This document shows positions 1 to 64,000 of a stretch of DNA of 64,000 nucleotides, one piece after another. A model generated the notes under the pieces. It had not been told where the DNA came from and did not search any database. It saw nothing but the letters and a program-made list of their open reading frames with translations. A program made the translations under genes and the position numbers. The number at the start of each line of letters is the position of its first letter. The stretch's first letter is position 1. Source of the DNA: Thermococcus siculi (lineage in GTDB: Archaea > Methanobacteriota_B > Thermococci > Thermococcales > Thermococcaceae); the NCBI RefSeq assembly GCF_002214505.1, contig NZ_CP015103.1, positions 1,054,001 through 1,118,000 on the forward strand, read 5' to 3'.

Positions 1-81
1 GAAGTTGGGGGCGTTGGAGTGCCCGACCGCCATCCCTGCAACGAGAGATGCCAGCACGTAGATCAGAAACCTCATCTCCAT
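1..81 (-). CDS. LysO-type exporter, second half (partial, runs off the window)
   Basis: The reading frame opens at 81 (or at 75) and continues to base 1 without a stop, giving a hydrophobic N-terminus that begins MEMRFLIYVLASLVAGM. It overlaps the stop of the upstream small membrane protein by about 10 bases, and a G-rich Shine-Dalgarno stretch lies just before the start. A hydrophobic protein directly after a short LysO N-terminal-like protein fits the LysO (DUF340) lysine exporter family, which in Thermococcales I believe is often two genes; that is recall, not something shown here. Only 27 codons are visible, so the family call rests mainly on the neighbour. Confidence 0.6.
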   Translation of the reverse strand, partial: MEMRFLIYVLASLVAGMAVGHSNAPNF

Positions 82-317
82 CCCCCCATCAGAAGGGCCA
101 TTCCAACGCTTCCGATTATTGTGAGGGCGGCGAAAACGAGGGAAGATACGAGGAGCCACCCGGCGTCTATTTTGATCTTCCCTGCCTCAACGCCCATGAA
201 GAATACCAGCAGGAGCAACGCGGCGCTCATGGGAAGGTCCGTGCTGAGCTTTTTCCCTCGCTTTCTGAGGAGGTATCCCACAAGAACGCCCGCCAGCAGG
301 GGGATGAATATGTTCAT
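72..317 (-). CDS. Small membrane protein, LysO/DUF340 N-terminal half
   Basis: An 81-residue protein, almost wholly hydrophobic, with about three membrane segments (roughly residues 2-16, 29-45 and 50-77) and a basic loop RKRGKK at 18-23. This matches the N-terminal domain of LysO-type lysine exporters, which in E. coli is fused to the larger second domain. The start at 317 has no Shine-Dalgarno sequence, but a TATA-like AGCTTTATTAA on the minus strand (about 338-350) would place transcription initiation at or next to the ATG, so the message is probably leaderless. It is translationally linked to the next frame by a short overlap. Lysine export is inferred from family only. Confidence 0.65.
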   Translation of the reverse strand: MNIFIPLLAGVLVGYLLRKRGKKLSTDLPMSAALLLLVFFMGVEAGKIKIDAGWLLVSSLVFAALTIIGSVGMALLMGGWR

Positions 318-465
318 GCAGCGAGATGGGTCTGAATGTTAATAAAGCTATCGAGGGGCTCGGAGGGTGTTCACGTCATCATTCGTGAGCCTTCAGTTTG
401 CTTGCTAATCGTCATCGCCCGCCGTGAGTTCGAAACCTCCCCCTTTTAAACCTGACCCGCAAGGC

Positions 466-478
466 CAAGGTTTTTATG
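466..478 (+). promoter_or_regulatory. Probable TATA/BRE of the alanine aminotransferase gene
   Basis: AAGGTTTTTATGA resembles the Thermococcus BRE plus TATA box. Initiation about 25 bases on would fall near 500, just before the ATG at 511, and would exclude the upstream GTG at 424. Confidence 0.5.
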
Positions 479-510
479 ATGAACCTTTCCTCATTCAAAT
501 GGTGGTTGAC

Positions 511-1710
511 ATGATCCGCGCATCGGAAAGGGCCATGGGAATTGAATATGCAATAAGGGATGTGGTTCTCCCCGCGAGGGAGCTGGAAAAGAAGGGGGTC
601 AAGGTCATAAGGCTAAACATAGGTGACCCCGGTCAGTATGACTTTCAGCCGCCGGAGCACATGAGGGAGGCCTACTGTAAGGCCATTCAGGAGGGCCACA
701 ACTACTACGGCCCCAGCGAGGGCCTGCCCGCTCTAAGGGAGGCCATCGTCCAGCGCGAGAGGAATAAGAATGGCGTTGACATAACCCCCGACGACGTCCG
801 CGTTACCGCCGCGGTTACCGAGGCGCTCCAGTTCATATTCGGCGCTCTCCTCAACCCCGGTGACAACATCCTCGTCCCCAGTCCTAGCTATCCGCCATAC
901 ACTGGTCTGGTCAAATTCTACGGGGGAATCCCGAACGAATACCTGACTGTTGAGGAAGATGGTTGGCAGCCGGATATCGACGACATCAGGAAGAAGATCA
1001 ACGAGAGAACCAGGGCCATAGCCGTCATAAACCCGAACAACCCGACGGGGGCACTCTACGAGAAGAAGACCATCAAGGCGCTCCTCGACCTGGCGGGTGA
1101 GTACGATCTTCCTGTCATAAGCGACGAGATATACGACCTCATGACCTACGAGGGCAAGCACGTCTCGCCCGGCTCTCTCACGAAGGACGTCCCCGTCATA
1201 GTTATGAACGGCCTCTCGAAGGTCTACTTCGCCACCGGCTGGCGCCTCGGCTACTTCTACTACGTCGACCCGGAGGACAAACTCGCTGAAGTGAGGGAAG
1301 CGATAGACAAGATGGCCAGGATAAGGATATGCCCGAACACGCCCGCCCAGTTCGCGGCGATAGCGGGCTTAACTGGCCCGATGGATTACCTCGACGAGTA
1401 CATGGCAAAGCTCAGGGAGAGGAGGGACTACATCTACAGGCGCCTCACGGAGATTCCGGGAATAAGCACCCAGAAGCCGCAGGGGGCGTTCTACATCTTC
1501 CCGAAGATCGAGGAGCGCTCCAGGTGGAAGAGCGACAAGGAGTTCGTGCTCGACGCCCTCAACGAGGCCCATGTTCTCTTCGTCCACGGTTCGGGCTTTG
1601 GGTACGCGGGTGAGTGGCACTTCCGCATAGTCTTCCTGCCTCCGGTTGAGATCCTCGAGGAGGCCATGGACAGCTTCGAGGCCTTCATGAAGAAGAGGCT
1701 CGCCGGGTGA
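511..1710 (+). CDS. Alanine aminotransferase (class I/II PLP enzyme)
   Basis: A 399-residue aspartate-aminotransferase fold protein that should interconvert alanine and 2-oxoglutarate with pyruvate and glutamate, a main redox outlet in sugar- and peptide-fermenting Thermococcales. Visible motifs: substrate region LNIGDPGQYDF near the N-terminus, NPNNPTG in the middle, and the PLP lysine in NGLSKVYFATGWRLGY. The frame is open from a GTG at 424, but a BRE/TATA-like stretch AAGGTTTTTATGA at about 466-478 lies inside that extension, and the P. furiosus enzyme as I recall it begins MIRAS. The ATG at 511, with GGTGG about six bases before it, is therefore chosen. It stands alone, with T-rich DNA after the stop. 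Substrate is inferred from similarity to the Pyrococcus enzyme. Confidence 0.88.
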   Translation: MIRASERAMGIEYAIRDVVLPARELEKKGVKVIRLNIGDPGQYDFQPPEHMREAYCKAIQEGHNYYGPSEGLPALREAIVQRERNKNGVDITPDDVRVTAAVTEALQFIFGALLNPGDNILVPSPSYPPYTGLVKFYGGIPNEYLTVEEDGWQPDIDDIRKKINERTRAIAVINPNNPTGALYEKKTIKALLDLAGEYDLPVISDEIYDLMTYEGKHVSPGSLTKDVPVIVMNGLSKVYFATGWRLGYFYYVDPEDKLAEVREAIDKMARIRICPNTPAQFAAIAGLTGPMDYLDEYMAKLRERRDYIYRRLTEIPGISTQKPQGAFYIFPKIEERSRWKSDKEFVLDALNEAHVLFVHGSGFGYAGEWHFRIVFLPPVEILEEAMDSFEAFMKKRLAG

Positions 1711-1769
1711 ACCGGCGTTTTCTCTGTCCCTTTTGCTCCCATTTTGCCGGTAAAGAAACAATCAGAGAA

Positions 1770-1973
1770 TCATCCGCCCGAGACGACCGGAATGACCTCC
1801 ACGTAGTCTCCATCTTTGACGTTCTCGTCCTCCAGCGCTACCCTTCCGTTGAGCTTTGCTATGGCGCTCTCCGTGTTGAACCCGACCTCGCGAAGCACAT
1901 CGGCGACCTTCATGCCCTTCCTCCACTCGATCTCCTTCTCAATGCCCCTTCCGAGAACCTTGACCCTGATCAT
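1770..1973 (-). CDS. MoaD/ThiS-like ubiquitin-fold protein (SAMP-like)
   Basis: A 67-residue beta-grasp protein ending in a Gly-Gly tail (VVSGG), the hallmark of MoaD, ThiS and archaeal SAMP proteins. These are adenylated by an E1-like enzyme at the terminal glycine and act as sulfur carriers (molybdopterin, thiamine, tRNA thiolation) or are conjugated to lysines. The start at 1973 follows GGTGG by six bases; a GTG at 1982 is possible but lies in the Shine-Dalgarno region. A TATA-like GTTTATAAAC lies at about 2003-2013. No molybdenum or thiamine gene is adjacent, so which role it plays cannot be told. It faces AlaAT tail to tail. Confidence 0.8.
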   Translation of the reverse strand: MIRVKVLGRGIEKEIEWRKGMKVADVLREVGFNTESAIAKLNGRVALEDENVKDGDYVEVIPVVSGG

Positions 1974-2127
1974 CTCTACCACCGGAGGCCATATCCCTCA
2001 CGGGTTTATAAACTGCACTGACCAATGGTGGGTTTTTCGTTCTTCGTCAAGCAGCCCCGTACCTCCACTCCGGACCGCCAAAAAACTTAAAAACCCTCCT
2101 CGGCTCATATAACCTGGGCATTGGAGT

Positions 2128-2213
2128 GCCGCGGTAGCCTAGCCTGGTAGGGCGCCGGCCTGCTAAGCCGGTGGGCGCTGCCCACAGGGGTTCAAATCCC
2201 CTCCGCGGCGCCA
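2128..2213 (+). tRNA. tRNA-Ser (anticodon GCT)
   Basis: The acceptor stem GCCGCGG (2128-2134) pairs with CCGCGGC (2203-2209), followed by G and encoded CCA. The anticodon stem CCGGC/GCCGG encloses loop CTGCTAA, anticodon GCT at 2162-2164. The long variable arm GTGGGCGCTGCCCAC is typical of serine tRNA. A TATA-like AACTTAAAAA lies about 35-40 bases upstream. Confidence 0.95.
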
Positions 2214-2233
2214 GAATCTTCTTGGGTTCAAAA

Positions 2234-2308
2234 GCCGGGATAGCCTAGAGGTGAGGCGGTGGACTGCAGATCCGCTTTACGGGGGTTCAAATCCCCCTCC
2301 CGGCTCCA
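2234..2308 (+). tRNA. tRNA-Cys (anticodon GCA)
   Basis: Acceptor stem GCCGGGA (2234-2240) pairs with TCCCGGC (2298-2304), with discriminator T and encoded CCA at 2306-2308. The anticodon loop CTGCAGA gives GCA at 2266-2268. It lies 20 bases after tRNA-Ser with no promoter of its own visible, so the two are probably co-transcribed. Confidence 0.95.
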
Positions 2309-2316
2309 TAACAGCC

Positions 2317-2520
2317 CTTTGCTACGCAAAGCGCTGGCGGAACGTTATTGGATGTTTTAGTTCGTTACTTTTGAGCGAATACGAGCTATTTTGGGTTGAC
2401 AACACCCATAACTGGAATTCATAGCGAGACGGTAAATTTCCAAGAAAATCCTGCTGAGAACAGTACTCTACCAAGAACCACGGACTCTGGTGGAACTTTG
2501 CATTGCAAAGCTTCGGCGCT
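2317..2520. repeat. Hairpin-bounded intergenic repeat downstream of tRNA-Cys
   Basis: The segment starts and ends with hairpins of the same stem, CTTTGC-N3-GCAAAG, at 2317-2331 and 2496-2510. Next to the right hairpin is a core (about 2470-2495) that, on the minus strand, reads TTCCACCAGAGTCCGTGG then TTCTTGG. The same core, with a few changes, recurs at 56026-56050 (TTCCATCAAAGTTCGTGG then TTCTTGG), also beside a short hairpin, near tRNA-Arg. No gene is credible here; the minus frame at 2322-2684 runs antisense into the next gene. Confidence 0.5.
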
Positions 2521-2553
2521 ACCCATAAATACTCCCCTGCATAGCTCCTTCTG

Positions 2554-3822
2554 ATGAGTGCCCCGGTGTTCAACTCGAAACTCTGTGCAATATGCAAGGG
2601 CAGGAAGCTCCTCTGCGGAAGGCCGACCTGCCCGATACTCGAGAGGTTCAGGGTAGCTCGCACTGTGGAGCAGAAGCTGAACAAGCGCCATCTCTTCGGA
2701 TCTTCGCCGCCGAGCGTCTTTGTCGGTGAGTACGGCTACCCAAAGGTCAGGATAGGCCCCCTCGTGCCTCCCATCGAGGGGAAAACCGACTACCTCGACA
2801 ACCCGCTCAAGTGGGAGGACAAGACGATAAGGGACATCCTCTACTACCGTTCGCTTTTGGTTATGGGAGAGACCAAGGCCGATATACACGTGAGGAAGAG
2901 CGGCAGGATCCTCGGCGAGGTTCAGGAGCTGGCGATGTCAATAAAGCCGGTTGACAGCGAGATACTCCTCAAGAGGAAGCCCGTCCTTAAGGTCCTTCCC
3001 AGCGAGTTTGCACCTCCCGTGGGGCCGAAGGCTGAACTTTTGGACTTTGAACTTACTGAGAACCCAAAAATCCCCCGCAGGACGGACTACGTTGTGAGCG
3101 ACGAGCTTAAAGCAGAGCAGGCGATAATGCGCCTCTACAACTGGGGCTTCGACGAGTACTACATCATAAGGCTCCTCTCCGCGGGACTGCTCGGCGTTGA
3201 CAAAAAGCTCGTTCCCACGCGCTGGAGCATAACCGCCGTCCAGGACACGATAGGCAAGAACCTCAGGCGCGAGATCCTCCACTATCCAGAGATAAACGAC
3301 TACGAGGTCTACTTCTACCGCTTCCTTGGGAACCGGTATGCAGTCCTGTTGATGCCGGAAAGCTATGCCTTTGAGCTGCTTGAGGTCTGGCTTAGGGGTT
3401 CTCTCTTCGGTGCCAGCGAACCGAGCGTAATCCACGACTACGAGGACTACCGCGGGAGGAAGGAGTACGTAAAGGAGACCGCTGGCGCGTATCACGCGGC
3501 TAGGCTGAGCGTGTTGGAGGCCCTCCGCGCGAGGAGGAGACAGGCCAGGATAGTGGTCTTCCGTGAGGTTACTCCGGAATACTACGCCCCCGTTGGCGTC
3601 TGGCAGATCCGCCTCGGCGTGAAGAAGGCGATGGGCAATCTGATAGGCCGCTTCGAGACCCTCAACGAGGCCCTGGATGCCATCAGGAGAAGGTTAGAGC
3701 ACCCGTTCGAGAGGTACCTCGAGAGGAGCTACGTCCTCGGAACCCTGGCGAGGCAGAAGACCCTTGACGAGTGGCTCGGAAAGAATATATACCGCCTCGG
3801 CGGAGAGAACCTAGGTGGATGA
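2554..3822 (+). CDS. NreA-family DNA repair protein
   Basis: A 422-residue protein of the archaeal Nre family (DUF650/DUF651), genetically linked to DNA damage tolerance in Haloferax and reported to act with PCNA. The N-terminus has a four-cysteine zinc site (CAIC then CGRPTC, residues about 11-26). The C-terminus carries QKTLDEWL, a PCNA-interacting (PIP-box) motif typical of the family. The start ATG has no Shine-Dalgarno sequence, but a TATA-like CCATAAATACT at about 2524-2534 would place initiation at the ATG, so the message is likely leaderless. Which enzymatic step it performs is not established. Confidence 0.85.
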   Translation: MSAPVFNSKLCAICKGRKLLCGRPTCPILERFRVARTVEQKLNKRHLFGSSPPSVFVGEYGYPKVRIGPLVPPIEGKTDYLDNPLKWEDKTIRDILYYRSLLVMGETKADIHVRKSGRILGEVQELAMSIKPVDSEILLKRKPVLKVLPSEFAPPVGPKAELLDFELTENPKIPRRTDYVVSDELKAEQAIMRLYNWGFDEYYIIRLLSAGLLGVDKKLVPTRWSITAVQDTIGKNLRREILHYPEINDYEVYFYRFLGNRYAVLLMPESYAFELLEVWLRGSLFGASEPSVIHDYEDYRGRKEYVKETAGAYHAARLSVLEALRARRRQARIVVFREVTPEYYAPVGVWQIRLGVKKAMGNLIGRFETLNEALDAIRRRLEHPFERYLERSYVLGTLARQKTLDEWLGKNIYRLGGENLGG

Positions 3823-3889
3823 CGAGCACTCCATCCCACTGAGGAAGTGATGAATGCACGTCAGGCCGACACCGATTGGAGGTCATAAA

Positions 3890-5014
3890 ATGAGGAAGAA
3901 GCTCGCCCTAATCAGCCTCGACGGCAACGGGGTCTATAACTTCGACCACATGCCCTTCCTGAACGAGCTTGCCGAAAGTGGGGAGTTTGCAGTCGTTGAT
4001 TCAATATTTCCCACACTCACAGACCTGGTTCACACGAGCGTCATGACGGGCGTCTGGCCGAAGGATCACGGTGTCGTCGAGAACGGCTACTACGACAGGC
4101 TGAGCGACAGGAAGGTTAACTTCTACGACTACGAGGTTGCGTTTAACCCCCATAAGGTCATAAAGGCTCCCACCATTGTGGACATCCTCAGGGGAAAAGG
4201 TGTCAGAACCGCCGCGGTGAGCGGCTACACCATGCCCCCCTTCAGCGGCACCGACGTGAGGATTTTCCCGCCCTTCTTTGCGAGCGATAAGATGTACCGG
4301 GGGCACGGCAGGGACTGGAGGAAAGACCTCTGGGTTCTCAATTCGGCGCTCTACCTCTACGAGGAGTGCAAGCCCGATCTGCTCCTCGTTCACTTCGCCT
4401 CGATCGACGGCATGCAGCACGACCACGGCCCGCTCAGCGAGGGGGCGATGAAGGCCGTTGAGACCGTCGATACCGCCGTAAGAACCCTCTGGGAGAGGCT
4501 GAAGGACGAGTACGCCTTCATAATCTTCGCGGACCACGGTCAGGAGGAGGTACACACGTGGGTGAACCTTAGGATTTACCTCAGGAAGCACGGGATCGAA
4601 ACGCTCAGGGTTTCTTCAGGTGGCGGCGTTCACGTTTACCTCAAAGACCCCAACCAGGGCGAGGAAGCCTTTGAAGTCCTCAGGAGGGCGCCCGGAGTTA
4701 GAGACGTCTTCTTCCGGGAGGAGCTTCCCCACCTGGACACCCCCAACAGCGGCGAGCTGGTGGTCTCGGCGAAGCCCGGCTACTGGTTCTGCTCCCACAG
4801 GATGTGCAAGGGCATAAAGGGCGTCAGCCACTGGGTTAAGGGAATGCACGGCTCGATGAACGAGCCGGTGGTGAAGGTACCTCTCATACTGTGGGGCTTT
4901 GAGAACGTTGAGCTTGAGGAGCCGAGCCTGATGGACATAGCTCCGACGGTTCTGAGCTTCTTTGGCGTTGAGAAGCCGGCCAATATGGTGGGGAAGAGCT
5001 TGCTGAAGAGCTGA
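3890..5014 (+). CDS. Alkaline-phosphatase-fold phosphodiesterase/nucleotide pyrophosphatase
   Basis: A 374-residue member of the type I phosphodiesterase/nucleotide pyrophosphatase branch of the alkaline phosphatase superfamily. Two-metal site motifs are visible in order: SLDGNG near the N-terminus, the nucleophile threonine in PTLTD, HFASIDGMQHDHG, ADHGQ, and GMHGS near the C-terminus. There is no signal peptide, so it should act in the cytoplasm. The ATG at 3890 follows a strong GGAGGT (3878-3883), so the longer frame from 3854 is rejected. The likely reaction is cleavage of a phosphate ester or diester; the substrate is unknown and the neighbours do not help. Confidence 0.8.
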   Translation: MRKKLALISLDGNGVYNFDHMPFLNELAESGEFAVVDSIFPTLTDLVHTSVMTGVWPKDHGVVENGYYDRLSDRKVNFYDYEVAFNPHKVIKAPTIVDILRGKGVRTAAVSGYTMPPFSGTDVRIFPPFFASDKMYRGHGRDWRKDLWVLNSALYLYEECKPDLLLVHFASIDGMQHDHGPLSEGAMKAVETVDTAVRTLWERLKDEYAFIIFADHGQEEVHTWVNLRIYLRKHGIETLRVSSGGGVHVYLKDPNQGEEAFEVLRRAPGVRDVFFREELPHLDTPNSGELVVSAKPGYWFCSHRMCKGIKGVSHWVKGMHGSMNEPVVKVPLILWGFENVELEEPSLMDIAPTVLSFFGVEKPANMVGKSLLKS

Positions 5015-5177
5015 ACGCCTTCGCATCACTGGGTTCTACAGCCAACGGTGTCTGTTGTGGTGAATAAACCCAATCTCGTAAATTGTAAACTGGAATCGGA
5101 TAGCTTAAATATGAATCCAAACTCATATATACTTTGGAAGCCTAAAACAGAGTGGGAATAACTCTTCTTAAATCGAT

Positions 5178-5191
5178 ATCTCCCGGGAGAT
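5178..5191 (+). promoter_or_regulatory. Perfect palindrome overlapping the ribosome binding site of the GMC gene
   Basis: ATCTCCCGGGAGAT is a 14-base perfect palindrome. Its right half supplies the Shine-Dalgarno bases (GGGAG) for the ATG at 5198. It could be a repressor site or an RNA fold that hides the ribosome site. TATA-like stretches lie upstream at about 5121-5135 (CTCATATATACTTTG) and 5165-5173. Confidence 0.4.
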
Positions 5192-5197
5192 GGTTTT

Positions 5198-6481
5198 ATG
5201 AAAAAGCACGCTGAGTATTTGGTTGTCGGTTCTGGGGCCGGTGGGGCCACCCTAGCGAGGGAGCTAAGCAGGGAGGGAAAGGACGTTCTAATCGTTGAGG
5301 CCGGAAAGTACGAGGGGCACGTTGGGACTTTCAGGGACTCGCTCAGGTACTTTGACACGACCGGTCACATGACCCCAAAGACTTCCAAGGAAGGAGTCAT
5401 CCTCTGGAGGACGATAATGGCCGGAGGCTCGACGGTTGTCTCATGCGCCAACGGGACGCGCTGCCTCCAGGAGGAGTTCAAGGATTTTGGGATAGGACTG
5501 GAAGATGAGTTCAGGGAGGCAGAGGAGGAGATGAAGATCGCCCCCACGCCGAAGAGCCTTCTGTCCGATGCATCGCTGAGAATGCTCGACGTTTCTGCGG
5601 AGCTGGGCTACAAAATGGAACCCATGCCGAAGTTCCTCGACTTTGCGAAGTGCATCCGGTGCGCCCAGTGCACGTTCGGCTGCCTCCAGAGCGCCAAATG
5701 GACTGCCCTCGACTACCTCAACGACGCGGTTTCACACGGTGCCGAGGTGCTCTACGATACGGAAGTTAAGGAGGTCATTGCGGAGAGCGGAAAGGTTACT
5801 GGGGTCAGGGGGCATGGAAAGAGCGGATACGTGGAGATCGGGGCTGACAACGTTATCCTGGCAGCGGGGGCGCTGGCTACACCGGTTATCCTCCAGAACT
5901 CCGGAGTGGAAGGCGTCGGGGGCAACCTCTTCATTGACATGTTCGTGAACGTCTACGGGAAGGCTGAGGGACTGCACCAGACCAGGGAGCCGGCAATGGC
6001 GCTGGTAGACCACGAGTTCCACGACGAGAGGGGCTTCATCCTCTCCCCGTACATAAACACCAACAGGATGGTCAGGTTCATGGAGGCAGGCAGGAAGGGT
6101 TTCATGATGCCCACGGGCAAGCTCGTCGGTATGATGGTGAAGACCGCGGACGACTCCTCGGGCGGGGTCTACCCGAACGGGGACGTATCGAAGGCCGTGA
6201 CCAAGGACGACAGGAAGAGGATAGACGACGGGGTTTCCATTGCCGAGGAGATACTGAAGGGCATAGGTGCCAAAGAGAACTCTTTCGTCGTGTCCAAGCC
6301 GCAGGGGGCGCATGTCGGCGGCACCGCCGGTATTGGACGGGTCGTTGATGAGAACCTGGAGACGGAGATCAGAAACCTCTACGTCTGCGACGCGAGCGTC
6401 CTCCCAAAGGCTCCGGGAATGCCCCCGATACTGACGATAGTTGCACTGGCAAAGTGGCTCGGAAAAGCCCTTGCCCACTGA
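5198..6481 (+). CDS. GMC-type FAD-dependent oxidoreductase with a Cys cluster
   Basis: A 427-residue flavoprotein. The N-terminal dinucleotide-binding motif VVGSGAGGATLARELS and the C-terminal LYVCDASVLPKAPGMPPILT match the glucose-methanol-choline oxidoreductase family. It is shorter than typical GMC enzymes (500-600 residues). A Cys-rich segment CIRCAQCTFGC (about residues 152-162) spaced C-x2-C-x2-C-x3-C looks like a [4Fe-4S] ligand set, which would let the flavin pass electrons to an iron-sulfur centre rather than to oxygen, reasonable for an anaerobe. The substrate is unknown. It is flanked by an unrelated phosphodiesterase and, convergently, rps7, so it is a single-gene unit. Confidence 0.75.
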   Translation: MKKHAEYLVVGSGAGGATLARELSREGKDVLIVEAGKYEGHVGTFRDSLRYFDTTGHMTPKTSKEGVILWRTIMAGGSTVVSCANGTRCLQEEFKDFGIGLEDEFREAEEEMKIAPTPKSLLSDASLRMLDVSAELGYKMEPMPKFLDFAKCIRCAQCTFGCLQSAKWTALDYLNDAVSHGAEVLYDTEVKEVIAESGKVTGVRGHGKSGYVEIGADNVILAAGALATPVILQNSGVEGVGGNLFIDMFVNVYGKAEGLHQTREPAMALVDHEFHDERGFILSPYINTNRMVRFMEAGRKGFMMPTGKLVGMMVKTADDSSGGVYPNGDVSKAVTKDDRKRIDDGVSIAEEILKGIGAKENSFVVSKPQGAHVGGTAGIGRVVDENLETEIRNLYVCDASVLPKAPGMPPILTIVALAKWLGKALAH

Positions 6482-6540
6482 CATTTCAATTTTCCAGAAA
6501 AGCTGAACAAACGGAAATGGGGGAGAAAAGTCTCCAGTCC

Positions 6541-7188
6541 TCAGCGTGAGGACTGGGCGATCCTCTCGATCTCTTCCTTCTTGCTGTAAGCGAAGCTCTT
6601 CGGGTCCCTGTTGGCCGCGGCGATTATTTCCTCCGCGAGGGCCTGGGCGTAGCTGGTCTTGTTCCTGTAGCACTTGGCGCTGGCTCCAAGGGCGATGTTC
6701 TTGAGGGCTATGTCGAGCCTCCTGAGCGGGGCAACGTCGACCGCCATGTGGTACCTGATACCACCGAAGGCGATGGTGGTGGTGTCCTCCCTCGGGGCGG
6801 AGTTCTCGAGGGCCCTGACGAGAACCTGTATCGGGTTCTGCTTGGTGCGCCTCTCGATAATCATGAAGGCCTCCTTGACGACCTCGTAGGCCTTCATCTT
6901 CTTGCTCATGAGGGAGCGGTGCTCCCTTCTCATAAAGTGGCCGCCGACCTTGTGGCCGCTGGCACCGCTGCGCATGACCTTGTTAATGAGCCTCTCAACG
7001 ATGTGAACGTTAGCCTTTCCGAAGGACTTCTTGGCGTGCCTTCCGTGGGTGTGGGGGAGTATCCTGGGGTCGAGGTTGATGTAGGGCCTGAGTGACGGGT
7101 CGTTGACGACGACGTCCTCAACGCTCCACCTGCCCATGACCTTTATCTCCTTGGGCTGATAGAACCTCTCGGTAAGTGCCTTGGCCAT
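6541..7188 (-). CDS. rps7: 30S ribosomal protein S7
   Basis: A 215-residue archaeal uS7, which nucleates assembly of the 3' domain of 16S rRNA and lies at the exit site of the small subunit. Recognisable stretches include [31 protein letters not shown] and [12 protein letters not shown]. It is the last gene of the RNA polymerase-ribosomal operon, starting five bases after the rps12 stop with AGGTGA in front. Length and context are as expected for Thermococcales. Confidence 0.97.
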
Positions 7189-7193
7189 TCACT

Positions 7194-7637
7194 TCACCTC
7201 CTCGGCTTCTCCTTCCTTCCCTTGACGAGCTCCTTGAGGGAAACCCTGTTGACCTTGACGACCTTGTAGCGGATTCCCGGGATATCACCCATTGAACCAC
7301 CCTTAGGACCGCCGATTCCCTCGATGATGACCTCGTCGTGCTCGTCTATGTGGTTGATGGCACCGTCACCGGGGGTGAATGCGGTAACGACCTTACCGTT
7401 CTTGATGAGCTGAACACGAACTGCCTTACGCATAGCCGAGTTCGGCTGCTTTGCTTCAACCGCGATCTTCTCGAGGACTATTCCCTTCGCCTGCGGGGCT
7501 CCCTCGAGGGGGTCGCTCTTCTCCTTAAGGCGGAGAACTCTTCTCTTATAGCGGATGTCGCTCCAGCGGAACTTCTTCCTCTTGAGCTTGAGCTTTCTAC
7601 CGGCAAACTCTCCATACGGGGCCTTCTTACCAGCCAT
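7194..7637 (-). CDS. rps12: 30S ribosomal protein S12
   Basis: A 147-residue uS12, part of the decoding centre. The conserved [20 protein letters not shown] and [11 protein letters not shown] segments are present. The start [11 protein letters not shown] at 7637 is preceded by GAGGTGAT; in-frame GTG and ATG codons further upstream (7646, 7643) lie in that ribosome site and are not used here. It follows nusA with an interval of about ten bases. Confidence 0.96.
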
Positions 7638-7647
7638 GATCATCACC

Positions 7648-8390
<743 letters not shown>

Positions 8391-8404
8391 TACTCACACC
8401 TCCC

Positions 8405-9580
8405 TTACTCCCTTTTCGGTCTCAAGGGGAGATTCATTGCCAGTCTGACCATTCCCGTACCGACTGGTACGGGCTGTCCGATCAGCACGTTCTCGACGAC
8501 ACCGTTGAGGGGATCGACGTCGCCCCTCTCTGCCGCCTCGAAGAGGTGCTGGGTGGTTATCTCGAAAGCGGCCCTGGCAAGCACGCTGGCCTTCTCCCCA
8601 ACTATACCGTGCCTGCCTATGGGCAGTATGACGCCGTCGAGCGTCATCATGTCGGCGACGAGCATGATGTGCCTGACGTCCACCTCAAGACCCTGCTCGC
8701 GCATCGTGTTGACGATTTCCTCTATGATGGCGTTTCTCGCCGCCTCGATACCGAGAACGTCGGCGATCTCCCAGATGTTGTTGGTCCTCGTCCTCGTCGG
8801 GTCGATGCCCGGAACCTTGAGCACCTGCTTGAAGTTGGAGCCCTCGGTGTATATGACGTACTCGTCGCCTTCCTTCCTTATGATGGTCTTTCCGACGCCC
8901 GAGAGGCCTTTAAGGCGGTGCTTTTTAACCTTTTCGGAGAGCCTCCTCAGGTCGGAAAGCTTCCCTACCTTCTTGGGCCTCATAATGAGCGTGTATCCCT
9001 CAACCTCGAACTTTGCACTCTTGAACGAGCTCTCAAGCTTCCTCTGGATTCTCTCCATGTCGAGGCCGGCCTTCTCAAGCCTCTCCGGGTCAATGTCCAC
9101 GACGAACTCGTAGTTGAGGATGTCTATGCTCATCTCTCTAGCTAGGTTTTCGAGGGTGGTCCCCTCTATCTTCCTCGCGACTTCCAAAGCCTTCTCCCTG
9201 TCGTAGCGGTGCTTCTCGTCGAGGTAAACGGTCATGATTGGCGTAGAGGGGTTCTTTCTCGCATCGACAATCTCGATGATCCTCGGCAGACCGAGAGTGA
9301 CGTTGATCTCAGCGACACCTGCATAGTGGAAGGTGTTGAGGGTCATCTGCGTTGACGGCTCACCTATTGACTGGGCGGCAACGGTTCCGATGGCCTCTCC
9401 AGGCTCGATGAGGGCCTTCTGGTACTCCTTGACGGTCTCGTCTATTATCGCCTGAACCTCCGCCTTCTTGAGCTTGTACCTCTTGTTGTACTCGATGAGC
9501 TTGTTGTAAAGCTCCTCCTTGATGTTCTCCGGGAGTTCGGCCTTGTCAACCATGCTCTTTATGGTCTTCGCTGCGACCAT
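8405..9580 (-). CDS. rpoA2: DNA-directed RNA polymerase subunit A''
   Basis: A 391-residue C-terminal third of the largest subunit, which archaea encode separately. It carries part of the bridge/trigger-loop region, with the conserved EPGEAIGTVAAQSIGEPSTQMTL... block near residues 50-75, and the jaw. The ATG at 9580 follows GGAGGTGA by six bases; an in-frame GTG at 9589 lies within that site. It begins two bases after the rpoA1 stop codon, so the two halves are made in a 1:1 ratio by coupled translation. Confidence 0.96.
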   Translation of the reverse strand: MVAAKTIKSMVDKAELPENIKEELYNKLIEYNKRYKLKKAEVQAIIDETVKEYQKALIEPGEAIGTVAAQSIGEPSTQMTLNTFHYAGVAEINVTLGLPRIIEIVDARKNPSTPIMTVYLDEKHRYDREKALEVARKIEGTTLENLAREMSIDILNYEFVVDIDPERLEKAGLDMERIQRKLESSFKSAKFEVEGYTLIMRPKKVGKLSDLRRLSEKVKKHRLKGLSGVGKTIIRKEGDEYVIYTEGSNFKQVLKVPGIDPTRTRTNNIWEIADVLGIEAARNAIIEEIVNTMREQGLEVDVRHIMLVADMMTLDGVILPIGRHGIVGEKASVLARAAFEITTQHLFEAAERGDVDPLNGVVENVLIGQPVPVGTGMVRLAMNLPLRPKRE

Positions 9581-9581
9581 T

Positions 9582-12299
9582 TCACTCACCTCCCCTCATC
9601 TTCACGAGGGTTCTAACGATGACCCTATCAACGTCAACCGTCTTGCCCTGCCAGCTCTTCATGGGGTCTATTCCGTCCTCACCGTACTTGAACTGGACGA
9701 TGATTCCGGTCGGGTCCCTGACGGTTCCGTCGTAGTCGACCTTGAGATCCTGGAGCGCGTTTATCAACCTTCTCTGCATGTAACCGCTCTGGGCAGTCCT
9801 GACGGCGGTGTCGACGAGTCCCTCACGTCCACCCATTGCGTGGAAAAAGTACTCCTGCGGAGTTAGTCCGCTCTTGTAGGAGTTCGTGACGAATCCCTTG
9901 GCCCTCGCTCCCAGGTCGCCGGGCTTGAAGTGGGTTAGCACCCTGTTGCGGTAACCGCGGTAGAGCCTCTTACCACGGATGGACTGCTGTCCGAGCATTG
10001 CCGCCATCTGGGTGATGTTGAGCATCTTACCCCTCGCTCCGGTCTTGGCCATGATGACCGCGTGGTTGGTCATACCGAGGTAGCGCTCCGCGACCTTACC
10101 CGCGTTGTCACGGGCCTCAGCCAAAACCGCCATAATGTTGCTCTCAAGGGTCTCCTCGAGGGTCTTACCCGGAAGCGGCTCTAGCTCGCCGTTCTTGTAC
10201 GCCTCTATGAGTCTCGCCACCCTCTCCTCGGCCTCGCGGATTATCTCGTGTATCCTGTCGAGGGCCTCCGGCGGGAGGTCTTCGTCGTCTATGGCGGTGG
10301 TGAAGCCCTTGTGGGTTATGGTCCATATGGCGAGCTTGGTGACCTGGTCGAGGAACTGCCTGGCCCTTTCGACGCCGTACTCCCTCACAATCAGGTCGAG
10401 GAGTTTTCCGTCCTCCCTTCCGTAGGCCTTCTTGTCAATGGCACCGCTGAGGAGCTTTCCTTTGAGGATGTAGGTGAAGCCGTCGTAGGCGAGCTTCCTG
10501 ACCTCCTCTTCGTCCGGGATGAGCTTCTCGGCTATGAGCTTCTCAAGGGCCTCGCAGCGCTCCGGCTCGTCGCAGAGCTTGTTGCGGTACCAGATGGTGA
10601 GGTCTTCCGGAAGGAGGAGCGAGAATATCGTCTTTCCGCTCCAGAGTTCGACCCCGTTCTCAACCTTGTCTGGCTCGGGGAGCTTCTTCACGTCAACTCC
10701 GGCGAACATGAGCATCTGCTCCACTTCGCTCCTCGTGAAGTAGGCTCCCTCGCGGGTGAGCAGGTAGCCGCCGGAGATGTGGTCCTGTATTCCGGCGATA
10801 AGCGGTCCACCGTAACGCGGTGAGATGATGTGGTTCTGGACCTCCATGAGTATCTTCGCCTCGGCCTGCGCCTCCTCGGTCTGCGGGACGTGGAGGTTCA
10901 TCTCGTCACCGTCGAAGTCGGCGTTGTACGGCGGGCAGACCGAGAGGTTGAGGCGGAAGGTCCTGTAGGGCATAACGCGAACGCGGTGGGCCATGATGGA
11001 CATCCTGTGCAGCGACGGCTGCCTGTTGAAGAGAACTATGTCGCCGTCCATGAGGTGCCTCTCGACGGTCCAGCCGAGGTCGAGCTTCTCGGCGATGATC
11101 TCAAGGTTGTTCTCCATGAGCCTTATCCTTCTTCCCTCGGGGTCGATGACGTAGTTGGCTCCGGGATACTTCTCAGGCCCGTTGAGGACCATCTTCTTGA
11201 GCTTCTCGAAGTTGAACTCGGTGACCTTCTCCGGAACGGTAAGCTCCATCGCCACCGCCAGGGGCACGCCGACCTCGTTGATGCTTATCATCGGGTCGGG
11301 GCTGATGACCGTACGGGCCGAGAAGTTGACGCGCTTACCGCTGAGGTTGCCCCTGAAACGGCCCTCCTTACCCTTGAGACGCTGTGAGAGGGTCTTGAGC
11401 GGCCTTCCGCTCTTGTGCTTTGCGGGTGGAATGCCAGAGGTCTCGTTGTTGATGTAGGTCGTGACGTGGTACTGGAGGAGGTCCCATAGGTCCTCAATGA
11501 TGAGCTGGGGAGCACCGGCCTCTATGTTGGACTTGAGACGGTTGTTTATCCTGATGATGTCGACGAGCTTGTGGGTGAGGTCGTCCTCCGCGCGAATGCC
11601 GCTCTCGAGGGTGATGGAAGGCCTCATGGTAACGGGCGGGACTGGAAGAACTGTGAGAACCATCCACTCCGGGCGGGCCTTCTCCGGGTGGAGTCCGAGG
11701 AGCGGCAGATCCTTATCGGGTATCTTTTCGAGTCTGTCGCGGACCTCACTCGGCATCATTCTGTGCCTGTACTCGTTGCCCTCCTCGTCCTTTCTTAGCT
11801 CCCAGTATATGGTCGGCCTCTCGAACTTGATCGGGAACTGCGGCGCTCCACAGTGCGGGCAGACCATCCTCTCCTTGGCCTTCTTGTGTATCTCCTTGAT
11901 GAGCCTGTCCTTGGCCTTCTTCCTGTCGCCCATGACCTCGAACTTGTGCATGTACTCCTCTATCTCTTCATCCGTGAGCTTTATCCTTCCGCACTCGCGG
12001 CAGGTGCTCTCAAGAACCCTGTGGATTGTCTTGGCGAAACCGACGTGGATTATCGGTCTTGCCAGCTCGACGTGGCCGAAGTGGCCCGGACAGTCCCCTG
12101 CCCTGGCCCCACAGGTCTCACAGCGCAGTCCCGGATCGACCACACCGAGGCGCTTGTCCATCAGACCGCCCTCTATGGGGTAACCGTCATCGTCGTAGGT
12201 GTCCGGGACGGTTATCTCGGCCGCGCTCATCTTCCTGATTTCCTGCGGTGAGAGGATTCCGAACTCAATACTTCCGATGACCTTTTTCATCGACTGCAT
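9582..12299 (-). CDS. rpoA1: DNA-directed RNA polymerase subunit A'
   Basis: A 905-residue N-terminal two thirds of the largest polymerase subunit. The catalytic magnesium motif NADFDGDEMN is present, as are zinc ligands CETCGARAGDCPGHFGH and CPHCGAPQ. The start at 12299 follows GGTGTGAT; a second ATG three codons later is possible. The subunit ends before the trigger loop, which is in rpoA2. The split is the normal archaeal state and not a frameshift. Confidence 0.97.
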   Translation of the reverse strand: MQSMKKVIGSIEFGILSPQEIRKMSAAEITVPDTYDDDGYPIEGGLMDKRLGVVDPGLRCETCGARAGDCPGHFGHVELARPIIHVGFAKTIHRVLESTCRECGRIKLTDEEIEEYMHKFEVMGDRKKAKDRLIKEIHKKAKERMVCPHCGAPQFPIKFERPTIYWELRKDEEGNEYRHRMMPSEVRDRLEKIPDKDLPLLGLHPEKARPEWMVLTVLPVPPVTMRPSITLESGIRAEDDLTHKLVDIIRINNRLKSNIEAGAPQLIIEDLWDLLQYHVTTYINNETSGIPPAKHKSGRPLKTLSQRLKGKEGRFRGNLSGKRVNFSARTVISPDPMISINEVGVPLAVAMELTVPEKVTEFNFEKLKKMVLNGPEKYPGANYVIDPEGRRIRLMENNLEIIAEKLDLGWTVERHLMDGDIVLFNRQPSLHRMSIMAHRVRVMPYRTFRLNLSVCPPYNADFDGDEMNLHVPQTEEAQAEAKILMEVQNHIISPRYGGPLIAGIQDHISGGYLLTREGAYFTRSEVEQMLMFAGVDVKKLPEPDKVENGVELWSGKTIFSLLLPEDLTIWYRNKLCDEPERCEALEKLIAEKLIPDEEEVRKLAYDGFTYILKGKLLSGAIDKKAYGREDGKLLDLIVREYGVERARQFLDQVTKLAIWTITHKGFTTAIDDEDLPPEALDRIHEIIREAEERVARLIEAYKNGELEPLPGKTLEETLESNIMAVLAEARDNAGKVAERYLGMTNHAVIMAKTGARGKMLNITQMAAMLGQQSIRGKRLYRGYRNRVLTHFKPGDLGARAKGFVTNSYKSGLTPQEYFFHAMGGREGLVDTAVRTAQSGYMQRRLINALQDLKVDYDGTVRDPTGIIVQFKYGEDGIDPMKSWQGKTVDVDRVIVRTLVKMRGGE

Positions 12300-12303
12300 G
12301 GTA

Positions 12304-15300
12304 TCACACCCTATCCGTTATGTTGAGGGACGGCCTTATTCCCATCGCCTTCAGCTCGTCCAGCAACAGCTTGAAGGCGTAGCTCATCTCGACCTTGCTT
12401 ATCTTCTCTTCCTCTCCACAGACCGGGCAGTAGACCTTTCCTCTGCGCTTGTCCTCAAGTGCCAGGTGTCCGCAGCTCTCGCAGACCCATACCTCGGTCT
12501 TGTCGCTCTCCTCGAGGAGTCTCTCTATGAGGAGCATTGCCGCACCGTGGCCGATGAGGACGTCACGCTCCATCTCACCGAACCTGAGACCACCTTCCCT
12601 GGCCCTTCCCTCTGTGGGCTGCTTGGTGAGCACCTGAACCGGACCGCGTGAGCGCGCGTGCATCTTGTCGGCGACCATGTGGTGGAGCCTCTGGTAGTAG
12701 ATGACGCCGACGAATATGTCCGCCTCGAGGCGCCTTCCTGTGATTCCGTCGTACATTACTTCCCTTCCGCTGTGCTTGAAGCCGAGCTCCTCAAGCTCCT
12801 TCCTGAGCTTCTCCTCCGGCTCGCCGATGAAGGCCGTGCCATCAACGCGCCTTCCCTTTAGCGAGGCTACCTTTCCGCCTATGGCCTCTATGAGCTGTCC
12901 GACGGTCATACGGCTCGGAATACCGTGCGGGTTGACTATAAGGTCAGGAACGATTCCGCTCTCGGTCCAGGGCATGTCCTCCTGCGGGACTATGAGGCCT
13001 ATAACACCCTTCTGACCGTGCCTCGACGCGAACTTGTCACCGAACTCAGGAATGCGAAGGTCCCTCACGGTTACCTTCACGAGCTTGGTTCCGTCGCCGG
13101 TCTCTGTTATGATGACCTTGTCAACGATGCCCTTCTCGCTCGGCCTGACGCTCACACTCGTCTCGCGCCTCTCCTGAAGGATTATTCCTCCGAGGCCGCT
13201 CTGCTCCTCAAGGAACCTCGGCGGTGAGGTCCTTCCAACGAGGACGTCCTTACCGGTGACCTTTGACTCCGGGAAGATTATACCGTCCTCGTCGAGGTGC
13301 CTGTAGTATTTCTCGCCTAGGTAGCCCTGTATGGTCGGATCGGGAACCTCGAAGCGGTCGGTCTGGCCACCGAGGTAGCGCTTCTCCTCGGCTTCATAGG
13401 TCCTGAAGAAGGTGCTCCTTCCGAGGCCGCGCTCGATGGAGGCCTTGTTCATGATGACCGCATCTTCCATGTTGTATCCGGCGTAGCTGAGAACCGCGAC
13501 GACGAAGTTCTGACCTGCCGGCCTGTCCTCGAAACCGACGGCCTTCATTATGCGTGAGTTGACGAGCGGAACCTGCGGGTAGTGCATGAGGTGACCGCGG
13601 GTGTCGACCCTTATGCGGAAGTTCGCGGCCCCGAGACCGAGGCTCTGCTTGGCCATACCGGCACCGTAGGTGTTACGCGGGGCGGCGTTGTGCTCAGGAT
13701 AGGGAACGAGCGAAGCGGGGATGCCGAGGATGGCAGCCGGCATGAGTTCCAGATGGGTGTGCTCCTCCGTAACCTCCCAGGGCCAGGTGGCGACGTAGGC
13801 GTTCTCCTCTTCCTCGGCGTCGAGGTACTCGATGACGCCCATCTTGACGAGGTCGCTCCAGGTGAGGGTTCCGTTCTTTATGCCCTCAACGTGCTCCCTG
13901 GTGAGCTTGGGCTTTCCGTTCTCGACTATGATGAGCGGCCTTCTAACCCTGCCGTCGTCACTGTTGATGTAGACCTCCTTAACTTCAGCGTCCTCGTAGA
14001 TGGCGGCGTTTATGACTTCGCTTATCTTTCCGCTCCTCCTGTCGGTTCTTATCCTCTGGACGAGGCTCCTTCCGTCCTCGATGGTTCCGATGAGAACACC
14101 GTTGAGGTAGACGCGCCACAGCTCCGGGTTGGGCCTGCGCTCCTCTATCGAAACCACGCCGAGCTTGCTGAGGTAGCTCCTTACCTCCTCCTCGGGGATT
14201 CCAGTGGTTATCTGGGACATGAGGGCGAGGTTCTTAACGAGACCACAGTTGGGACCTTCCGGAGTCTCGGTCGGGCAGATTCTTCCCCAGTGGGTTCCGT
14301 GCAAATCTCTTGCCTCGAAGTGGGGCTGGTCCCTGCTGAGCGGGGAAGTAACGCGCCTGAGGTGGGAGAGGGTTGACATGTAGTTGGTCCTGTCGAGAAG
14401 CTGGCTGACACCGGTCCTTCCACCGGGCCAGGCGCCGGTCGCGAGGGCGTGCTCTATCCTCTCGCTTAAAACATCGGGCCTTATCGAGTTTCTCACAAAC
14501 CTCTGGATGTTCTCGAAGGTGTAGCGCTCGCCCTTCCTCTGGTATGTCTTGGTCATCTGGTACTGCATGTCCTTGACGAGCTGGCCGAAGGCAACGCGGA
14601 AGAGGTCCCTCAGGAGGTCTCCGGCGAGCTTGAGCCTCTTGTTGGCGTAGTGGTCCTTGTCGTCCTCGCCGCGGAGTCCGAGGGAAAGTTCCAGAACCTT
14701 GAGCGCCATCATGCCGAGGTAGTAGGCCTTGGCGCGCCTCTTCTCGGTCTCAACCCCCATGTGGGGCAGGAGGTTGTTGTCTATGATGTGCTCGGCCCTT
14801 CTGAGCCTGTACTCCTTCGGCTGGCCGGGCAGGGAGAGCTTCCCTATGTAGTCGAGGGCCTCCTCCTGGGTGGTTATGTCGCTCGCGTCCTCGAGGTTGT
14901 CGAAGAGGACCTGCTGTATCCTCGGGTCGTCGCTGACGGCCTCGACTATCTCCCTGTCGCTGAGCAGGCCGAGGGCGCGCATGACGTAGACGAATTTGAC
15001 CGGTCTAGGAACGTTCGGGATGTTAACGTAAAGAAGGCCGTCCTTCCTCCTCTCAACGGTTATCATGGCGCGGTAGCCGTGCCTGTACGAGAAAACCTTG
15101 GCGATTATCCTGTTCTGCCTCTCGTCCCTCTCGACGAGGGTTTTGTTGGGTGCGAGGTCCTCGATAGAAACTATAACCCTCTCAGAACCGTTGATTATGA
15201 AGTATCCTCCTGGGTCCTTCGGATCCTCGCCGAGCTTTATCAGCTCCTCGTCGCTGAGGCCGTAGAGCCTGCACGCCTTAGATTTGAGCATTATCGGAAG

Positions 15301-15672
15301 CTCGCCGATGCGAACCTCGACGGCCTCCTGCTCGATGCCCTTGATGACCGGAATGAGTTCGAGGTAGAGCGGTGCGGAGTAGGTGAGGTTTCTAATTCTC
15401 GCGTCCATTGGATAAAGCGGCTTTCTCTGTCCCTGGGCCTCCTGGAATTCCGGCTCCCCGAGTCTTATCTTCCCGAACTTGACCTCGAAGTCCGGGATGT
15501 CCGGCTTGAGGCCGCCGAACTCGTCTATAACCTGCTGCATGCCGTAGTCGATGAAGGCGTTGTAAGAGTCAAGGTGCTGCCTGACGAGGCCCCTCTCCTT
15601 CCAGTAGGCTTCCATAACGAGCCAGAGGTCGTCGGGAGTAACATCAACAACGGTAGGTCCTCTCGATGCCAT
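12304..15672 (-). CDS. rpoB: DNA-directed RNA polymerase subunit B
   Basis: A 1122-residue second-largest subunit, unsplit, as in Thermococcales (methanogens and halophiles split it into B' and B''). Conserved blocks include [31 protein letters not shown] and RHGQKGVIG, and near the C-terminus a zinc site CESCGH...CPVCGEE. The start follows GAGGTGAG. It is the second gene of the operon after rpoH. Confidence 0.97.
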
Positions 15673-15689
15673 AATCTCACCTCGCAGAA

Positions 15690-15938
15690 TCAGTCCTCCA
15701 CCACAAGGCGGTAGTAGTAATAGTAGCCCGCCGTCGGGCTCTTCCTCTTGATCTCAAGAACGTCGCCGGGCTTTGCGCCGAGAGCAACAACCGCCGGGTC
15801 TGATGCCTTAATCTGCGGAAGCTGAGAAATCCTGATCCTGTACTTCCTGAGAAGCTCCTCCTTCTCCTGCTCGCTGAGGATTCTGTGCTCGGGAACCAGC
15901 TCATGCATGAATATATCAAACTCTTTTTTCGTCGCCAC
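15690..15938 (-). CDS. rpoH: DNA-directed RNA polymerase subunit H
   Basis: An 82-residue homologue of the C-terminal domain of eukaryotic Rpb5, first gene of the polymerase operon. Typical end: [22 protein letters not shown]. The GTG at 15938 ([18 protein letters not shown]) is chosen because GGGGG lies about eight bases upstream and it gives the usual family length. The frame is open up to an ATG at 15959, which would add an untypical MLRGQFS. Confidence 0.92.
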
Positions 15939-16002
15939 CGAGAATTGCCCCCTTAACATTTTTTAAGAACGATTATCACTACCTCCCACCTGCGGGTTTC
16001 GG

Positions 16003-16019
16003 TATATAAGCTTTTCGAG
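16003..16019 (-). promoter_or_regulatory. Promoter of the RNA polymerase operon
   Basis: On the minus strand this reads CGAAAAGCTTATATACC, a textbook Thermococcus BRE plus TATA box. Initiation about 25 bases downstream falls near 15980, some 40 bases before the rpoH start. Confidence 0.75.
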
Positions 16020-16067
16020 TGGTATCTGGCTCGTAGGGGTTTATATCGGTTGCGTAAAGTTTAAGAA

Positions 16068-16400
16068 CCGTTTTCTGTGCCGAAAACGGGCGTTGGTGTA
16101 CTTTACTGTCCACCGGGAAGGGAAAAGGCTTATAAATGCTCAGCGGGTGTTCGATATTCGAACCTTCCTGAAAAAGACCGACCCTTCGAAAACCGCTGGA
16201 CAGATGCTATATGGCCCCTCCAATTGTGGACTCTTTTTGAGGATCAAATGGTCTTTCCCGACAAAACGTCGGACTTATCGGCCATATTTTCGCCAATTGA
16301 CGGCCAATAAATCCACCAGTGTGGGGCTTGAATTCGAGAAAACTCGCCGGCCAAGGTAGTGTATACAAATCCAAGACAGGCCCTGCGTAGGATTTGTTAG
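16068..16400. other. Gene-free stretch with an orphan + strand promoter and several hairpins
   Basis: No credible protein is seen between rpoH and the tRNA pair. On the + strand a strong BRE/TATA match GGAAAAGGCTTATAAATG (about 16120-16137) points into this gap. Short perfect inverted repeats follow or precede it: CCGTTTTC/GAAAACGG (16068-16075 and 16082-16089), GTTCGA-TAT-TCGAAC near 16150, CCGAC/GTCGG near 16260, and ACAAATCC/GGATTTGT at about 16366-16400. The region is richer in A and T than its surroundings, which argues against a stable structured RNA in a hyperthermophile. Confidence 0.4.
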
Positions 16401-16427
16401 AAATCGTTTTAGAAGAGTTCTTTACAG

Positions 16428-16505
16428 TGGTGGGCCCGGGGGGCTTTGAACCCCCGACCACGCGGTTATGAGCCGCGCGCTCTGACCAGGCTGAGCTACG
16501 GGCCC
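16428..16505 (-). tRNA. tRNA with CAT anticodon (elongator Met or Ile2)
   Basis: Acceptor stem GGGCCCG pairs with CGGGCCC, discriminator A, CCA encoded at 16430-16428. Anticodon stem CGCGG/CCGCG with loop CTCATAA gives CAT (16470-16468). The GGGCCCG acceptor stem resembles archaeal tRNA-Ile, so this may be the Ile2 species whose C34 is modified to agmatidine to read AUA, rather than an elongator Met. It is not an initiator by its acceptor stem. Confidence 0.88.
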
Positions 16506-16510
16506 ACGGC

Positions 16511-16586
16511 TGGCGCCGCCGCCCGGACTCGAACCGGGGACCGCCGGATTAACAGTCCGGCGCTCTACCGACTAAGCTACGGCGGC
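16511..16586 (-). tRNA. tRNA-Asn (anticodon GTT)
   Basis: Acceptor stem GCCGCCG (from 16586) pairs with CGGCGGC, discriminator G, CCA encoded. Anticodon loop CTGTTAA gives GTT (complement of AAC at 16551-16553). It is the first gene of a two-tRNA transcript, five bases upstream of the CAT tRNA. Confidence 0.95.
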
Positions 16587-16686
16587 ACGACCCAATGTAG
16601 GGAATATGGAGGGGATTTATAAATCTTACGGTGTTTGCCCGCAGACCGCGTGGCATCGCCTCAAAGGGGATTTTCTAGCAGACTGC

Positions 16687-16700
16687 GAAAACTTTATATT
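16687..16700 (+). promoter_or_regulatory. Promoter of tRNA-Thr
   Basis: GAAAACTTTATATT is a good BRE/TATA match, with its TATA about 25-30 bases before the tRNA at 16724. Confidence 0.65.
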
Positions 16701-16723
16701 TTCCCCGGAGGTCTTTAAACCGT

Positions 16724-16800
16724 GCCCCGGTAGCCTAGCCTGGCGGGGCGGCGGACTTGTAATCCGCCGGTCGCGGGTTCAAATCCCGCCCGGGGCTCCA
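16724..16800 (+). tRNA. tRNA-Thr (anticodon TGT)
   Basis: Acceptor stem GCCCCGG pairs with CCGGGGC, discriminator T, CCA encoded at 16798-16800. Anticodon loop CTTGTAA gives TGT at 16758-16760. T-rich DNA (TATTTTTCG) about 30 bases after the end may terminate transcription. Confidence 0.95.
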
Positions 16801-16900
16801 CAGCCGGAGGTTCTTCCAGAATCGGTCTCCTATTTTTCGACCGTTCCCCTGGATCAACGTTTGTGGGGGCGGAGTTAGGCCATGTTGTGTAGAAAAGAAA

Positions 16901-17215
16901 TCATTTTCCCTCTCTGGAGGTTACGGGTGCCCTGTGGACGAGCCATCTTCTTCCATCGTCGTTTATGTACGCCTCGATGAGCCGAAGGCTGCCCTTTATT
17001 ACCTCCCTCACCAGAAGGATTTTCTTGACGCTCCCCCTTATGATGTCCTCGTTGACGTCCCTCGGGAGGTCCTCGTCTACCGGCAGGAGGCCATCCTCGA
17101 TGTATATCCCCTTGAGGTGGTGTCCCCTGAGAAGGAATCCTTTTATGGGTACTTGGTACTCATTGATTGTGCCTTCAGCACCTATATCGTTTGATCTTCT
17201 GATACCTAACTTCAT
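16901..17215 (-). CDS. Hypothetical protein, 104 residues
   Basis: I do not recognise this protein. It is soluble, with no signal peptide or metal motif, and has several basic and acidic patches (VKKILLVREVIKGSLRLIEAYIND near 65-90). The start at 17215 has GGTG about seven bases upstream, and a TATA-like GAAAGGTTAATATAG lies at about 17247-17261 on the minus strand. A + strand frame at 16934-17194 overlaps it, but has no comparable promoter or ribosome site, so the minus frame is preferred. It is bounded by tRNA-Thr and the glycine decarboxylase genes, which give no functional hint. Confidence 0.55.
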   Translation of the reverse strand: MKLGIRRSNDIGAEGTINEYQVPIKGFLLRGHHLKGIYIEDGLLPVDEDLPRDVNEDIIRGSVKKILLVREVIKGSLRLIEAYINDDGRRWLVHRAPVTSREGK

Positions 17216-17317
17216 CTCTCAGCACCAATATTGGTTCATTATCGAAACTATATTAACCTTTCTACCCAGAACAGGGCATTGTGGCTCCGTTATGTGCCCA
17301 CAAATAAAAGGGAGAGA

Positions 17318-18823
17318 TTAGATGTCTATCTCCCCTTTCTCCTTCAGTTCTCTATACATCTTCCACGTGATCACCGGCCTCTTGGCGGCCAGAACATCAT
17401 CAACCCTCTTCACGGCGGCGTTGTGGGGCGCGCCCTTGACAATCTCGGGGTTGGTGTAGGCTTCCTCGCTGATCCTCTTGAGGGCCTCTACGTAGGCGTC
17501 TATCTCCTCCCTGCTGACCGTCTCGGTCGGCTCTATCATGAGGGCCTCGTGGACTATCAGCGGGAAGTATATGGTCGGCGCGTGAAGACCGAAGTCGAGG
17601 AGCCTCTTGGCAACATCCAGCGCCTTGACTCCGGTCTCCTTCTTCATTGGCTCCGCGGAAAAGACGACCTCGTGCTTTCTCAGCTCCTTGTGAGGCAGCT
17701 CATAGCCCTTCGTCCCCTTCAGCTTCCGGGTGAGGTAGTTGGCGTTGAGCACCGCCACCTCGCTGGCCTCCCTGAGACCATCCCTTCCCATCATCTTGAG
17801 GTACGTTAAGGCCCTGACCATGACCGCGAAGTTGCCGTAGAGTTCCTTGACCTTGCCTATGCTCTTGGGCACGTCGTAGTCGAGGTAATAACCACGCTCC
17901 TCATCGTAGCCCACAAGCGGAACCGGGAGGTAGTCCTTCAGGAAGTCCTTGACGCCAACAGGACCGCTTCCCGGGCCGCCCCCTCCGTGGGGCGTGGAGA
18001 AGGTCTTGTGGAGATTAAGGTGGACGACGTCGAATCCCATGTCGCCCGGCCTTATCTTGCCGAGGACGGCGTTGAGGTTGGCACCGTCGTAGTAGAGCAG
18101 GCCTCCAGCCCTGTGAACTATCTTGGCGATCTCGAGTATCTCGTCCTCGAAGATGCCGAGCGTGTTGGGGTTGGTGAGCATCAAACCGGCCGTTCTCTCA
18201 CTTACGGCGTTCTCAAGGGCCTCCAGATCAACGGTGCCGTTCTCGTTGGAGGGTATCTCCACGACCTTGAAGCCTGCCATGGCGGCGCTCGCCGGGTTGG
18301 TTCCGTGGGCCGAATCGGGGACGAGCATTTCCGTCCTCTGGGTGTCACCGCGGTCAAGGTGGTAGGCGCGGATTATCATGACCCCGGTGAACTCACCGTT
18401 GGCACCCGCAGCCGGCTGGAGCGTGAAGCGGTCCATTCCGGTTATTTCCTTCAGCCACTGCTCCAGCTCCCACATTATCCTGAGCGCTCCCTGGACGGTC
18501 CGTTCGTCCTGGTACGGGTGGACGTAGGCAACGCCCGGATGGGAGGCGATCTCCTCGTTTATCTTGGGGTTGTACTTCATGGTGCACGAGCCGAGGGGAT
18601 AGATGCCGTTGTCAACGCCGTAGTTCATCTCGCTCAGCCTGGTGTAGTGCTTTACAACCTCAGGCTCGCTCAGCTCGGGGAGGTTGAGCTGGCTCTTCCT
18701 CCTCAGCTTCTCCGGGATTTTAACGTCTATCTCCTCGATCGGCTTGGGAAGAGTGTAGCCAATCCTTCCGGGGCGCGAGAGTTCGAAAATGGTCGGCTCA
18801 TCCCATTTGGCCTGTCTGAACAT
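17318..18823 (-). CDS. gcvPB: Glycine decarboxylase (P-protein) subunit 2
   Basis: A 501-residue beta subunit of the two-subunit P-protein, which decarboxylates glycine and passes the aminomethyl group to lipoylated H-protein. The PLP lysine is in [24 protein letters not shown], the most conserved motif of the family. The ATG at 18823 follows GAGGTGG by six bases; two in-frame GTG codons lie in that site. It starts about ten bases after the gcvPA stop. No gcvT or gcvH is in the window, so the T- and H-proteins must be elsewhere. Confidence 0.94.
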
Positions 18824-18833
18824 TTTCACCACC

Positions 18834-20189
18834 TCACAGCTCCGCCTCGCTTATTATCTCTCTCAGGGCCTCCACGAGGGCATCAATCCACTCCTTCCTA
18901 GTCGTCTCGGTCGCCGCGAACAGCGCCGTCTCCCCCAGCTCCGGGAAGTGACCGCCTATGTAGTAGCCGCCGTGTATGCCCCTCTCGAGGAGCCTCTCGT
19001 GGACGACGTCGTAGGGAACCTCGAACTTAACCGGCACGTCCTTGAAGTTTACACCGTCGAAGGCCACCTCTCCAACCTCACCGAGGCGCCTCTTGAGGTA
19101 GGCGGTGTTTTTCAGAATGATCTCGCCAAGCTCCCTCAGTCCCCTCGGCCCGAGGGTGGCAAGGTGTATCGCGGCCGCTACCGCGACCAGCGCCTCGTTC
19201 GAGCAGATGTTGGAGGTCGCCTTGGCCCTCCTGATGTGCTGCTCCCTCGTCTGGAGGGTCATCACGAAGGCCCTCTTCCCGTCGGCCGTCTTGGTCATGC
19301 CGATTATCCTTCCAGGCATCTGCCTTATCAGCTTCCTGTCGTTCCTAACCGCGAATATTCCGGCCCTGGGGCCACCGAAGTTCATGGGGTTGCCGAAGTA
19401 TGCCGCCTCGCCGACCACCACATCGGCCCCAAGCTCTCCCGGCGCCTCGACTATCCCGAGTATGGTCGGGTCAACGCCGACCACGAAGAGCGCCCCGGCG
19501 TCGTGTGCTATCTCACCGACCTCCCTTACGTTCTCCTCGAGGAGTCCGAAGAAGTTGGGCATCTCGATGTAGACCCCGGCGGCACCCTCAACCGCCTCCT
19601 TGAGCTTCTCAATGTCAAGCTGTCCCTTCTCGTCCCACGGAACCTCGACTATCTCGAGGCCGGGTCCAGCGGTGTAGGTTCCGAGAACCCTCTTCTTCTC
19701 GGGGCTGAGTGCCTTGGGAACGATGAACTTATTTCTCCTCGTCACACGGGCGCTCATCAGGGCGGCCTCGGCCATAGCGGTTCCCCAGTCGTACATCGAG
19801 GAGTTGACTATCGGGAGGCCGACCAGTTCGGCGATGAGGCTCTGGTACTCGAAGAGGGCCTGTAGCATGCCCTGGCTTACCTCCGGCTGGTAGGGGGTGT
19901 AGGCCGTCAAAAATTCGCTCCTCTCTATGAGGTACTTGACGTGGGCTGGAACGTAGTGGAAGTAGGTTCCAGCGCCGAGGAAGCTGGGCATCTCAAGAAC
20001 CGTTCTGTTCTGGCTTAAAACGTCGTTGAGTTCCGTGAATACCTCGTATTCGCTCTTCCCTTCGGGCAGGTTGAACTTCTGAACCATCCCCTTCGGGACG
20101 TCAGAGAAGAGATCTTCAATCGATGTGAACCCGATTTCCTTCAGCATTTCATCCTTATGGGCCGAGTTTGGAAGGTAGTGCCTACCCAT
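18834..20189 (-). CDS. gcvPA: Glycine decarboxylase (P-protein) subunit 1
   Basis: A 451-residue alpha subunit of the P-protein. MGRHYLPNS at the start, [11 protein letters not shown] and the C-terminal [13 protein letters not shown] are family features. It lacks the PLP lysine, which is in the partner. The open frame extends to 20519, but the ATG at 20189 with GGTGAT before it gives the normal length, and a TATA-like CATATATTT lies at about 20236-20245 inside the extension. It is the first gene of the pair. Confidence 0.93.
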
Positions 20190-20305
20190 ACCTATCACCT
20201 TCTGAGCTTTAAGACGCTCGTTGAAAGTTGGACATCGGAAATATATGCTTTGTGCCCTGATCACTAGCCGACAGACTTTAAAGCTCTCCGACCTATGCTG
20301 AGGAC

Positions 20306-20470
20306 ATGATGAAGGGAATCGCTGGACCACTGGTCGCCCTTTTCGTTCTGGCGGCAGGCTACTTGAGCGGAAATTCTGACCATACCGGCAATGCTCCAAC
20401 CGTCCCCTGGGAGCCTGAGGGAGTGATAAAAGCCGGCCACATTTACGTAACGCTGGAGGGAGATGGATGA
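20306..20470 (+). CDS. Small secreted or membrane-anchored protein, 54 residues
   Basis: This reading frame encodes a signal-like N-terminus ([20 protein letters not shown]) followed by a polar tail ending VTLEGDG. Its TGA overlaps the ATG of the HAD gene (ATGA at 20467-20470), the usual Thermococcus sign of translational coupling. A GAGGA lies just before the two possible ATGs (20306 and 20309) and a TATA-like ACTTTAAAG at about 20274-20282. I do not recognise a family. The membrane segment plus coupling to a cytoplasmic phosphatase is the only clue to function. Confidence 0.55.
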
Positions 20471-21144
20471 TAATCGCCTTCGACTTCGACGGCACGCTGG
20501 CCGACACGTACTCATGCATCGAAGAAGCCTTCAGGAGGGCGCTCGAAAGGCGCTATCGCTGGCTTCCGGGGAAGGCCCTCTGGGCGAAGATCCTGACCAA
20601 GATAGAGCTTCAGTTTGAGAGACCGGCCTTCGGGAAGCACAAGAAGAAGAGCAAGCCGCCTTTCTTCCTCAGAACGAAGTTCTTCGAGGCCTGGTTTGAG
20701 GAGAGGGCGAAGCTGACGAAGCCGATAGACGACTCCCCGGAGCTACTCAAGAAGCTCAAGGAAGAGGGCCACATCGTCATCTCCTTCTCTGCGGAGGACT
20801 TCATCGACGGCATGAAGGTCAGAAGACTGAAGGAGATGGGCATATACGATCTCTTCGACGACGTCATCGTCTTCGGCAGGGAGCTGACGATAGACGAGGC
20901 CTTCAAGCTGGTTCGCGAGAAGTACGGCGATGAAATATTCGTCTGGGTGGACGACAAGCCCTGGCGCTTCATAGGCCACGGCGACGAGAACACCGAGTAC
21001 GTCTGGTACTACTTCCCCTTCACTGCGAGGTTCATTGAAAAGAACAGGGAGAGACTGGCGCTGATTCCCCATTTGCATATAATCCGGGACCTGTGGAGCA
21101 TCTTCGATGTCATCGAGAGGATAAAGCAGGAGCGCTCACCCTGA
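20467..21144 (+). CDS. HAD-superfamily hydrolase
   Basis: A 225-residue HAD phosphatase. Motif I is [10 protein letters not shown] at the N-terminus (nucleophile Asp and acid/base Asp), motif II a serine in [11 protein letters not shown], and motif IV WVDDKPW. The cap region of about 60 residues between motifs I and II is rich in lysine ([11 protein letters not shown]). The product should remove phosphate from a small metabolite; the substrate cannot be told. It is coupled to the small secreted protein upstream by an ATGA overlap, and its last nine bases overlap the convergent gene on the other strand. Confidence 0.78.
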
Positions 21145-21420
21145 ATCGGCGTTGGTGTACTCTATCGTGTCCTCGACGAACTCGTCGTAGGTCTCCTTAT
21201 CTACTTCTTCCAGCCTCATCGAGAACTCCTTTCCGAGCGACCATCTTACGGCCACCGGCCCCCTGTCGGTCTCCGCCACGATGAGACCAAAGGGCAGGTC
21301 ACCGGCCCAGTGGTGCTTCGAGAACTCTATGCTGAATCCCCTCTTTTTTAGCTCCTCCATGACGGCATCGTACGTCCTGCCCGGCCCGTAGGGACTCTTG
21401 ACGAAACCAATGTAGGCCAT
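21136..21420 (-). CDS. Hypothetical protein, 94 residues
   Basis: A small soluble protein beginning MAYIGFVKSPYGPGRTYDAVM, acidic toward its C-terminus. I do not recognise a functional family, though it reads like a conserved Thermococcales protein. The start has GGTGAG six bases upstream and a strong BRE/TATA (CGAAAAGGTTTTAAAT on the minus strand, about 21453-21468). Its promoter is back to back with that of the metallophosphoesterase gene, so the two are divergently controlled from about 90 bases. Its 3' end overlaps the HAD gene by nine bases. Confidence 0.72.
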   Translation of the reverse strand: MAYIGFVKSPYGPGRTYDAVMEELKKRGFSIEFSKHHWAGDLPFGLIVAETDRGPVAVRWSLGKEFSMRLEEVDKETYDEFVEDTIEYTNADSG

Positions 21421-21511
21421 TTTTACTCACCATTGTTCCCTCGCTGGACAGATTTAAAACCTTTTCGGTTGGCCTAACAAAGTTTAAAAGCCGAAGGGAT
21501 AACCGGGGAAC

Positions 21512-22195
21512 ATGGAACCCCAACCCCTCCCGGGAAAGGCCCTCAGGCTGGGAAGAACCCTCGTCATAGCGGACCTGCACCTGGGCTACGAGGTCAGCAT
21601 GGCCAGGGAGGGCTTCTACCTGCCGAGGGTTTTCCACGAGGTCGTGGCGAGTTTAAAGACCCTCCTCGAGAGGGAAAGGCCCAAGCGCCTCGTCATAGAC
21701 GGTGATTTAAAGCACTCCTTCGTCCCGGAGTGGCGCGAGAGGGAGGAGCTTAAGGCCTTCGTGGAGGCTGTTTCCCCGCTGGTTGGGGAGATCGTTCTGG
21801 TGAGGGGAAACCACGACGTTGGAACCCTCTGGCTGAGGGAACTCGGGGTGGAAATGGTTGATGAGCTTGAACTCCACGGGTGGAAGATCGTCCACGGGCA
21901 TAAGCTCGCGGAGGGTGAGAGGTTCATCATCGGCCACGAGCATCCAGCCATAAGGCTCCGCGATGAGGTCGGTGCCCTCGTCAAAGTCCCGATATTCCTC
22001 GTGGATGAGAGGCTGGTCGTTCTGCCCGCCTTCAGCCCCTGGGCCTACGGCAACGACGTGCTGAGGGATATAGTGTCTCCCTTCCTGAGGGCCTATGACG
22101 TCAGCCGCGCTCGAGTCCTCGTTACCCTGGAGGATGAGCTTCTGGATTTTGGGGAGCTGGGGAAGCTCTCCAAGGTGCTCCGTGATATGGGCTAA
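21512..22195 (+). CDS. Calcineurin-like metallophosphoesterase
   Basis: A 227-residue phosphoesterase of the COG1407/YkuE-PdeM type. Metal-binding motifs in order: ADLHLGYE, DGDLKHSF, RGNHDVGT, VHGHK and GHEHPA. In bacteria one branch of this group is associated with a DNA ligase/helicase set, but no such gene is nearby here, so the substrate is open. The ATG follows AACCGGGGAAC, a weak ribosome site, and a TATA-like AAAGTTTAAAAG lies at about 21479-21490. It stands before the first of the secreted proteins. Confidence 0.82.
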   Translation: MEPQPLPGKALRLGRTLVIADLHLGYEVSMAREGFYLPRVFHEVVASLKTLLERERPKRLVIDGDLKHSFVPEWREREELKAFVEAVSPLVGEIVLVRGNHDVGTLWLRELGVEMVDELELHGWKIVHGHKLAEGERFIIGHEHPAIRLRDEVGALVKVPIFLVDERLVVLPAFSPWAYGNDVLRDIVSPFLRAYDVSRARVLVTLEDELLDFGELGKLSKVLRDMG

Positions 22196-22235
22196 CCTTT
22201 TATACCCGACCGGGGAGTTAATCAAAGGTGATGAA

Positions 22236-22988
22236 ATGAGGAGGGCTTATCTCGGTTTGCTCATCGTTCTCATCGTCTTTGCCGCGGGGTGCATCTCGGG
22301 CGAAGGGAGTTCCCCGACCAAGACGACCACAACATCGAACAGCCTGCCCTTCACCGCCGACGACCTCAGGAATGCCATAGAGGGCCTCAAGAGCTACGAG
22401 TACACCATGAGGGTCGATAGCTACAACGGCACCGAACTGGTCGCCCAGCTGGTGACGGTGGGGGCCATTGACTTTGAAAAAAAGCTGAAGTCGGTCTCGA
22501 CGTTCTCGAACACGAGCGGAGGCTCTTACTACCGGTCGTACTACTACACCACGAACGACGGCTACGCCATGTATTTCGACCGCAACGGAACGGTGAGCTG
22601 GGAGGCATCGTGTTACGGGCCGGGGAAGGGTCCAGACTTCAACTCCACGATTCTCGATGGCCTCTGGGAGGTAATGAACATCGAGGGCGTTAAGGTGGTC
22701 GAGAAAGATGGCTACTACCTGGTCTATGCCAACACGACCAGTGGCACGGCCTCTGAGGGCCAGATAACGGCCTACAGAACCCAGATTGAATTGAAGCTCA
22801 CGAAGGATCTGATACCTGTGACGGTAAGGAAAACGGTCCACTACAGGAAGGACAGCTCCGAGTGGATGGACATTACCACGATCGAGGTTCGGAGGCCAAA
22901 CGGTGCCACTGTGGAGCCGCCGGAGGGGCTGGTGGAGTACCTGAAGGAGCAGGGCATTGACCTTGAAGAGTTCCTCTCGGGATGCTAA
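22236..22988 (+). CDS. Predicted lipoprotein, LolA/LppX-like
   Basis: A 250-residue secreted protein with a lipobox LIVFAAGC, so the mature protein should be lipid-anchored at the cysteine, then a Ser/Thr-rich linker. The remainder alternates beta-strand-like stretches with several N-glycosylation sequons (NGT, NTS, NST). The architecture and opening (ADDLRNAIEGLKSYEYTMRVD) resemble the proteins at 24986 and, less closely, 23996, and recall LolA/LppX-type lipid-binding folds. The ATG at 22236 follows AGGTGAT; the longer open frame overlaps the phosphoesterase. A TATA-like CTTTTATACC lies at about 22197-22206. Confidence 0.72.
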   Translation: MRRAYLGLLIVLIVFAAGCISGEGSSPTKTTTTSNSLPFTADDLRNAIEGLKSYEYTMRVDSYNGTELVAQLVTVGAIDFEKKLKSVSTFSNTSGGSYYRSYYYTTNDGYAMYFDRNGTVSWEASCYGPGKGPDFNSTILDGLWEVMNIEGVKVVEKDGYYLVYANTTSGTASEGQITAYRTQIELKLTKDLIPVTVRKTVHYRKDSSEWMDITTIEVRRPNGATVEPPEGLVEYLKEQGIDLEEFLSGC

Positions 22989-23030
22989 ACCTTTAAATCT
23001 TTAGCCCCTATTTTTCTCCGGTGGAAGACG

Positions 23031-23738
23031 GTGGATGTACTAAGCGGTCTGGTGTTCTTCGCCTACGCCCCCGCACTCGCGATGCTATGGTACTTCTATC
23101 ACGCCGATAAATACGAGCCGGAGCCGAGGAAGTACGTGATCGGGACGTTCCTGCTAGGAGCAACGCTCTCGGTTGGAATCGCCTTCATTCTGGAGAGCTT
23201 CCTCGCCTTCGGTGGTGCGGTTCAGCCGATACTTCCCGCCTCGGCCTTGTACGTGGCGCTGGTTGCCGGCATCGTCGAGGAACCCTCGAAGGCGCTGGCG
23301 ATAAGATGGCCCTTCAAGGCGGGTCAGATGGACGGCATAATGGACGGCCTCGTCTACGGTGCGGCCGCCGGGCTTGGCTTCGCCGCGACTGAAAACTTCA
23401 TGTACGGCCTCGGCTGGGGACTTGGGGTGACCATAACGCGAGCCTTCCTAACGCCCTTCGCCCACGCCACGTGGAGCGCCATAATCGGGGTCGGCTACGG
23501 GCTGAAGGCCGAGGGTAAGGCCGAGTCGGTCGGAAGCTACTTCCTTCTGGCGATGTTTCTCCACTTCATCTGGGACTACTACGCCTTCCTGAGCGCCGCG
23601 GTTCCGGCCTACAACATCCTGCTGATATTCTTCATAATCATGAACCTCGCGATACTGAGGTACTTCATTATGATGGGGCAGGCGGAGGATCGGGCCAGGC
23701 TCTGGTACTACTGGTTCAAGAGGAGGGATGGGATGTGA
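23031..23738 (+). CDS. PrsW-family intramembrane metalloprotease-like protein
   Basis: A 235-residue membrane protein with about seven membrane segments. Conserved PrsW/CPBP-type residues are seen: EE in VAGIVEEPSKALAIRWPF, EN in AATENFMYGLG, H in TPFAHATWSAIIGVGYG and H in MFLHFIWDYYAF. In Bacillus PrsW cleaves an anti-sigma factor; archaea lack sigma factors, so the substrate here must differ. The GTG start at 23031 has GGTGG about eight bases before it. Its stop overlaps the start of a 67-residue protein, indicating a two-gene unit placed between two predicted secreted proteins. Confidence 0.75.
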   Translation: MDVLSGLVFFAYAPALAMLWYFYHADKYEPEPRKYVIGTFLLGATLSVGIAFILESFLAFGGAVQPILPASALYVALVAGIVEEPSKALAIRWPFKAGQMDGIMDGLVYGAAAGLGFAATENFMYGLGWGLGVTITRAFLTPFAHATWSAIIGVGYGLKAEGKAESVGSYFLLAMFLHFIWDYYAFLSAAVPAYNILLIFFIIMNLAILRYFIMMGQAEDRARLWYYWFKRRDGM

Positions 23739-23938
23739 GCAAGCTTGAAGATGCCCTGTTTGAGGCTAGACCCTACGTCGAGTACTACGACAGGCTGAAG
23801 AACCTCGTGGAACGCCTCTGGGAGGAATCAACGGACGAGGAGAACTTCATCCAGCTCGTCAACGAGGAGCTTGAAAGGGCGGAGGAGCCTTTCAGGACCG
23901 ACCTGCGGATATTTCTGCAGAAGTTCGAGGCCCTCTGA
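23735..23938 (+). CDS. Small helical protein coupled to the PrsW-like gene
   Basis: A 67-residue, highly charged, probably all-helical protein (SKLEDALFEARPYVEYYDRLKNL...). The GTG start overlaps the TGA of the PrsW-like gene (GTGA). No known family is recognised. The overlap suggests the two are made together, and a small soluble partner or regulator of the membrane protease is a possible reading, but nothing in the sequence proves contact. Confidence 0.62.
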   Translation: MSKLEDALFEARPYVEYYDRLKNLVERLWEESTDEENFIQLVNEELERAEEPFRTDLRIFLQKFEAL

Positions 23939-23995
23939 TTTTCTCCTCTCTAATGGTAAACCTTATAACTCACGATGCCCAGATTGTTACGGGTG

Positions 23996-24670
23996 ATGGG
24001 AACGAAGAGACTCCCCGTTCTGGTATTGGTCGTTCTGCTGATCGCCGCGGCCGCCTACCACTTTATCTCCACCAGTTCCCCTGATGACGCACGCACCCCA
24101 CCATCTGTGAGCGACGTTCTGAGGGCGGTTGATAACCAGACCTCCTTCTGCTGGAGGGCGGAAATTTTAACGGAGCGAACTTCGGGGGATGTAAATAGCA
24201 CCTTCCGGAGAGAAATCACCGGGTGCGTGAACTACGATAATAGGAGCGCGCTCTGGAGGACAGACTATGGAAACGGGAGCGGAGTGATGAGGGCGTTTCC
24301 AGGAGAGAAGTTCTACGACATCAACTGGAATCTCGCAACTCAGAGCTGGGGCGTGGAGTGGAACGTCATGAACTTCATATCCACGAGCCTCAAAAAGGGT
24401 AAGGTAGTGGAAGTCAAGGCCGTTCAAGGGGGATATCTCTTTAAGGTCGCCTTCAACTGGACCAGCAGCTACTCCGTTGGAAGTATTGAAAACGGCAGCA
24501 GGGTTTCGGCACCCCACAGGATGGAGCTTTTCCTTCTGGTGGACAACGACGGCAACCCCGTTGGGGGAAACTTCACCGAGATGTACGAGGAAAGATACGT
24601 TGACTGGGGCAGAATCGACCGCGTGGAGATCCGCGGGAACTTCACGCTGCTCGGTCCGTGGAAGCATTGA
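23996..24670 (+). CDS. Secreted or membrane-anchored protein, LolA-like (224 residues)
   Basis: An N-terminal hydrophobic segment (LPVLVLVVLLIAAAAYHFI) precedes an extracellular domain with many N-glycosylation sequons (NQT, NST, NRS, NGS, NWT, NFT) and two cysteines (SFCWR and TGCVN) that could form a disulfide. There is no lipobox. The open frame starts at 23975, but a TATA-like ACCTTATAACT (about 23960-23970) places initiation near 23990, so the ATG at 23996, or the GTG just before it, is chosen. The opening SVSDVLRAVDNQTSF is like that of the lipoproteins at 22236 and 24986, so it is probably a distant paralogue. Function unknown. Confidence 0.65.
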   Translation: MGTKRLPVLVLVVLLIAAAAYHFISTSSPDDARTPPSVSDVLRAVDNQTSFCWRAEILTERTSGDVNSTFRREITGCVNYDNRSALWRTDYGNGSGVMRAFPGEKFYDINWNLATQSWGVEWNVMNFISTSLKKGKVVEVKAVQGGYLFKVAFNWTSSYSVGSIENGSRVSAPHRMELFLLVDNDGNPVGGNFTEMYEERYVDWGRIDRVEIRGNFTLLGPWKH

Positions 24671-24681
24671 TACTTGTGGGG

Positions 24682-24880
24682 ATGCCTATGTCGCGACGGA
24701 AGAGTGCACTCGTGTTCGTTCTCATTCTTCTTTTCCTTCTGCTGACGCTGAAGGGAGATGCTCACAGATACGAGCTTGAGAGTGCGGGCAAGCTGGTTGA
24801 GCTTCGCCCTCAAAGAGTACCTGAAGCACGAACTCGGCGAGGTGCCGTATCCAAAGAGGAAGTGGAATGAACCCTGGTGA
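24682..24880 (+). pseudogene. Small secreted protein, probably frameshifted
   Basis: Two overlapping frames each look like part of one protein. The first (24682-24870) opens MPMSRRKSALVFVLILLFLLL, a clear signal peptide, and continues RYELESAGKLVEL, then turns into an unlikely Arg-rich tail. The second frame, one base over, ends at 24880 and reads ALKEYLKHELGEVPYPKRKW then NEPW, with codon choice typical of this genome. A single extra base near 24795-24815 would explain both. Alternatively the second frame is a separate 40-residue gene from the ATG at 24758, which has AGGGAG directly before it. It starts just after the preceding secreted protein. Confidence 0.4.
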
Positions 24881-24985
24881 TTGCCACTTTTTGCAAACTT
24901 TCTCAAGTGGTGTGCAAAATCTGAATAGAAAAAGTATTTAAAGCAACTGGCTGATATCCCTTTGAGCACAACTGGAGGTAGTACA

Positions 24986-25789
24986 ATGAGGCGGCTGATA
25001 GCTCTGTTCCTGATAGGATTCGTGGTGCTGGCAAGCGGATGCATCGGGGAGCAGACCGGACTTACCAAGGAGAAAATCCTGACCGCGATAGAGAACCTTG
25101 AAACCGCCAGCTACGACCAGAACTTCTCGATGGCAATGCAGATCACCAACCCACTGACCAACAAGACGATCAACATAACAATGTCCGGCCGCGCCATCGG
25201 TTCCTTCAACAGGACCGCGGGTCTTGAGTCCGGAGAAATGAACATCACGACGCACACCATGGGCATGGACGTCAACGTGAACTGGCCCTACTTCGTCAAT
25301 GGCACGGAGGTTTACTTCAACGTCGACGGCAGGTGGTACAGCGTCCCCTCAACCGACGGCCTCTACGAGCAGGCAAGGGGTTCCCTGAATGTCAACTACA
25401 TCGAAAAGCTTCTCCAGAAGAAAAATGTAACGATAAAGAGGCTCGCCAACGGCTACGCTTTCCGCGTTAACGTGACCTACTGGGAGTTCGTGAACGCCAC
25501 CAACAGAACCGGTTACCTTAATGAGTTCATAGACTCTTTCCCCGGCAACTTGACGGTTGACACCAACGCCGGCTGGGTGGAGGTTCACCTCGCGGACGAT
25601 GGAACTCCGACCTTCATAGAGACCCACATGGACATCACCATGACCTTTGACTTCTCCCAAGAGAAGCCGGTTACCTCGCACGTAGTTGTCCACGAGACCC
25701 TCTCGCTTTCCGACGTGAACGAACCGGTTAAAATAGAAGTACCGGAGGGAATAGAAAACGCCGGCGATTTTGACGAGGTCTTTTGGTGA
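24986..25789 (+). CDS. Predicted lipoprotein, LolA/LppX-like
   Basis: A 267-residue secreted protein with lipobox VVLASGC and a rich set of N-glycosylation sequons. The mature part begins GEQTGLTKEKILTAIENLETASYDQ, matching the opening of the 22236 protein in layout. Repeated amphipathic strands (MQITNP, INITMSG, MDVNVNW, VYFNVDGRWY) suggest a lipid-binding half-barrel as in LolA/LppX. The ATG at 24986 follows TGGAGGT, and a TATA-like AAAAAGTATTTAAAG is at about 24930-24944. Ligand and partner unknown. Confidence 0.7.
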   Translation: MRRLIALFLIGFVVLASGCIGEQTGLTKEKILTAIENLETASYDQNFSMAMQITNPLTNKTINITMSGRAIGSFNRTAGLESGEMNITTHTMGMDVNVNWPYFVNGTEVYFNVDGRWYSVPSTDGLYEQARGSLNVNYIEKLLQKKNVTIKRLANGYAFRVNVTYWEFVNATNRTGYLNEFIDSFPGNLTVDTNAGWVEVHLADDGTPTFIETHMDITMTFDFSQEKPVTSHVVVHETLSLSDVNEPVKIEVPEGIENAGDFDEVFW

Positions 25790-25793
25790 GGGG

Positions 25794-26144
25794 CTAAGCC
25801 CCCCTCGTCGCCACTATCTTTATCCCCTCCCACTCGGCAACTACCTGGCCGATTTTGATCGGTGCCTTCAGCCTCAATCCCGTGAGGAACTTCATAAGCT
25901 CCGCTATCTTCTCCTTCGGAACCGGCTCGGCTGTCCTGACGCTCACCGTCGGAAGGGCGCCCCCTTCAACGGGAACGACGCTCATCACGATTCTCTTCGG
26001 ATTGGTGACCTCCTGAATTGCCCACTCCTCTCCCCGCGGGCAGGTGTGGCCGGTAACCCCCACGACCTTCCCGTCCTCCAGTTCAACTTCGATGGCACAG
26101 CCAAGGGGACAGACGATGCAGGTGAAGCAGTAGGTCTTCCTCAT
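25794..26144 (-). CDS. DUF1667 protein, iron-sulfur subunit of the glycerol-3-phosphate dehydrogenase set
   Basis: A 116-residue protein with a Cys cluster at the N-terminus (CFTCIVCPLGC) and another cysteine in GHTCPRGEEW, likely to hold an iron-sulfur centre. DUF1667 proteins follow FAD enzymes of the GlpA/GlpB kind in archaea and clostridia and are thought to take part in electron transfer. Its start overlaps the stop of the upstream flavoprotein by four bases (ATGA), and it is the last gene of the three-gene unit. Confidence 0.8.
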   Translation of the reverse strand: MRKTYCFTCIVCPLGCAIEVELEDGKVVGVTGHTCPRGEEWAIQEVTNPKRIVMSVVPVEGGALPTVSVRTAEPVPKEKIAELMKFLTGLRLKAPIKIGQVVAEWEGIKIVATRGA

Positions 26145-27409
26145 GCCCCCACCACCTCGACGGTGAGCCTTTCTTGGGCTTTTCTGATCTCCTCTGCCCT
26201 TAGCTTCACCCTCACCATCTCCGCCGGCTTAACAACCGGTAGCCGGACTTTCTTCCCTGTCTCAGGAATTCTGACCTCGACGTTCTCCATCGGCCTTGAA
26301 ACGCGGAGGTACAGGTAGAGGTCGCGATCGCCGCTGAGATAGTGCGGGGCAACCAGCCTGACGTTCGCCCCCTTCTCCACCTTAACCCACTTCCTGCTCT
26401 CTATTCCACCCTTCTCAATGAACTCCTTCGCCCCCTCCGCCGCCAGTTCGCCCTGCTCCGCCACGTAGTCAACGAGGTCGTTTATGAGGAGGGAGTTCCC
26501 GGCAACGAATATGCCCGGAACGCTGGTCTCAAGGCGATCGTTGACGACCGGTCCGCCAGTTGAAGGGTCAATTTCGACGCCGATCTTTTTGAGCTTCTTG
26601 ACGCTTGGAATTAGACCCGCCGAGATGACGAGAGTATCGGCCTCTATCCAGAACTCGCTTCCGGGGACTTCGTTGAGGTTCTCGTCCACCTTAACTATCT
26701 TGACCCTCTGGACTCTGCCCTTTCCCCGGACTTCAACGACCCTGTGGCCCAGGTAGAGCGGGATGTTGAAATCGCGCAGTATCATCACGTTCCTCGCCAA
26801 TCCGCCTGGGTAGGGCATCAGCTCGACCACCGCCTTGACCTTGGCCCCTTCGAGGGCAAAGCGTCGCGCCATTATCAGGCCGACATCTCCAGAGCCTACG
26901 ATGACGATTTCCTTGCCTGGAAGGACACCGTAGATGTCCATGAGGGTCTGGGCCTCTCCTGCAGTGTAGATTCCAGCGACGCGGTCTCCCACAATGCCGA
27001 TCTCAAAGGCGTGCCTTTCCCTGGCACCTGCGGCGTATATGATGGCCTTTGCCCAGACTTGGTAAACACCGCTCGGCGAGGTGAAAATCACAACCTTCTC
27101 AAGGTCGGAGTAGTTCCTGATTTCGAGAACCCTTGCTGAGGTTCTGTACTCAACTCCATTCTCTATCATCCTCTTCGCCAGCCGAGCCGCGAACTCCGGC
27201 CCGGTAAGCTCTTCCTTGAAGTAGTGGATGCCGAAGCCGGGATGTATGCACTGCGGAAGGATTCCACCGAGGTAGTCGTTCTCGTCGAGCAGGAGAACGT
27301 TTAATCCGAGTTCCTTTGCTTTTGCGGCGGCCGCCATTCCCGCCGGGCCGCCTCCGATAACGACAACGTCGTAAGAGAGCATCGGAATCTGGGGCATCGG
27401 TTCCATCAT
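26141..27409 (-). CDS. FAD/NAD(P)-dependent oxidoreductase, second subunit of the G3P dehydrogenase set
   Basis: A 422-residue flavoprotein with two dinucleotide-binding motifs: VVIGGGPAGMAAAAKAKELG (FAD) and VIVGSGDVGLIMARRFALEG (NAD or FAD) plus the FAD-site VPGIFVAGNSL. This is the small-molecule pyridine-nucleotide oxidoreductase fold, and it probably accepts electrons from the neighbouring dehydrogenase and passes them on to a carrier. Start and stop both overlap neighbours by four bases, so the trio is tightly co-translated. The true electron acceptor is not shown by the sequence. Confidence 0.82.
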   Translation of the reverse strand: MMEPMPQIPMLSYDVVVIGGGPAGMAAAAKAKELGLNVLLLDENDYLGGILPQCIHPGFGIHYFKEELTGPEFAARLAKRMIENGVEYRTSARVLEIRNYSDLEKVVIFTSPSGVYQVWAKAIIYAAGARERHAFEIGIVGDRVAGIYTAGEAQTLMDIYGVLPGKEIVIVGSGDVGLIMARRFALEGAKVKAVVELMPYPGGLARNVMILRDFNIPLYLGHRVVEVRGKGRVQRVKIVKVDENLNEVPGSEFWIEADTLVISAGLIPSVKKLKKIGVEIDPSTGGPVVNDRLETSVPGIFVAGNSLLINDLVDYVAEQGELAAEGAKEFIEKGGIESRKWVKVEKGANVRLVAPHYLSGDRDLYLYLRVSRPMENVEVRIPETGKKVRLPVVKPAEMVRVKLRAEEIRKAQERLTVEVVGA

Positions 27410-28896
27410 GCCTCATCCCCCCTGAGGAGGGCCTTAACGTCCCCAACTCCAATCTCGCTCCCCCTGCCCTTCAGCGTTACCTCCCAGGGTTCAACCCCGT
27501 ATTCCTTCGCCAGGAGCTGGATTATCCTCGGCCTGCAGAAGCTTCCCTGGCAGGTCCCGGTGGTGGCCTTGGTTCTGAACTTGACGGAGTCAACGCTGGG
27601 GGTTTTGACGCCTATTGCCTTCATCCTCTCGATAGCCTCGAGTACATCGCCCTCGCTCACGTTGTTACACCTGCAGACTATCTTCCCGTAGGCGGGATTC
27701 CGCTTTATCATTTCGTTTACCTGCTCCGGCTTGAGCATGAAGAAGTGCGTTATCTCCCTTCTGTACGGGTTCCATCTCTCCTTCTCCACGAGCTTAACTC
27801 CGAGGTCGCGCTCGATAATTCCGGCAACTTCATAGGCTATCGCCGGGGCGCTCGTAAGTCCGGGAGAGCGGATTCCGGCGACGTTTATAAAGCCCTGAAC
27901 TTCTTCTTCTGCCTTGATTATGAAGTCTCCACCGGTCGGCTCTGGCCTCAAACCAGCGAAGGTTCTTATCACCCTGCTCCTCGGTGGGAGCTGTGGCCAG
28001 AGCTTCTTCGCCCCCTCCCAGACCTGTTCGAGACCCTCCTCGGTGGTGGCGAGATTGTCCTTCTCCTCCGGTGGCAGATCTTGGGCGTTCGGCCCTATCA
28101 TGAGATGTCCGGAAATCTCGGTTGTGACGACGATTCCCTTGCTTATCGGCGTTGGGGTGGGGAAGAGAACCCTCCTCGGACCGGGGATCCCCTCGTCGAA
28201 CAGCCAGTACTCGCCTTTCCTTGGGTGTATCTCGAAGTAGTCTATCCCGGCCATCCTCGCTATCTCGTCCGCGTAAAGGCCGGCGGCGTTTATCACTATA
28301 TCCGCCTCGATGAAGCCGTTGTTGGTCTCGACCCCCTTAACCTCGCCGTTCTCGACCTTTATGCCGGTAACTTCGGTCTCAAGGTGGGTTTTGACCCCGT
28401 TGGCGACGGCGTTCTCAACGAGGGCTATAACCGCTGGAATCGGCCCTATCTGCCCAACGATTGGGACCCACAGGGCGCCTATTGCATCTCTGGTGAGGCC
28501 TGGCTCGAGGTGGAAGACCTCGTCCCTATCGATAATCCTCATCTCGGGGACGCCGTTCCTTCTCCCGCGCTCCAAAAGCCTCTCAAGCTCGTCGAAGTCC
28601 TCCTCCTCGGTGGCTACTATCAGGGCACCGTTCCAGACGTGGGGGATTTCAAGCTCCTTGACCCACCGGTGCCAAAGGCGATTTCCCATTATGCAGAGCC
28701 TCGCTCTGTTCGGGTATTTGTCCGGATCGTCGTCGTAGCCGCCGTGAATCAAAGCCGTGTTGGCCTTGCTGACGCCCCAGCCCACATCCGGTGCCTTCTC
28801 GATGAGATGAACCTCAAGGTTCTCGTATTTACTCAGGACGCGCGCTATGCTCGCGCCGCTTATTCCGGCGCCTATTATGGCCACTTTTGTCTTCAT
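27406..28896 (-). CDS. Glycerol-3-phosphate dehydrogenase, FAD-dependent (GlpA-like)
   Basis: A 496-residue protein: N-terminal FAD site AIIGAGISGASIARVLSKYE, a DAO-type oxidase domain to about residue 365, then a BFD-like [2Fe-2S] domain with CRCNNVSEGDV and GTCQGSFCRPR, ending with a short tail. It should oxidise glycerol-3-phosphate to dihydroxyacetone phosphate. The ATG at 28896 follows GGAGGTG by six bases; a GTG at 28902 adjoins the site. It heads a three-gene unit with the flavoprotein and the DUF1667 protein, downstream of glycerol kinase. The related two-gene GlpO/LhgO enzymes oxidise other hydroxy acids, but the kinase next door favours G3P. Confidence 0.86.
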   Translation of the reverse strand: MKTKVAIIGAGISGASIARVLSKYENLEVHLIEKAPDVGWGVSKANTALIHGGYDDDPDKYPNRARLCIMGNRLWHRWVKELEIPHVWNGALIVATEEEDFDELERLLERGRRNGVPEMRIIDRDEVFHLEPGLTRDAIGALWVPIVGQIGPIPAVIALVENAVANGVKTHLETEVTGIKVENGEVKGVETNNGFIEADIVINAAGLYADEIARMAGIDYFEIHPRKGEYWLFDEGIPGPRRVLFPTPTPISKGIVVTTEISGHLMIGPNAQDLPPEEKDNLATTEEGLEQVWEGAKKLWPQLPPRSRVIRTFAGLRPEPTGGDFIIKAEEEVQGFINVAGIRSPGLTSAPAIAYEVAGIIERDLGVKLVEKERWNPYRREITHFFMLKPEQVNEMIKRNPAYGKIVCRCNNVSEGDVLEAIERMKAIGVKTPSVDSVKFRTKATTGTCQGSFCRPRIIQLLAKEYGVEPWEVTLKGRGSEIGVGDVKALLRGDEA

Positions 28897-28906
28897 GTCC
28901 ACACCT

Positions 28907-28966
28907 CCAAACTAAAACGAAAAACGAATTTTTTCGTTTTAAAGCTTTCTCTAACCTTTAGTTTGG
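28907..28966 (-). promoter_or_regulatory. Promoter and nested inverted-repeat operators of the G3P dehydrogenase genes
   Basis: On the minus strand GAAAGCTTTAAAAC (about 28937-28950) is a BRE/TATA. Directly downstream, over the expected start of transcription, is an 11-base perfect inverted repeat AAAACGAAAAA/TTTTTCGTTTT (28914-28924 and 28930-28940). A second, 10-base perfect inverted repeat CCAAACTAAA/TTTAGTTTGG brackets the whole promoter (28907-28916 and 28957-28966). Such placing fits a repressor that covers TATA and start site. The regulator is unknown. Confidence 0.55.
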
Positions 28967-29049
28967 CCTAAACATGAAGAGCGAACTGCTTTGGGCATAA
29001 AAAGGAAGGACAGGGGAGGGCATCGGCGAGATGCACAAGTCTGGCCATC

Positions 29050-30543
<1,494 letters not shown>

Positions 30544-30544
30544 T

Positions 30545-30592
30545 CACCAAGAAAAAAATGAGGTTGAGATTATTATTCTTTTCTTCTTGGTG
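30545..30592 (-). promoter_or_regulatory. Inverted repeat bracketing the glycerol kinase start region
   Basis: CACCAAGAA (30545-30553) and TTCTTGGTG (30584-30592) form a perfect nine-base inverted repeat. Between them, on the minus strand, lies an A/T-rich stretch (AAAAGAATAATAATC) that may be the TATA region. The layout is like that of the neighbouring dehydrogenase promoter, but the repeat sequence differs. The Shine-Dalgarno bases lie in one arm. Confidence 0.4.
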
Positions 30593-30610
30593 TATTCAGG
30601 GGTAGTTGGG

Positions 30611-31318
30611 TCACTTATGAGGGGGGCGTTTTCTTGTTGATCCTTCTCTGAGAACCCACCAGGCCAGGAATGCCCCACCAAAAATAACGCCCCACGTAGC
30701 GAGGAAGCTTGAGAGGTCGTGAAAGTCCAGGGGAGTGTAAGTCCTCCCTGCATCAACGAATATGTCAATCTCCGCCCACTCGTTGATGTCCCTCTCAGTC
30801 TCTTCGATTACCCTCTCGTTTTCTTCAATGATGTCGAGGAGAACTTCTCGACTCTCAGGGGAGAGACTGTCAATGTGTTCGGCAATTATCCTGTTTTCCC
30901 TCTGGAGCTTTGAGATCTGCAACAGGCACTCTCTGGAATGGTTGAAGTACGAAACAGGCCATCCGTTTTCCTCGCTCAGGTGTTCCAGCCTTTTAACCTC
31001 CTTAAGCCTCATTGCCCCCCTCATGCTGAGGTGCCTTTCCATTCCCCTGTAGACGCTGACGCTTATGTTCAGCTCTCGGAGCATGCTCATGAGCCTTTCT
31101 GCGTCCTCACGTTTGTTAACCGTAGCGTAGACGGCAACGAGGTGACAGTAGTCACCGTTGGGATTCTTCTGACTTCCAAATTTTTCGAGTTGATCCATTG
31201 CCGCGAGTTGCTCGTGAGCCAGCGACGTTTCCCTATAGTATGTTCCGACGAATATGGAGCCGAGGATAATGAGGAGCAGGAATGGGGTCATCGCAAGGAT
31301 CAGTTTCTTTCCCGCCAT
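30611..31318 (-). CDS. Unknown membrane-anchored protein with coiled-coil domain (235 residues)
   Basis: One membrane segment near the N-terminus (ILAMTPFLLLIILGSIFVGTYY) and one near the C-terminus (LATWGVIFGGAFLAWWVL) enclose about 175 residues that should be outside the cell. Residues about 95-190 are strongly helical and charged (RLKEVKRLEHLSEENG, then SPESREVLLDIIEENERVIE), likely coiled coil. A basic tail ends the protein. I do not recognise a family. Its start overlaps the stop of the next upstream protein, which has the same plan. Codons are richer in A and T than in neighbouring metabolic genes, a possible sign of transfer or fast evolution. Confidence 0.65.
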   Translation of the reverse strand: MAGKKLILAMTPFLLLIILGSIFVGTYYRETSLAHEQLAAMDQLEKFGSQKNPNGDYCHLVAVYATVNKREDAERLMSMLRELNISVSVYRGMERHLSMRGAMRLKEVKRLEHLSEENGWPVSYFNHSRECLLQISKLQRENRIIAEHIDSLSPESREVLLDIIEENERVIEETERDINEWAEIDIFVDAGRTYTPLDFHDLSSFLATWGVIFGGAFLAWWVLREGSTRKRPPHK

Positions 31319-31968
31319 ACTATCACCAGTCCTATCGCTCCAATTAACATAACCCCAAGCCAGAGAGCGGTCATAATAGGCGAGTTGCTCTCCGTTTTAA
31401 CGGGATACATAATAACCACGCTGGCCCACGTTCCGTTGCACTCTGGCACCTTTTGCCTCAATCCTAGGAGATATTCCAGATCCACTGTGCGGTTGTGGAT
31501 TAACTCTCTGTCTGAGGTGTTATTTATAACCTCCTCGAGCTCTCTGTACGCTTTAAGCTCGGCTTCCAGCTTTTCTCTGTTACTAATGTCTGGCTTCAGT
31601 ATTGTTTTTCCCCAGTAACGGCACGACTCGGGGATCGTTTTATAAAAGAGACTCTTGTTAAGAACTATCACTTCCATCTCCCCATACCCATCCCACAGCT
31701 CCACGGAGGAATGAGGAAACGCGTTGAAGCTTTCTATCGTCCTGTTTAGCTCCCAGTCGTTTCTGATGCGACACGTCACCATAAGAGTTTCGAGGGATAA
31801 GCATTCATCAGGATTGGTTATGTTGCGGTCTTCTAATTCATCTCTGAACTCTTCGAAGGTTGATTTCACGAATATACTTTGGGGTGCCTCGTATCTAACA
31901 GGGGGAATTATTGCAGCAACGATCATCAGAATTATCCCCACCAACAGAAGAAGGGGGGTTCTGCTCAT
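31300..31968 (-). CDS. Unknown membrane-anchored protein, partner of the previous one (222 residues)
   Basis: The same layout: N-terminal membrane segment (TPLLLLVGIILMIVAAIIPP), a helical external domain with several NXT/NXS sequons, and a C-terminal membrane segment (ALWLGVMLIGAIGLVIVW) with a short basic end. The ATG at 31968 has GGTGGGTG before it; a GTG three codons upstream is possible. The 19-base overlap with the following gene implies coupled translation, so the two may form a complex. No similarity to characterised proteins is known to me. The place between glycerophosphodiesterases and glycerol kinase may or may not be meaningful. Confidence 0.62.
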   Translation of the reverse strand: MSRTPLLLLVGIILMIVAAIIPPVRYEAPQSIFVKSTFEEFRDELEDRNITNPDECLSLETLMVTCRIRNDWELNRTIESFNAFPHSSVELWDGYGEMEVIVLNKSLFYKTIPESCRYWGKTILKPDISNREKLEAELKAYRELEEVINNTSDRELIHNRTVDLEYLLGLRQKVPECNGTWASVVIMYPVKTESNSPIMTALWLGVMLIGAIGLVIVWRERN

Positions 31969-32010
31969 CGCACCCACCGTAAAAAGTAAAGAGTAAAACC
32001 TTAAAAAGTT

Positions 32011-32769
32011 TCACCTGAGTCCGAGCTTCCTTAAGTAACCAATCATTCTCTCAACGTCGTTCACTATGAGCACATCAAATAGTCCGCCGAGTCTCACGAG
32101 GTTGTCGTTGGCATAGTAGAGTTCTTCGTTGAGGGACCAGAGAACTATTTTAAGGCCCGCAGCCCTGGCCATCTGGAAGGCTCCAACTGTTTTCTCAACG
32201 CCGAGAATGGCCATGGCGTCGATGGGCGGGTTGATTGACCAGAGCGAGATCTCCCCAATGAGGGCCGGAAGCTGGGAGAGAACCTCCTCCCTGTCGATAA
32301 GAAGTCCCATTCTGGTCTCCCTATCGTACTTCCTGTACTCTCTCAGGGCGTCGATGAGGAACGAGGACACGATGACCCTCGAGGGGTTGTGACTTTTGAC
32401 AATCTCGGCAGCCTTCTTTACCGCATCGACGTCCTTTAGCTCGACGTTGATTATTGCATCCTCGGGAAGGGCCTCAAAGACTTCCTCCAGCGTCGGTATT
32501 TTCTCCCCTTTTCCAAAGTCTAGGGACTTGAGCTCCTCAAGCGTCATCTCCTTGACTTTACCGTTTCCGTTGCTCGTCCTGTCAACCGTCTCGTCGTGGA
32601 TTACAACCACTTCTCCATCCTTCGTGAGCCAGACGTCAAGCTCAACGCCGTCCGCTCCGGCTTCGATGGCCTTCTTAAACGCCAGAATGGTGTTCTCGGG
32701 GTACTTCGCGGAGTATCCCCTGTGGCCCAGAACGAGCACCCTACTTGATTCCCATCCACCCATATGCAT
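32011..32769 (-). CDS. Glycerophosphodiester phosphodiesterase
   Basis: A TIM-barrel GDPD of about 252 residues. Catalytic residues are in place: LGHRG (His, Arg), PENT (Glu, Asn), [12 protein letters not shown] (Glu, Asp) and [12 protein letters not shown] (His). The family cuts glycerophosphodiesters to glycerol-3-phosphate plus an alcohol. There is no signal peptide, so it acts in the cytoplasm. The start is uncertain: ATGs at 32769 and 32763 share the upstream GGGG, and the open frame continues to 32811, overlapping the previous gene. Next gene upstream is a second GDPD. Confidence 0.85.
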
Positions 32770-32788
32770 CGCCCCGGATGAGTAGGCG

Positions 32789-33499
32789 TTAACCGTAAAA
32801 ACCTTTCCCAACCCATGAGGGATCGTCTAGAATGAGGGCATCCGCAAACCTCCGGAGCCTCGGCATCCACTCCCGCTCGTTCATCTCATAGTTCCAGAGG
32901 TAGATTTTGAGTCCCCTCTTCCTCAGGGTTCTCAGGAGGACCAGGAGATTCCGATAGCCAACGTAGGAAACGGCGTCTATGGGCACGTGAACCGAATAAA
33001 GCCCCTTCAGCCTTGGTATCCACCGGACTGAGCCGTAGCCAACTATCGAGAACCCCACCCTGCAGTTAGGACACTCACGGAGCAACGCTTTGACTGTTGC
33101 GGGATTCTCGGAGGAGAAGACGGTGTTTTCCGTGGCGTTAAACCTCTCCGTGATTCTGAGGGCGGGCTCCATAGCATCCGTCTCCTTCAGGTCAGCGTTG
33201 AAGATTGCTCCCCTGAACTCCCTGAACACCCTCTCCACGGTGGGGATGGCCATTCCCTTTGGATGAAGCCTGCGTATCTGCCTCAGGCTCATTTCCCTGA
33301 GAAGATGGAATGAGCCGCTTGAACGGAAGCCTGGGTCGTGGTGTGCTATTAATTTTCCGTCACCGGTCAGCCTGACGTCGAACTCTATCCCGTCCGCGTA
33401 CCTCAGTGCCCTCCTGAAGGCCGGCAGGGTGTTTTCCAGTGGCCCTTTAATGCCCCTGTGGCCCAATATGAAGACGTTTTCACTGTCCATATGTGTCAT
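32789..33499 (-). CDS. Glycerophosphodiester phosphodiesterase, second copy
   Basis: A 236-residue paralogue with the same catalytic set: [23 protein letters not shown] and IAHHDPGF. It is more diverged, lacking the DRTS loop, and the region after the barrel core is Arg-rich. Two ATGs (33499 and 33490) are possible; GAGGA precedes both. A promoter-like GAAACTTTTAAGG on the minus strand at about 33531-33543 probably serves this gene and those downstream, and it lies back to back with the start of the MFS genes. Confidence 0.83.
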
Positions 33500-33604
33500 C
33501 TTCCTCGCCGTTCAGAAATGAACTCACAACCCTTAAAAGTTTCATCCGCCAAATTTCTTCACCTGTGCGGCCCATTGTGGGGTGTATAATCGGGGGGTGA
33601 AAGC

Positions 33605-34927
33605 GTGGAGTTCAAGTACAGCAGGATATTCATCCTCGGGTTTGGCTTCTTCGGAATAAGCATAATCTGGGCACTCTACAACGCCTACATACCGATCTTC
33701 CTGCAGGACACCTTCCACCTGAGTAAGACGGTGACCGGCTTCATCATGACGATAGACAACCTCTTCGCCGTTCTGCTCCTCCCGTTCCTCGGTGCCCTCA
33801 GCGACATGACGCGGACGAGGATTGGAAGGAGAAAGCCCTACATTCTCCTCGGTGCTCCGTCGGCGGCACTCCTCTTTGCCCTTATCCCGGTGGCGAGGAT
33901 GTACGAGAACCTCGCCCTCTTCATGGGGACGATAATCTTCATGAACTTCTTCATGGCCCTCTTCCGCTCCCCAGTGGTTGCGTTCATGCCTGACATCACG
34001 CCGAGCGAAAAGAGGAGCCAGGCCAACGGTATAATCAACTTCATGGGTGGTCTTGGGGCGCTTTTGGCGTACTTCGGGGGCAAGGTTCTCTACGACATGA
34101 ACTACGCCTACCCCTTCTACTTCGGCGCCGCCGTGATGCTCCTGGCCAACCTGCTCGTCGTCCTCGTGGTTCCCGAACCCGAGGAGTACCGTGTTCCCGG
34201 GAAGAAGATAAGCATCAGGAAGCTCCTCTCTGAGACATCCCACAAGAGCTTCGGCGAGCTGAAGGAGAACCTCAAGGACGTCTTTGCCAGCCACGAGAGG
34301 AGCTTACTCGCCATACTGCTGGCCATATTCCTCTGGTTCATTGCCTTCAACTCGCTGGAGACGTTCTTCACAAGCTACGCGAAGTACTACCTCGGCATCG
34401 AGGAGAGCACCGGGGCCTTCATGCTCGGCGTCTTCAGCCTGAGCTTCATGCTCTTTGCCATTCCGGCAGGCTTCATAGGGGCGCGCCTCGGAAGGAGGAG
34501 GACGATAACCCTCGGTCTCGTGATAGTGGTGGCCATCCTCATCGGGGCTTACCTCGTCGGCGAGGGGACCAAACCCGAATCCAGCTCCCTCAGCGACCCC
34601 GTGGTCATGACGTTCATGGGGCTGTTCTTCGTCGGTGGAATGGGTTGGGCGATGGTGAACGTGAACTCCCTTCCAATGGTCGTTGATATGACGACCGAGG
34701 AGAAGCTCGGAGGCTACACGGGACTCTACTACTTCTTCAGCCAGGCGGCTAACCTCGTTGCTCCCCCGCTAGCCGGGGCGTTCCTCGACGTCATCGGCTA
34801 CAGGACGCTCCTGCCCTTTGCCATCGTGTTCTTCATACTGGCGGCGATAGCGATGCAGTTCGTCAGGAGGGGCGATATAGTGCGCAGAAAGGGAACCGCC
34901 CTGGACTACGTTCCCGATATGGACTGA
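33605..34927 (+). CDS. MFS permease (GPH/SLC45-like)
   Basis: A 440-residue, twelve-helix transporter. The loop between helices 2 and 3 reads LGALSDMTRTRIGRRKPYILLG, the motif shared by sugar:cation symporters and sucrose-type SLC45 carriers. A central cytoplasmic loop of about 60 residues (ISIRKLLSETSHKSFGELKENLKDVF) divides the halves. The GTG start follows GGGGGTGA. It is the first of two tandem MFS genes divergent from the glycerophosphodiesterase genes. A sugar or disaccharide is the usual substrate of the family; a glycerol-linked compound is possible by context only. Confidence 0.8.
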   Translation: MEFKYSRIFILGFGFFGISIIWALYNAYIPIFLQDTFHLSKTVTGFIMTIDNLFAVLLLPFLGALSDMTRTRIGRRKPYILLGAPSAALLFALIPVARMYENLALFMGTIIFMNFFMALFRSPVVAFMPDITPSEKRSQANGIINFMGGLGALLAYFGGKVLYDMNYAYPFYFGAAVMLLANLLVVLVVPEPEEYRVPGKKISIRKLLSETSHKSFGELKENLKDVFASHERSLLAILLAIFLWFIAFNSLETFFTSYAKYYLGIEESTGAFMLGVFSLSFMLFAIPAGFIGARLGRRRTITLGLVIVVAILIGAYLVGEGTKPESSSLSDPVVMTFMGLFFVGGMGWAMVNVNSLPMVVDMTTEEKLGGYTGLYYFFSQAANLVAPPLAGAFLDVIGYRTLLPFAIVFFILAAIAMQFVRRGDIVRRKGTALDYVPDMD

Positions 34928-34930
34928 GCC

Positions 34931-34945
34931 TTTCCTTTTTATTTT
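34931..34945 (+). terminator. T-rich terminator after the first MFS gene
   Basis: TTTCCTTTTTATTTT directly after the stop is a typical archaeal oligo-T terminator. Confidence 0.5.
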
Positions 34946-35013
34946 GCTGACGAAAGACGTGGAGGCTTGTTTTGGAGCATCTCGGTAAAAGGGTCAAAAT
35001 TGGAGGTGAAACC

Positions 35014-36321
35014 ATGGAACGGAAGGGATTCAGCTGGGGTGTCGTGCTCAGCCTGGCCCTGCTCGGCTTCAGCAGGAGCGTCGGCTGGGCGCTTAACAAG
35101 GGTCTATCCTTTCCCCTGCTCTCGAGCTACACCGGCTCCGCCTTCGTTAAGGGCACCATACTGGCGGTTGAGGGCCTCATCGGTCTGTTCATACCGGTTC
35201 TGTTCGGCTATTACAGCGATACCCTGAAATCGAGGCACGGCAGGAGGAGGCCGTTCATCATGGTCGGCGGTCTCCTCGCCGGCGTTGCCGCGCTGATGAT
35301 ATACACCGCCTACGTCATGAACGTTCCCCTCTGGGGCTTCGCCCTGGCGCTGGGCTTCTTCTACTTCGCCATGCACACCTACACGGCGCAGTACCGCGCC
35401 CTGATGCCCGATACGATAGAGAGCGGCCACCGCGGAAAGGCCAGCGGCGTCATCACTCTCCTTGAGTGGGCGGGCAACCTGTTCCTCTTCGGTCTGGCGG
35501 GCTTCCTCATAGCCAAGGCCGTTGCCGAGACGGGCGAGAGCGAGGGAATAAAAGCGCTCGCCCAGACGCCCTACCTCAAGATACCCTTCATCATAACCGC
35601 CCTCTTCCTCATCGGTGCAGCTCTCTTCGTTTACTTCATCGTCAGGGAACCCAAAGCACCGGAGATAGGGAAGGACGAGAACCTCTGGGACTACCTCAAG
35701 AGCATAGTTGAGAACCGCGACTTCCTGAGGTTCTACACCGCCCAGACGCTCTGGTGGATGAGCTTCGAGTTCATAGCGATATTCCTCTACGGGATACTGG
35801 CCTTCATCCTCTACGGTGACGCCACGGAGGAGAACATCAAGGCAGTTACCTCCCTTGGCCTGTACCTGATGGCGCTCTTCAACGTCACAGTGCTCCTCGG
35901 CGCCCTGCCCGGAGGGATAATCTACGACAGGCTCGGGAGGAGGCTGAGCATAATCCTCGGCGGGGTCATCTTCGCCCTTCCCCAGCTCTGGGGCTGGTTC
36001 ATAACGAGTAAGGCTCAGGTAACCATAGCCCTGGGAATAGCGGGAGTAGGCTGGGGGATTCTCATGGCGGCCTCCTACCCGGTCATCGGTGACCTCTTAA
36101 CGAAGTTTGAGAGGGACGCCTTCACCGGCCGCTACTACGGCTTCTTCGAGGCGACCCGTTCGCTACCGATACTCCTGGCGGGAACCATCGGCGGTGCGAT
36201 AGTCGATCTCGTGGGAGGGAACTACAGGGTGCTCTTCCCGATTGGTGCGGTAATGGTGCTCCTCGCGATGCCCATGGTGTGGGGAATGAAGAACCTCGAA
36301 GTCAGCGGAGGGGAGGGCTGA
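35014..36321 (+). CDS. MFS permease (GPH/SLC45-like), second copy
   Basis: A 435-residue paralogue of the previous transporter, with YYSDTLKSRHGRRRPFIMVGG in the helix 2-3 loop and IYDRLGRRLS in the second half. It shares the same fold but is clearly diverged, so the pair may carry different substrates. The ATG at 35014 follows GGAGGTG; the open frame starts at 34972 but has no ribosome site there. The following hydrolase gene begins three bases after its stop, making a transporter-hydrolase unit. Confidence 0.8.
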   Translation: MERKGFSWGVVLSLALLGFSRSVGWALNKGLSFPLLSSYTGSAFVKGTILAVEGLIGLFIPVLFGYYSDTLKSRHGRRRPFIMVGGLLAGVAALMIYTAYVMNVPLWGFALALGFFYFAMHTYTAQYRALMPDTIESGHRGKASGVITLLEWAGNLFLFGLAGFLIAKAVAETGESEGIKALAQTPYLKIPFIITALFLIGAALFVYFIVREPKAPEIGKDENLWDYLKSIVENRDFLRFYTAQTLWWMSFEFIAIFLYGILAFILYGDATEENIKAVTSLGLYLMALFNVTVLLGALPGGIIYDRLGRRLSIILGGVIFALPQLWGWFITSKAQVTIALGIAGVGWGILMAASYPVIGDLLTKFERDAFTGRYYGFFEATRSLPILLAGTIGGAIVDLVGGNYRVLFPIGAVMVLLAMPMVWGMKNLEVSGGEG

Positions 36322-36323
36322 AA

Positions 36324-37193
36324 ATGGGCTGGCTCCTTGCCCTTTTTATTTTCCTCCTTCTCGCGTTCCTGGCTTTTTCGGCCTTTGTGGGCTACAAGAT
36401 GGTTAAGCCGCCGAGACTCATCGGCGACTGGACACCGAGGGATCTCGGCTTCGACTACGAGGACGTGACCTTTGAGACGGGGGATGGCCTCAGGCTGAGC
36501 GGCTGGTGGATTCCCAACGGGAGCGAGAGGACGATCATTCCGCTCCACGGCTACACCAACAGCAGGTGGAACGACCTCTACATGAAACCGACCATCGAGT
36601 TTCTCCTCAGGGAGGGCTATAACGTCCTTGTCTTCGACTTCAGGGCGCACGGCAAGAGCCAGGGCAAGTACACGACGGTCGGCGATAGGGAGACGGAGGA
36701 CGTTAAGGCCGCCGTTAGGTGGCTGAGGGAGAACCGGGGCGAGGAAGCGAAGCGGATTGGTCTGATTGGGTTCTCGATGGGGGCAATGGTGACGATCCGC
36801 TCTCTGGCGGAGATACCGGAGGTCTGCTGCGGCGTCGCTGACAGCCCGCCGATGGACCTCGACAAGACGGGGGCGAGGGGACTGAGATACTTCGCCAAGC
36901 TTCCGGAATGGTTATACATCTTTGTCAAGCCCTTCACGAAGCTCTTTAGTGGTGGAAAGGAGGTCCACCCGATAGAGTACGCGGACAAGGTTAAGAAACC
37001 CCTCCTCCTCATCGCCGGGGAAAAAGACCCGCTCGTTAAGGTTGAGGAGGTGAGGGAGTTCTACGAGAGGAACAGGGAGGTAAACCCGAACGTTGAACTC
37101 TGGGTAACCGACGCCCCCCACGTCAGGACGCTGAAGTTCCACCCGGAGGAGTGGAAGGCAAAAGTCGGGGAGTTCCTCAGGAAACATCTCTGA
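36324..37193 (+). CDS. Alpha/beta hydrolase, membrane-anchored
   Basis: A 289-residue protein: an N-terminal membrane segment (LLALFIFLLLAFLAFSAFVGY) followed by an alpha/beta hydrolase domain. The nucleophile elbow is GFSMG (in IGLIGFSMGAMVTIRS), the acid is the Asp in AGEKDPLVKV and the base the His in DAPHVRTLKF. This matches the BAAT/YqkD-like serine hydrolases. Without further signals the orientation of the catalytic domain is not certain. The ATG at 36324 follows GGAGGG and lies three bases after the MFS stop, so it is co-transcribed. Confidence 0.8.
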   Translation: MGWLLALFIFLLLAFLAFSAFVGYKMVKPPRLIGDWTPRDLGFDYEDVTFETGDGLRLSGWWIPNGSERTIIPLHGYTNSRWNDLYMKPTIEFLLREGYNVLVFDFRAHGKSQGKYTTVGDRETEDVKAAVRWLRENRGEEAKRIGLIGFSMGAMVTIRSLAEIPEVCCGVADSPPMDLDKTGARGLRYFAKLPEWLYIFVKPFTKLFSGGKEVHPIEYADKVKKPLLLIAGEKDPLVKVEEVREFYERNREVNPNVELWVTDAPHVRTLKFHPEEWKAKVGEFLRKHL

Positions 37194-37229
37194 GAAAGCT
37201 TTTTACGTCCCTCCTCTTTTTAGGCTTTG

Positions 37230-37970
37230 ATGAAGAAACTCCTCGTCCCCCTGGTTGTGTTGCTGGTGTTCGTCTCGTCCTCCTCGCTCGATGAACCGGC
37301 ATACCTGCAGAATTTTGGCCGCTTTGTTATCCTCGTCCACGATGTCAGCCCCGGCTACCTTCCACAGCTAAAGCAGATAACGGTTCTAATCGACGCCTAC
37401 GGTCTCCAGAATGAGACGTACCTCTTCGTCATTCCCAATCACGGCGGAGAAAAGCCCCTGTGGGAACATCCGGAATTCATCTCCTTTATTCAAAATCTGA
37501 GTGCCAGAGGCTATCACATCGAGCTACATGGCTACGACCACATCGGAAACGAGTTCGATTGCAGTGCGGGAGTTGCAGAGGAGAGGCTGGAGCTGGGGTT
37601 GGAGGCATTCGAGAGCTGCAATCTGTCAAGGCCCCACTACTTCATCGCACCGCGTTACTCCCTATCTGGCGATGCCCTTAGCGTTATCCTCTCCCGCAAC
37701 ATCACCGTCATCGGCGGGGATTTCGTCTACTACCCGAACGGAACGAGCGTGCCGGTTCTCAACAGGGAGTACACCTGGTATCTCCCGAGCCCCCTTTTGG
37801 ACTACCAGCTGGAGAGTGCCAGAACGAGCTACCGGAACACGAGGGGCACCTTCTTCATCTCCATTCACCCAAAAGCGGCTAACAACGGGGCAGGACTGGA
37901 GTTTTTGAGGAGGTTCCTTGAGTTTGTAAGGAAACAGGAAACGGGCCAGGGACTCACTGGAGCCTCCTGA
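37230..37970 (+). CDS. DUF2334 polysaccharide-deacetylase-like protein, secreted
   Basis: A 246-residue protein with a signal peptide (MKKLLVPLVVLLVFVSSS) and a NodB-like barrel. The metal-binding motifs are VILVHDVSPGY near the N-terminus and HIELHGYDHIG in the middle (Asp and the His-x3-His pair); ISIHPKAANN near the end resembles the last conserved block. DUF2334 proteins are predicted to deacetylate sugars of envelope polymers. The ATG at 37230 is preceded by a BRE/TATA-like GAAAGCTTTTTACG at 37193-37206, which would make the message leaderless. Its last 17 bases overlap the convergent ABC permease gene. Confidence 0.78.
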   Translation: MKKLLVPLVVLLVFVSSSSLDEPAYLQNFGRFVILVHDVSPGYLPQLKQITVLIDAYGLQNETYLFVIPNHGGEKPLWEHPEFISFIQNLSARGYHIELHGYDHIGNEFDCSAGVAEERLELGLEAFESCNLSRPHYFIAPRYSLSGDALSVILSRNITVIGGDFVYYPNGTSVPVLNREYTWYLPSPLLDYQLESARTSYRNTRGTFFISIHPKAANNGAGLEFLRRFLEFVRKQETGQGLTGAS

Positions 37971-39183
37971 TTGCCCAGTTGTAGAGGAACACCGCTATCA
38001 GGAGCATTCCGAGGGAGCTAACGGCGAGCCAGGCCATGTCTGGAAGAACTTCACTCGGGGGCCTGTGGTATAGCTCCAGCAGGCGGAGGTCCTTGAGGGC
38101 CCTTCCGAGCGGGAAATAGTTGGCTATCGGCCTCGCCCAGTCGGGCAGTACCGCCACCGGAATCACTATGCCCGCCAGGAAGAGAAGGGGCATCGAGATG
38201 AGGTTTACGAGTGCGTTCGTCGCCTTCATGCTCCTCGTTCCCATCGCTATCGCCAGTCCAAGGCTCATGGAGAACACCGCCGCGAGCACTATGATGAGCC
38301 AGCCGACCAAACCGGGAAAGACGGTCTCACCGAAGACCAGCCTGGAGTAGCCTATGCCTATCAGTATGCTCACCGTTATCACTATGAAGGTCGAGAGCAT
38401 CTTGCCCACGAGAAAGTCCCAGGCGGTTGCTGGAGAGGCCGCTATCCTCCTCAGCGTCCCCTTCTCGATTTCCTCGAAGACCAGGGACGAAACGGTGAGC
38501 ATAGTCGCGAAGAGGAACTGGATACCGATAAAGCTCGTCACGTAGAACTGTATCGGTGACGGAGTTTCGCCTTTCACCTGCTCTTCGTGGAGATCGATGG
38601 GATCGATGAGGCCCACCAGGTAGGCCTCGACCATGGGGAGTGAGAAGCTGGCCGAGACATTTTCCGGGAGGTATTCCTCTATGTAGCCGAGGGTGATGTT
38701 GAGCTTTCTGTAGGCCATCTCCCTCTCGAACTCCGAGAGGAAGCCTTTCACAACGCCGCTTGCTATCTGGTACTCCTGCGGGTCACTCCTGTCAAAGTAG
38801 ACGTAAATTTTCCCCTGCAGTCCGCTGCTCACGTTTTCACCGAAACCCCTGGGAAAGAGAATTAGAACGTCAACTCTCCCGGCCTTTATCGCCTCCAGAC
38901 CGGCGCTCTCGTTGGGGTATCTTGTTATCTGGAAGATGTGAGTCCCCTCGATGGTGATGTTTTCCATTATCTCCACTACGGTGGCGGCGGTGAAGGGAGC
39001 GCTCTCGTTGAAGTAGACAACCCCAACGTTGAGAACAACCGGCGGACTTGAGCCGCCCCATATCCCGCCGAAGAGTGTTATCCACATCAGCGGAAAGACG
39101 AATATCCAGAAGATGGCCATCTTTTCCCGCCTCGTCTCCCTCAGATCCTTCAGGACTATTCCCTTGACGGCCCTCGCCCTCAT
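37954..39183 (-). CDS. ABC-2 type exporter permease
   Basis: A 409-residue permease: one N-terminal membrane segment (IFWIFVFPLMWITLFGGIWG), a large external domain of about 170 residues, and five C-terminal membrane segments. EEIEKGTLRRIAASPATAWDFLVGK is the typical coupling-helix region of ABC-2 exporters of the drug/NatB class. It overlaps the ATPase gene by four bases, so the pair is a unit. The cargo (drug, ion or lipid) is not indicated by the sequence. Confidence 0.87.
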   Translation of the reverse strand: MRARAVKGIVLKDLRETRREKMAIFWIFVFPLMWITLFGGIWGGSSPPVVLNVGVVYFNESAPFTAATVVEIMENITIEGTHIFQITRYPNESAGLEAIKAGRVDVLILFPRGFGENVSSGLQGKIYVYFDRSDPQEYQIASGVVKGFLSEFEREMAYRKLNITLGYIEEYLPENVSASFSLPMVEAYLVGLIDPIDLHEEQVKGETPSPIQFYVTSFIGIQFLFATMLTVSSLVFEEIEKGTLRRIAASPATAWDFLVGKMLSTFIVITVSILIGIGYSRLVFGETVFPGLVGWLIIVLAAVFSMSLGLAIAMGTRSMKATNALVNLISMPLLFLAGIVIPVAVLPDWARPIANYFPLGRALKDLRLLELYHRPPSEVLPDMAWLAVSSLGMLLIAVFLYNWAIRRLQ

Positions 39184-40067
39184 TCCAGTCCCCTCCCCGT
39201 CAGCTTGAGGAACACGTCTTCGAGGGTCGGCTCCTCCACACGGATGCTCCTTATCTCGCTTCCGTTTTCCACGAGAACCTCCACTATTCGGGGCAGAACG
39301 CTCCTGGCGTCCTCCACAGAAACTCTGAGGAAGTTCTCCCGCTCCATCGCCCGGAACTCCTCCATGATGGACTCGGTTCCCCTAAGGATTCCCTCAACGT
39401 GTATCACGCTCTCGTTTCCGGCGAGCCTTTTGAGTTCCTCTGGAGTGCCGACGGCTATGACCCTTCCCTCGTTCATTATCGCCACCCTGTCCGCCAGGGC
39501 CTCCGCCTCCTCCATGTAGTGGGTCGCGAGGAGAACCGTCTTCCCCTCCTCCCTGAAACCCTTTATCAGCTCCCACAGCTCCCGCCTTGAAGGGACGTCC
39601 AGTCCGGTGGACGGTTCGTCCAGGATCAGAAGCTTCGGCTCGTAGAGGAGGGCTATAGCCAGGTTGAGCCTCTTTTTGAAACCGCCGCTCAGCTCCCTCG
39701 CCTTCTTTTTGGCCGGAAGCCCGAACTCCTCAAGGAGTTCCACCACCCTCTCGCCCGGGACGTCGTAGAGGTCCGCGTAGAACTCCAGGTTCTCCCTGAC
39801 GGTGAGGATATCGTACGCCAGGCTCTCCTGGGGGGCGTAACCGATTAGACGGGCCGTCTTCTTGGAGAGTGGCTCGCCAAAGACCCGTATCTTGCCCGAA
39901 TCATAGGAAAGCCCCTCCGCGAGAATCCTCATGAGGGTCGTCTTGCCGGCCCCGTTGGGGCCGAGTAGTGCGAAGACCTCCCCCTCCTCAACCTCAAGGT
40001 CCACCCCCTTGAGCGCGAGGAAATCCCCATAGCTTTTTCTCAGGCCTCTAACTTCCAGGGCCTTCAT
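39180..40067 (-). CDS. ABC transporter ATP-binding protein
   Basis: A 295-residue ATPase with Walker A LLGPNGAGKTTLMR, signature ARELSGGFKKRLNLA, Walker B LLILDEPSTGLD and the switch His in LLATHYMEEA. The domain after residue 215 is a DrrA/NatA-type tail ending TLEDVFLKLTGRGLE. ATG at 40067 follows GGGTGA; an in-frame GTG three codons earlier is possible. It energises the ABC-2 permease encoded next. Confidence 0.92.
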   Translation of the reverse strand: MKALEVRGLRKSYGDFLALKGVDLEVEEGEVFALLGPNGAGKTTLMRILAEGLSYDSGKIRVFGEPLSKKTARLIGYAPQESLAYDILTVRENLEFYADLYDVPGERVVELLEEFGLPAKKKARELSGGFKKRLNLAIALLYEPKLLILDEPSTGLDVPSRRELWELIKGFREEGKTVLLATHYMEEAEALADRVAIMNEGRVIAVGTPEELKRLAGNESVIHVEGILRGTESIMEEFRAMERENFLRVSVEDARSVLPRIVEVLVENGSEIRSIRVEEPTLEDVFLKLTGRGLE

Positions 40068-40129
40068 CCCGCTCACCCAATGAGGGGAAACGCGTTCACA
40101 GGATATAAACCCAGGGGGAATTCTGAAAT

Positions 40130-40906
40130 TCAGAACTGGTTGTAGAGCATCCCGGCGACACTTTTCCTCGGCTTCGAGAAGAGGAGAACGGTAGAAACGC
40201 CCTCTATCCCGTGTTCTTCCGGTGTTACCATGTTCACGTCCTCAAAAAAGATCCTCCCTATGGCGAGCTGTGAAGCAACGTCCCATGGCCTGACCTCAAT
40301 TTCCAGAATCTTCTCGAAACCGGGCACCTTGTAGTATCCACGCTTCTCCATGCCCCTTTCAACGTCATAGCCTTCGTAGAGCGAGATGATGGAGTATCCC
40401 TCCCCCCTGGCCTCAACCCGAAACGGCTGGTAAACCGAGCGGTAGAGAAAGCGGTAGATCCTGTCGGTTTCCTCAACGAAGAACCTTCCGGTGTCACTGA
40501 GAACGAGGGCAACCCCGGCAAAAAGTTTGACGGCCTGAAATGGGTCGAAGTGGGGCATGCTGTGGCCGAAGAGGAGGGCAACCTCATGTTCCTCAACAAG
40601 GGAGGGCAGTTTTAGGACGTCCCCAACCACGGGATTGAGGCTCAGTTGCAGTCCCTCTCTTTCAACCCATTCCACTACTCTCACAAGGTCTTTCTCCCTG
40701 GCCTCCACCAGTGTTAGGTTTGAAGCGGAGAGGGCCTTTGCCGCGGCAACTCCGGCTATGCCTGTCCCGGCGCAGAGGTCGAGAACGCTTGAGGCCTTTC
40801 CGCGACCCTTAAAGAACTCAAATATCGCATGGAACCGTTTCACCGCCCTTTCGTCATCGGGTTCCATCCACCACCTGAAATGGCGGTAAAACTCGTCCAT
40901 GGACAT
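40130..40906 (-). CDS. Class I SAM-dependent methyltransferase
   Basis: A 258-residue protein with the SAM-binding motif I VLDLCAGTGIAGVAAAKAL, acidic loop TLVEAREKDL and motif IV-like ALLFGHSMPHFDPF. The C-terminal half is larger than in the minimal fold, with beta strands likely to set substrate choice. The start follows GGTGG. It is not in an obvious operon, and the substrate (small molecule, lipid or protein) cannot be told. Confidence 0.8.
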   Translation of the reverse strand: MSMDEFYRHFRWWMEPDDERAVKRFHAIFEFFKGRGKASSVLDLCAGTGIAGVAAAKALSASNLTLVEAREKDLVRVVEWVEREGLQLSLNPVVGDVLKLPSLVEEHEVALLFGHSMPHFDPFQAVKLFAGVALVLSDTGRFFVEETDRIYRFLYRSVYQPFRVEARGEGYSIISLYEGYDVERGMEKRGYYKVPGFEKILEIEVRPWDVASQLAIGRIFFEDVNMVTPEEHGIEGVSTVLLFSKPRKSVAGMLYNQF

Positions 40907-41023
40907 TTGACCACCGTGGAAGATAAATGAAATCAGCTTAAAACGTTTGGGCCTCGGCTAACCCTCTTCTCCTCACCGCTCAGCGTGGCTAACGCTCGTC
41001 ATCGGCCGGAAGAAGTTGGGCGA

Positions 41024-41059
41024 ACCTTTTAAAAACCAACCGCCGAAGGAAGAAGGGGG
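41024..41059 (+). promoter_or_regulatory. Orphan + strand promoter before the thymidylate kinase 3' end
   Basis: GCGAACCTTTTAAAAACC (about 41018-41036) is a good BRE/TATA; initiation would fall near 41055, beside AGAAGGGGG then ATG at 41060. The small reading frame from that ATG runs into the antisense of the kinase gene and has no protein-like codon use. No convincing product is seen. Confidence 0.35.
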
Positions 41060-41129
41060 ATGAAGAGCGTTTACCGGTCTGATTCGCTACCGGATGAAGA
41101 GACTGGCACTGGCAGACCCCGCACGATTG

Positions 41130-41747
41130 TCACTTCTTCGAGAGCTCGTGCTCCACCAGCGCGACGATGTCGTTGTGGATGTCCTCGACGCTCGCGAGGG
41201 CGTTCACGATCCTCATCTCCGGGAAGCGCTCTGCCAGCTTGAGGTAGTTCTCGCGCACCCTCTTCTGGAGTTCGGCTATCCTGTCGAACTCGGTCTTTAT
41301 GCTCCTCCCGTTTATGCGCTTCATGCTCTCCTTGACCGGGAGGTCGAGGAGTATAACGAGGTCGGGCCTCACAGCGAAGCGGTTGAGGTCTATGAGCCAT
41401 TCCAGGTCGAGGCCCCTCGCCCACTGGTAGGCGAGTGAGGAGTAGAAGTACCTGTCCGAGATGACGATTTTACCGGCTTCTATTGACGGTTTTATCAGCT
41501 TCGCCACGTGCTCCGCCCTGTCCGCTGCGAAGAGGAGCGCCTCAGCCTCGTGGCTTATCCTGGCACCGTCGATTATGCCCTCCTTCCCACCGGTGAGGAC
41601 GAGCTTCCTGATGAGTTTGCCGAACGCGGTGTCCGTCGGTTCCTTGGTCAGAACGACCTCGTATCCTCTTTCTTCAAACCATTCCGCCAGAAGCTTTGCC
41701 TGAGTTGATTTACCGGCGCCATCGATTCCTTCGATAACAATGAACAT
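41130..41747 (-). CDS. tmk: Thymidylate kinase
   Basis: A 205-residue nucleoside monophosphate kinase: P-loop [18 protein letters not shown] motif [18 protein letters not shown] and lid-type region RSIKTEFDR. It converts dTMP to dTDP. ATG at 41747 starts [15 protein letters not shown], the usual archaeal opening; the open frame begins seven codons earlier, but its ribosome site is the GGGGGTGG further upstream. The gene has no co-directional neighbour closer than about 100 bases. Confidence 0.94.
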
Positions 41748-41853
41748 TCCCACAGGTGCCACCCCCAAAACGAACGGAGGGATGTCGCGGAGTACCTTTT
41801 TAACACTTTTCCGTGAGGATTTTTTTGAGAGGGTTTAAAAAGAACCCAAAAAA

Positions 41854-42561
41854 TCAGAGGTTCTTCTTCATGTGATCGAGCAACCTCCACATGCTTCCGA
41901 ACTCGAGCTGCTCACCGTCCCTGTGGAACTCGACGATGCCCTCCGGCCTGAATCTCAGCCCGAAGTCGTACTCGCCCTTCTGGAGCTTGTGGAGGAAGAC
42001 CTCCTTCGGCTTCGGCGGCAGGTAGCTGGTCATCATGTCGTTGATCAGCTCGACCTCGAAGCCGAAGTGGTCGCTCATGCGCGGGAAGAACAGCACCGCG
42101 GGGGTGTTCATGGCATCTACCAGGGCCTTGCCCTCAACGCGGAAGTTGTAGTGCTTGAAGACCTCGTGGAGGAAGTCGTCGAGGGCGTTGGGGTAGTAGA
42201 CCGTCGCGCCTATGTCGTTCGGGTGGGCCTCTATGAAGCTCCTGCTCTCCAGTATGGCGTCTATCTCGTCCCCGTCTATGCCGCTGACGTAAACGCGGAC
42301 GCCGTTGTAGTAGTAGACGTACGCCAGCGGGAGGCCCTTCCTGTGGGCGAAGTCCTTGAGGGCTATGAGGGGAATGAGCCTGACGTCCATTATGGTTGAT
42401 CCCGTGCTGACTATGCCAACGACCATGGCGCGCTTCCCGTACCTCGATATGGCCCTTCCGTCCCTTCCGACTATTATAGTGCCGTGGGATATCGTTCCTA
42501 TGGCCCTCCCGAGAAGGGCCAGCTCTTCGGGGTTGAACCTCGGGGAATGGTATACCTCCAT
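41854..42561 (-). CDS. Truncated, probably inactive phosphohexomutase relative
   Basis: A 235-residue protein that follows the start of phosphomannomutase/phosphoglucomutase (IIVGRDGRAISRYG, as in VGRDTR of the family) but lacks key parts. The phosphoserine loop (TASHNP) is replaced by LAYVYYYNGVRVYV. The metal-binding DGDxDR is missing; the equivalent stretch reads YDFGLRFRPEGIVEFHRDGE. Length is about half of the usual 450 residues. The ATG at 42561 follows GAGGTGG. It begins about ten bases after the stop of a sugar nucleotidyltransferase, so a regulatory or sugar-binding role for that enzyme is a fair guess, no more. Confidence 0.7.
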   Translation of the reverse strand: MEVYHSPRFNPEELALLGRAIGTISHGTIIVGRDGRAISRYGKRAMVVGIVSTGSTIMDVRLIPLIALKDFAHRKGLPLAYVYYYNGVRVYVSGIDGDEIDAILESRSFIEAHPNDIGATVYYPNALDDFLHEVFKHYNFRVEGKALVDAMNTPAVLFFPRMSDHFGFEVELINDMMTSYLPPKPKEVFLHKLQKGEYDFGLRFRPEGIVEFHRDGEQLEFGSMWRLLDHMKKNL

Positions 42562-42571
42562 CTCCACCACC

Positions 42572-43657
42572 TCAATCCGGCAGTACTATACTCTCCTTTC
42601 CAATCCTCGACTCCACCCATATCTTGACGTTGGAGCCGATCTTGCTGAAGTCTTCGATGAGCGTGTTGTCACCCACAACGCTTCCGGGCTGAATCACAAC
42701 GCCCTTTCCAATCCGGACGTTTTCGCCTATTATCGCTTCCCTTATCTCGGCGCCCTCCTCTATTACGGCGCCTGAAAATATCACCGAACGCTCTATTTTA
42801 ACGTTTCGGCCTATCTCGACGTCATCGCCGAGAACCGCGAAGCCCCTGACCTCCGGCCGTCTCAGGATGCAGCGCCTCCCAGTGACTATGGCCCCCCCGT
42901 ACTCCAGGTTCCCCTTTAGGCCCTCAGTCCTCAGGCCCGGCAGGAGCAGCCTGCCAAGGAATACGTCCTCCGTAGCCTGGAGGTAGCTCGAGGGCCTTCC
43001 CACATCATTCCAGTACTCGCTGAAGGGGAACCCGTAGAGGGGTAGATCGTTCTCCAGCATCCTCGGAAAGAGGTCCTTGGAAAAGTCGAAGTTCTTCGCC
43101 TTCGGAACCAGATCGAAGGCCTCAGGCTCGAAGACGTAGATGCCCGCGTTGACAAGGTTGCTGAAGGCCTCCTCCGGCTTCGGCTTCTCCTTGAAGCGCA
43201 GTATCCTGCCATCGTCGTTGATGATGGCTATCCCGTACTGGGTTGGGTCTTCGACCTGCGAGAGGGCTATGGTCGCGAGGGCGTTCTTCTTCCTGTGATA
43301 TTCCAGGAGGGCCTTTAAGTCCAGGTTTGTGAGGACGTCGCTCGAAACCACGAAGAAGGTATCGTCCATGTGTTTGACGACCTTCTTGGTCGCTCCAGCC
43401 GTTCCGAGCTTTATGTTGTCCCCGTTGGAGTAGTGTATCTCGATCCCCCACCCGCTTCCATCGCCGAAGTAGTTCATTATCCTCTCTTTGAGGTAGCCGA
43501 CGAGGACGTAGACCTCATCGACCCCGGCCTCTATGAGATTCTGAAGGGCGTACTCCATAAGCGGTTTGTTGAAGAAGGGTATCATGGGCTTCGGCCGGTA
43601 CACCGTTAGGGGAAGCAGGCGGGTTCCCTTGCCGCCCGCCAGTACGACTGCCTTCAT
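42572..43657 (-). CDS. Sugar-phosphate nucleotidyltransferase with left-handed beta-helix domain
   Basis: A 361-residue enzyme: N-terminal nucleotidyltransferase domain (AVVLAGGKGTRLLPLTVYRPKPMIPFFNKP) joined to C-terminal hexapeptide repeats (IGRNVKIERSVIFSGAVIEEGAEIREAIIG...). This is the mannose-1-phosphate guanylyltransferase/glucose-1-phosphate thymidylyltransferase group and should make an NDP-sugar for glycans. The ATG at 43657 follows GGGGTGG. A TATA-like AAAGTATATTAAC lies at about 43690-43703. A GTGATA half-site like the TGM lies between it and the start. Nucleotide choice cannot be told by eye. Confidence 0.85.
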   Translation of the reverse strand: MKAVVLAGGKGTRLLPLTVYRPKPMIPFFNKPLMEYALQNLIEAGVDEVYVLVGYLKERIMNYFGDGSGWGIEIHYSNGDNIKLGTAGATKKVVKHMDDTFFVVSSDVLTNLDLKALLEYHRKKNALATIALSQVEDPTQYGIAIINDDGRILRFKEKPKPEEAFSNLVNAGIYVFEPEAFDLVPKAKNFDFSKDLFPRMLENDLPLYGFPFSEYWNDVGRPSSYLQATEDVFLGRLLLPGLRTEGLKGNLEYGGAIVTGRRCILRRPEVRGFAVLGDDVEIGRNVKIERSVIFSGAVIEEGAEIREAIIGENVRIGKGVVIQPGSVVGDNTLIEDFSKIGSNVKIWVESRIGKESIVLPD

Positions 43658-43798
43658 CGCGGGCACCACCCCAATGTATCACTCCCAGTTAATATACTTT
43701 GCGATTCCTCCATCGCTGAACTCATAGATGCATCAACGTACGTAATTACTCGACAAACTATTTTAAGGCATCGCTCAACTCATTCCGGAGGCGATACC

Positions 43799-45673
43799 AT
43801 GGAACCCCTTGAGAGGCTTGAAAAGCTCCTCGATAAAGAGCAGTTCGAGAAGATAAAGGCGATAGACAACCCCGAGCTGCACGCTTTTCTGGCGGAATGG
43901 ATCGAGTGGCTTGAACCCGAAAAGGTCTTCGTCTGCACGGACAGCGAAGAGGATGAGGCCTACGTCAAATGGAAGGCCCTCTACTACGGCGAAGAAAAGA
44001 TGCTCGAGATGCCGAACCACACCGTTCACTACGACAACTACTACGACCAGGCCAGGGACAAGGCCAACACCGCCATTCTCCTCCCCGGAGGCAAAAAGCT
44101 CCCCTACATCAACACGAAGGACCGCGATGAAGGCTTAAGGGAGATACGCGAGCTGATGAGGGGCGTCATGAGGGGCAAGGAGCTGTTCGTCTGCTTCTTC
44201 ACGCTCGGCCCGAGGAACTCGATATTCACGATCCCAGCAGTTCAGCTCACCGATTCCGCCTACGTCGCCCACTCCGAGTTCATCCTGTACAGAAAGGGTT
44301 ACGAGGAGTTTAGAAGACTGGGCAGAAGCGCTCGCTTCTTCCGCTTCGTCCACAGCGAGGGCGAACTCGACGAGAGAAAGACGAGCAAGAACCTCGATAA
44401 GAGGAGGATCTACATCGACCTCATGGACGAGACCGTTTACTCAGTCAACACCCAGTACGGTGGAAACACAATCGGTTTGAAGAAGCTCGCATTCAGGCTC
44501 ACCATTAAGAGGGCCGTCGAGGAGGGCTGGCTGAGCGAGCACATGTTCCTGATGCGCGTGAACGGCCCCAACGGCAGGAAGACCTACTTCACCGGCGCCT
44601 ATCCGAGCATGTGCGGAAAGACCTCGACTGCAATGATAAGCTGGGAGAACATAGTGGGTGACGATCTGAGCTTCATTCTGCCAGTTAACGGAGTAGCCAG
44701 GGGGGCGAACGTCGAGAAGGGCGTCTTTGGAATCATCCAGGGCGTTAACCCGGAGGACGACCCGATAATCTGGCAGGTTCTCCACTCCCCGGTGGAGATA
44801 ATCTTCTCAAACGTCCTCGTCAAGGACGGGAAGCCCTACTGGAACGACATGGGCGTTCCGATTCCAGATGAAGGCGAGAACCACAGCGGAAAGTGGTGGC
44901 GCGGAAAGAAGGATGCAGAGGGCAACGAGATCCCCCCGAGCCACAAGAACGCGCGCTTCACCGTTTCGCTTGAGCACTTCCCCAATGCAGACCTCGAGGC
45001 CCTTGAGAACCCGTGCGGTGTGGAAGTCGGAGGAATGATATTCGGCGGAAGAGATGCCGACACCTGGCCTCCGGTGAGGGAAGCTTTTGACTGGAAGCAC
45101 GGCGTCATAACCATGGGTGCCGCTCTGGAGAGCGAAACAACAGCGGCAACCCTCGGAAAGGAAGGAGTTAGAGCCTTCAACCCCATGGCCATCCTCGACT
45201 TCATGAGCGTCCACCTCGGCGACTACCTGAGGAACTACCTCGACTTCGAGAAGCGCGTTAGGAAGACGCCGAAGATCTTCGCCGTCAACTACTTCCTCCG
45301 CGATGAAAACGGGGAGTGGCTCAACCACAAGCTCGACAAGGCAGTCTGGCTCAAGTGGATGGAGCTTCGCGTACACGGCGACGTCGATGCTATAGAGACA
45401 CCCATCGGCTACATCCCGAAGTACGAGGACTTAGCCAGACTCTTCAGGGAGGTCCTCAACAAGGAGTACACCCGGGAAGCCTACGAGAAGCAGTTCACGG
45501 TTAGGATCCCCGAGCTGCTCGCCAAGATAGACCGCATCGAAGAAATTTACAGGAAGCTCGATAACGTGCCGGAGGAGCTGTTCAGGATCCTTGAGGAAGA
45601 GAGGGAGAGATTGCTTGAGGCTAGGGAGAAGTACGGCGACTACATCAGCCCCTTTGCCCTCGAGGGTTCCTGA
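43799..45673 (+). CDS. pckG: Phosphoenolpyruvate carboxykinase (GTP)
   Basis: A 624-residue GTP-type PEPCK that interconverts oxaloacetate and PEP. The nucleotide-binding loop with the active-site cysteine is YPSMCGKTSTAMI, and MIFGGRDADTWPPVREAF and ALESETTAAT are further family blocks. ATG follows GGAGGCGA. A TATA-like ACTATTTTAAGG lies at about 43756-43767. In Thermococcales the enzyme works at the gluconeogenic/anaplerotic branch point, and it stands next to maltodextrin phosphorylase here as part of central carbon metabolism. Confidence 0.95.
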   Translation: MEPLERLEKLLDKEQFEKIKAIDNPELHAFLAEWIEWLEPEKVFVCTDSEEDEAYVKWKALYYGEEKMLEMPNHTVHYDNYYDQARDKANTAILLPGGKKLPYINTKDRDEGLREIRELMRGVMRGKELFVCFFTLGPRNSIFTIPAVQLTDSAYVAHSEFILYRKGYEEFRRLGRSARFFRFVHSEGELDERKTSKNLDKRRIYIDLMDETVYSVNTQYGGNTIGLKKLAFRLTIKRAVEEGWLSEHMFLMRVNGPNGRKTYFTGAYPSMCGKTSTAMISWENIVGDDLSFILPVNGVARGANVEKGVFGIIQGVNPEDDPIIWQVLHSPVEIIFSNVLVKDGKPYWNDMGVPIPDEGENHSGKWWRGKKDAEGNEIPPSHKNARFTVSLEHFPNADLEALENPCGVEVGGMIFGGRDADTWPPVREAFDWKHGVITMGAALESETTAATLGKEGVRAFNPMAILDFMSVHLGDYLRNYLDFEKRVRKTPKIFAVNYFLRDENGEWLNHKLDKAVWLKWMELRVHGDVDAIETPIGYIPKYEDLARLFREVLNKEYTREAYEKQFTVRIPELLAKIDRIEEIYRKLDNVPEELFRILEEERERLLEAREKYGDYISPFALEGS

Positions 45674-45739
45674 CCCCTTTTCTTCCCACTTTCGTCATCT
45701 GACGAGCGGCAAGACTTTTTAAGGTCGGGAACGACCAAG

Positions 45740-45756
45740 TATCACCCACGATGATA
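45740..45756 (+). promoter_or_regulatory. TGM-like operator (TrmBL1/Tgr site) of the phosphorylase gene
   Basis: TATCAC-CCACG-ATGATA differs by one base from the Thermococcales glycolytic motif TATCAC-N5-GTGATA bound by TrmBL1/Tgr. It lies downstream of the TATA-like GACTTTTTAAGG (about 45711-45724), the position linked with repression when maltodextrin is absent. A small hairpin GGTCG-GGAA-CGACC (45723-45736) sits between them. Confidence 0.7.
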
Positions 45757-45769
45757 TAAGGTGGTTGCC

Positions 45770-48268
45770 ATGGCAGAGGTTGATACCTGCACGTGTGATA
45801 CAATCAGGGAGAAGCTTCCGCACCCCCTGAAGGGGCTGGCGGACCTGGCGTACAACTACTGGTGGAGCTGGAACAGAAGGGCAACGAAGCTCTGGGAGAG
45901 GATCGATCCGGAGCTCTGGCGCGAGCACAAGAATCCGGTCAAGCTCCTTCTGGACACCCCCGAAAGCCGCTTCAAAGAGCTTCTCCGGGACGACGATTTT
46001 ATGAACCTCTACGAGCTTGTGATGGATCAGTTCGAGGACTACATGAACCCCGACTCAACCTGGTTCTCGACCAACTACCCCAAGTGGGACAAGCCCATAG
46101 TCTATCTCTGCATGGAGTACGGAATAAGCAGGAGCCTGCCGATCTACTCCGGCGGTCTCGGCATTCTAGCTGGAGATCACGTGAAGACCGCTAGCGACCT
46201 CGGACTGCCCTTCATAGCGGTTGGACTGCTCTACAAGCACGGTTATTTCCGCCAGGAGATTGACAGGGACGGCAGGCAGAGGGAGATATTCCCGGAGTAT
46301 AAGCCTGAAGAAATGCCGATACAGCCCGTCCTCGGGAAGGACGGAAGGCCCCTTCTCATCGAGGTTCCCATCGAGGACAGGATCGTCTACGCGAGGGCCT
46401 TCGAGGTCAAAGTGGGCAGGGTTAGGATATACCTCCTCGACACCGACGTCCCAGAGAATAGCGCCGACGATAGGACCATCTGCGACTACCTCTACAACGC
46501 CGAGATGGACAAGAGAATAAAGCAGGAGATACTCCTCGGAATCGGCGGAATGAGGCTCCTAAAAGCTATCGGAATCGAGCCAGGCGTTGTCCACCTCAAC
46601 GAGGGACACCCGGCCTTCGCCAACCTCCAGAGAATTGCCTGGTACATGGAGGAAGGTCTTACCTTCACCGAGGCTCTGAGCATAGTTCGCGGAACCACCG
46701 TCTTCACCACCCACACGCCGGTTCCGGCGGGTCACGACAGGTTCCCGATTGAAGAGGTTAGAAAGAGGCTCGCAAAGTTCCTCGAAGGCAGGGATAAACT
46801 CCTTGAACTCGGAAGGGAAGGCGATCAGCTCAACATGACGCTTCTGGCCATAAGAACGTCCAGCTACGTCAACGGCGTGAGCCAGCTCCACGCGGAGGTC
46901 AGCAAGCGCATGTGGAAGGATCTCTGGCCGGGGGTTCCGCTGGACGAGATACCCATAGTGGGCATAACCAACGGCGTCCACACAATGACCTGGGTTCACA
47001 ACGAGATGAGGAAGCTCTTCGACAGGTACATCGGCAAAGTGTGGAGGGAACACACCAACATAGCAGGTATCTGGTATGCCGTCGAGAGGATTCCCGATGA
47101 GGAACTCTGGGAGGCCCATCTCGAGGCCAAGAGGCAGTTCATAGAGCTTCTCAGGAGGAAGGTTCTCCTCAGGAACCAGCGCCTCGGCACCGACGACCCG
47201 CTCCCGAGCATCGACGAGAACGCCCTTATAATCGGCTTCGCCAGGCGCTTTGCCACCTACAAGAGGGCGACGTTGCTTTTCACCGACCTGGAGAGGCTCA
47301 AGAGGCTCCTCAACGACCCGGAGAGGCCGGTTTACCTCGTCTTTGGCGGCAAGGCCCACCCGCGCGATGAAGCCGGAAAGGAGTTCCTCAGGCGCGTTTA
47401 CGAGGTCAGCCAGATGCCGGAGTTCAGGGGCAAGATTTTCGTGATGGAGAACTACGACATGGGCAGCGCGAGGCTGATGGTTGCCGGCGTGGACGTCTGG
47501 CTCAACAACCCGAGGAGGCCTATGGAAGCGAGCGGAACCAGCGGTATGAAGGCCGGGTTGAACGGAGTTTTAAACGCGAGCATCTTCGACGGCTGGTGGG
47601 TTGAGGGCTACAACGGAAAGAACGGCTGGGTCATAGGCGAGGAGAGCACCGAGCCGGAGACCGAGGCGGACGATCCGAAGGACGCCCAGGCCCTCTACGA
47701 GCTACTTGAAAGGGAGATAGTCCCGACCTACTACGGAAACCGCGAGCGCTGGATATACATGATGAAAGAGAGCATAAAGAGCATCGCCCCGCGCTTCAGC
47801 ACCCACAGGATGGTCAAGGAGTACATGGACAGGTTCTATTCAAGGGCAATGAGCAACCACATCTGGCTCACGAGGGAGGACTACCGGGGGGCTAAGGAGA
47901 TAGCCGCTTGGAAGGATAGGGTTACCGCCTCCTGGGACGCGGTGAGGTTCGAAGAGGTCGAAGTGGGAGAGGACGGCAGGAGCGTTCGGGCGGTCGTCTA
48001 CCTCGATGGACTCAAGCCGGAGGACGTTCAGGTCGAACTCTACTACGGCGTCAGGGCGGAGGGTTACAACGTCGAGAGGCCCCACATCATAGAGTTGAGA
48101 CATCCGAAAGAGCTTGGGGACGGAAGATGGCTCTACACCTACGAGGGCAACGCGCTCAGGCACCTCGGCGACCCCTGCTGGCACTACGCCCTCAGGATAC
48201 ACCCGCACCACGAGAAGCTGCCCCACAGGTTCCTGCTCGGCCTCGTGAAGTGGTGGAGCCTCGACTGA
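45770..48268 (+). CDS. malP: Maltodextrin/alpha-glucan phosphorylase
   Basis: An 832-residue GT35-type phosphorylase that releases glucose-1-phosphate from maltodextrin using phosphate. The PLP lysine lies in EASGTSGMKAGLNGVLNASIFDGWW. GDHVKTASDLGLPF and FTTHTPVPAGHDRF are typical of the short archaeal/Thermotoga branch. The N-terminus is unusually Cys-rich (VDTCTCDTI). ATG at 45770 follows AAGGTGG; an in-frame GTG three codons before it is inside the ribosome site. A TGM-like operator precedes it. A T-rich terminator follows. Confidence 0.93.
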   Translation: MAEVDTCTCDTIREKLPHPLKGLADLAYNYWWSWNRRATKLWERIDPELWREHKNPVKLLLDTPESRFKELLRDDDFMNLYELVMDQFEDYMNPDSTWFSTNYPKWDKPIVYLCMEYGISRSLPIYSGGLGILAGDHVKTASDLGLPFIAVGLLYKHGYFRQEIDRDGRQREIFPEYKPEEMPIQPVLGKDGRPLLIEVPIEDRIVYARAFEVKVGRVRIYLLDTDVPENSADDRTICDYLYNAEMDKRIKQEILLGIGGMRLLKAIGIEPGVVHLNEGHPAFANLQRIAWYMEEGLTFTEALSIVRGTTVFTTHTPVPAGHDRFPIEEVRKRLAKFLEGRDKLLELGREGDQLNMTLLAIRTSSYVNGVSQLHAEVSKRMWKDLWPGVPLDEIPIVGITNGVHTMTWVHNEMRKLFDRYIGKVWREHTNIAGIWYAVERIPDEELWEAHLEAKRQFIELLRRKVLLRNQRLGTDDPLPSIDENALIIGFARRFATYKRATLLFTDLERLKRLLNDPERPVYLVFGGKAHPRDEAGKEFLRRVYEVSQMPEFRGKIFVMENYDMGSARLMVAGVDVWLNNPRRPMEASGTSGMKAGLNGVLNASIFDGWWVEGYNGKNGWVIGEESTEPETEADDPKDAQALYELLEREIVPTYYGNRERWIYMMKESIKSIAPRFSTHRMVKEYMDRFYSRAMSNHIWLTREDYRGAKEIAAWKDRVTASWDAVRFEEVEVGEDGRSVRAVVYLDGLKPEDVQVELYYGVRAEGYNVERPHIIELRHPKELGDGRWLYTYEGNALRHLGDPCWHYALRIHPHHEKLPHRFLLGLVKWWSLD

Positions 48269-48272
48269 CCGC

Positions 48273-48286
48273 TTTCTTTTTATTTT
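48273..48286 (+). terminator. T-rich terminator after the phosphorylase gene
   Basis: TTTCTTTTTATTTT begins four bases after the stop, a typical archaeal oligo-T terminator. Confidence 0.55.
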
Positions 48287-48306
48287 CCCCGGCACTTAGG
48301 GGCCCC

Positions 48307-48324
48307 AGTTGGAAACTTCCAACT
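48307..48324 (+). promoter_or_regulatory. Perfect inverted repeat upstream of the SNF transporter promoter
   Basis: AGTTGGAA-AC-TTCCAACT is a perfect eight-base inverted repeat. It ends about 18 bases before the TATA-like TGTTTTTAA (48342-48350), the position expected for an activator or for a repressor blocking TBP. The transporter start is at 48401. Confidence 0.45.
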
Positions 48325-48400
48325 ACCCATATGAGGGGACATGTTTTTAACCAGAAACGTCCATTGTAGATTTCGGCAAAATCTCATGGGAGGTGGAATC

Positions 48401-49690
48401 ATGGATGAGATAAAGAAGTGGACCATCTACCTGATATTCCTCGTCGCGGGTTTCGCAACCGGTATTGGGAGCATCGGCCTGTTTCCGCAGTTCTGGCTCC
48501 AGTACGGCATAACCGGCATGGCAATCTACGTGGTCTTCCTGGCGATACTGACCTACGTGGCGATACTCGAGGCGGAGACAGTAATGAAATCCGGCTACTA
48601 CTTCGTGGAACTCTACAACAAGATCTCCAGGAGGCCCGCTATGATGATGTCGATCTTCGTGGTCATAGTGATGTTCCTCTCGTACTACACGGCCAACACC
48701 ATGCTCAGCATACTCTCGCCGGTCCTTGGAACCGGAACAATCTCGAGACTGGTGGCCAAGATAATCATGTTCGCACTGATATTCCTGATACTCACGAGGG
48801 CCAAGGAGAAGACCTTCGCCATAATGGCCCTTGGCTCGGTGTTCTTCGTCGTGGCGGTGTTCATAACCACGGTGGCGTTTAAGACCCAGATACCGGAGAA
48901 CGCGGCCTTCCTCGGAATGGCCAAGCACATGCTGGTCGCCAGCCATGGCATCAGCCTGGCGATGATAAAGGCCGCCGCAGAGAGGGCCATCTACGGAGTC
49001 GGCCTCGGAATGGCCTTTTACCTCATGCTCGGCAGCTTCATCAACGAGCGCTTCAACGCCAAGGTGATCATTGGGACGGGAATCCTCATCCAGCTCCTCA
49101 TAGGCGTGATGTCCACAATAGTCGTCGTCTACGCCATCGCCCCGACCACCCCGGACAGGCTCCTCGAGTACGTCTACGGTGGCGAGGAGGGGGCCATAGC
49201 GCTAATGGGAGAGCTGCCGGAGATACTCTCGGACTATCCGACCCTGCTGGCGCTCATAGGACTGTCGGCGTTCTTCGCCGGCGTAACCAGCCTTCTCCCG
49301 ACATCTGAGGTGGGCCTGCAGATAATCGAGTCCATAATGGGTGTGGGCAGGACTAAGGCGGCCACCTATCTGATAGGGGTCTCCCTCCTGATAGGAATAT
49401 TCGACTCCCCTCCGACGATAGCCGACATGGTTCTCAAGGCCGTCGTCGTCGCCACCTTCTTCACGGCCATATACGAGCTGTACCCGGTGATATCCTCCAG
49501 GAAGAAGCCCTCGGCACCAGTGATGGCAGTTGTCGGCATAGCGGCACTGCTCTTCATAATCGGCGGCCTTTACGCCTTCTTCGCGGTGTTCAAGGCAGGC
49601 GGTGTTTACATTGCATCGGGCATCCTGGCGGCCATAATAGTCCTCTTCGGCCTGTTTGGGGACAGCATCGTACCCCAGAAGACCGTCTGA
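48401..49690 (+). CDS. Sodium-dependent transporter, SNF/NSS family
   Basis: A 429-residue protein with about eleven or twelve membrane segments. The opening IYLIFLVAGFATGIGSIGLFPQF matches helix 1 of the LeuT/neurotransmitter:sodium symporter fold (usual motif GNxWRFP, here changed to GSIGLFP). These carriers take up amino acids with sodium. The altered helix 1 motif means the substrate may not be a standard amino acid. The ATG at 48401 follows GGAGGTGG; the frame is open from 48341 but without a ribosome site. It stands alone. Confidence 0.78.
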   Translation: MDEIKKWTIYLIFLVAGFATGIGSIGLFPQFWLQYGITGMAIYVVFLAILTYVAILEAETVMKSGYYFVELYNKISRRPAMMMSIFVVIVMFLSYYTANTMLSILSPVLGTGTISRLVAKIIMFALIFLILTRAKEKTFAIMALGSVFFVVAVFITTVAFKTQIPENAAFLGMAKHMLVASHGISLAMIKAAAERAIYGVGLGMAFYLMLGSFINERFNAKVIIGTGILIQLLIGVMSTIVVVYAIAPTTPDRLLEYVYGGEEGAIALMGELPEILSDYPTLLALIGLSAFFAGVTSLLPTSEVGLQIIESIMGVGRTKAATYLIGVSLLIGIFDSPPTIADMVLKAVVVATFFTAIYELYPVISSRKKPSAPVMAVVGIAALLFIIGGLYAFFAVFKAGGVYIASGILAAIIVLFGLFGDSIVPQKTV

Positions 49691-49747
49691 CCCTTTTCTC
49701 CCACTTTAATTTTGAGCAGATAGAATTGGTAAAAAGGAGAGAAAAGC

Positions 49748-51463
49748 TCACCTGTGGGCGAATATCGCCACGACCTTCTCACCAACCTCGTCGATCCTGA
49801 CGAAGCCGAAGCGCTCGAACTGGACGATGTCATCGACCTTAACGTCGGCATCGCTCTCGAGCAGGCCCTTCCTGATAATCAGCTCGTCGCCTTGCGGGAC
49901 GAGAACCTCGCAGGGCTTTCCATCGGTGACCCAATGAACCATCCTCCAGCGGTTCTCCCTGGCAACCTCATAGTCGACGCTGTGGAACCTGGCTTTAATG
50001 CCCTCCTCACTAACCTCGAGTATCTCAACGTTGAAGAGGTCCTTCAGTCTAACGAAGTTTCCGGGCTTAAACAGCTCCATGTCGTCCTTTGAGACGTAGA
50101 CGGGCTTTCCAGGCTCGAACCTGAGCCTCCTAACACCCCTCTCCGGATGATCGGGGTGGAGCGGTATCTCCGCGACGAACTCCTCGGCACCCTCAACGTA
50201 CATCGGGATCGGGTCGGCAACGAAGAAGTACCTGTTGGCTATCGGCTCGACTATGCGCCTGTTTATCGCCGCGAGGTTGTCCCAGCTTATGGTAGTGTCG
50301 CTCCTCTTCAATCCAACCTCTATGATAAGCTCCCTTATGGCCTCGGGCCTTATGCCGCGCCTCTTCAGGGCGCGGATCGTCCCGAGCCTCGGGTCGTCCC
50401 AGCCGAGGTATTTGCCCTCCTGGATTCCCTTCCTCGTCTTGGACTTGCTCAGAATGACTCCCTCGATGCTCAGTCTTCCGTGGTGGACGGTGACGGGGTA
50501 TTCCCAGCCGAAGTAGTCGTAGATATATCTCTGCCTCGTCTCGTTCTCCGCGTGCTCCTGGCCACGGAAAATGTGGGTGACGCCAAGCTCGTGGTCGTCT
50601 ATAGCAGAGGCAAAGTTGTAGAGCGGCCAGACGCGGTACCTGTCGCCCACGCGCGGGTGGTCGGGGTCGTCGATTATCCTCAAAGCAGGCCAGTCTCTGA
50701 CGGCAGGATTCGGGTGCTTGAGGTCGGTCTTTATCCTGACGACGGCCTCTCCTTCTTTATACTCGCCGTTCAGCATCTTCCTCCAGCGCTCGAGCTGAAC
50801 CTCCGGGGGTTCCTCCCTGTGCGGGCAGGCTATCCCCTTATCGCGAAGCTCCCGGAACTTCTCGGGCGGGCAGGTGCAGACGTAGGCCTTTCCACCCTTT
50901 ATGAGCCTCTCGGCGTAGTTGTAGTAGATCTCGAGCCTGTCACTGGCAATGTGCACCTCGTCGATCTTGAAGCCGAGCCAGTCGAGATCCTCCTTTATCC
51001 ACTCATAGAACTTCGGCTCCGGCCTTTTCACCTTGGGGTCTGTGTCGTCAAACCTCAGTATGAACTTGCCGCCGTAGAGCCTCGAGTATTCGTGGCTCAG
51101 AATAGCTGCCCTCGCGTTTCCGAGGTGGAAGGCCCCATCCGGGTTGGGTGCGAAGCGGGTAACGACCTTGCCCTCCTCGGCCTTCGGGAGCGGAGGAAGA
51201 CCCTTCTTCTCCTCTTTTTTCTCTTTCTTGGCCTCGAAGAATTCAGGGTAAATCTCCTTCAGCTTTGCCTCCTGCTCCCCGGGGGACATCGAGTTAACCT
51301 TTCCAACGACCTCGTTCACCAGCGGGATTATCTCCTTCGCCCTCGGTCTCAGCTCCGGGTTCTCACCGAGAACCTTCCCTATGACCGCCTTGGGGTTCGC
51401 CTTCCCCCCATGCTGGTATGCGTTGATGAGCGCGTACTTCCAGATAACCCTCTCAGTCTCCAT
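49748..51463 (-). CDS. gltX: Glutamyl-tRNA synthetase, archaeal type
   Basis: A 571-residue class I synthetase. The HIGH-like motif is PNPDGAFHLGNAR, the KMSKS-like motif VILSKSKTRKG, and a zinc-type Cys pair is seen in YVCTCPPEKF with CPH further on. A lysine/glutamate-rich linker (EAKKEKKEEKKG) joins an N-terminal archaeal extension of about 100 residues to the core. It charges tRNA-Glu, and in archaea the same enzyme may feed the transamidation route for Gln. The gene stands alone, convergent with the SNF transporter. Confidence 0.95.
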   Translation of the reverse strand: METERVIWKYALINAYQHGGKANPKAVIGKVLGENPELRPRAKEIIPLVNEVVGKVNSMSPGEQEAKLKEIYPEFFEAKKEKKEEKKGLPPLPKAEEGKVVTRFAPNPDGAFHLGNARAAILSHEYSRLYGGKFILRFDDTDPKVKRPEPKFYEWIKEDLDWLGFKIDEVHIASDRLEIYYNYAERLIKGGKAYVCTCPPEKFRELRDKGIACPHREEPPEVQLERWRKMLNGEYKEGEAVVRIKTDLKHPNPAVRDWPALRIIDDPDHPRVGDRYRVWPLYNFASAIDDHELGVTHIFRGQEHAENETRQRYIYDYFGWEYPVTVHHGRLSIEGVILSKSKTRKGIQEGKYLGWDDPRLGTIRALKRRGIRPEAIRELIIEVGLKRSDTTISWDNLAAINRRIVEPIANRYFFVADPIPMYVEGAEEFVAEIPLHPDHPERGVRRLRFEPGKPVYVSKDDMELFKPGNFVRLKDLFNVEILEVSEEGIKARFHSVDYEVARENRWRMVHWVTDGKPCEVLVPQGDELIIRKGLLESDADVKVDDIVQFERFGFVRIDEVGEKVVAIFAHR

Positions 51464-51557
51464 TTTTCACCACCGGGAAAAGAAGAGGCGGGGAAGTTAT
51501 AAAGTTTAGGCAGGGTCGAAAGCGAAGTGGGAAAATTGAAGACGAAAAAGGGAGAAG

Positions 51558-52874
51558 TCACTCGGCGAAGGTGACTATCTTGAGGTTTATCGGGCGCCTT
51601 ACGACGTTGTATTTCCTCGCTCCCACGAGGTACTTGACGCCGCTCTCGCTGACGGTGTCTATGAGCCTCTGGGTTATGACACCGTTGAAAACTACTGCGT
51701 AGACGTCCTTGCGCTCCTTGAGCTGGTTGGTCAGCTCCCTAACTGGAACCTCAGCAACGACGTTCTTGTCCTTGTCGAGGAGCAGCGCCATGGACTCCTT
51801 CGAGGCCTTGACCTTCTCGATGAACTCGCCGAACTCCTCAAGCTCGCTCGGCTTGGGCTGCTGTATCGGACGTATTATGCGCTCCTCCTTCCTGGGTTCG
51901 GGCCTCTCGGGCTTCTTTTCCTCCACCTGCTTCTGAACGGGGACTGGAGCCGGTGCGGGCTTCCTCTCTTCCTTCTTCTCCTCGCGGGCCTTGGCCTTCT
52001 CCTTCTCCTTGATGACGTCGTAGAAGTTCCTTCCCTTGTAGAATATCTCGGTGATGACCTGCTCGGCCGGAACCTTGCTCCTGAGGGACTTGACTATCTC
52101 CTTCTTGGTCAGCTCCTCAACCTCTTTACCCTCGGGTGCCCTTGCCACGTAGTCAACATCGGCAACCTGGAGCAGCTCCTTGAGTATCAGCTCTCCGCCT
52201 CGGTCGCCGTCGGTGAAGGCGGTAACTATCCTCTCCTTGCTGAGCTTTATTATCGTTTCAGGAACCGATGTTCCCTCGACGGCTATGGCGTTCTTTATGC
52301 CGTGCTTGAGCAGGTTGAGGACGTCGGCCCTTCCCTCAACCACTATGATCGAGTCTGAGAACGGCACGTGGGGTCCTGCCGGAAGCTTCTCCGGACCGTA
52401 CTCGATCAGCTCCTTGGCCCTTACAGCCTTCTTGACCTCCTCGGTCAGCTCCTGGGTCTCGGGAATCTCCTGCTCCATGAGGCCCTCGAGTATCTCCTTG
52501 GCCCTCTCTATGATGTACTTCCTCTTGGTCGCCCTGACGTCCTCGATGCGGAGGACCTTTATCTTCGCCTCGGCCGGGCCAACGCGGTCTATGGTTTCAA
52601 GAGCTGCCGCGAGAATGGCCGTCTCGACCCTGTCGAGGCTCGACGGGACGGTTATCGTTCCGTAGGTTTTTCCGGCCTTCGTGTGAACCTCAACCCTTAT
52701 CCTCCCAATCCTTCCGGTTTTCTGGAGTTCCCTAAGATCGAGATCGTCACCGAGAAGACCTTCAGTCTGTCCAAAAATGGCACCGACGACGTCGGGTCTT
52801 TCAACGATTCCGTTCGCCTCGAACTCGGCGTAGATTACATATTTCGTCGTTCCAAATTCATCCTTGGCTGACAT
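51558..52874 (-). CDS. dnaG: DnaG-type primase (archaeal, exosome-associated)
   Basis: A 438-residue protein with a central TOPRIM domain: IIVVEGRADVLNLLKHG and TAFTDGDRGGE carry the acidic residues. A proline/glutamate-rich linker (EERKPAPAPVPVQKQVEEKK) separates it from a C-terminal domain. Archaeal DnaG is mainly an exosome subunit binding poly(A), with primase-like activity in some species. The ATG at 52874 follows GGTGGT and gives the usual MSAKDEFGTTKYV opening. The same frame is open for 26 more codons to an ATG at 52952 that overlaps the upstream stop (ATGA), so a longer form is possible. Confidence 0.9.
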   Translation of the reverse strand: MSAKDEFGTTKYVIYAEFEANGIVERPDVVGAIFGQTEGLLGDDLDLRELQKTGRIGRIRVEVHTKAGKTYGTITVPSSLDRVETAILAAALETIDRVGPAEAKIKVLRIEDVRATKRKYIIERAKEILEGLMEQEIPETQELTEEVKKAVRAKELIEYGPEKLPAGPHVPFSDSIIVVEGRADVLNLLKHGIKNAIAVEGTSVPETIIKLSKERIVTAFTDGDRGGELILKELLQVADVDYVARAPEGKEVEELTKKEIVKSLRSKVPAEQVITEIFYKGRNFYDVIKEKEKAKAREEKKEERKPAPAPVPVQKQVEEKKPERPEPRKEERIIRPIQQPKPSELEEFGEFIEKVKASKESMALLLDKDKNVVAEVPVRELTNQLKERKDVYAVVFNGVITQRLIDTVSESGVKYLVGARKYNVVRRPINLKIVTFAE

Positions 52875-52948
52875 ACCACCACCCTCTTTCCGTTTTTCAA
52901 ACTTCTGCTTTTCAGCCAAAATGTGGTGCAGCACTGTCTTCTTCCTCT

Positions 52949-53350
52949 TCATCGAATCCCCTCCGGAAGGGGGCCAGAAACGGAGACGACCTTCAGGTAG
53001 AGGCCGTAGAGGTCCTCAACACCCTTGATGTCCTTTTTGACGAGTCCCTTTAGTTCTCTGCGAGTTTCTGCATCGACCCTGCAGGGATAGCCCTCCAGAT
53101 ACCGGAGGAGCTTCCTTGCGAGTTCCTCGCCTTTTCTGTCGAAGTCGGTTAGTATCATGACCTCTTTATATGATGACGCAATGAGCGCGATTTCCGTCAG
53201 TGGGAGGCGTGAGAGCCTTATTATCTCCGCCCTGACCCCCAGATTCCTCAGAGCCACCTCGTCTCGCAGGCCCTCAACTATGAGGACCCCCTCAAACTCT
53301 CGCAGTTTATCTATAAGCTCCAGGAATCTTTTATAGTTTTCGGCGTACAT
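52949..53350 (-). CDS. Small TOPRIM-domain protein
   Basis: A 133-residue protein that is almost only a TOPRIM fold: VLIVEGLRDEVALRNLGV and MILTDFDRKGEEL hold the conserved Glu and Asp-x-Asp. Its family (UPF0292-like) is related to RNase M5 and small primase-like proteins, so it may act on structured RNA or DNA. It lies upstream of dnaG, and its stop overlaps the first possible dnaG start by four bases. The start at 53350 has no strong ribosome site; TATAAGCTTATTGG-like DNA just upstream (about 53381-53396) suggests a short leader. Confidence 0.8.
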   Translation of the reverse strand: MYAENYKRFLELIDKLREFEGVLIVEGLRDEVALRNLGVRAEIIRLSRLPLTEIALIASSYKEVMILTDFDRKGEELARKLLRYLEGYPCRVDAETRRELKGLVKKDIKGVEDLYGLYLKVVSVSGPLPEGIR

Positions 53351-53458
53351 TTCGCCGTCGGTTGGATAACGATTGGATGCAGTTATAAGCTTATTGGCGC
53401 ACCTTCATGGCTTATACCTGAACCCGAAGGGGGGGCCAGCCCAGTAATGACCTTGCCC

Positions 53459-54733
53459 TCAGCAGGCACTCCTCACCGGGAGGCTGTGGCTCATCGGCTC
53501 CTCGTAGAACTCGTCCATCAGCTTCTGGAGCTTTCTTGAAAGCTCAATCTGGTTGCCCCATGAACCCTCTATCTTCCCTTTGGCCGCCATTCTGCCCAGG
53601 AACTTTTTCATCTCCTCGCTCAGTGGGGAAGGTTTGCAGCGCGACCACGGCGTTCCTGGCAGGGGCATGAAGTAGTGGGCGCGGACCTTTCCGCCCCTGG
53701 CCATTATCCACTTCATGAGCTGGATGCTCTTTCTCTGGCTCTCCTCGGTCTCGTTGGGAAGGCCGACAATGAAGTCAACGACCGGCTCGAAGCCGTACTC
53801 CAGCATGTACTCGACCGCCCGCTGGACGTGTTCAACTTTATGGATTCGGTGCATCGCCCTCAGCATTGCGTCGTCGCCGCTCTGGGCGCCTATGGCTAAC
53901 CGTCTGTTGTCGGCGTAGTCTATGAGTAGTTCGAGCGTCTCTGGCAGGACGAACTCCGGTCTTACCTCGCTCGGAAATGTGCCGTAGAAGAGCCTCCTAC
54001 CTTCCTTCCTCAGGGGCTGGAGGGCCCTGAGAAGGGCCTCAAGCTTATTTAACTTGAGAATTGCGCCGGGACTGCCGTAGGCGAAGGCGTTGGGGGTTAT
54101 GTAGCGCATATCCTTCATCCTGCGCGAGTACTTCACGATTTGATCTATCGGTCTGTGTCTCATGCGGAGGCCCTTGATGTAGGGCGTCTGGCAGTAGTAG
54201 CAGCCGAAGGGACAGCCGCGGGTTATCTCTATCGGGGAGATCAGCCTCACGCTCTCTGGGTAAGGTGGGAAGCGCCAGAAGTCCTCGACCTTCGCGAAGC
54301 CGGTAAAGATAAACTCGCCGTTAAGGTAGAACGCCAGCCCTCTGATTTCAGCCAGCTCCTTCGTGATCCTGTACCCTGTTCTCTTCAGCGTCGTCAGGAG
54401 CTGGTATATCAGTTCTTCCCCCTCACCTATGGCGGCGATATCGAATCCGAGCTGGTTGAGGGTGTGCTTCGGCATGGCTATTGCGTGGTAGCCGCCCGCT
54501 ATAAGAAGCGCGCCCCTCTCCTTGAGGAGCTTAACCTCTTCCCTCAAAGACCCCCATATCTCCTCGGTGAAGAAGGAGTAGAGGACGACCTTTGGCTTTG
54601 CCCTTAAAATCTCCTCGAAGTTCTTAGTGATGAGAAGCTCGCTCAAATCGAATCCCTGGCTCTCCAATGCACCGAGGAGGTGGACGAAGGCGTTGTGGTT
54701 GCGCCTGGTCATTCTTACGGCTATCTCCGGCAT
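53459..54733 (-). CDS. B12-binding-domain radical SAM protein
   Basis: A 424-residue protein: an N-terminal cobalamin-binding-like Rossmann domain (residues about 30-125, with GALLIAGGYHAIAMPK), then a radical SAM domain with CPFGCYYC (C-x3-C-x2-C), and GAQSGDDAMLRAMHRIH and VDFIVGLPNETEES typical of the second half. It resembles the TIGR04013 group. Such proteins carry out methylation, ring formation or RNA methylthiolation, and the substrate here is unknown. It has no operon partner. Confidence 0.85.
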   Translation of the reverse strand: MPEIAVRMTRRNHNAFVHLLGALESQGFDLSELLITKNFEEILRAKPKVVLYSFFTEEIWGSLREEVKLLKERGALLIAGGYHAIAMPKHTLNQLGFDIAAIGEGEELIYQLLTTLKRTGYRITKELAEIRGLAFYLNGEFIFTGFAKVEDFWRFPPYPESVRLISPIEITRGCPFGCYYCQTPYIKGLRMRHRPIDQIVKYSRRMKDMRYITPNAFAYGSPGAILKLNKLEALLRALQPLRKEGRRLFYGTFPSEVRPEFVLPETLELLIDYADNRRLAIGAQSGDDAMLRAMHRIHKVEHVQRAVEYMLEYGFEPVVDFIVGLPNETEESQRKSIQLMKWIMARGGKVRAHYFMPLPGTPWSRCKPSPLSEEMKKFLGRMAAKGKIEGSWGNQIELSRKLQKLMDEFYEEPMSHSLPVRSAC

Positions 54734-54807
54734 GGTCTGAAGCCGGGAGAAGGGGCTTAAAACGGTAACGGTTCAGAAATGGGAAGTAAAAAGGGCCAAA
54801 AAGGCCT

Positions 54808-55011
54808 TCAGGCCTTGATGGCAAGCTTGATGTCCTCGGCCTTGACGGTCTTCCTGCCGGCGTGCCTGGCGAAGTCGTTGGACTTCCTGGCGATCTCGAT
54901 GGCGTACTCCTCGAGGTACTCGGCGAGGACCTTGGCGGCCTCCTCGCTGACCCTCTCAGCGCCGGCCTTCCTTATAAGCCTGTCAATCGGGGCAATCGGA
55001 AGCTCGGCCAT
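54808..55011 (-). CDS. Archaeal histone
   Basis: A 67-residue HMf-like histone, one histone fold with no tails: [55 protein letters not shown]. It forms dimers and longer stacks wrapping DNA. The start follows GGAGGTG. A very strong promoter lies about 55062-55077, as expected for a highly expressed protein. T. kodakarensis has two such histones; this one is like HTkA/B, and only one is in the window. Confidence 0.96.
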
Positions 55012-55061
55012 TCACAACACCTCCTTAAAGGGTTTTTCGGTTTTCTTTTTGGAATTGGAGA

Positions 55062-55077
55062 TATATAAACCTTTCGG
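55062..55077 (-). promoter_or_regulatory. Strong promoter of the histone gene
   Basis: The minus strand reads CGAAAGGTTTATATAT, a near-ideal BRE/TATA. Initiation about 25 bases downstream leaves a leader of about 30 bases with a GGAGGTG ribosome site. Confidence 0.8.
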
Positions 55078-55348
55078 TAAACGGGGCCGTTTCCGAGGGT
55101 TTACGGGCCGATGCACCCTTAGATACATCCAACTCGTGGAGATGACTATCACCAAGTATCCTCTCAGGACCTGGATTTATGACAGGGGTATTGGGACATA
55201 TCAGAGGCCCCACCTGGGTGGGGGCTTCTAACGACCATTGGTCGATGTTGGAAAAGTTAATGCCCATAACTGGGTACGGGAAGAGGGTTGGATTTCAGCC
55301 TGCCCTCGGGACCTATGGAATTGGAAAAAAAGTGGCGCAAATTGGAGA
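55078..55348. other. Gene-free stretch between histone and dCTP deaminase
   Basis: Beyond the histone promoter nothing convincing is seen. Short + frames at 55179 and 55238 run into the antisense of dcd, have mixed codon use and no promoter or ribosome site. No tRNA, C/D-box RNA or long inverted repeat was recognised. Confidence 0.4.
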
Positions 55349-55816
55349 TCACTTTTTCCTCTTCGAAAGGGCTATGCGTTTGCTCCCCTGGTAGTTGCCG
55401 CGGTAGGGGTTCCTCGCCGGGCCCTCAAGCCTTATGAAAGCTATCTGGACGAAGCGTTCACCGTAAGCCAGCTCCACCGGCTCGCCAGAGGCGTTGAAGA
55501 GAGCCAGCGTGAGATTCCCGTCCCAGCCGGGGTCGACCCACGCGAAGGAGCCGAGGAGGCCCTCCCTGGCGAGGCTGCTCCTGAGCTTCATGTCGCCCAT
55601 CACATCGTCGGGGAGCTTCACGCGTTCGAGGGTCAGAACGAGGGCGTGGGTCTTCGGCGGGATTACTATTCCGCCCTCTTTCTCGACGTCGATGAGCTTC
55701 CCGTTTATGTACGCCTCCTTTCCAACGCGAAGGTCGTAGCCAGCGGGCTGGAGGGATTTTTCGTTGAAGGGTTCGATCAGAATCTCCTTCCTGATTTTCC
55801 AGTCCGGGAGCATCAT
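55349..55816 (-). CDS. dcd: dCTP deaminase
   Basis: A 155-residue trimeric deaminase of the dUTPase fold that turns dCTP into dUTP (or into dUMP in bifunctional archaeal forms). Motifs: SLQPAGYDLRVG, RSSLAREGLLGSFAWVDPGWDG with the catalytic Glu region, and QIAFIRLEGPARNPYRGNYQGSKR. Two adjacent ATGs (55816 and 55813) follow GGTGGT; the first is listed. The gene stands alone, with the intergenic repeat region upstream. Confidence 0.93.
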   Translation of the reverse strand: MMLPDWKIRKEILIEPFNEKSLQPAGYDLRVGKEAYINGKLIDVEKEGGIVIPPKTHALVLTLERVKLPDDVMGDMKLRSSLAREGLLGSFAWVDPGWDGNLTLALFNASGEPVELAYGERFVQIAFIRLEGPARNPYRGNYQGSKRIALSKRKK

Positions 55817-55969
55817 TTTAGACCACCGGATTCAGTACAGGGATATCGTATAAAACCGTTCCGGGAACTCCGAAGAAATTCGCGCAGGTGGGTGAGCAAA
55901 CATTAAAAATTTGCATTTTCAGGGAGCATGCCCCCTTCTGCCATCCGTCTAGGACGCTTGAACGGCAGT

Positions 55970-56345
55970 GAAAGCAGCGCTGAAGCTTTTGGAAAACTTC
56001 ACCAAGGAAAGTTTGCAGGGCAAAGTTCCATCAAAGTTCGTGGTTCTTGGTTGGGGAGCTATTTGGGAATGTATTTTCCCGAGTGTTGGCCTTTTCGATT
56101 GTGAATTCAATTTTTAGCGAGCTTGTTATTCGTGAGTTTGCATTTTAATCGACGCCCGCAGGGCGTCAAGGAGAGAAACTCCTTTTTGGTTGGCTTGTCT
56201 GAAGAATTCACTGACTTTTGGGTTCGTGTATTGTGAAAATCCTCAGAGAATAGCAATTTTAGGCGGAACCACGAGCCTTGATCAAACTCAATGGGACTGT
56301 CGTCCCGTGCGTTGAAGCGGAGCTTCAACGTCGCGCAGGCGAAGT
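55970..56345. repeat. Intergenic region with two related inverted repeat cores and several hairpins
   Basis: No gene is credible between dcd and tRNA-Arg. One core (56020-56052) reads GCAAAGTTCCATCAAAGTTC then GTGGTTCTTGG on the + strand and matches the element near tRNA-Cys. A weaker, opposite copy lies at about 56236-56290 (GGCGGAACCACGAGCCTTGA on the + strand). Hairpins: GACGCCC-GCA-GGGCGTC (56151-56167), AAGGAG-AGAAA-CTCCTT followed by T (56168-56187), GGGAC-TGTC-GTCCC (56293-56306) and CGTTGAAGC-GGA-GCTTCAACG (56310-56330). Confidence 0.5.
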
Positions 56346-56353
56346 TTGTTTTC

Positions 56354-56429
<76 letters not shown>

Positions 56430-56589
56430 ACCGGGGATGGTTCACGGTGGCCAAAGATAAACCTTGCGGTCTTTTCTCAGTTCTTATTTTGTCGCTGGAA
56501 TCGCCCCGGAGAAAGCTCGATCCGGACATGTACAGGAGAACACTGGTGACGTTCTGGATCATCAAGAACCGTGGGGAAAAGTTTTGAGT

Positions 56590-56607
56590 GTCCGCCCGAG
56601 GGCGGAC
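56590..56607 (-). terminator. Hairpin after the rpl12 gene
   Basis: GTCCGCC-CGAG-GGCGGAC is a seven-base perfect stem with a four-base loop, 17 bases after the rpl12 stop, and AACTTTT follows on the minus strand. It probably ends the ribosomal stalk operon. Confidence 0.5.
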
Positions 56608-56623
56608 AAAAGGGAAGAGGAGT

Positions 56624-56941
56624 TCAGCCGAAGAGGGCACCGAGACCGGCGAGGGCCTCCTCCTCGCTGGCCTCCTCTTCCTCTTCCTCCTCTTCCTCAG
56701 CGGCGGCCTCAGCCGGAGCCTCGGCGGCCGGAGCAGCGGCAACGGCCACCGGGGCGGCGACCGGCATGGCGGCCTTCTCGATGACCTCGTCGATGTTGAC
56801 GCCCTCAAGGGCGGCAACGAGGGCCTTTATCCTGGCCTCGTCCGGGCTGACACCAGCGGCCTCAAGGACGGCCTTGAGGTTCTCCTCGGTTATCTCCTTA
56901 CCAGCGGCGTGGAGCAGCAGAGCGGCATACACGTACTCCAT
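56624..56941 (-). CDS. rpl12: 50S ribosomal protein L12 (P1)
   Basis: A 105-residue acidic stalk protein that recruits translation factors. An N-terminal dimer domain ([19 protein letters not shown]) is followed by an Ala/Pro hinge and a Glu-rich tail ending [13 protein letters not shown], the factor-binding end. ATG at 56941 follows GGAGGTG; the open frame starts five codons earlier. The same last residues recur at the end of rplP0 next to it, a normal archaeal feature. Confidence 0.96.
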
Positions 56942-57019
56942 TTTTCGCACCTCCAATCATCTTCATTTTTTCATTCATTTCACACGGATTCGTTCAGGGA
57001 TACGAGGGAAATGGAAAGT

Positions 57020-58042
57020 TCAGCCGAAGAGCGCGCCCAGTCCAGCGAGCGCGTCCTCCTCGGATGCCTCCTCCTCTTCCTCTTCTTCCTCGGCCTCCTC
57101 AACCTTCTCTTCAGCCGGCTGAGGGGCAGTTGCAACAGCCATTTGTGCCTGTTGGTTTAAAAGCTCTTTGGTCTTCTCGTCGAGCAGATCCTCAGGCAGC
57201 TCCTGGGCTATGAGCAGGACTGCACGGAGGGCCCTGCCAAAGATGTCCTCGACGGTCTCTGGGGTGACGTAGCCAGCCTCGACAGCGACGTTCTTCGCTC
57301 CGAGGAACGCCTTCTGGATGATGGCCTCGATGGTCTCGCTGGTCGGGTAGGCGGTGTTGACCGACAGGTTGAACGCGTGCATGTAGGCCTGCTGGAGCAT
57401 GTTGATGTACTCGTTCTCGTCAATGGCAAGGACGTCCGGCGTGTAGACTATGCCATCCTCGTAGGCCGCGAGCAGGTTGAGACCGACCTCGAGCGGCTCG
57501 ATGCCGAGCGCGTTGAGGATTCTCGCGAGCTGGTCGGTTATGACCTCGCCGGCCTTGAGGACGGTGTAGTCCTTCTGGATGCTGACCTTACCCTTCTCGA
57601 TCCTCGCGGGGATTCCGAGGGCCTGCATCTCACCAACGAGCGGACCCGGAGCGAGTGAGGTCGGTCCTGCCGGAATGACGACGTCGTGCGGAACGACCGC
57701 TCCGGCCTTGGCCGGGGCCGGAGTCTTGCTCTCCTCAAGGAGCTTGTAGAGCTTGAAGGGGTTCATCTCGGTGGCGAGTATTCCGGCTCCGCCCTCGATG
57801 TGGTCGATGAGCTTCTCAAGCTCCGGGTTGTTGAGTTCTTCCGCGGCCCTCTTTATGGCGAGTTCGATGAGGGTGTTCCTGCTGACCCTCAGGAGCGCCT
57901 TTCCGCGGAGCTTCTCACGCATCTTGCTGAGCGGGTAGGCTGGGACGCCGGCCACATCGACGAGCGCTATCACTGGGTAGCTCTTGATGATCTTGGTGAG
58001 TTCTTCAACTTCCTTCTTCTTCCACTCGGCTACGTGGGCCAT
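57020..58042 (-). CDS. rplP0: 50S ribosomal protein L10 (P0)
   Basis: A 340-residue stalk base protein that anchors L12 dimers on 23S rRNA. It holds the rRNA-binding domain (residues 1-100, [18 protein letters not shown]), a central archaeal/eukaryotic insertion, then three helices for L12 and a Glu-rich tail ending [16 protein letters not shown] at 58042 follows GAGGTGAG. It lies between rpl1 and rpl12 as in other archaea. Confidence 0.96.
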
Positions 58043-58047
58043 CTCAC

Positions 58048-58698
58048 TCACCTCTCCACCTTAACGGCCGGTCCCATGGTGGTCTTGACGTACACTGACT
58101 TCACTTGGTTCTCGCCGCGCTCCAGCTTGTTGATTATGGCGTTGAGAACGGCCTCGGCGTTCTCGGCAAGCTTCTCGTCGTCCATGTCCTCGGTTCCTAT
58201 CCTGGCGTGGACAACCGGGTTGTTCTTGAGCTGAACCCTGACGGTCCTCTTGAGCCTGGCCACGATCGGCTCGAGGTTGGTCATGGTCGGCGGAACGACC
58301 TGCGGCATCTTGTTCCTCGGACCGAGGTACCTACCGAGGTACCTACCGATCTTCGGCATCAGCGGAGCCGCCGCTATGAAGAAGTCGTAGTTCTTCGCTA
58401 GCTTCCTTGCCTCTCTCGGGTTCTTGGCCAGCTCCTCAAGCTGCTCTCCACTAATCACATCAAGCCCGAGCTTTTTAGCCGCCTCGGCAACGGCACCATC
58501 AGCGATGACCGCGATCTTAGGCTCCTTCCCACGACCGTGGGGCAGCACAACCTCAAGCTTGAACCTGTTCTCCGGCTTGCGGAGGTCGATATCCTTGAGG
58601 TTGACTGCCATCTCGACGGTCTGTGTGAAGTTGCGCGGCTTAGCCCGGGCCTTCGCCTCCTTCACCGCTTCCACGATTTTCTGCCTGTCAAAGGCCAT
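58048..58698 (-). CDS. rpl1: 50S ribosomal protein L1
   Basis: A 216-residue uL1, which binds 23S rRNA at the mobile L1 stalk and, in some archaea, its own mRNA. Recognisable: [31 protein letters not shown] and [17 protein letters not shown]. Its message starts from an internal promoter between rpl11 and rpl1 (see 58699-58777), so L1, P0 and L12 can be made apart from L11. Confidence 0.96.
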
Positions 58699-58777
58699 TT
58701 ACAGCCCTCCTTTCGGTTTTGATTTAAGCCCGAAAAAGTCAAAGATGCGTAAAAAGAGGGATTTTTAAACTTTTCCC
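58699..58777 (-). promoter_or_regulatory. Internal promoter and leader of rpl1
   Basis: On the minus strand GGAAAAGTTTAAAAATC (about 58758-58775) is a BRE/TATA. The leader then holds TTTCGG and CCGAAA arms (about 58730-58735 and 58712-58717) whose second arm runs directly into the ribosome site AGGAGGG. The fold could hide that site. Confidence 0.45.
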
Positions 58778-59269
58778 TCACTCCTCGGCGTTGGCGAAAA
58801 TCTCGTCGTAAACGCCTTCGTCAATTTCCCTCTGAACTTCCCTGGGATCCTTGCCTTCCACCGTGACGCCCATGCTGAGGGCAGTCCCAATGACCTCCTT
58901 GGCTGCAGCCTTGAGGTCAGCTGCAAGCATCTGCTCCTGCTTGGCCTTGGCTATCCTGATGACCTGCTCCATGGTGAGGTTCCCGACCGGAGTGTGGCCT
59001 GCCTCGCTTGAGCCCTTCGGGGCGCCTATCTCCTTCTTGATGAGCTGGCTGACCGGCGGGACACCGACCTCTATCTCAAAGGACTTCTTCTTGGGGTCGG
59101 TAACGATGATCTTAACGGGAACCTGCATTCCCTCGAAGTCCTTGGTGGCCTTGTTGATCTCGTCAACGACCTGTTTAACGTTGAGTCCGAGCGGACCGAT
59201 AGCGGGACCGAGCGGGGGTCCGGGTGAAGCCTTTCCTCCCTCAACGAGCACCTCAACAATCTGTGCCAT
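58778..59269 (-). CDS. rpl11: 50S ribosomal protein L11
   Basis: A 163-residue uL11 that binds the GTPase-associated centre of 23S rRNA. Conserved start [20 protein letters not shown] and a C-terminal RNA-binding domain. ATG at 59269 ([12 protein letters not shown]) follows GAGGTGAG; the longer open frame has no such site. It lies 26 bases after spt5. Confidence 0.96.
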
Positions 59270-59295
59270 TTTTCTCACCTCTGTCTGTTGACCGT

Positions 59296-59754
59296 TCACT
59301 CCTTCTGGCGTTTGCTTATAAGTCTAACGTATTCGCCCCTCACCGTGACCGGGATCGGGACGACTGAACCTATTAGCTCAACGACTATCTCGTCCTTGGC
59401 CTCGTCAACCCTGACGACCTTCGCTTTCTCGCCCTTGAACGGGCCGGCGATAAGCTCAACGATGTCACCGGGTTCGAAGCCGCTCACAGCGGGCTTCTCC
59501 TCCAGGAAGTGCTCTATTTCCTCGAACCTGACCACTCCCGGAAGGGTGCCCTTGGCGTGGCGTATGCCCTTTATCGCCTCGTCGACGGCGCTCTTGCTCG
59601 GCGCCTCAACGAAGATGTAGCCCTTGACCTTTGAGGGCGCGAGTATGGCATAGACGGGAAGGTTGTATGTCTTAATCTTGCTGTATATTAGCTTGGCGGT
59701 GGTCTCTTCCTGGCCCACCGTGACGCGTACTGTGAATATCTTGCCATCGCTCAT
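59296..59754 (-). CDS. spt5: Transcription elongation factor Spt5 (NusG)
   Basis: A 152-residue protein with an NGN domain ([18 protein letters not shown]) and a KOW domain ([25 protein letters not shown]). It binds the polymerase clamp with Spt4, stays with the elongation complex and links transcription to translation. It lies between secE and rpl11, the usual order. Start follows GGTGAT. Confidence 0.96.
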
Positions 59755-59778
59755 CTTATATCACCCGGGTTTGCTGGC

Positions 59779-59961
59779 TTATGAGCCGGTGATGAGGTAG
59801 CCGAACAGGCGGATTATGAGGCCTATTGAGCCTATGAGTATCATTCCGATGCCGGTAATCTTGGCAGCCATCTTAAACTCCTTTGAACCCGGCTTCTTCG
59901 TGACAAGCAAAACCCTCCGCGACTCCGCGAAGAAATTTTTAAGCTTTTCCGTGTTGGTTGC
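59779..59961 (-). CDS. secE: Preprotein translocase subunit SecE
   Basis: A 60-residue single-span protein that clamps the SecY channel: a cytoplasmic helix (LKNFFAESRRVLLVTKKPG) then one membrane helix (ITGIGMILIGSIGLIIRLFGYLI). The GTG at 59961 (VATNTEKL) follows GAGGTGA by nine bases and gives the normal length; the frame is open to 60006, overlapping ftsZ. Confidence 0.92.
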   Translation of the reverse strand, partial: ATNTEKLKNFFAESRRVLLVTKKPGSKEFKMAAKITGIGMILIGSIGLIIRLFGYLITGS

Positions 59962-60002
59962 CACCGTCGTCACCTCTTTAAATTTTGAAAATGAAAGGGT
60001 AG

Positions 60003-61127
60003 TCAAAGCTCCTCAAGGTCGAGTTTAATAACTTTTCTCTCCTGCTCCTCCCCATAGTAGGAGGTGGGTTCCTCTTCCGCTACGGCGTAGGGTGAGCTGA
60101 CACCCGTGACCACGATGAGTATCCTTATCATCTTGCCTAGCTCCTCGTCGAGCTGGATTCCCCAGATGACCTGGGCCTCGGGATCAAGCTTGCTCGTGAC
60201 CAGCTCGATTATCTGCTGGGCCTCCTCGAGCTTGACGTCGCTTCCGCTGATGCTTATCAGAGCGCCCTTCGCGCCGCTTATGTCGACGTCGAGGAGCGGG
60301 CTGTTGAGGGCCTGCTGGGCGGCCTCAAGTGCCCTCTTCTCGCTGTCGCTCTCGCCGATACCGATCATGGCAACGCCGCCGTCCTTCATGACGGCGCGGA
60401 CATCATTGAAGTCGAGGTTGACGAGACCGGGCTTGGTGATTAGCTCGGTTATTCCCTTGACGGCCTGGACGAGTATCTCGTCGGCGACCTTGAAGGCCAT
60501 GTGTATCGGCAGGGTAGGAGCTACCTCCATGAGCTTGTCGTTCGGGATGACTATGACGGTGTCGCTGTTCTTCCTGAGCCTCTCGAGGCCGTACTCGGCG
60601 TTCTTGATGCGCCTTATGCCCTCAACGGTGAACGGGAGGGTGACCACTGAGACCGTGAGGGCGCCCATCTTCTTGGCCATCTCCGCAACGACCGGGGCGG
60701 CACCGGTACCGGTTCCGCCGCCGAGACCGCAGGTTATGAAGACCATGTCGGCCCCTTCGAGGGCGTCCCTGATTTCCCTCTCGCTCTCCTTGGCGGCCTC
60801 TTCGCCCATCTTGGGGTTGTTTCCAGCACCGAGACCCCTTGTAAGCTCCTTTCCGATGAGTATCTTCCTGTGAGCGCGAACCTTAAGGAGGTCCTGGGCA
60901 TCGGTGTTAACCGCGATAACCTTCGCTCCCTGGATGCCGACCTGCATCATCCTGTTGATGGTGTTACAGCCGGCACCGCCGACACCAACGACATATATCT
61001 TGGCCTGAATCTGCTCAAGAATCCTCTTGAGCTCCTCATCGATGTCAGTCTGGGGGGCCTGGGCCTCCGGAACCTTGTTAGGGCCAACGGAGGTTCTTTC
61101 AATGGCGTCTTCAATCAGCTTCAGCAT
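60003..61127 (-). CDS. ftsZ: Cell division GTPase FtsZ
   Basis: A 374-residue tubulin-like GTPase that assembles the division ring. Tubulin signature [13 protein letters not shown]-terminal [15 protein letters not shown], and T7-loop region [18 protein letters not shown]. An archaeal N-terminal extension of about 40 residues precedes the core. ATG at 61127 follows GGAGGGTG; the open frame to 61163 is not preferred. A TATA-like AAATTTATATAC is at about 61176-61187. It is the first gene of the ftsZ-secE-spt5-rpl11 line. Confidence 0.95.
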
Positions 61128-61248
61128 CTTTTCACCCTCCGGGCAATTTAACATCTGTTCCACTTTGTACGCACCTAGTATATAAATTTAGCTAAGGGCA
61201 AGTGCTGATTTTAAAATCCCGCTCAACATCTTTAAAGATTTCGCCCGT

Positions 61249-62067
61249 TCAGTCCCTTATGAACTCCAAGTTCAGCTCTTCGGCAAGTGTTCTAGCCATC
61301 TGCCTGGTTTCTCCCCTACTGCCCTTCCAGTCAACGTAGATGGCATCGACTCCTCCCTGCGTCCTCTCGATAGCCTTCAGGAGAAGTTCCTTTTTCAGCG
61401 GGTGGGCGTACTTCGGTGCGATGTGGCTGAAGGCCAAGTCGGTCTCGAGTGCCCTCTTCGTCTGCTTGGGTGCATAGTGGCCACCGCCTATGCCTATTGC
61501 GACGGGGAACTTGGCCTTTTCGTAGTTCTCCAGAACGTGGACTATCGATTCGGCTATTATCTCGCCGGCCCTGTCTATCACCCACTCCTCCTCGCTCGAG
61601 CCTATCTCTATGAAGAGGCTCGGCACGTCGAGCTCGCTCGGCCCGTGGTGGGTCGCCTCGTAGCAGACCGTCCAGCCGAGGTCGTTCAGCTCGTTCATCT
61701 TCATGAGGGCGAGCTTCATGGCAGCGGGCTGGGCCACCGCGAGGCTCTCATCTTTTCCACCGTACATTGCCTTCCCCCAGTTGCCCGTGACGTGGGTGGT
61801 TAAGGCAGGCAGCTTCTGCTTGCTCGAGTGTCTCGATGCGAACACTATTATCTCCGGCCTTTCCCCAAGCTGGTTCTCTATCTCCCTGTCTAAGTGGTCG
61901 TAGTATATCATCTCATCGTTGGTTGTCAGTATCAGGGTCTCGTCCTTCGAGTAGACAGGATTGCCGTCGAAGGTCTTTTCGGTCTCCTTAAAGCCGAAGT
62001 TCTCGATCAGCTTCCCCATTATGTTCATGGACGCCAGGTCAACCTTCGTCGTCATTACCACTTTCAT
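61249..62067 (-). CDS. dtdA: D-aminoacyl-tRNA deacylase (DTD2/GEK1 type)
   Basis: A 272-residue zinc enzyme that hydrolyses D-amino acids from tRNA and, in plants, also removes aldehyde adducts. Seen: [48 protein letters not shown] and [22 protein letters not shown]-like AAAGGCTTTTAAT lies at about 62098-62110 on the minus strand. It stands alone, divergent from the TRAP transporter genes. Confidence 0.92.
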
Positions 62068-62203
62068 GTTTCAACCCCCTCAATGGTTACCCTCCCGATT
62101 AAAAGCCTTTGTCCGGGTGGTGGTTCTACTTTCGTATAGTTTGCTTCGATACTCTGTCGACTAACATTCAAGCTCGGCGAAAGATTTACGAAAATGTAAC
62201 GCA

Positions 62204-62212
62204 AACTATATA
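62204..62212 (+). promoter_or_regulatory. Promoter of the TRAP-TAXI operon, with a leader hairpin
   Basis: AACTATATAAC fits a TATA box. Initiation near 62235 puts an inverted repeat ATATGGC-CGTTGT-GCCATAT (62238-62257) at the very 5' end of the message. The leader ends with CGGAGGTG before the ATG at 62290. Confidence 0.55.
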
Positions 62213-62289
62213 ACTTTGAATGTGCTTCAATATCCTAATATGGCCGTTGTGCCATATATGTACATCTTAGTTCGGAGGTGTTTGGGAAA

Positions 62290-63318
62290 ATGAAAAAGTT
62301 TGTCTCAATCGGCCTGGTTGCCGTTTTGGTTTTTGCGGTCGTTATGGCCGGCTGTATGAGTCCGAGTGAGGAATCTTCCACAACGGGACCGACCGAGAGC
62401 TATTCGGTTGAAATATACACCGGAGGAACCAGCGGTGTCTACTACCCGCTCGGCTCGGCCTATGCCAACATTCTGAACCAGTACAGCCAGAAGGAGACCA
62501 CCATCAAGATCGAGGCCAGGGCAGTCACCAGCGGCGCCAGTGTTGCCAACGCCCAGGCCATAGGTGAGGGCAGGGCTCAGGCCGCCATCATGCAGAACGA
62601 CGTTGCATTCTACGCCTTCCACGGCGTCACCCTCGAGGCCTTCCAGGGCAACGCCATCACGAAGCTCCGTGGCGTTGCGGCCCTCTACCCGGAGACCATC
62701 CAGTTCGTCGTTAAAGCGGACAGTCCGATAACCAGCCTCCAGGATCTCAAGGGAAGGAAGGTTGCCGTTGGTGCCGCCGGAAGCGGTACGGCAGTTGCCG
62801 CCCAGCAGATACTCGAGGCCGCCGGTGTCTGGGACGACGTTGACAAGGTCTACCTCAAGTTCAGTGAGGCCGCCCAGCAGCTCAAACTGGGCCAAATCGA
62901 CGCGGCCGTTATTGTGTCCGGTGCTCCGACTCCGGCCATTGACCAGATAGCTGTCCAGACTCCCGTCAGGGTTCTCCCGATCGGGGACGACATCCTTCAG
63001 AAGCTCAAGAACAGCGGGTACATCTTCTACGTCAGCCAGACCCTTCCGAAGGATACCTACAACGGCATGACCGAGGACACCCCGACCCTCGCGGTCAAGG
63101 CAATCCTCGTGGTTAGTGCGGACGTTCCGGACGACGTAGTCTACGCCATGACCAAGCTCCTGTTCGACCACGTCGATGAGCTGAGGCAGGTTCACGCCAA
63201 GGCCCAGTACATAAGCTTCGACACCGCCCTCGATGGTATGAGCATCCCGCTCCACCCGGGAGCCATCAAGTATTACGAGGAGAAGGGTAAGGAAGTCCCC
63301 AGTGACTTAAAGCCGTGA
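62290..63318 (+). CDS. TAXI-family TRAP transporter solute-binding lipoprotein
   Basis: A 342-residue binding protein with lipobox VVMAGC, then the TAXI hallmark IYTGGTSGVYYPLGSAYANIL and later DLKGRKVAVGAAGSGTAVAAQQILEAAG. These proteins capture glutamate-like or other organic acids outside the cell and deliver them to a fused TRAP permease. ATG at 62290 follows CGGAGGTG by nine bases; a GTG at 62278 lies in that site. It heads the operon with DUF1850 and the permease. Confidence 0.92.
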   Translation: MKKFVSIGLVAVLVFAVVMAGCMSPSEESSTTGPTESYSVEIYTGGTSGVYYPLGSAYANILNQYSQKETTIKIEARAVTSGASVANAQAIGEGRAQAAIMQNDVAFYAFHGVTLEAFQGNAITKLRGVAALYPETIQFVVKADSPITSLQDLKGRKVAVGAAGSGTAVAAQQILEAAGVWDDVDKVYLKFSEAAQQLKLGQIDAAVIVSGAPTPAIDQIAVQTPVRVLPIGDDILQKLKNSGYIFYVSQTLPKDTYNGMTEDTPTLAVKAILVVSADVPDDVVYAMTKLLFDHVDELRQVHAKAQYISFDTALDGMSIPLHPGAIKYYEEKGKEVPSDLKP

Positions 63319-63329
63319 GGAGGGTCTCT

Positions 63330-63788
63330 TTGAGCCGAAAAACCCTTTCTTTTTTTGTCGTTTCAATTCTGCTTCTCGTCCTGTTTATCCCCGTGGAAGC
63401 GGTCGAGATAGACTTCGATGGATATTCCCATCTGTATCCCCCAGGTTCCCGCATTGAGATCTCGTACATCCACAGCGTCGAGAGGAGCACCGTCATCGAA
63501 GTCCTCGTTGCAAACGAGAGCGGCTTCTACTCCGTCGAGATGCGGTGGATGGACTTCGGGGCAGGCCTTCCCGAGGACATAGAGAACCTTACGGGTGGAT
63601 TTTACGTGAAAAGAACCCACGATTACCTCGGTAGGGGCTTTTCCTACTGGTTCATACCGTTAAACCATGCCAACGTCACGGTGAACGGCTCGCCGCTCCT
63701 CGTAGATTCCGACGGTGGGAGGAGCGTTGTTGTGAACTTCCGCCTCAGGCGGGTTCCGCTTGTAATGAGACTCATTGGGAGGTGGTAA
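63330..63788 (+). CDS. DUF1850 protein, TRAP-associated
   Basis: A 152-residue secreted or membrane-anchored protein with a signal-like start (SRKTLSFFVVSILLLVLFIPV) and one domain beginning SRIEISYIHSVERSTVIEV, the DUF1850 hallmark. Such proteins sit between the TAXI binding protein and the fused permease in many archaea and bacteria, role unknown. The TTG at 63330 is chosen because GAGGAGGG lies about six bases upstream; a GTG at 63315 that overlaps the previous stop lacks a ribosome site but is possible. It ends two bases before the permease start. Confidence 0.75.
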   Translation: MSRKTLSFFVVSILLLVLFIPVEAVEIDFDGYSHLYPPGSRIEISYIHSVERSTVIEVLVANESGFYSVEMRWMDFGAGLPEDIENLTGGFYVKRTHDYLGRGFSYWFIPLNHANVTVNGSPLLVDSDGGRSVVVNFRLRRVPLVMRLIGRW

Positions 63789-63790
63789 AA

Positions 63791-64000
63791 ATGGCAGAGG
63801 AACCAAGCATAGATGTCGTTGCCGTGGAGGAGGTTGTCATAGAAAGAACGCGAACCCTCTCCCCCCGGCTGGAGCTGGTCGTGAAAGTGGCAGCCATACT
63901 GATAGGCCTCTATGAAATACTGTTTATCTTCAACTTCAACTACACTCTCTACGACCTCTTCCAGCGCCTCGGGATTGAGCTAGAGTTCCTCAGGATAACC
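63791..64000 (+). CDS. TRAP transporter fused permease, start only (runs off the window)
   Basis: An open frame of 70 codons from an ATG that has GGTGGT before it, reading MAEEPSIDVVAVEEVVIERT and then a first membrane segment (LVVKVAAILIGLYEILFIFNF) with no stop before the window ends. Fused 4TM-12TM TRAP permeases with an N-terminal acidic leader follow TAXI binding proteins, so this is the expected partner. The identity rests on context and the first helix. Confidence 0.75.
   Translation, partial: MAEEPSIDVVAVEEVVIERTRTLSPRLELVVKVAAILIGLYEILFIFNFNYTLYDLFQRLGIELEFLRIT

Follow-up and report, generated by a model that had tools for sequence, protein, structure and literature searches.

Phosphohexomutases need all four of their domains around the substrate, and PGM5 (aciculin) is an inactive paralog of PGM1. 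The closest described relatives of the gene considered here are the archaeal alpha-D-phosphohexomutases (TK1108, PDB 9du5; the phosphopentomutase TK1777, PDB 9ix8; and the P. horikoshii protein 1wqa), which have in common with it the fold of domains I and II and the GRDGR motif, whereas their GTxGIRG block, phosphoserine loop, metal loop and domains III and IV are missing from it. PGM5/aciculin is comparable as a mutase relative thought to act without catalysis, but it is a full four-domain eukaryotic protein; herring PGM5 structures (6y8z, 6y8y) are among the VIA structure matches. The Aquifex aeolicus protein AQ1627 (PDB 2eiu, 2ehp) is a stand-alone short domain-I fold (VIA Z of 11.3 over 104 residues; Foldseek matches 33 and 34), although with about 125 residues it consists of domain I only. 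Fused proteins of 832–855 amino acids carry a nucleotidyltransferase (NT) and then a mutase-like part without phosphoserine loop, as in the Thermococcales gene pair described below, but as a single chain and with further mutase domains.

The proteins tested by Rashid and others in 2004 were reportedly recombinant. That work is cited in PMC11940775 for the activities of TK1108, TK1404 and TK2185 of Thermococcus kodakarensis, and, according to that paper, only the TK1108 product of these three showed PGM and PMM activity. PMC11940775 also gives TK1108, TK1404, TK1777 and TK2185 as the four T. kodakarensis genes annotated as phosphomannomutase, assigns the T. kodakarensis ortholog of the gene considered here to COG1109, and describes T. 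kodakarensis PGM as a tetramer built of dimers of dimers.

The window, meaning the whole stretch of 64,000 nucleotides that was analysed, comes from Thermococcus siculi (contig NZ_CP015103.1, positions 1,054,001 to 1,118,000), whose genome has 2,029,167 bases in one contig. Three neighbouring genes of the window matter for what follows:

41130 to 41768, minus strand: thymidylate kinase gene (tmk; PF02223, E = 3e-54), the constant downstream neighbour of the pseudo-mutase
41854 to 42561, stop codon included, minus strand: putative two-domain pseudo-phosphohexomutase of the TK1404 family (pseudo-mutase), 235 amino acids
42572 to 43669, minus strand: sugar nucleotidyltransferase with left-handed beta-helix (NT), 365 amino acids (PF00483, E = 5e-58)

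The likely start of the pseudo-mutase is the ATG at 42561 (MEVYHSPRF...), which is preceded by a GGTGGTG stretch; an alternative in-frame GTG at 42570, nine bases upstream, would add three residues (a 238-amino-acid reading). Some orthologs, those at loci L047 and L053 for instance, lack any start codon ahead of the ATG position. The NT lies upstream on the same strand, with ten bases between its stop codon and this ATG, and it reaches 261 bits against NF052502 (man1P_GTase_Rv), under the cut-off of 440. Beyond the NT, in divergent orientation, lies a gene for GTP-dependent PEP carboxykinase (NF003253, 701 bits with a cut-off of 504). Downstream, tmk follows in the same orientation in all 90 loci, some of which represent one genome taken from two collections, at a gap of 14–157 bases. 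This constant linkage may indicate an operon or simply conserved gene order. The tmk gap is merely 14–39 bases in six loci of one group.

The initial annotation had described this gene as a phosphohexomutase relative without catalytic loops, and both the sequence and the predicted fold bear this out. The domain I family PF02878 (PGM_PMM_I) matches residues 9–68 with 25.7 bits (gathering cut-off 22.5) and is found in all 45 scanned orthologs at E = 1 or better, and the domain II family PF02879 is reached by seven of the 45, with a best E of 0.0035. TIGR03990 (archaeal GlmM) gives 53 bits, with a cut-off of 439, over residues 12–198 of the 238-amino-acid reading, so domain II is present too. Among solved structures, the best sequence match is the T. 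kodakarensis phosphopentomutase (E = 6e-10, or 2e-11 with a profile of 45 orthologs), and identity to the full-length mutases of the window genome is 24–27%.

The AlphaFold2 model of the pseudo-mutase (pLDDT 83.7, pTM 0.80) contains two stretches of low confidence, residues 36–39 and 177–181 (pLDDT under 50), both within conserved segments. When this model was compared with known structures by Foldseek, the top 32 matches, down to E = 1e-4, were all mutases, headed by T. kodakarensis PGM (E = 7e-11, TM 0.72, 17% identity); the comparison of the predicted structure with mutases, proposed in the initial annotation as a check, thus turned up the expected fold and not an unrelated one. In VIA, the model aligned with B. 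subtilis GlmM over 235 residues (Z of 18.8, rmsd 2.9). Going by the aligned range, which in the mutases stops near residue 353, the last helix of the model may occupy the place of a domain III helix. As far as the predicted model goes, the pseudo-mutase belongs to the alpha-D-phosphohexomutase fold superfamily, with domains I and II.

One motif of domain I is retained and two loops are replaced, as placed by alignment:

42454 to 42468, minus strand: GRDGR (residues 32–36), the retained domain I block, which does not vary among the 45 aligned orthologs
42301 to 42321, minus strand: YVYYYNG (residues 81–87), in place of the phosphoserine loop TASHNPPxxNG, by alignment with the genome's own mutases
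41938 to 41961, minus strand: GLRFRPEG (residues 201–208), in place of the metal loop DGDADR, by the same alignment

The replacement of both loops at about half the usual length had also been claimed at the outset, and it holds for the family: among 61 distinct orthologs (the motif counts cover these and not all 93), neither the HNP of the phosphoserine loop nor the DGDxD of the metal loop occurs in a single one, G[LM]RF[RK]PxG occupies the metal-loop site in all 61, and the window protein has 235 amino acids. The N-terminal GTxGIRG block is likewise absent when the sequence is aligned with the genome's three full-length mutases, all three of which have TASHNP and DGDADR intact. The sequence ends after domain II, so that domains III and IV, with the sugar-binding and phosphate-binding loops, are absent. 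With both loops and domains III–IV gone, the protein is not expected to catalyse a mutase reaction in the known way. A search for motifs of another enzyme family gave nothing: only PF02878 passes its cut-off in Pfam, and no family does in NCBIfam.

A close ortholog (70–100% identity) is present in 93 of 94 Thermococcales genomes, the window genome among them, and in all 74 good ones (completeness of at least 90%, contamination of at most 5%), which excludes chance; other matches in these genomes are weaker and belong to full-length mutases. The single genome without an ortholog (G052) is 73% complete and has no match for tmk either, which fits an assembly gap, and the empty answer there proves nothing. 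A scan of genome contigs found 20 loci, all 20 in Thermococcales. No stand-alone short form was found by a profile scan of 160 other archaeal genomes (G195–G210 and genomes added later being left out), 22 of which have a match at 0.001, nearly all in open reading frames of 426–568 amino acids; the exceptions are one frame of 35 amino acids with stops and one fusion of 855 amino acids. Within the same class but outside the order, three of 21 genomes have weak matches. No relative of the pseudo-mutase was found in plasmids by tblastn at E = 0.01, or in viral contigs by a pattern scan.

Mean column identity among 45 orthologs is 82%, and 88 of 235 columns are invariant. Five segments (GRDGR..RYGKRA, DIGA..YYPNA, VDxMNTPA, NDM..Y.PPKP and GxRFxPxG) hold invariant residues at 65 of 109 positions, compared with 23 of 126 elsewhere, a ratio that is descriptive because the segment borders were drawn after the alignment had been viewed. 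The invariant residues include 22 charged ones, 11 of them Arg or Lys, and R33, R36, R40, K43, R44, R61, K184 and R203 lie in segments that match the former active-site region. Judged by the aligned orthologs, the pseudo-mutase has lost its catalytic residues while under strong purifying selection, and it is probably a pseudoenzyme.

At E = 1e-90, NT matches were obtained in 66 of 94 Thermococcales genomes and 56 of the 74 good ones, and in each of the 66 the NT stands beside the pseudo-mutase, within 20 bases in 65 of them; the 66th (G029) is a fragment with two stops at 419 bases. A few other NTs are cut off by a contig end, as in G083 and in G003, where the NT also has one stop. In 58 loci whose NT match reaches the C-terminus, a few of these being remnants, 14–18 bases separate the last NT codon and the pseudo-mutase ATG. 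Conversely, 18 of the 74 good genomes, T. kodakarensis (G024) included, gave no NT match at E = 1e-90, and all 18 keep the pseudo-mutase, as does G029 with its broken NT; of the loci in these 18, 16 have no NT and two have a remnant. G052, which has no pseudo-mutase, has no NT match. Counted over 90 pseudo-mutase loci (again with some genomes from two collections), the NT is present in 52, absent in 26, a remnant in eight and undecided in four; counted over 73 distinct pseudo-mutases with a decided NT state, the figures are 46 present, 22 absent and five remnant.

At least 10 changes of NT state are needed on a quickly built gene tree, parsimony giving no direction. Decayed NT remnants lie upstream of an intact pseudo-mutase at loci L025, L026, L028, L030, L040 and L149. 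Such remnants do give a direction, and the NT thus appears to have been lost repeatedly in Thermococcales. Divergence of the pseudo-mutase relative to tmk, with remnant and undecided loci left out, is 1.08 with the NT (1017 pairs) and 1.12 without it (226 pairs). Median pairwise dN/dS is 0.056 in NT-plus pairs (273) and 0.113 in NT-minus pairs (33), in both cases far below 1, with the groups set by eye and the NT-minus group including L045 and the remnant loci. The higher NT-minus median counts against the explanation favoured below, but it is weak evidence, as many pairs approach saturation of dS, and tmk-relative divergence was used instead. Since the pseudo-mutase is retained where the NT has gone, whatever preserves it does not require this particular NT, for which another nucleotidyltransferase of the cell might conceivably stand in.

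The pseudo-mutase is consequently not only the partner of the adjacent NT, although it may have a role together with it. Of the partnership supposed in the initial annotation, the part that stands is the constant placement, the NT being always beside the pseudo-mutase where it occurs; what does not stand is the NT as sole reason for the gene, in view of its retention without NT and of the equal tmk-relative divergence. Conservation of the gene pair, suggested there as a check, comes out divided in the same way: all 66 NTs adjoin, and 18 of 74 good genomes keep the pseudo-mutase without an NT match.

Proteins in which both parts are joined were found among the plasmid matches to the NT, the best five of which (H1–H5) were examined. 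They have 832–845 amino acids, with the NT and its beta-helix continuing into a mutase-like part, and come from Streptomyces and Sulfuricurvum plasmids and from Nonomuraea, the last as an unannotated open reading frame. Archaeal fusions occur in two of 396 genomes searched, as open frames of 855 (G283) and 848 (G289) amino acids. The phosphoserine loop is absent from all seven fusions examined, and the metal loop is absent from the five bacterial ones and partial in the two archaeal ones. At L084 (G289) and L085 (G283) the partial metal loop reads DSDADK and DLDADK and so resembles a transitional step in its loss. Pfam, applied to three fusions, placed domains I and II above the cut-offs in all three, domain III in two and domain IV, weakly, in one. 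The order of the parts matches the Thermococcales NT/pseudo-mutase pair, which is encoded as two genes separated by a stop codon and not as one chain. One further locus, L127 (G167), has a nucleotidyltransferase open frame of 535 amino acids, whose C-terminal extension fits neither the pseudo-mutase profile nor the fused-domain profile.

A descent of the pseudo-mutase from the fusions is not claimed. In the tree of mutase parts, a joint clade with the fusions has an AU p of 0.337, and clades with each of three single Thermococcales mutases are not rejected either (AU p of 0.262 to 0.357); the branch of the pseudo-mutase is very long (2.15 changes per column) and is placed, with weak support (91/38), beside one canonical mutase. 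In the tree of NT parts the AU p of a joint clade is 0.405; neither tree decides for or against common descent. Scored against profiles, the pseudo-mutase reaches a median of 72.9 bits with that of canonical archaeal mutases and 32.3 with that of the fused parts, the sets being unequal (19 and seven rows, respectively). In G283, the fused protein (2e-10) is a better match to the ortholog profile than the mutase of that genome (1e-4). In BLAST, the Nonomuraea fusion (E = 4e-7) is level with one mutase of the window genome (3e-7) and behind the other two. Convergent pairing of an NT with a dead mutase explains these findings no less well than a split fusion would.

As regards reported activity, the T. 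kodakarensis genome has four PF02878 genes, at 0.97, 1.23, 1.58 and 1.97 Mb, and the second is the half-size one. Their positions fit the order TK1108, TK1404, TK1777, TK2185, and the half-size gene adjoins the PEP carboxykinase gene, which is TK1405 according to PMC11921379 and PMC3561251. From this gene order and the adjacent TK1405 we infer that the T. kodakarensis ortholog is TK1404. Measured mutase activity would contradict the initial annotation; for TK1404, PMC11940775 reports PGM and PMM activity as absent and names these two activities only. The two negatives do not exclude other reactions for TK1404. The other PF02878 genes are full-length mutases, three in each of the two genomes examined (the window genome and T. 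kodakarensis).

What a mutase fragment of this kind is kept for can be answered in several ways. A decaying or non-functional fragment would account for the half length and the lost catalytic loops, but this has next to no credibility with us: order-wide conservation, 82% mean column identity and dN/dS medians of 0.056 and 0.113 refute it in practice. If the protein were instead a dedicated pseudo-subunit that regulates or feeds the adjacent NT, the detached counterpart of the fused proteins, one would readily understand why every one of the 66 NTs adjoins it, 65 of them no more than 20 bases away, why the distance to the ATG is as tight as 14–18 bases in 58 loci, and why the sole genome without pseudo-mutase has no NT match. 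The seven fusions with the same domain order, five of them from bacterial records and two from archaeal genomes, all lack the phosphoserine loop, and the G283 fusion outscores that genome's own mutase with the ortholog profile, all of which agrees with such a subunit. We nevertheless find it unlikely, as the 18 good genomes without an NT match and the one with a broken NT all keep the pseudo-mutase, its divergence relative to tmk is unchanged, canonical mutases score better than the fused parts, and the trees of both halves show no common descent with the fusions.

The conserved residues themselves invite the thought of a repurposed enzyme, whose cleft would have been remodelled to carry out a different reaction with a phosphorylated or nucleotide substrate. 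The 22 invariant charged residues, 11 of them Arg or Lys, and the new invariant blocks MNTPA and GxRFxPxG at old active-site positions are what such an enzyme might display; however, neither Pfam nor NCBIfam yields a motif of another enzyme family, and mutases are generally known to need four domains around the substrate, so we hold this doubtful. The retained domain I could alternatively make contacts with a full-length mutase such as TK1108 in a hetero-oligomer and so modulate its activity, in keeping with the tetrameric, dimer-of-dimers architecture given for T. kodakarensis PGM in PMC11940775 and with the three full-length mutases in both genomes examined. An identity of just 24–27% to the mutases of the window genome speaks against this, and we think it distinctly unlikely.

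The explanation that we favour, with a confidence that is evenly balanced and that covers the class of mechanism (any named partner receiving less), is that the pseudo-mutase descends from an archaeal phosphohexomutase of which domains I and II alone are left, and that it does not catalyse a reaction but works by binding. By alignment with mutases, the conserved segments of the old active-site region would form a fixed charged surface, which would hold a phosphorylated ligand or dock a partner protein, and the pseudo-mutase would serve sugar-phosphate or sugar-nucleotide metabolism as a subunit with a regulatory or scaffolding task. Its retention in genomes without the NT leads one to expect a main partner that is nearly universal in Thermococcales, or else a small metabolite. 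Candidate partners are a full-length mutase, another nucleotidyltransferase and thymidylate kinase, and the NT, where present, may be an additional client. More tentatively, and as a possibility that we would not yet lean on, the gene may encode an order-wide core protein of mutase domains I–II only, whose old active-site face has become a conserved surface for sensing a sugar phosphate, as the initial annotation had also considered, or for controlling sugar-nucleotide supply. The pairing of an NT and a dead mutase would then have more than one origin, in Thermococcales with the two encoded separately, in bacteria and other archaea with both in a fused chain.

The annotation of the gene is already known, TK1404 being annotated as a phosphomannomutase, and its lack of PGM and PMM activity has been reported, in both cases according to PMC11940775. 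In the open-access literature searched, which takes in few subscription papers, TK1404 is named in a single paper, and no description of the TK1404 family as a pseudoenzyme or of the fusions as mutase-dead was found. Compared with that literature, what is new is the recognition of a two-domain pseudo-mutase, its order-wide conservation independent of the NT, and the recurring pairing of an NT with a dead mutase.

T. kodakarensis is an archaeon with working genetics, and having no match for the neighbouring NT, it allows the two possible roles of the pseudo-mutase to be separated. The fusions caution against assigning a mutase function to proteins of this sort when the phosphoserine loop is missing. 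For the Thermococcales, the persistence of a half-size dead mutase throughout the order speaks for the mutase fold being put to regulatory or structural use.
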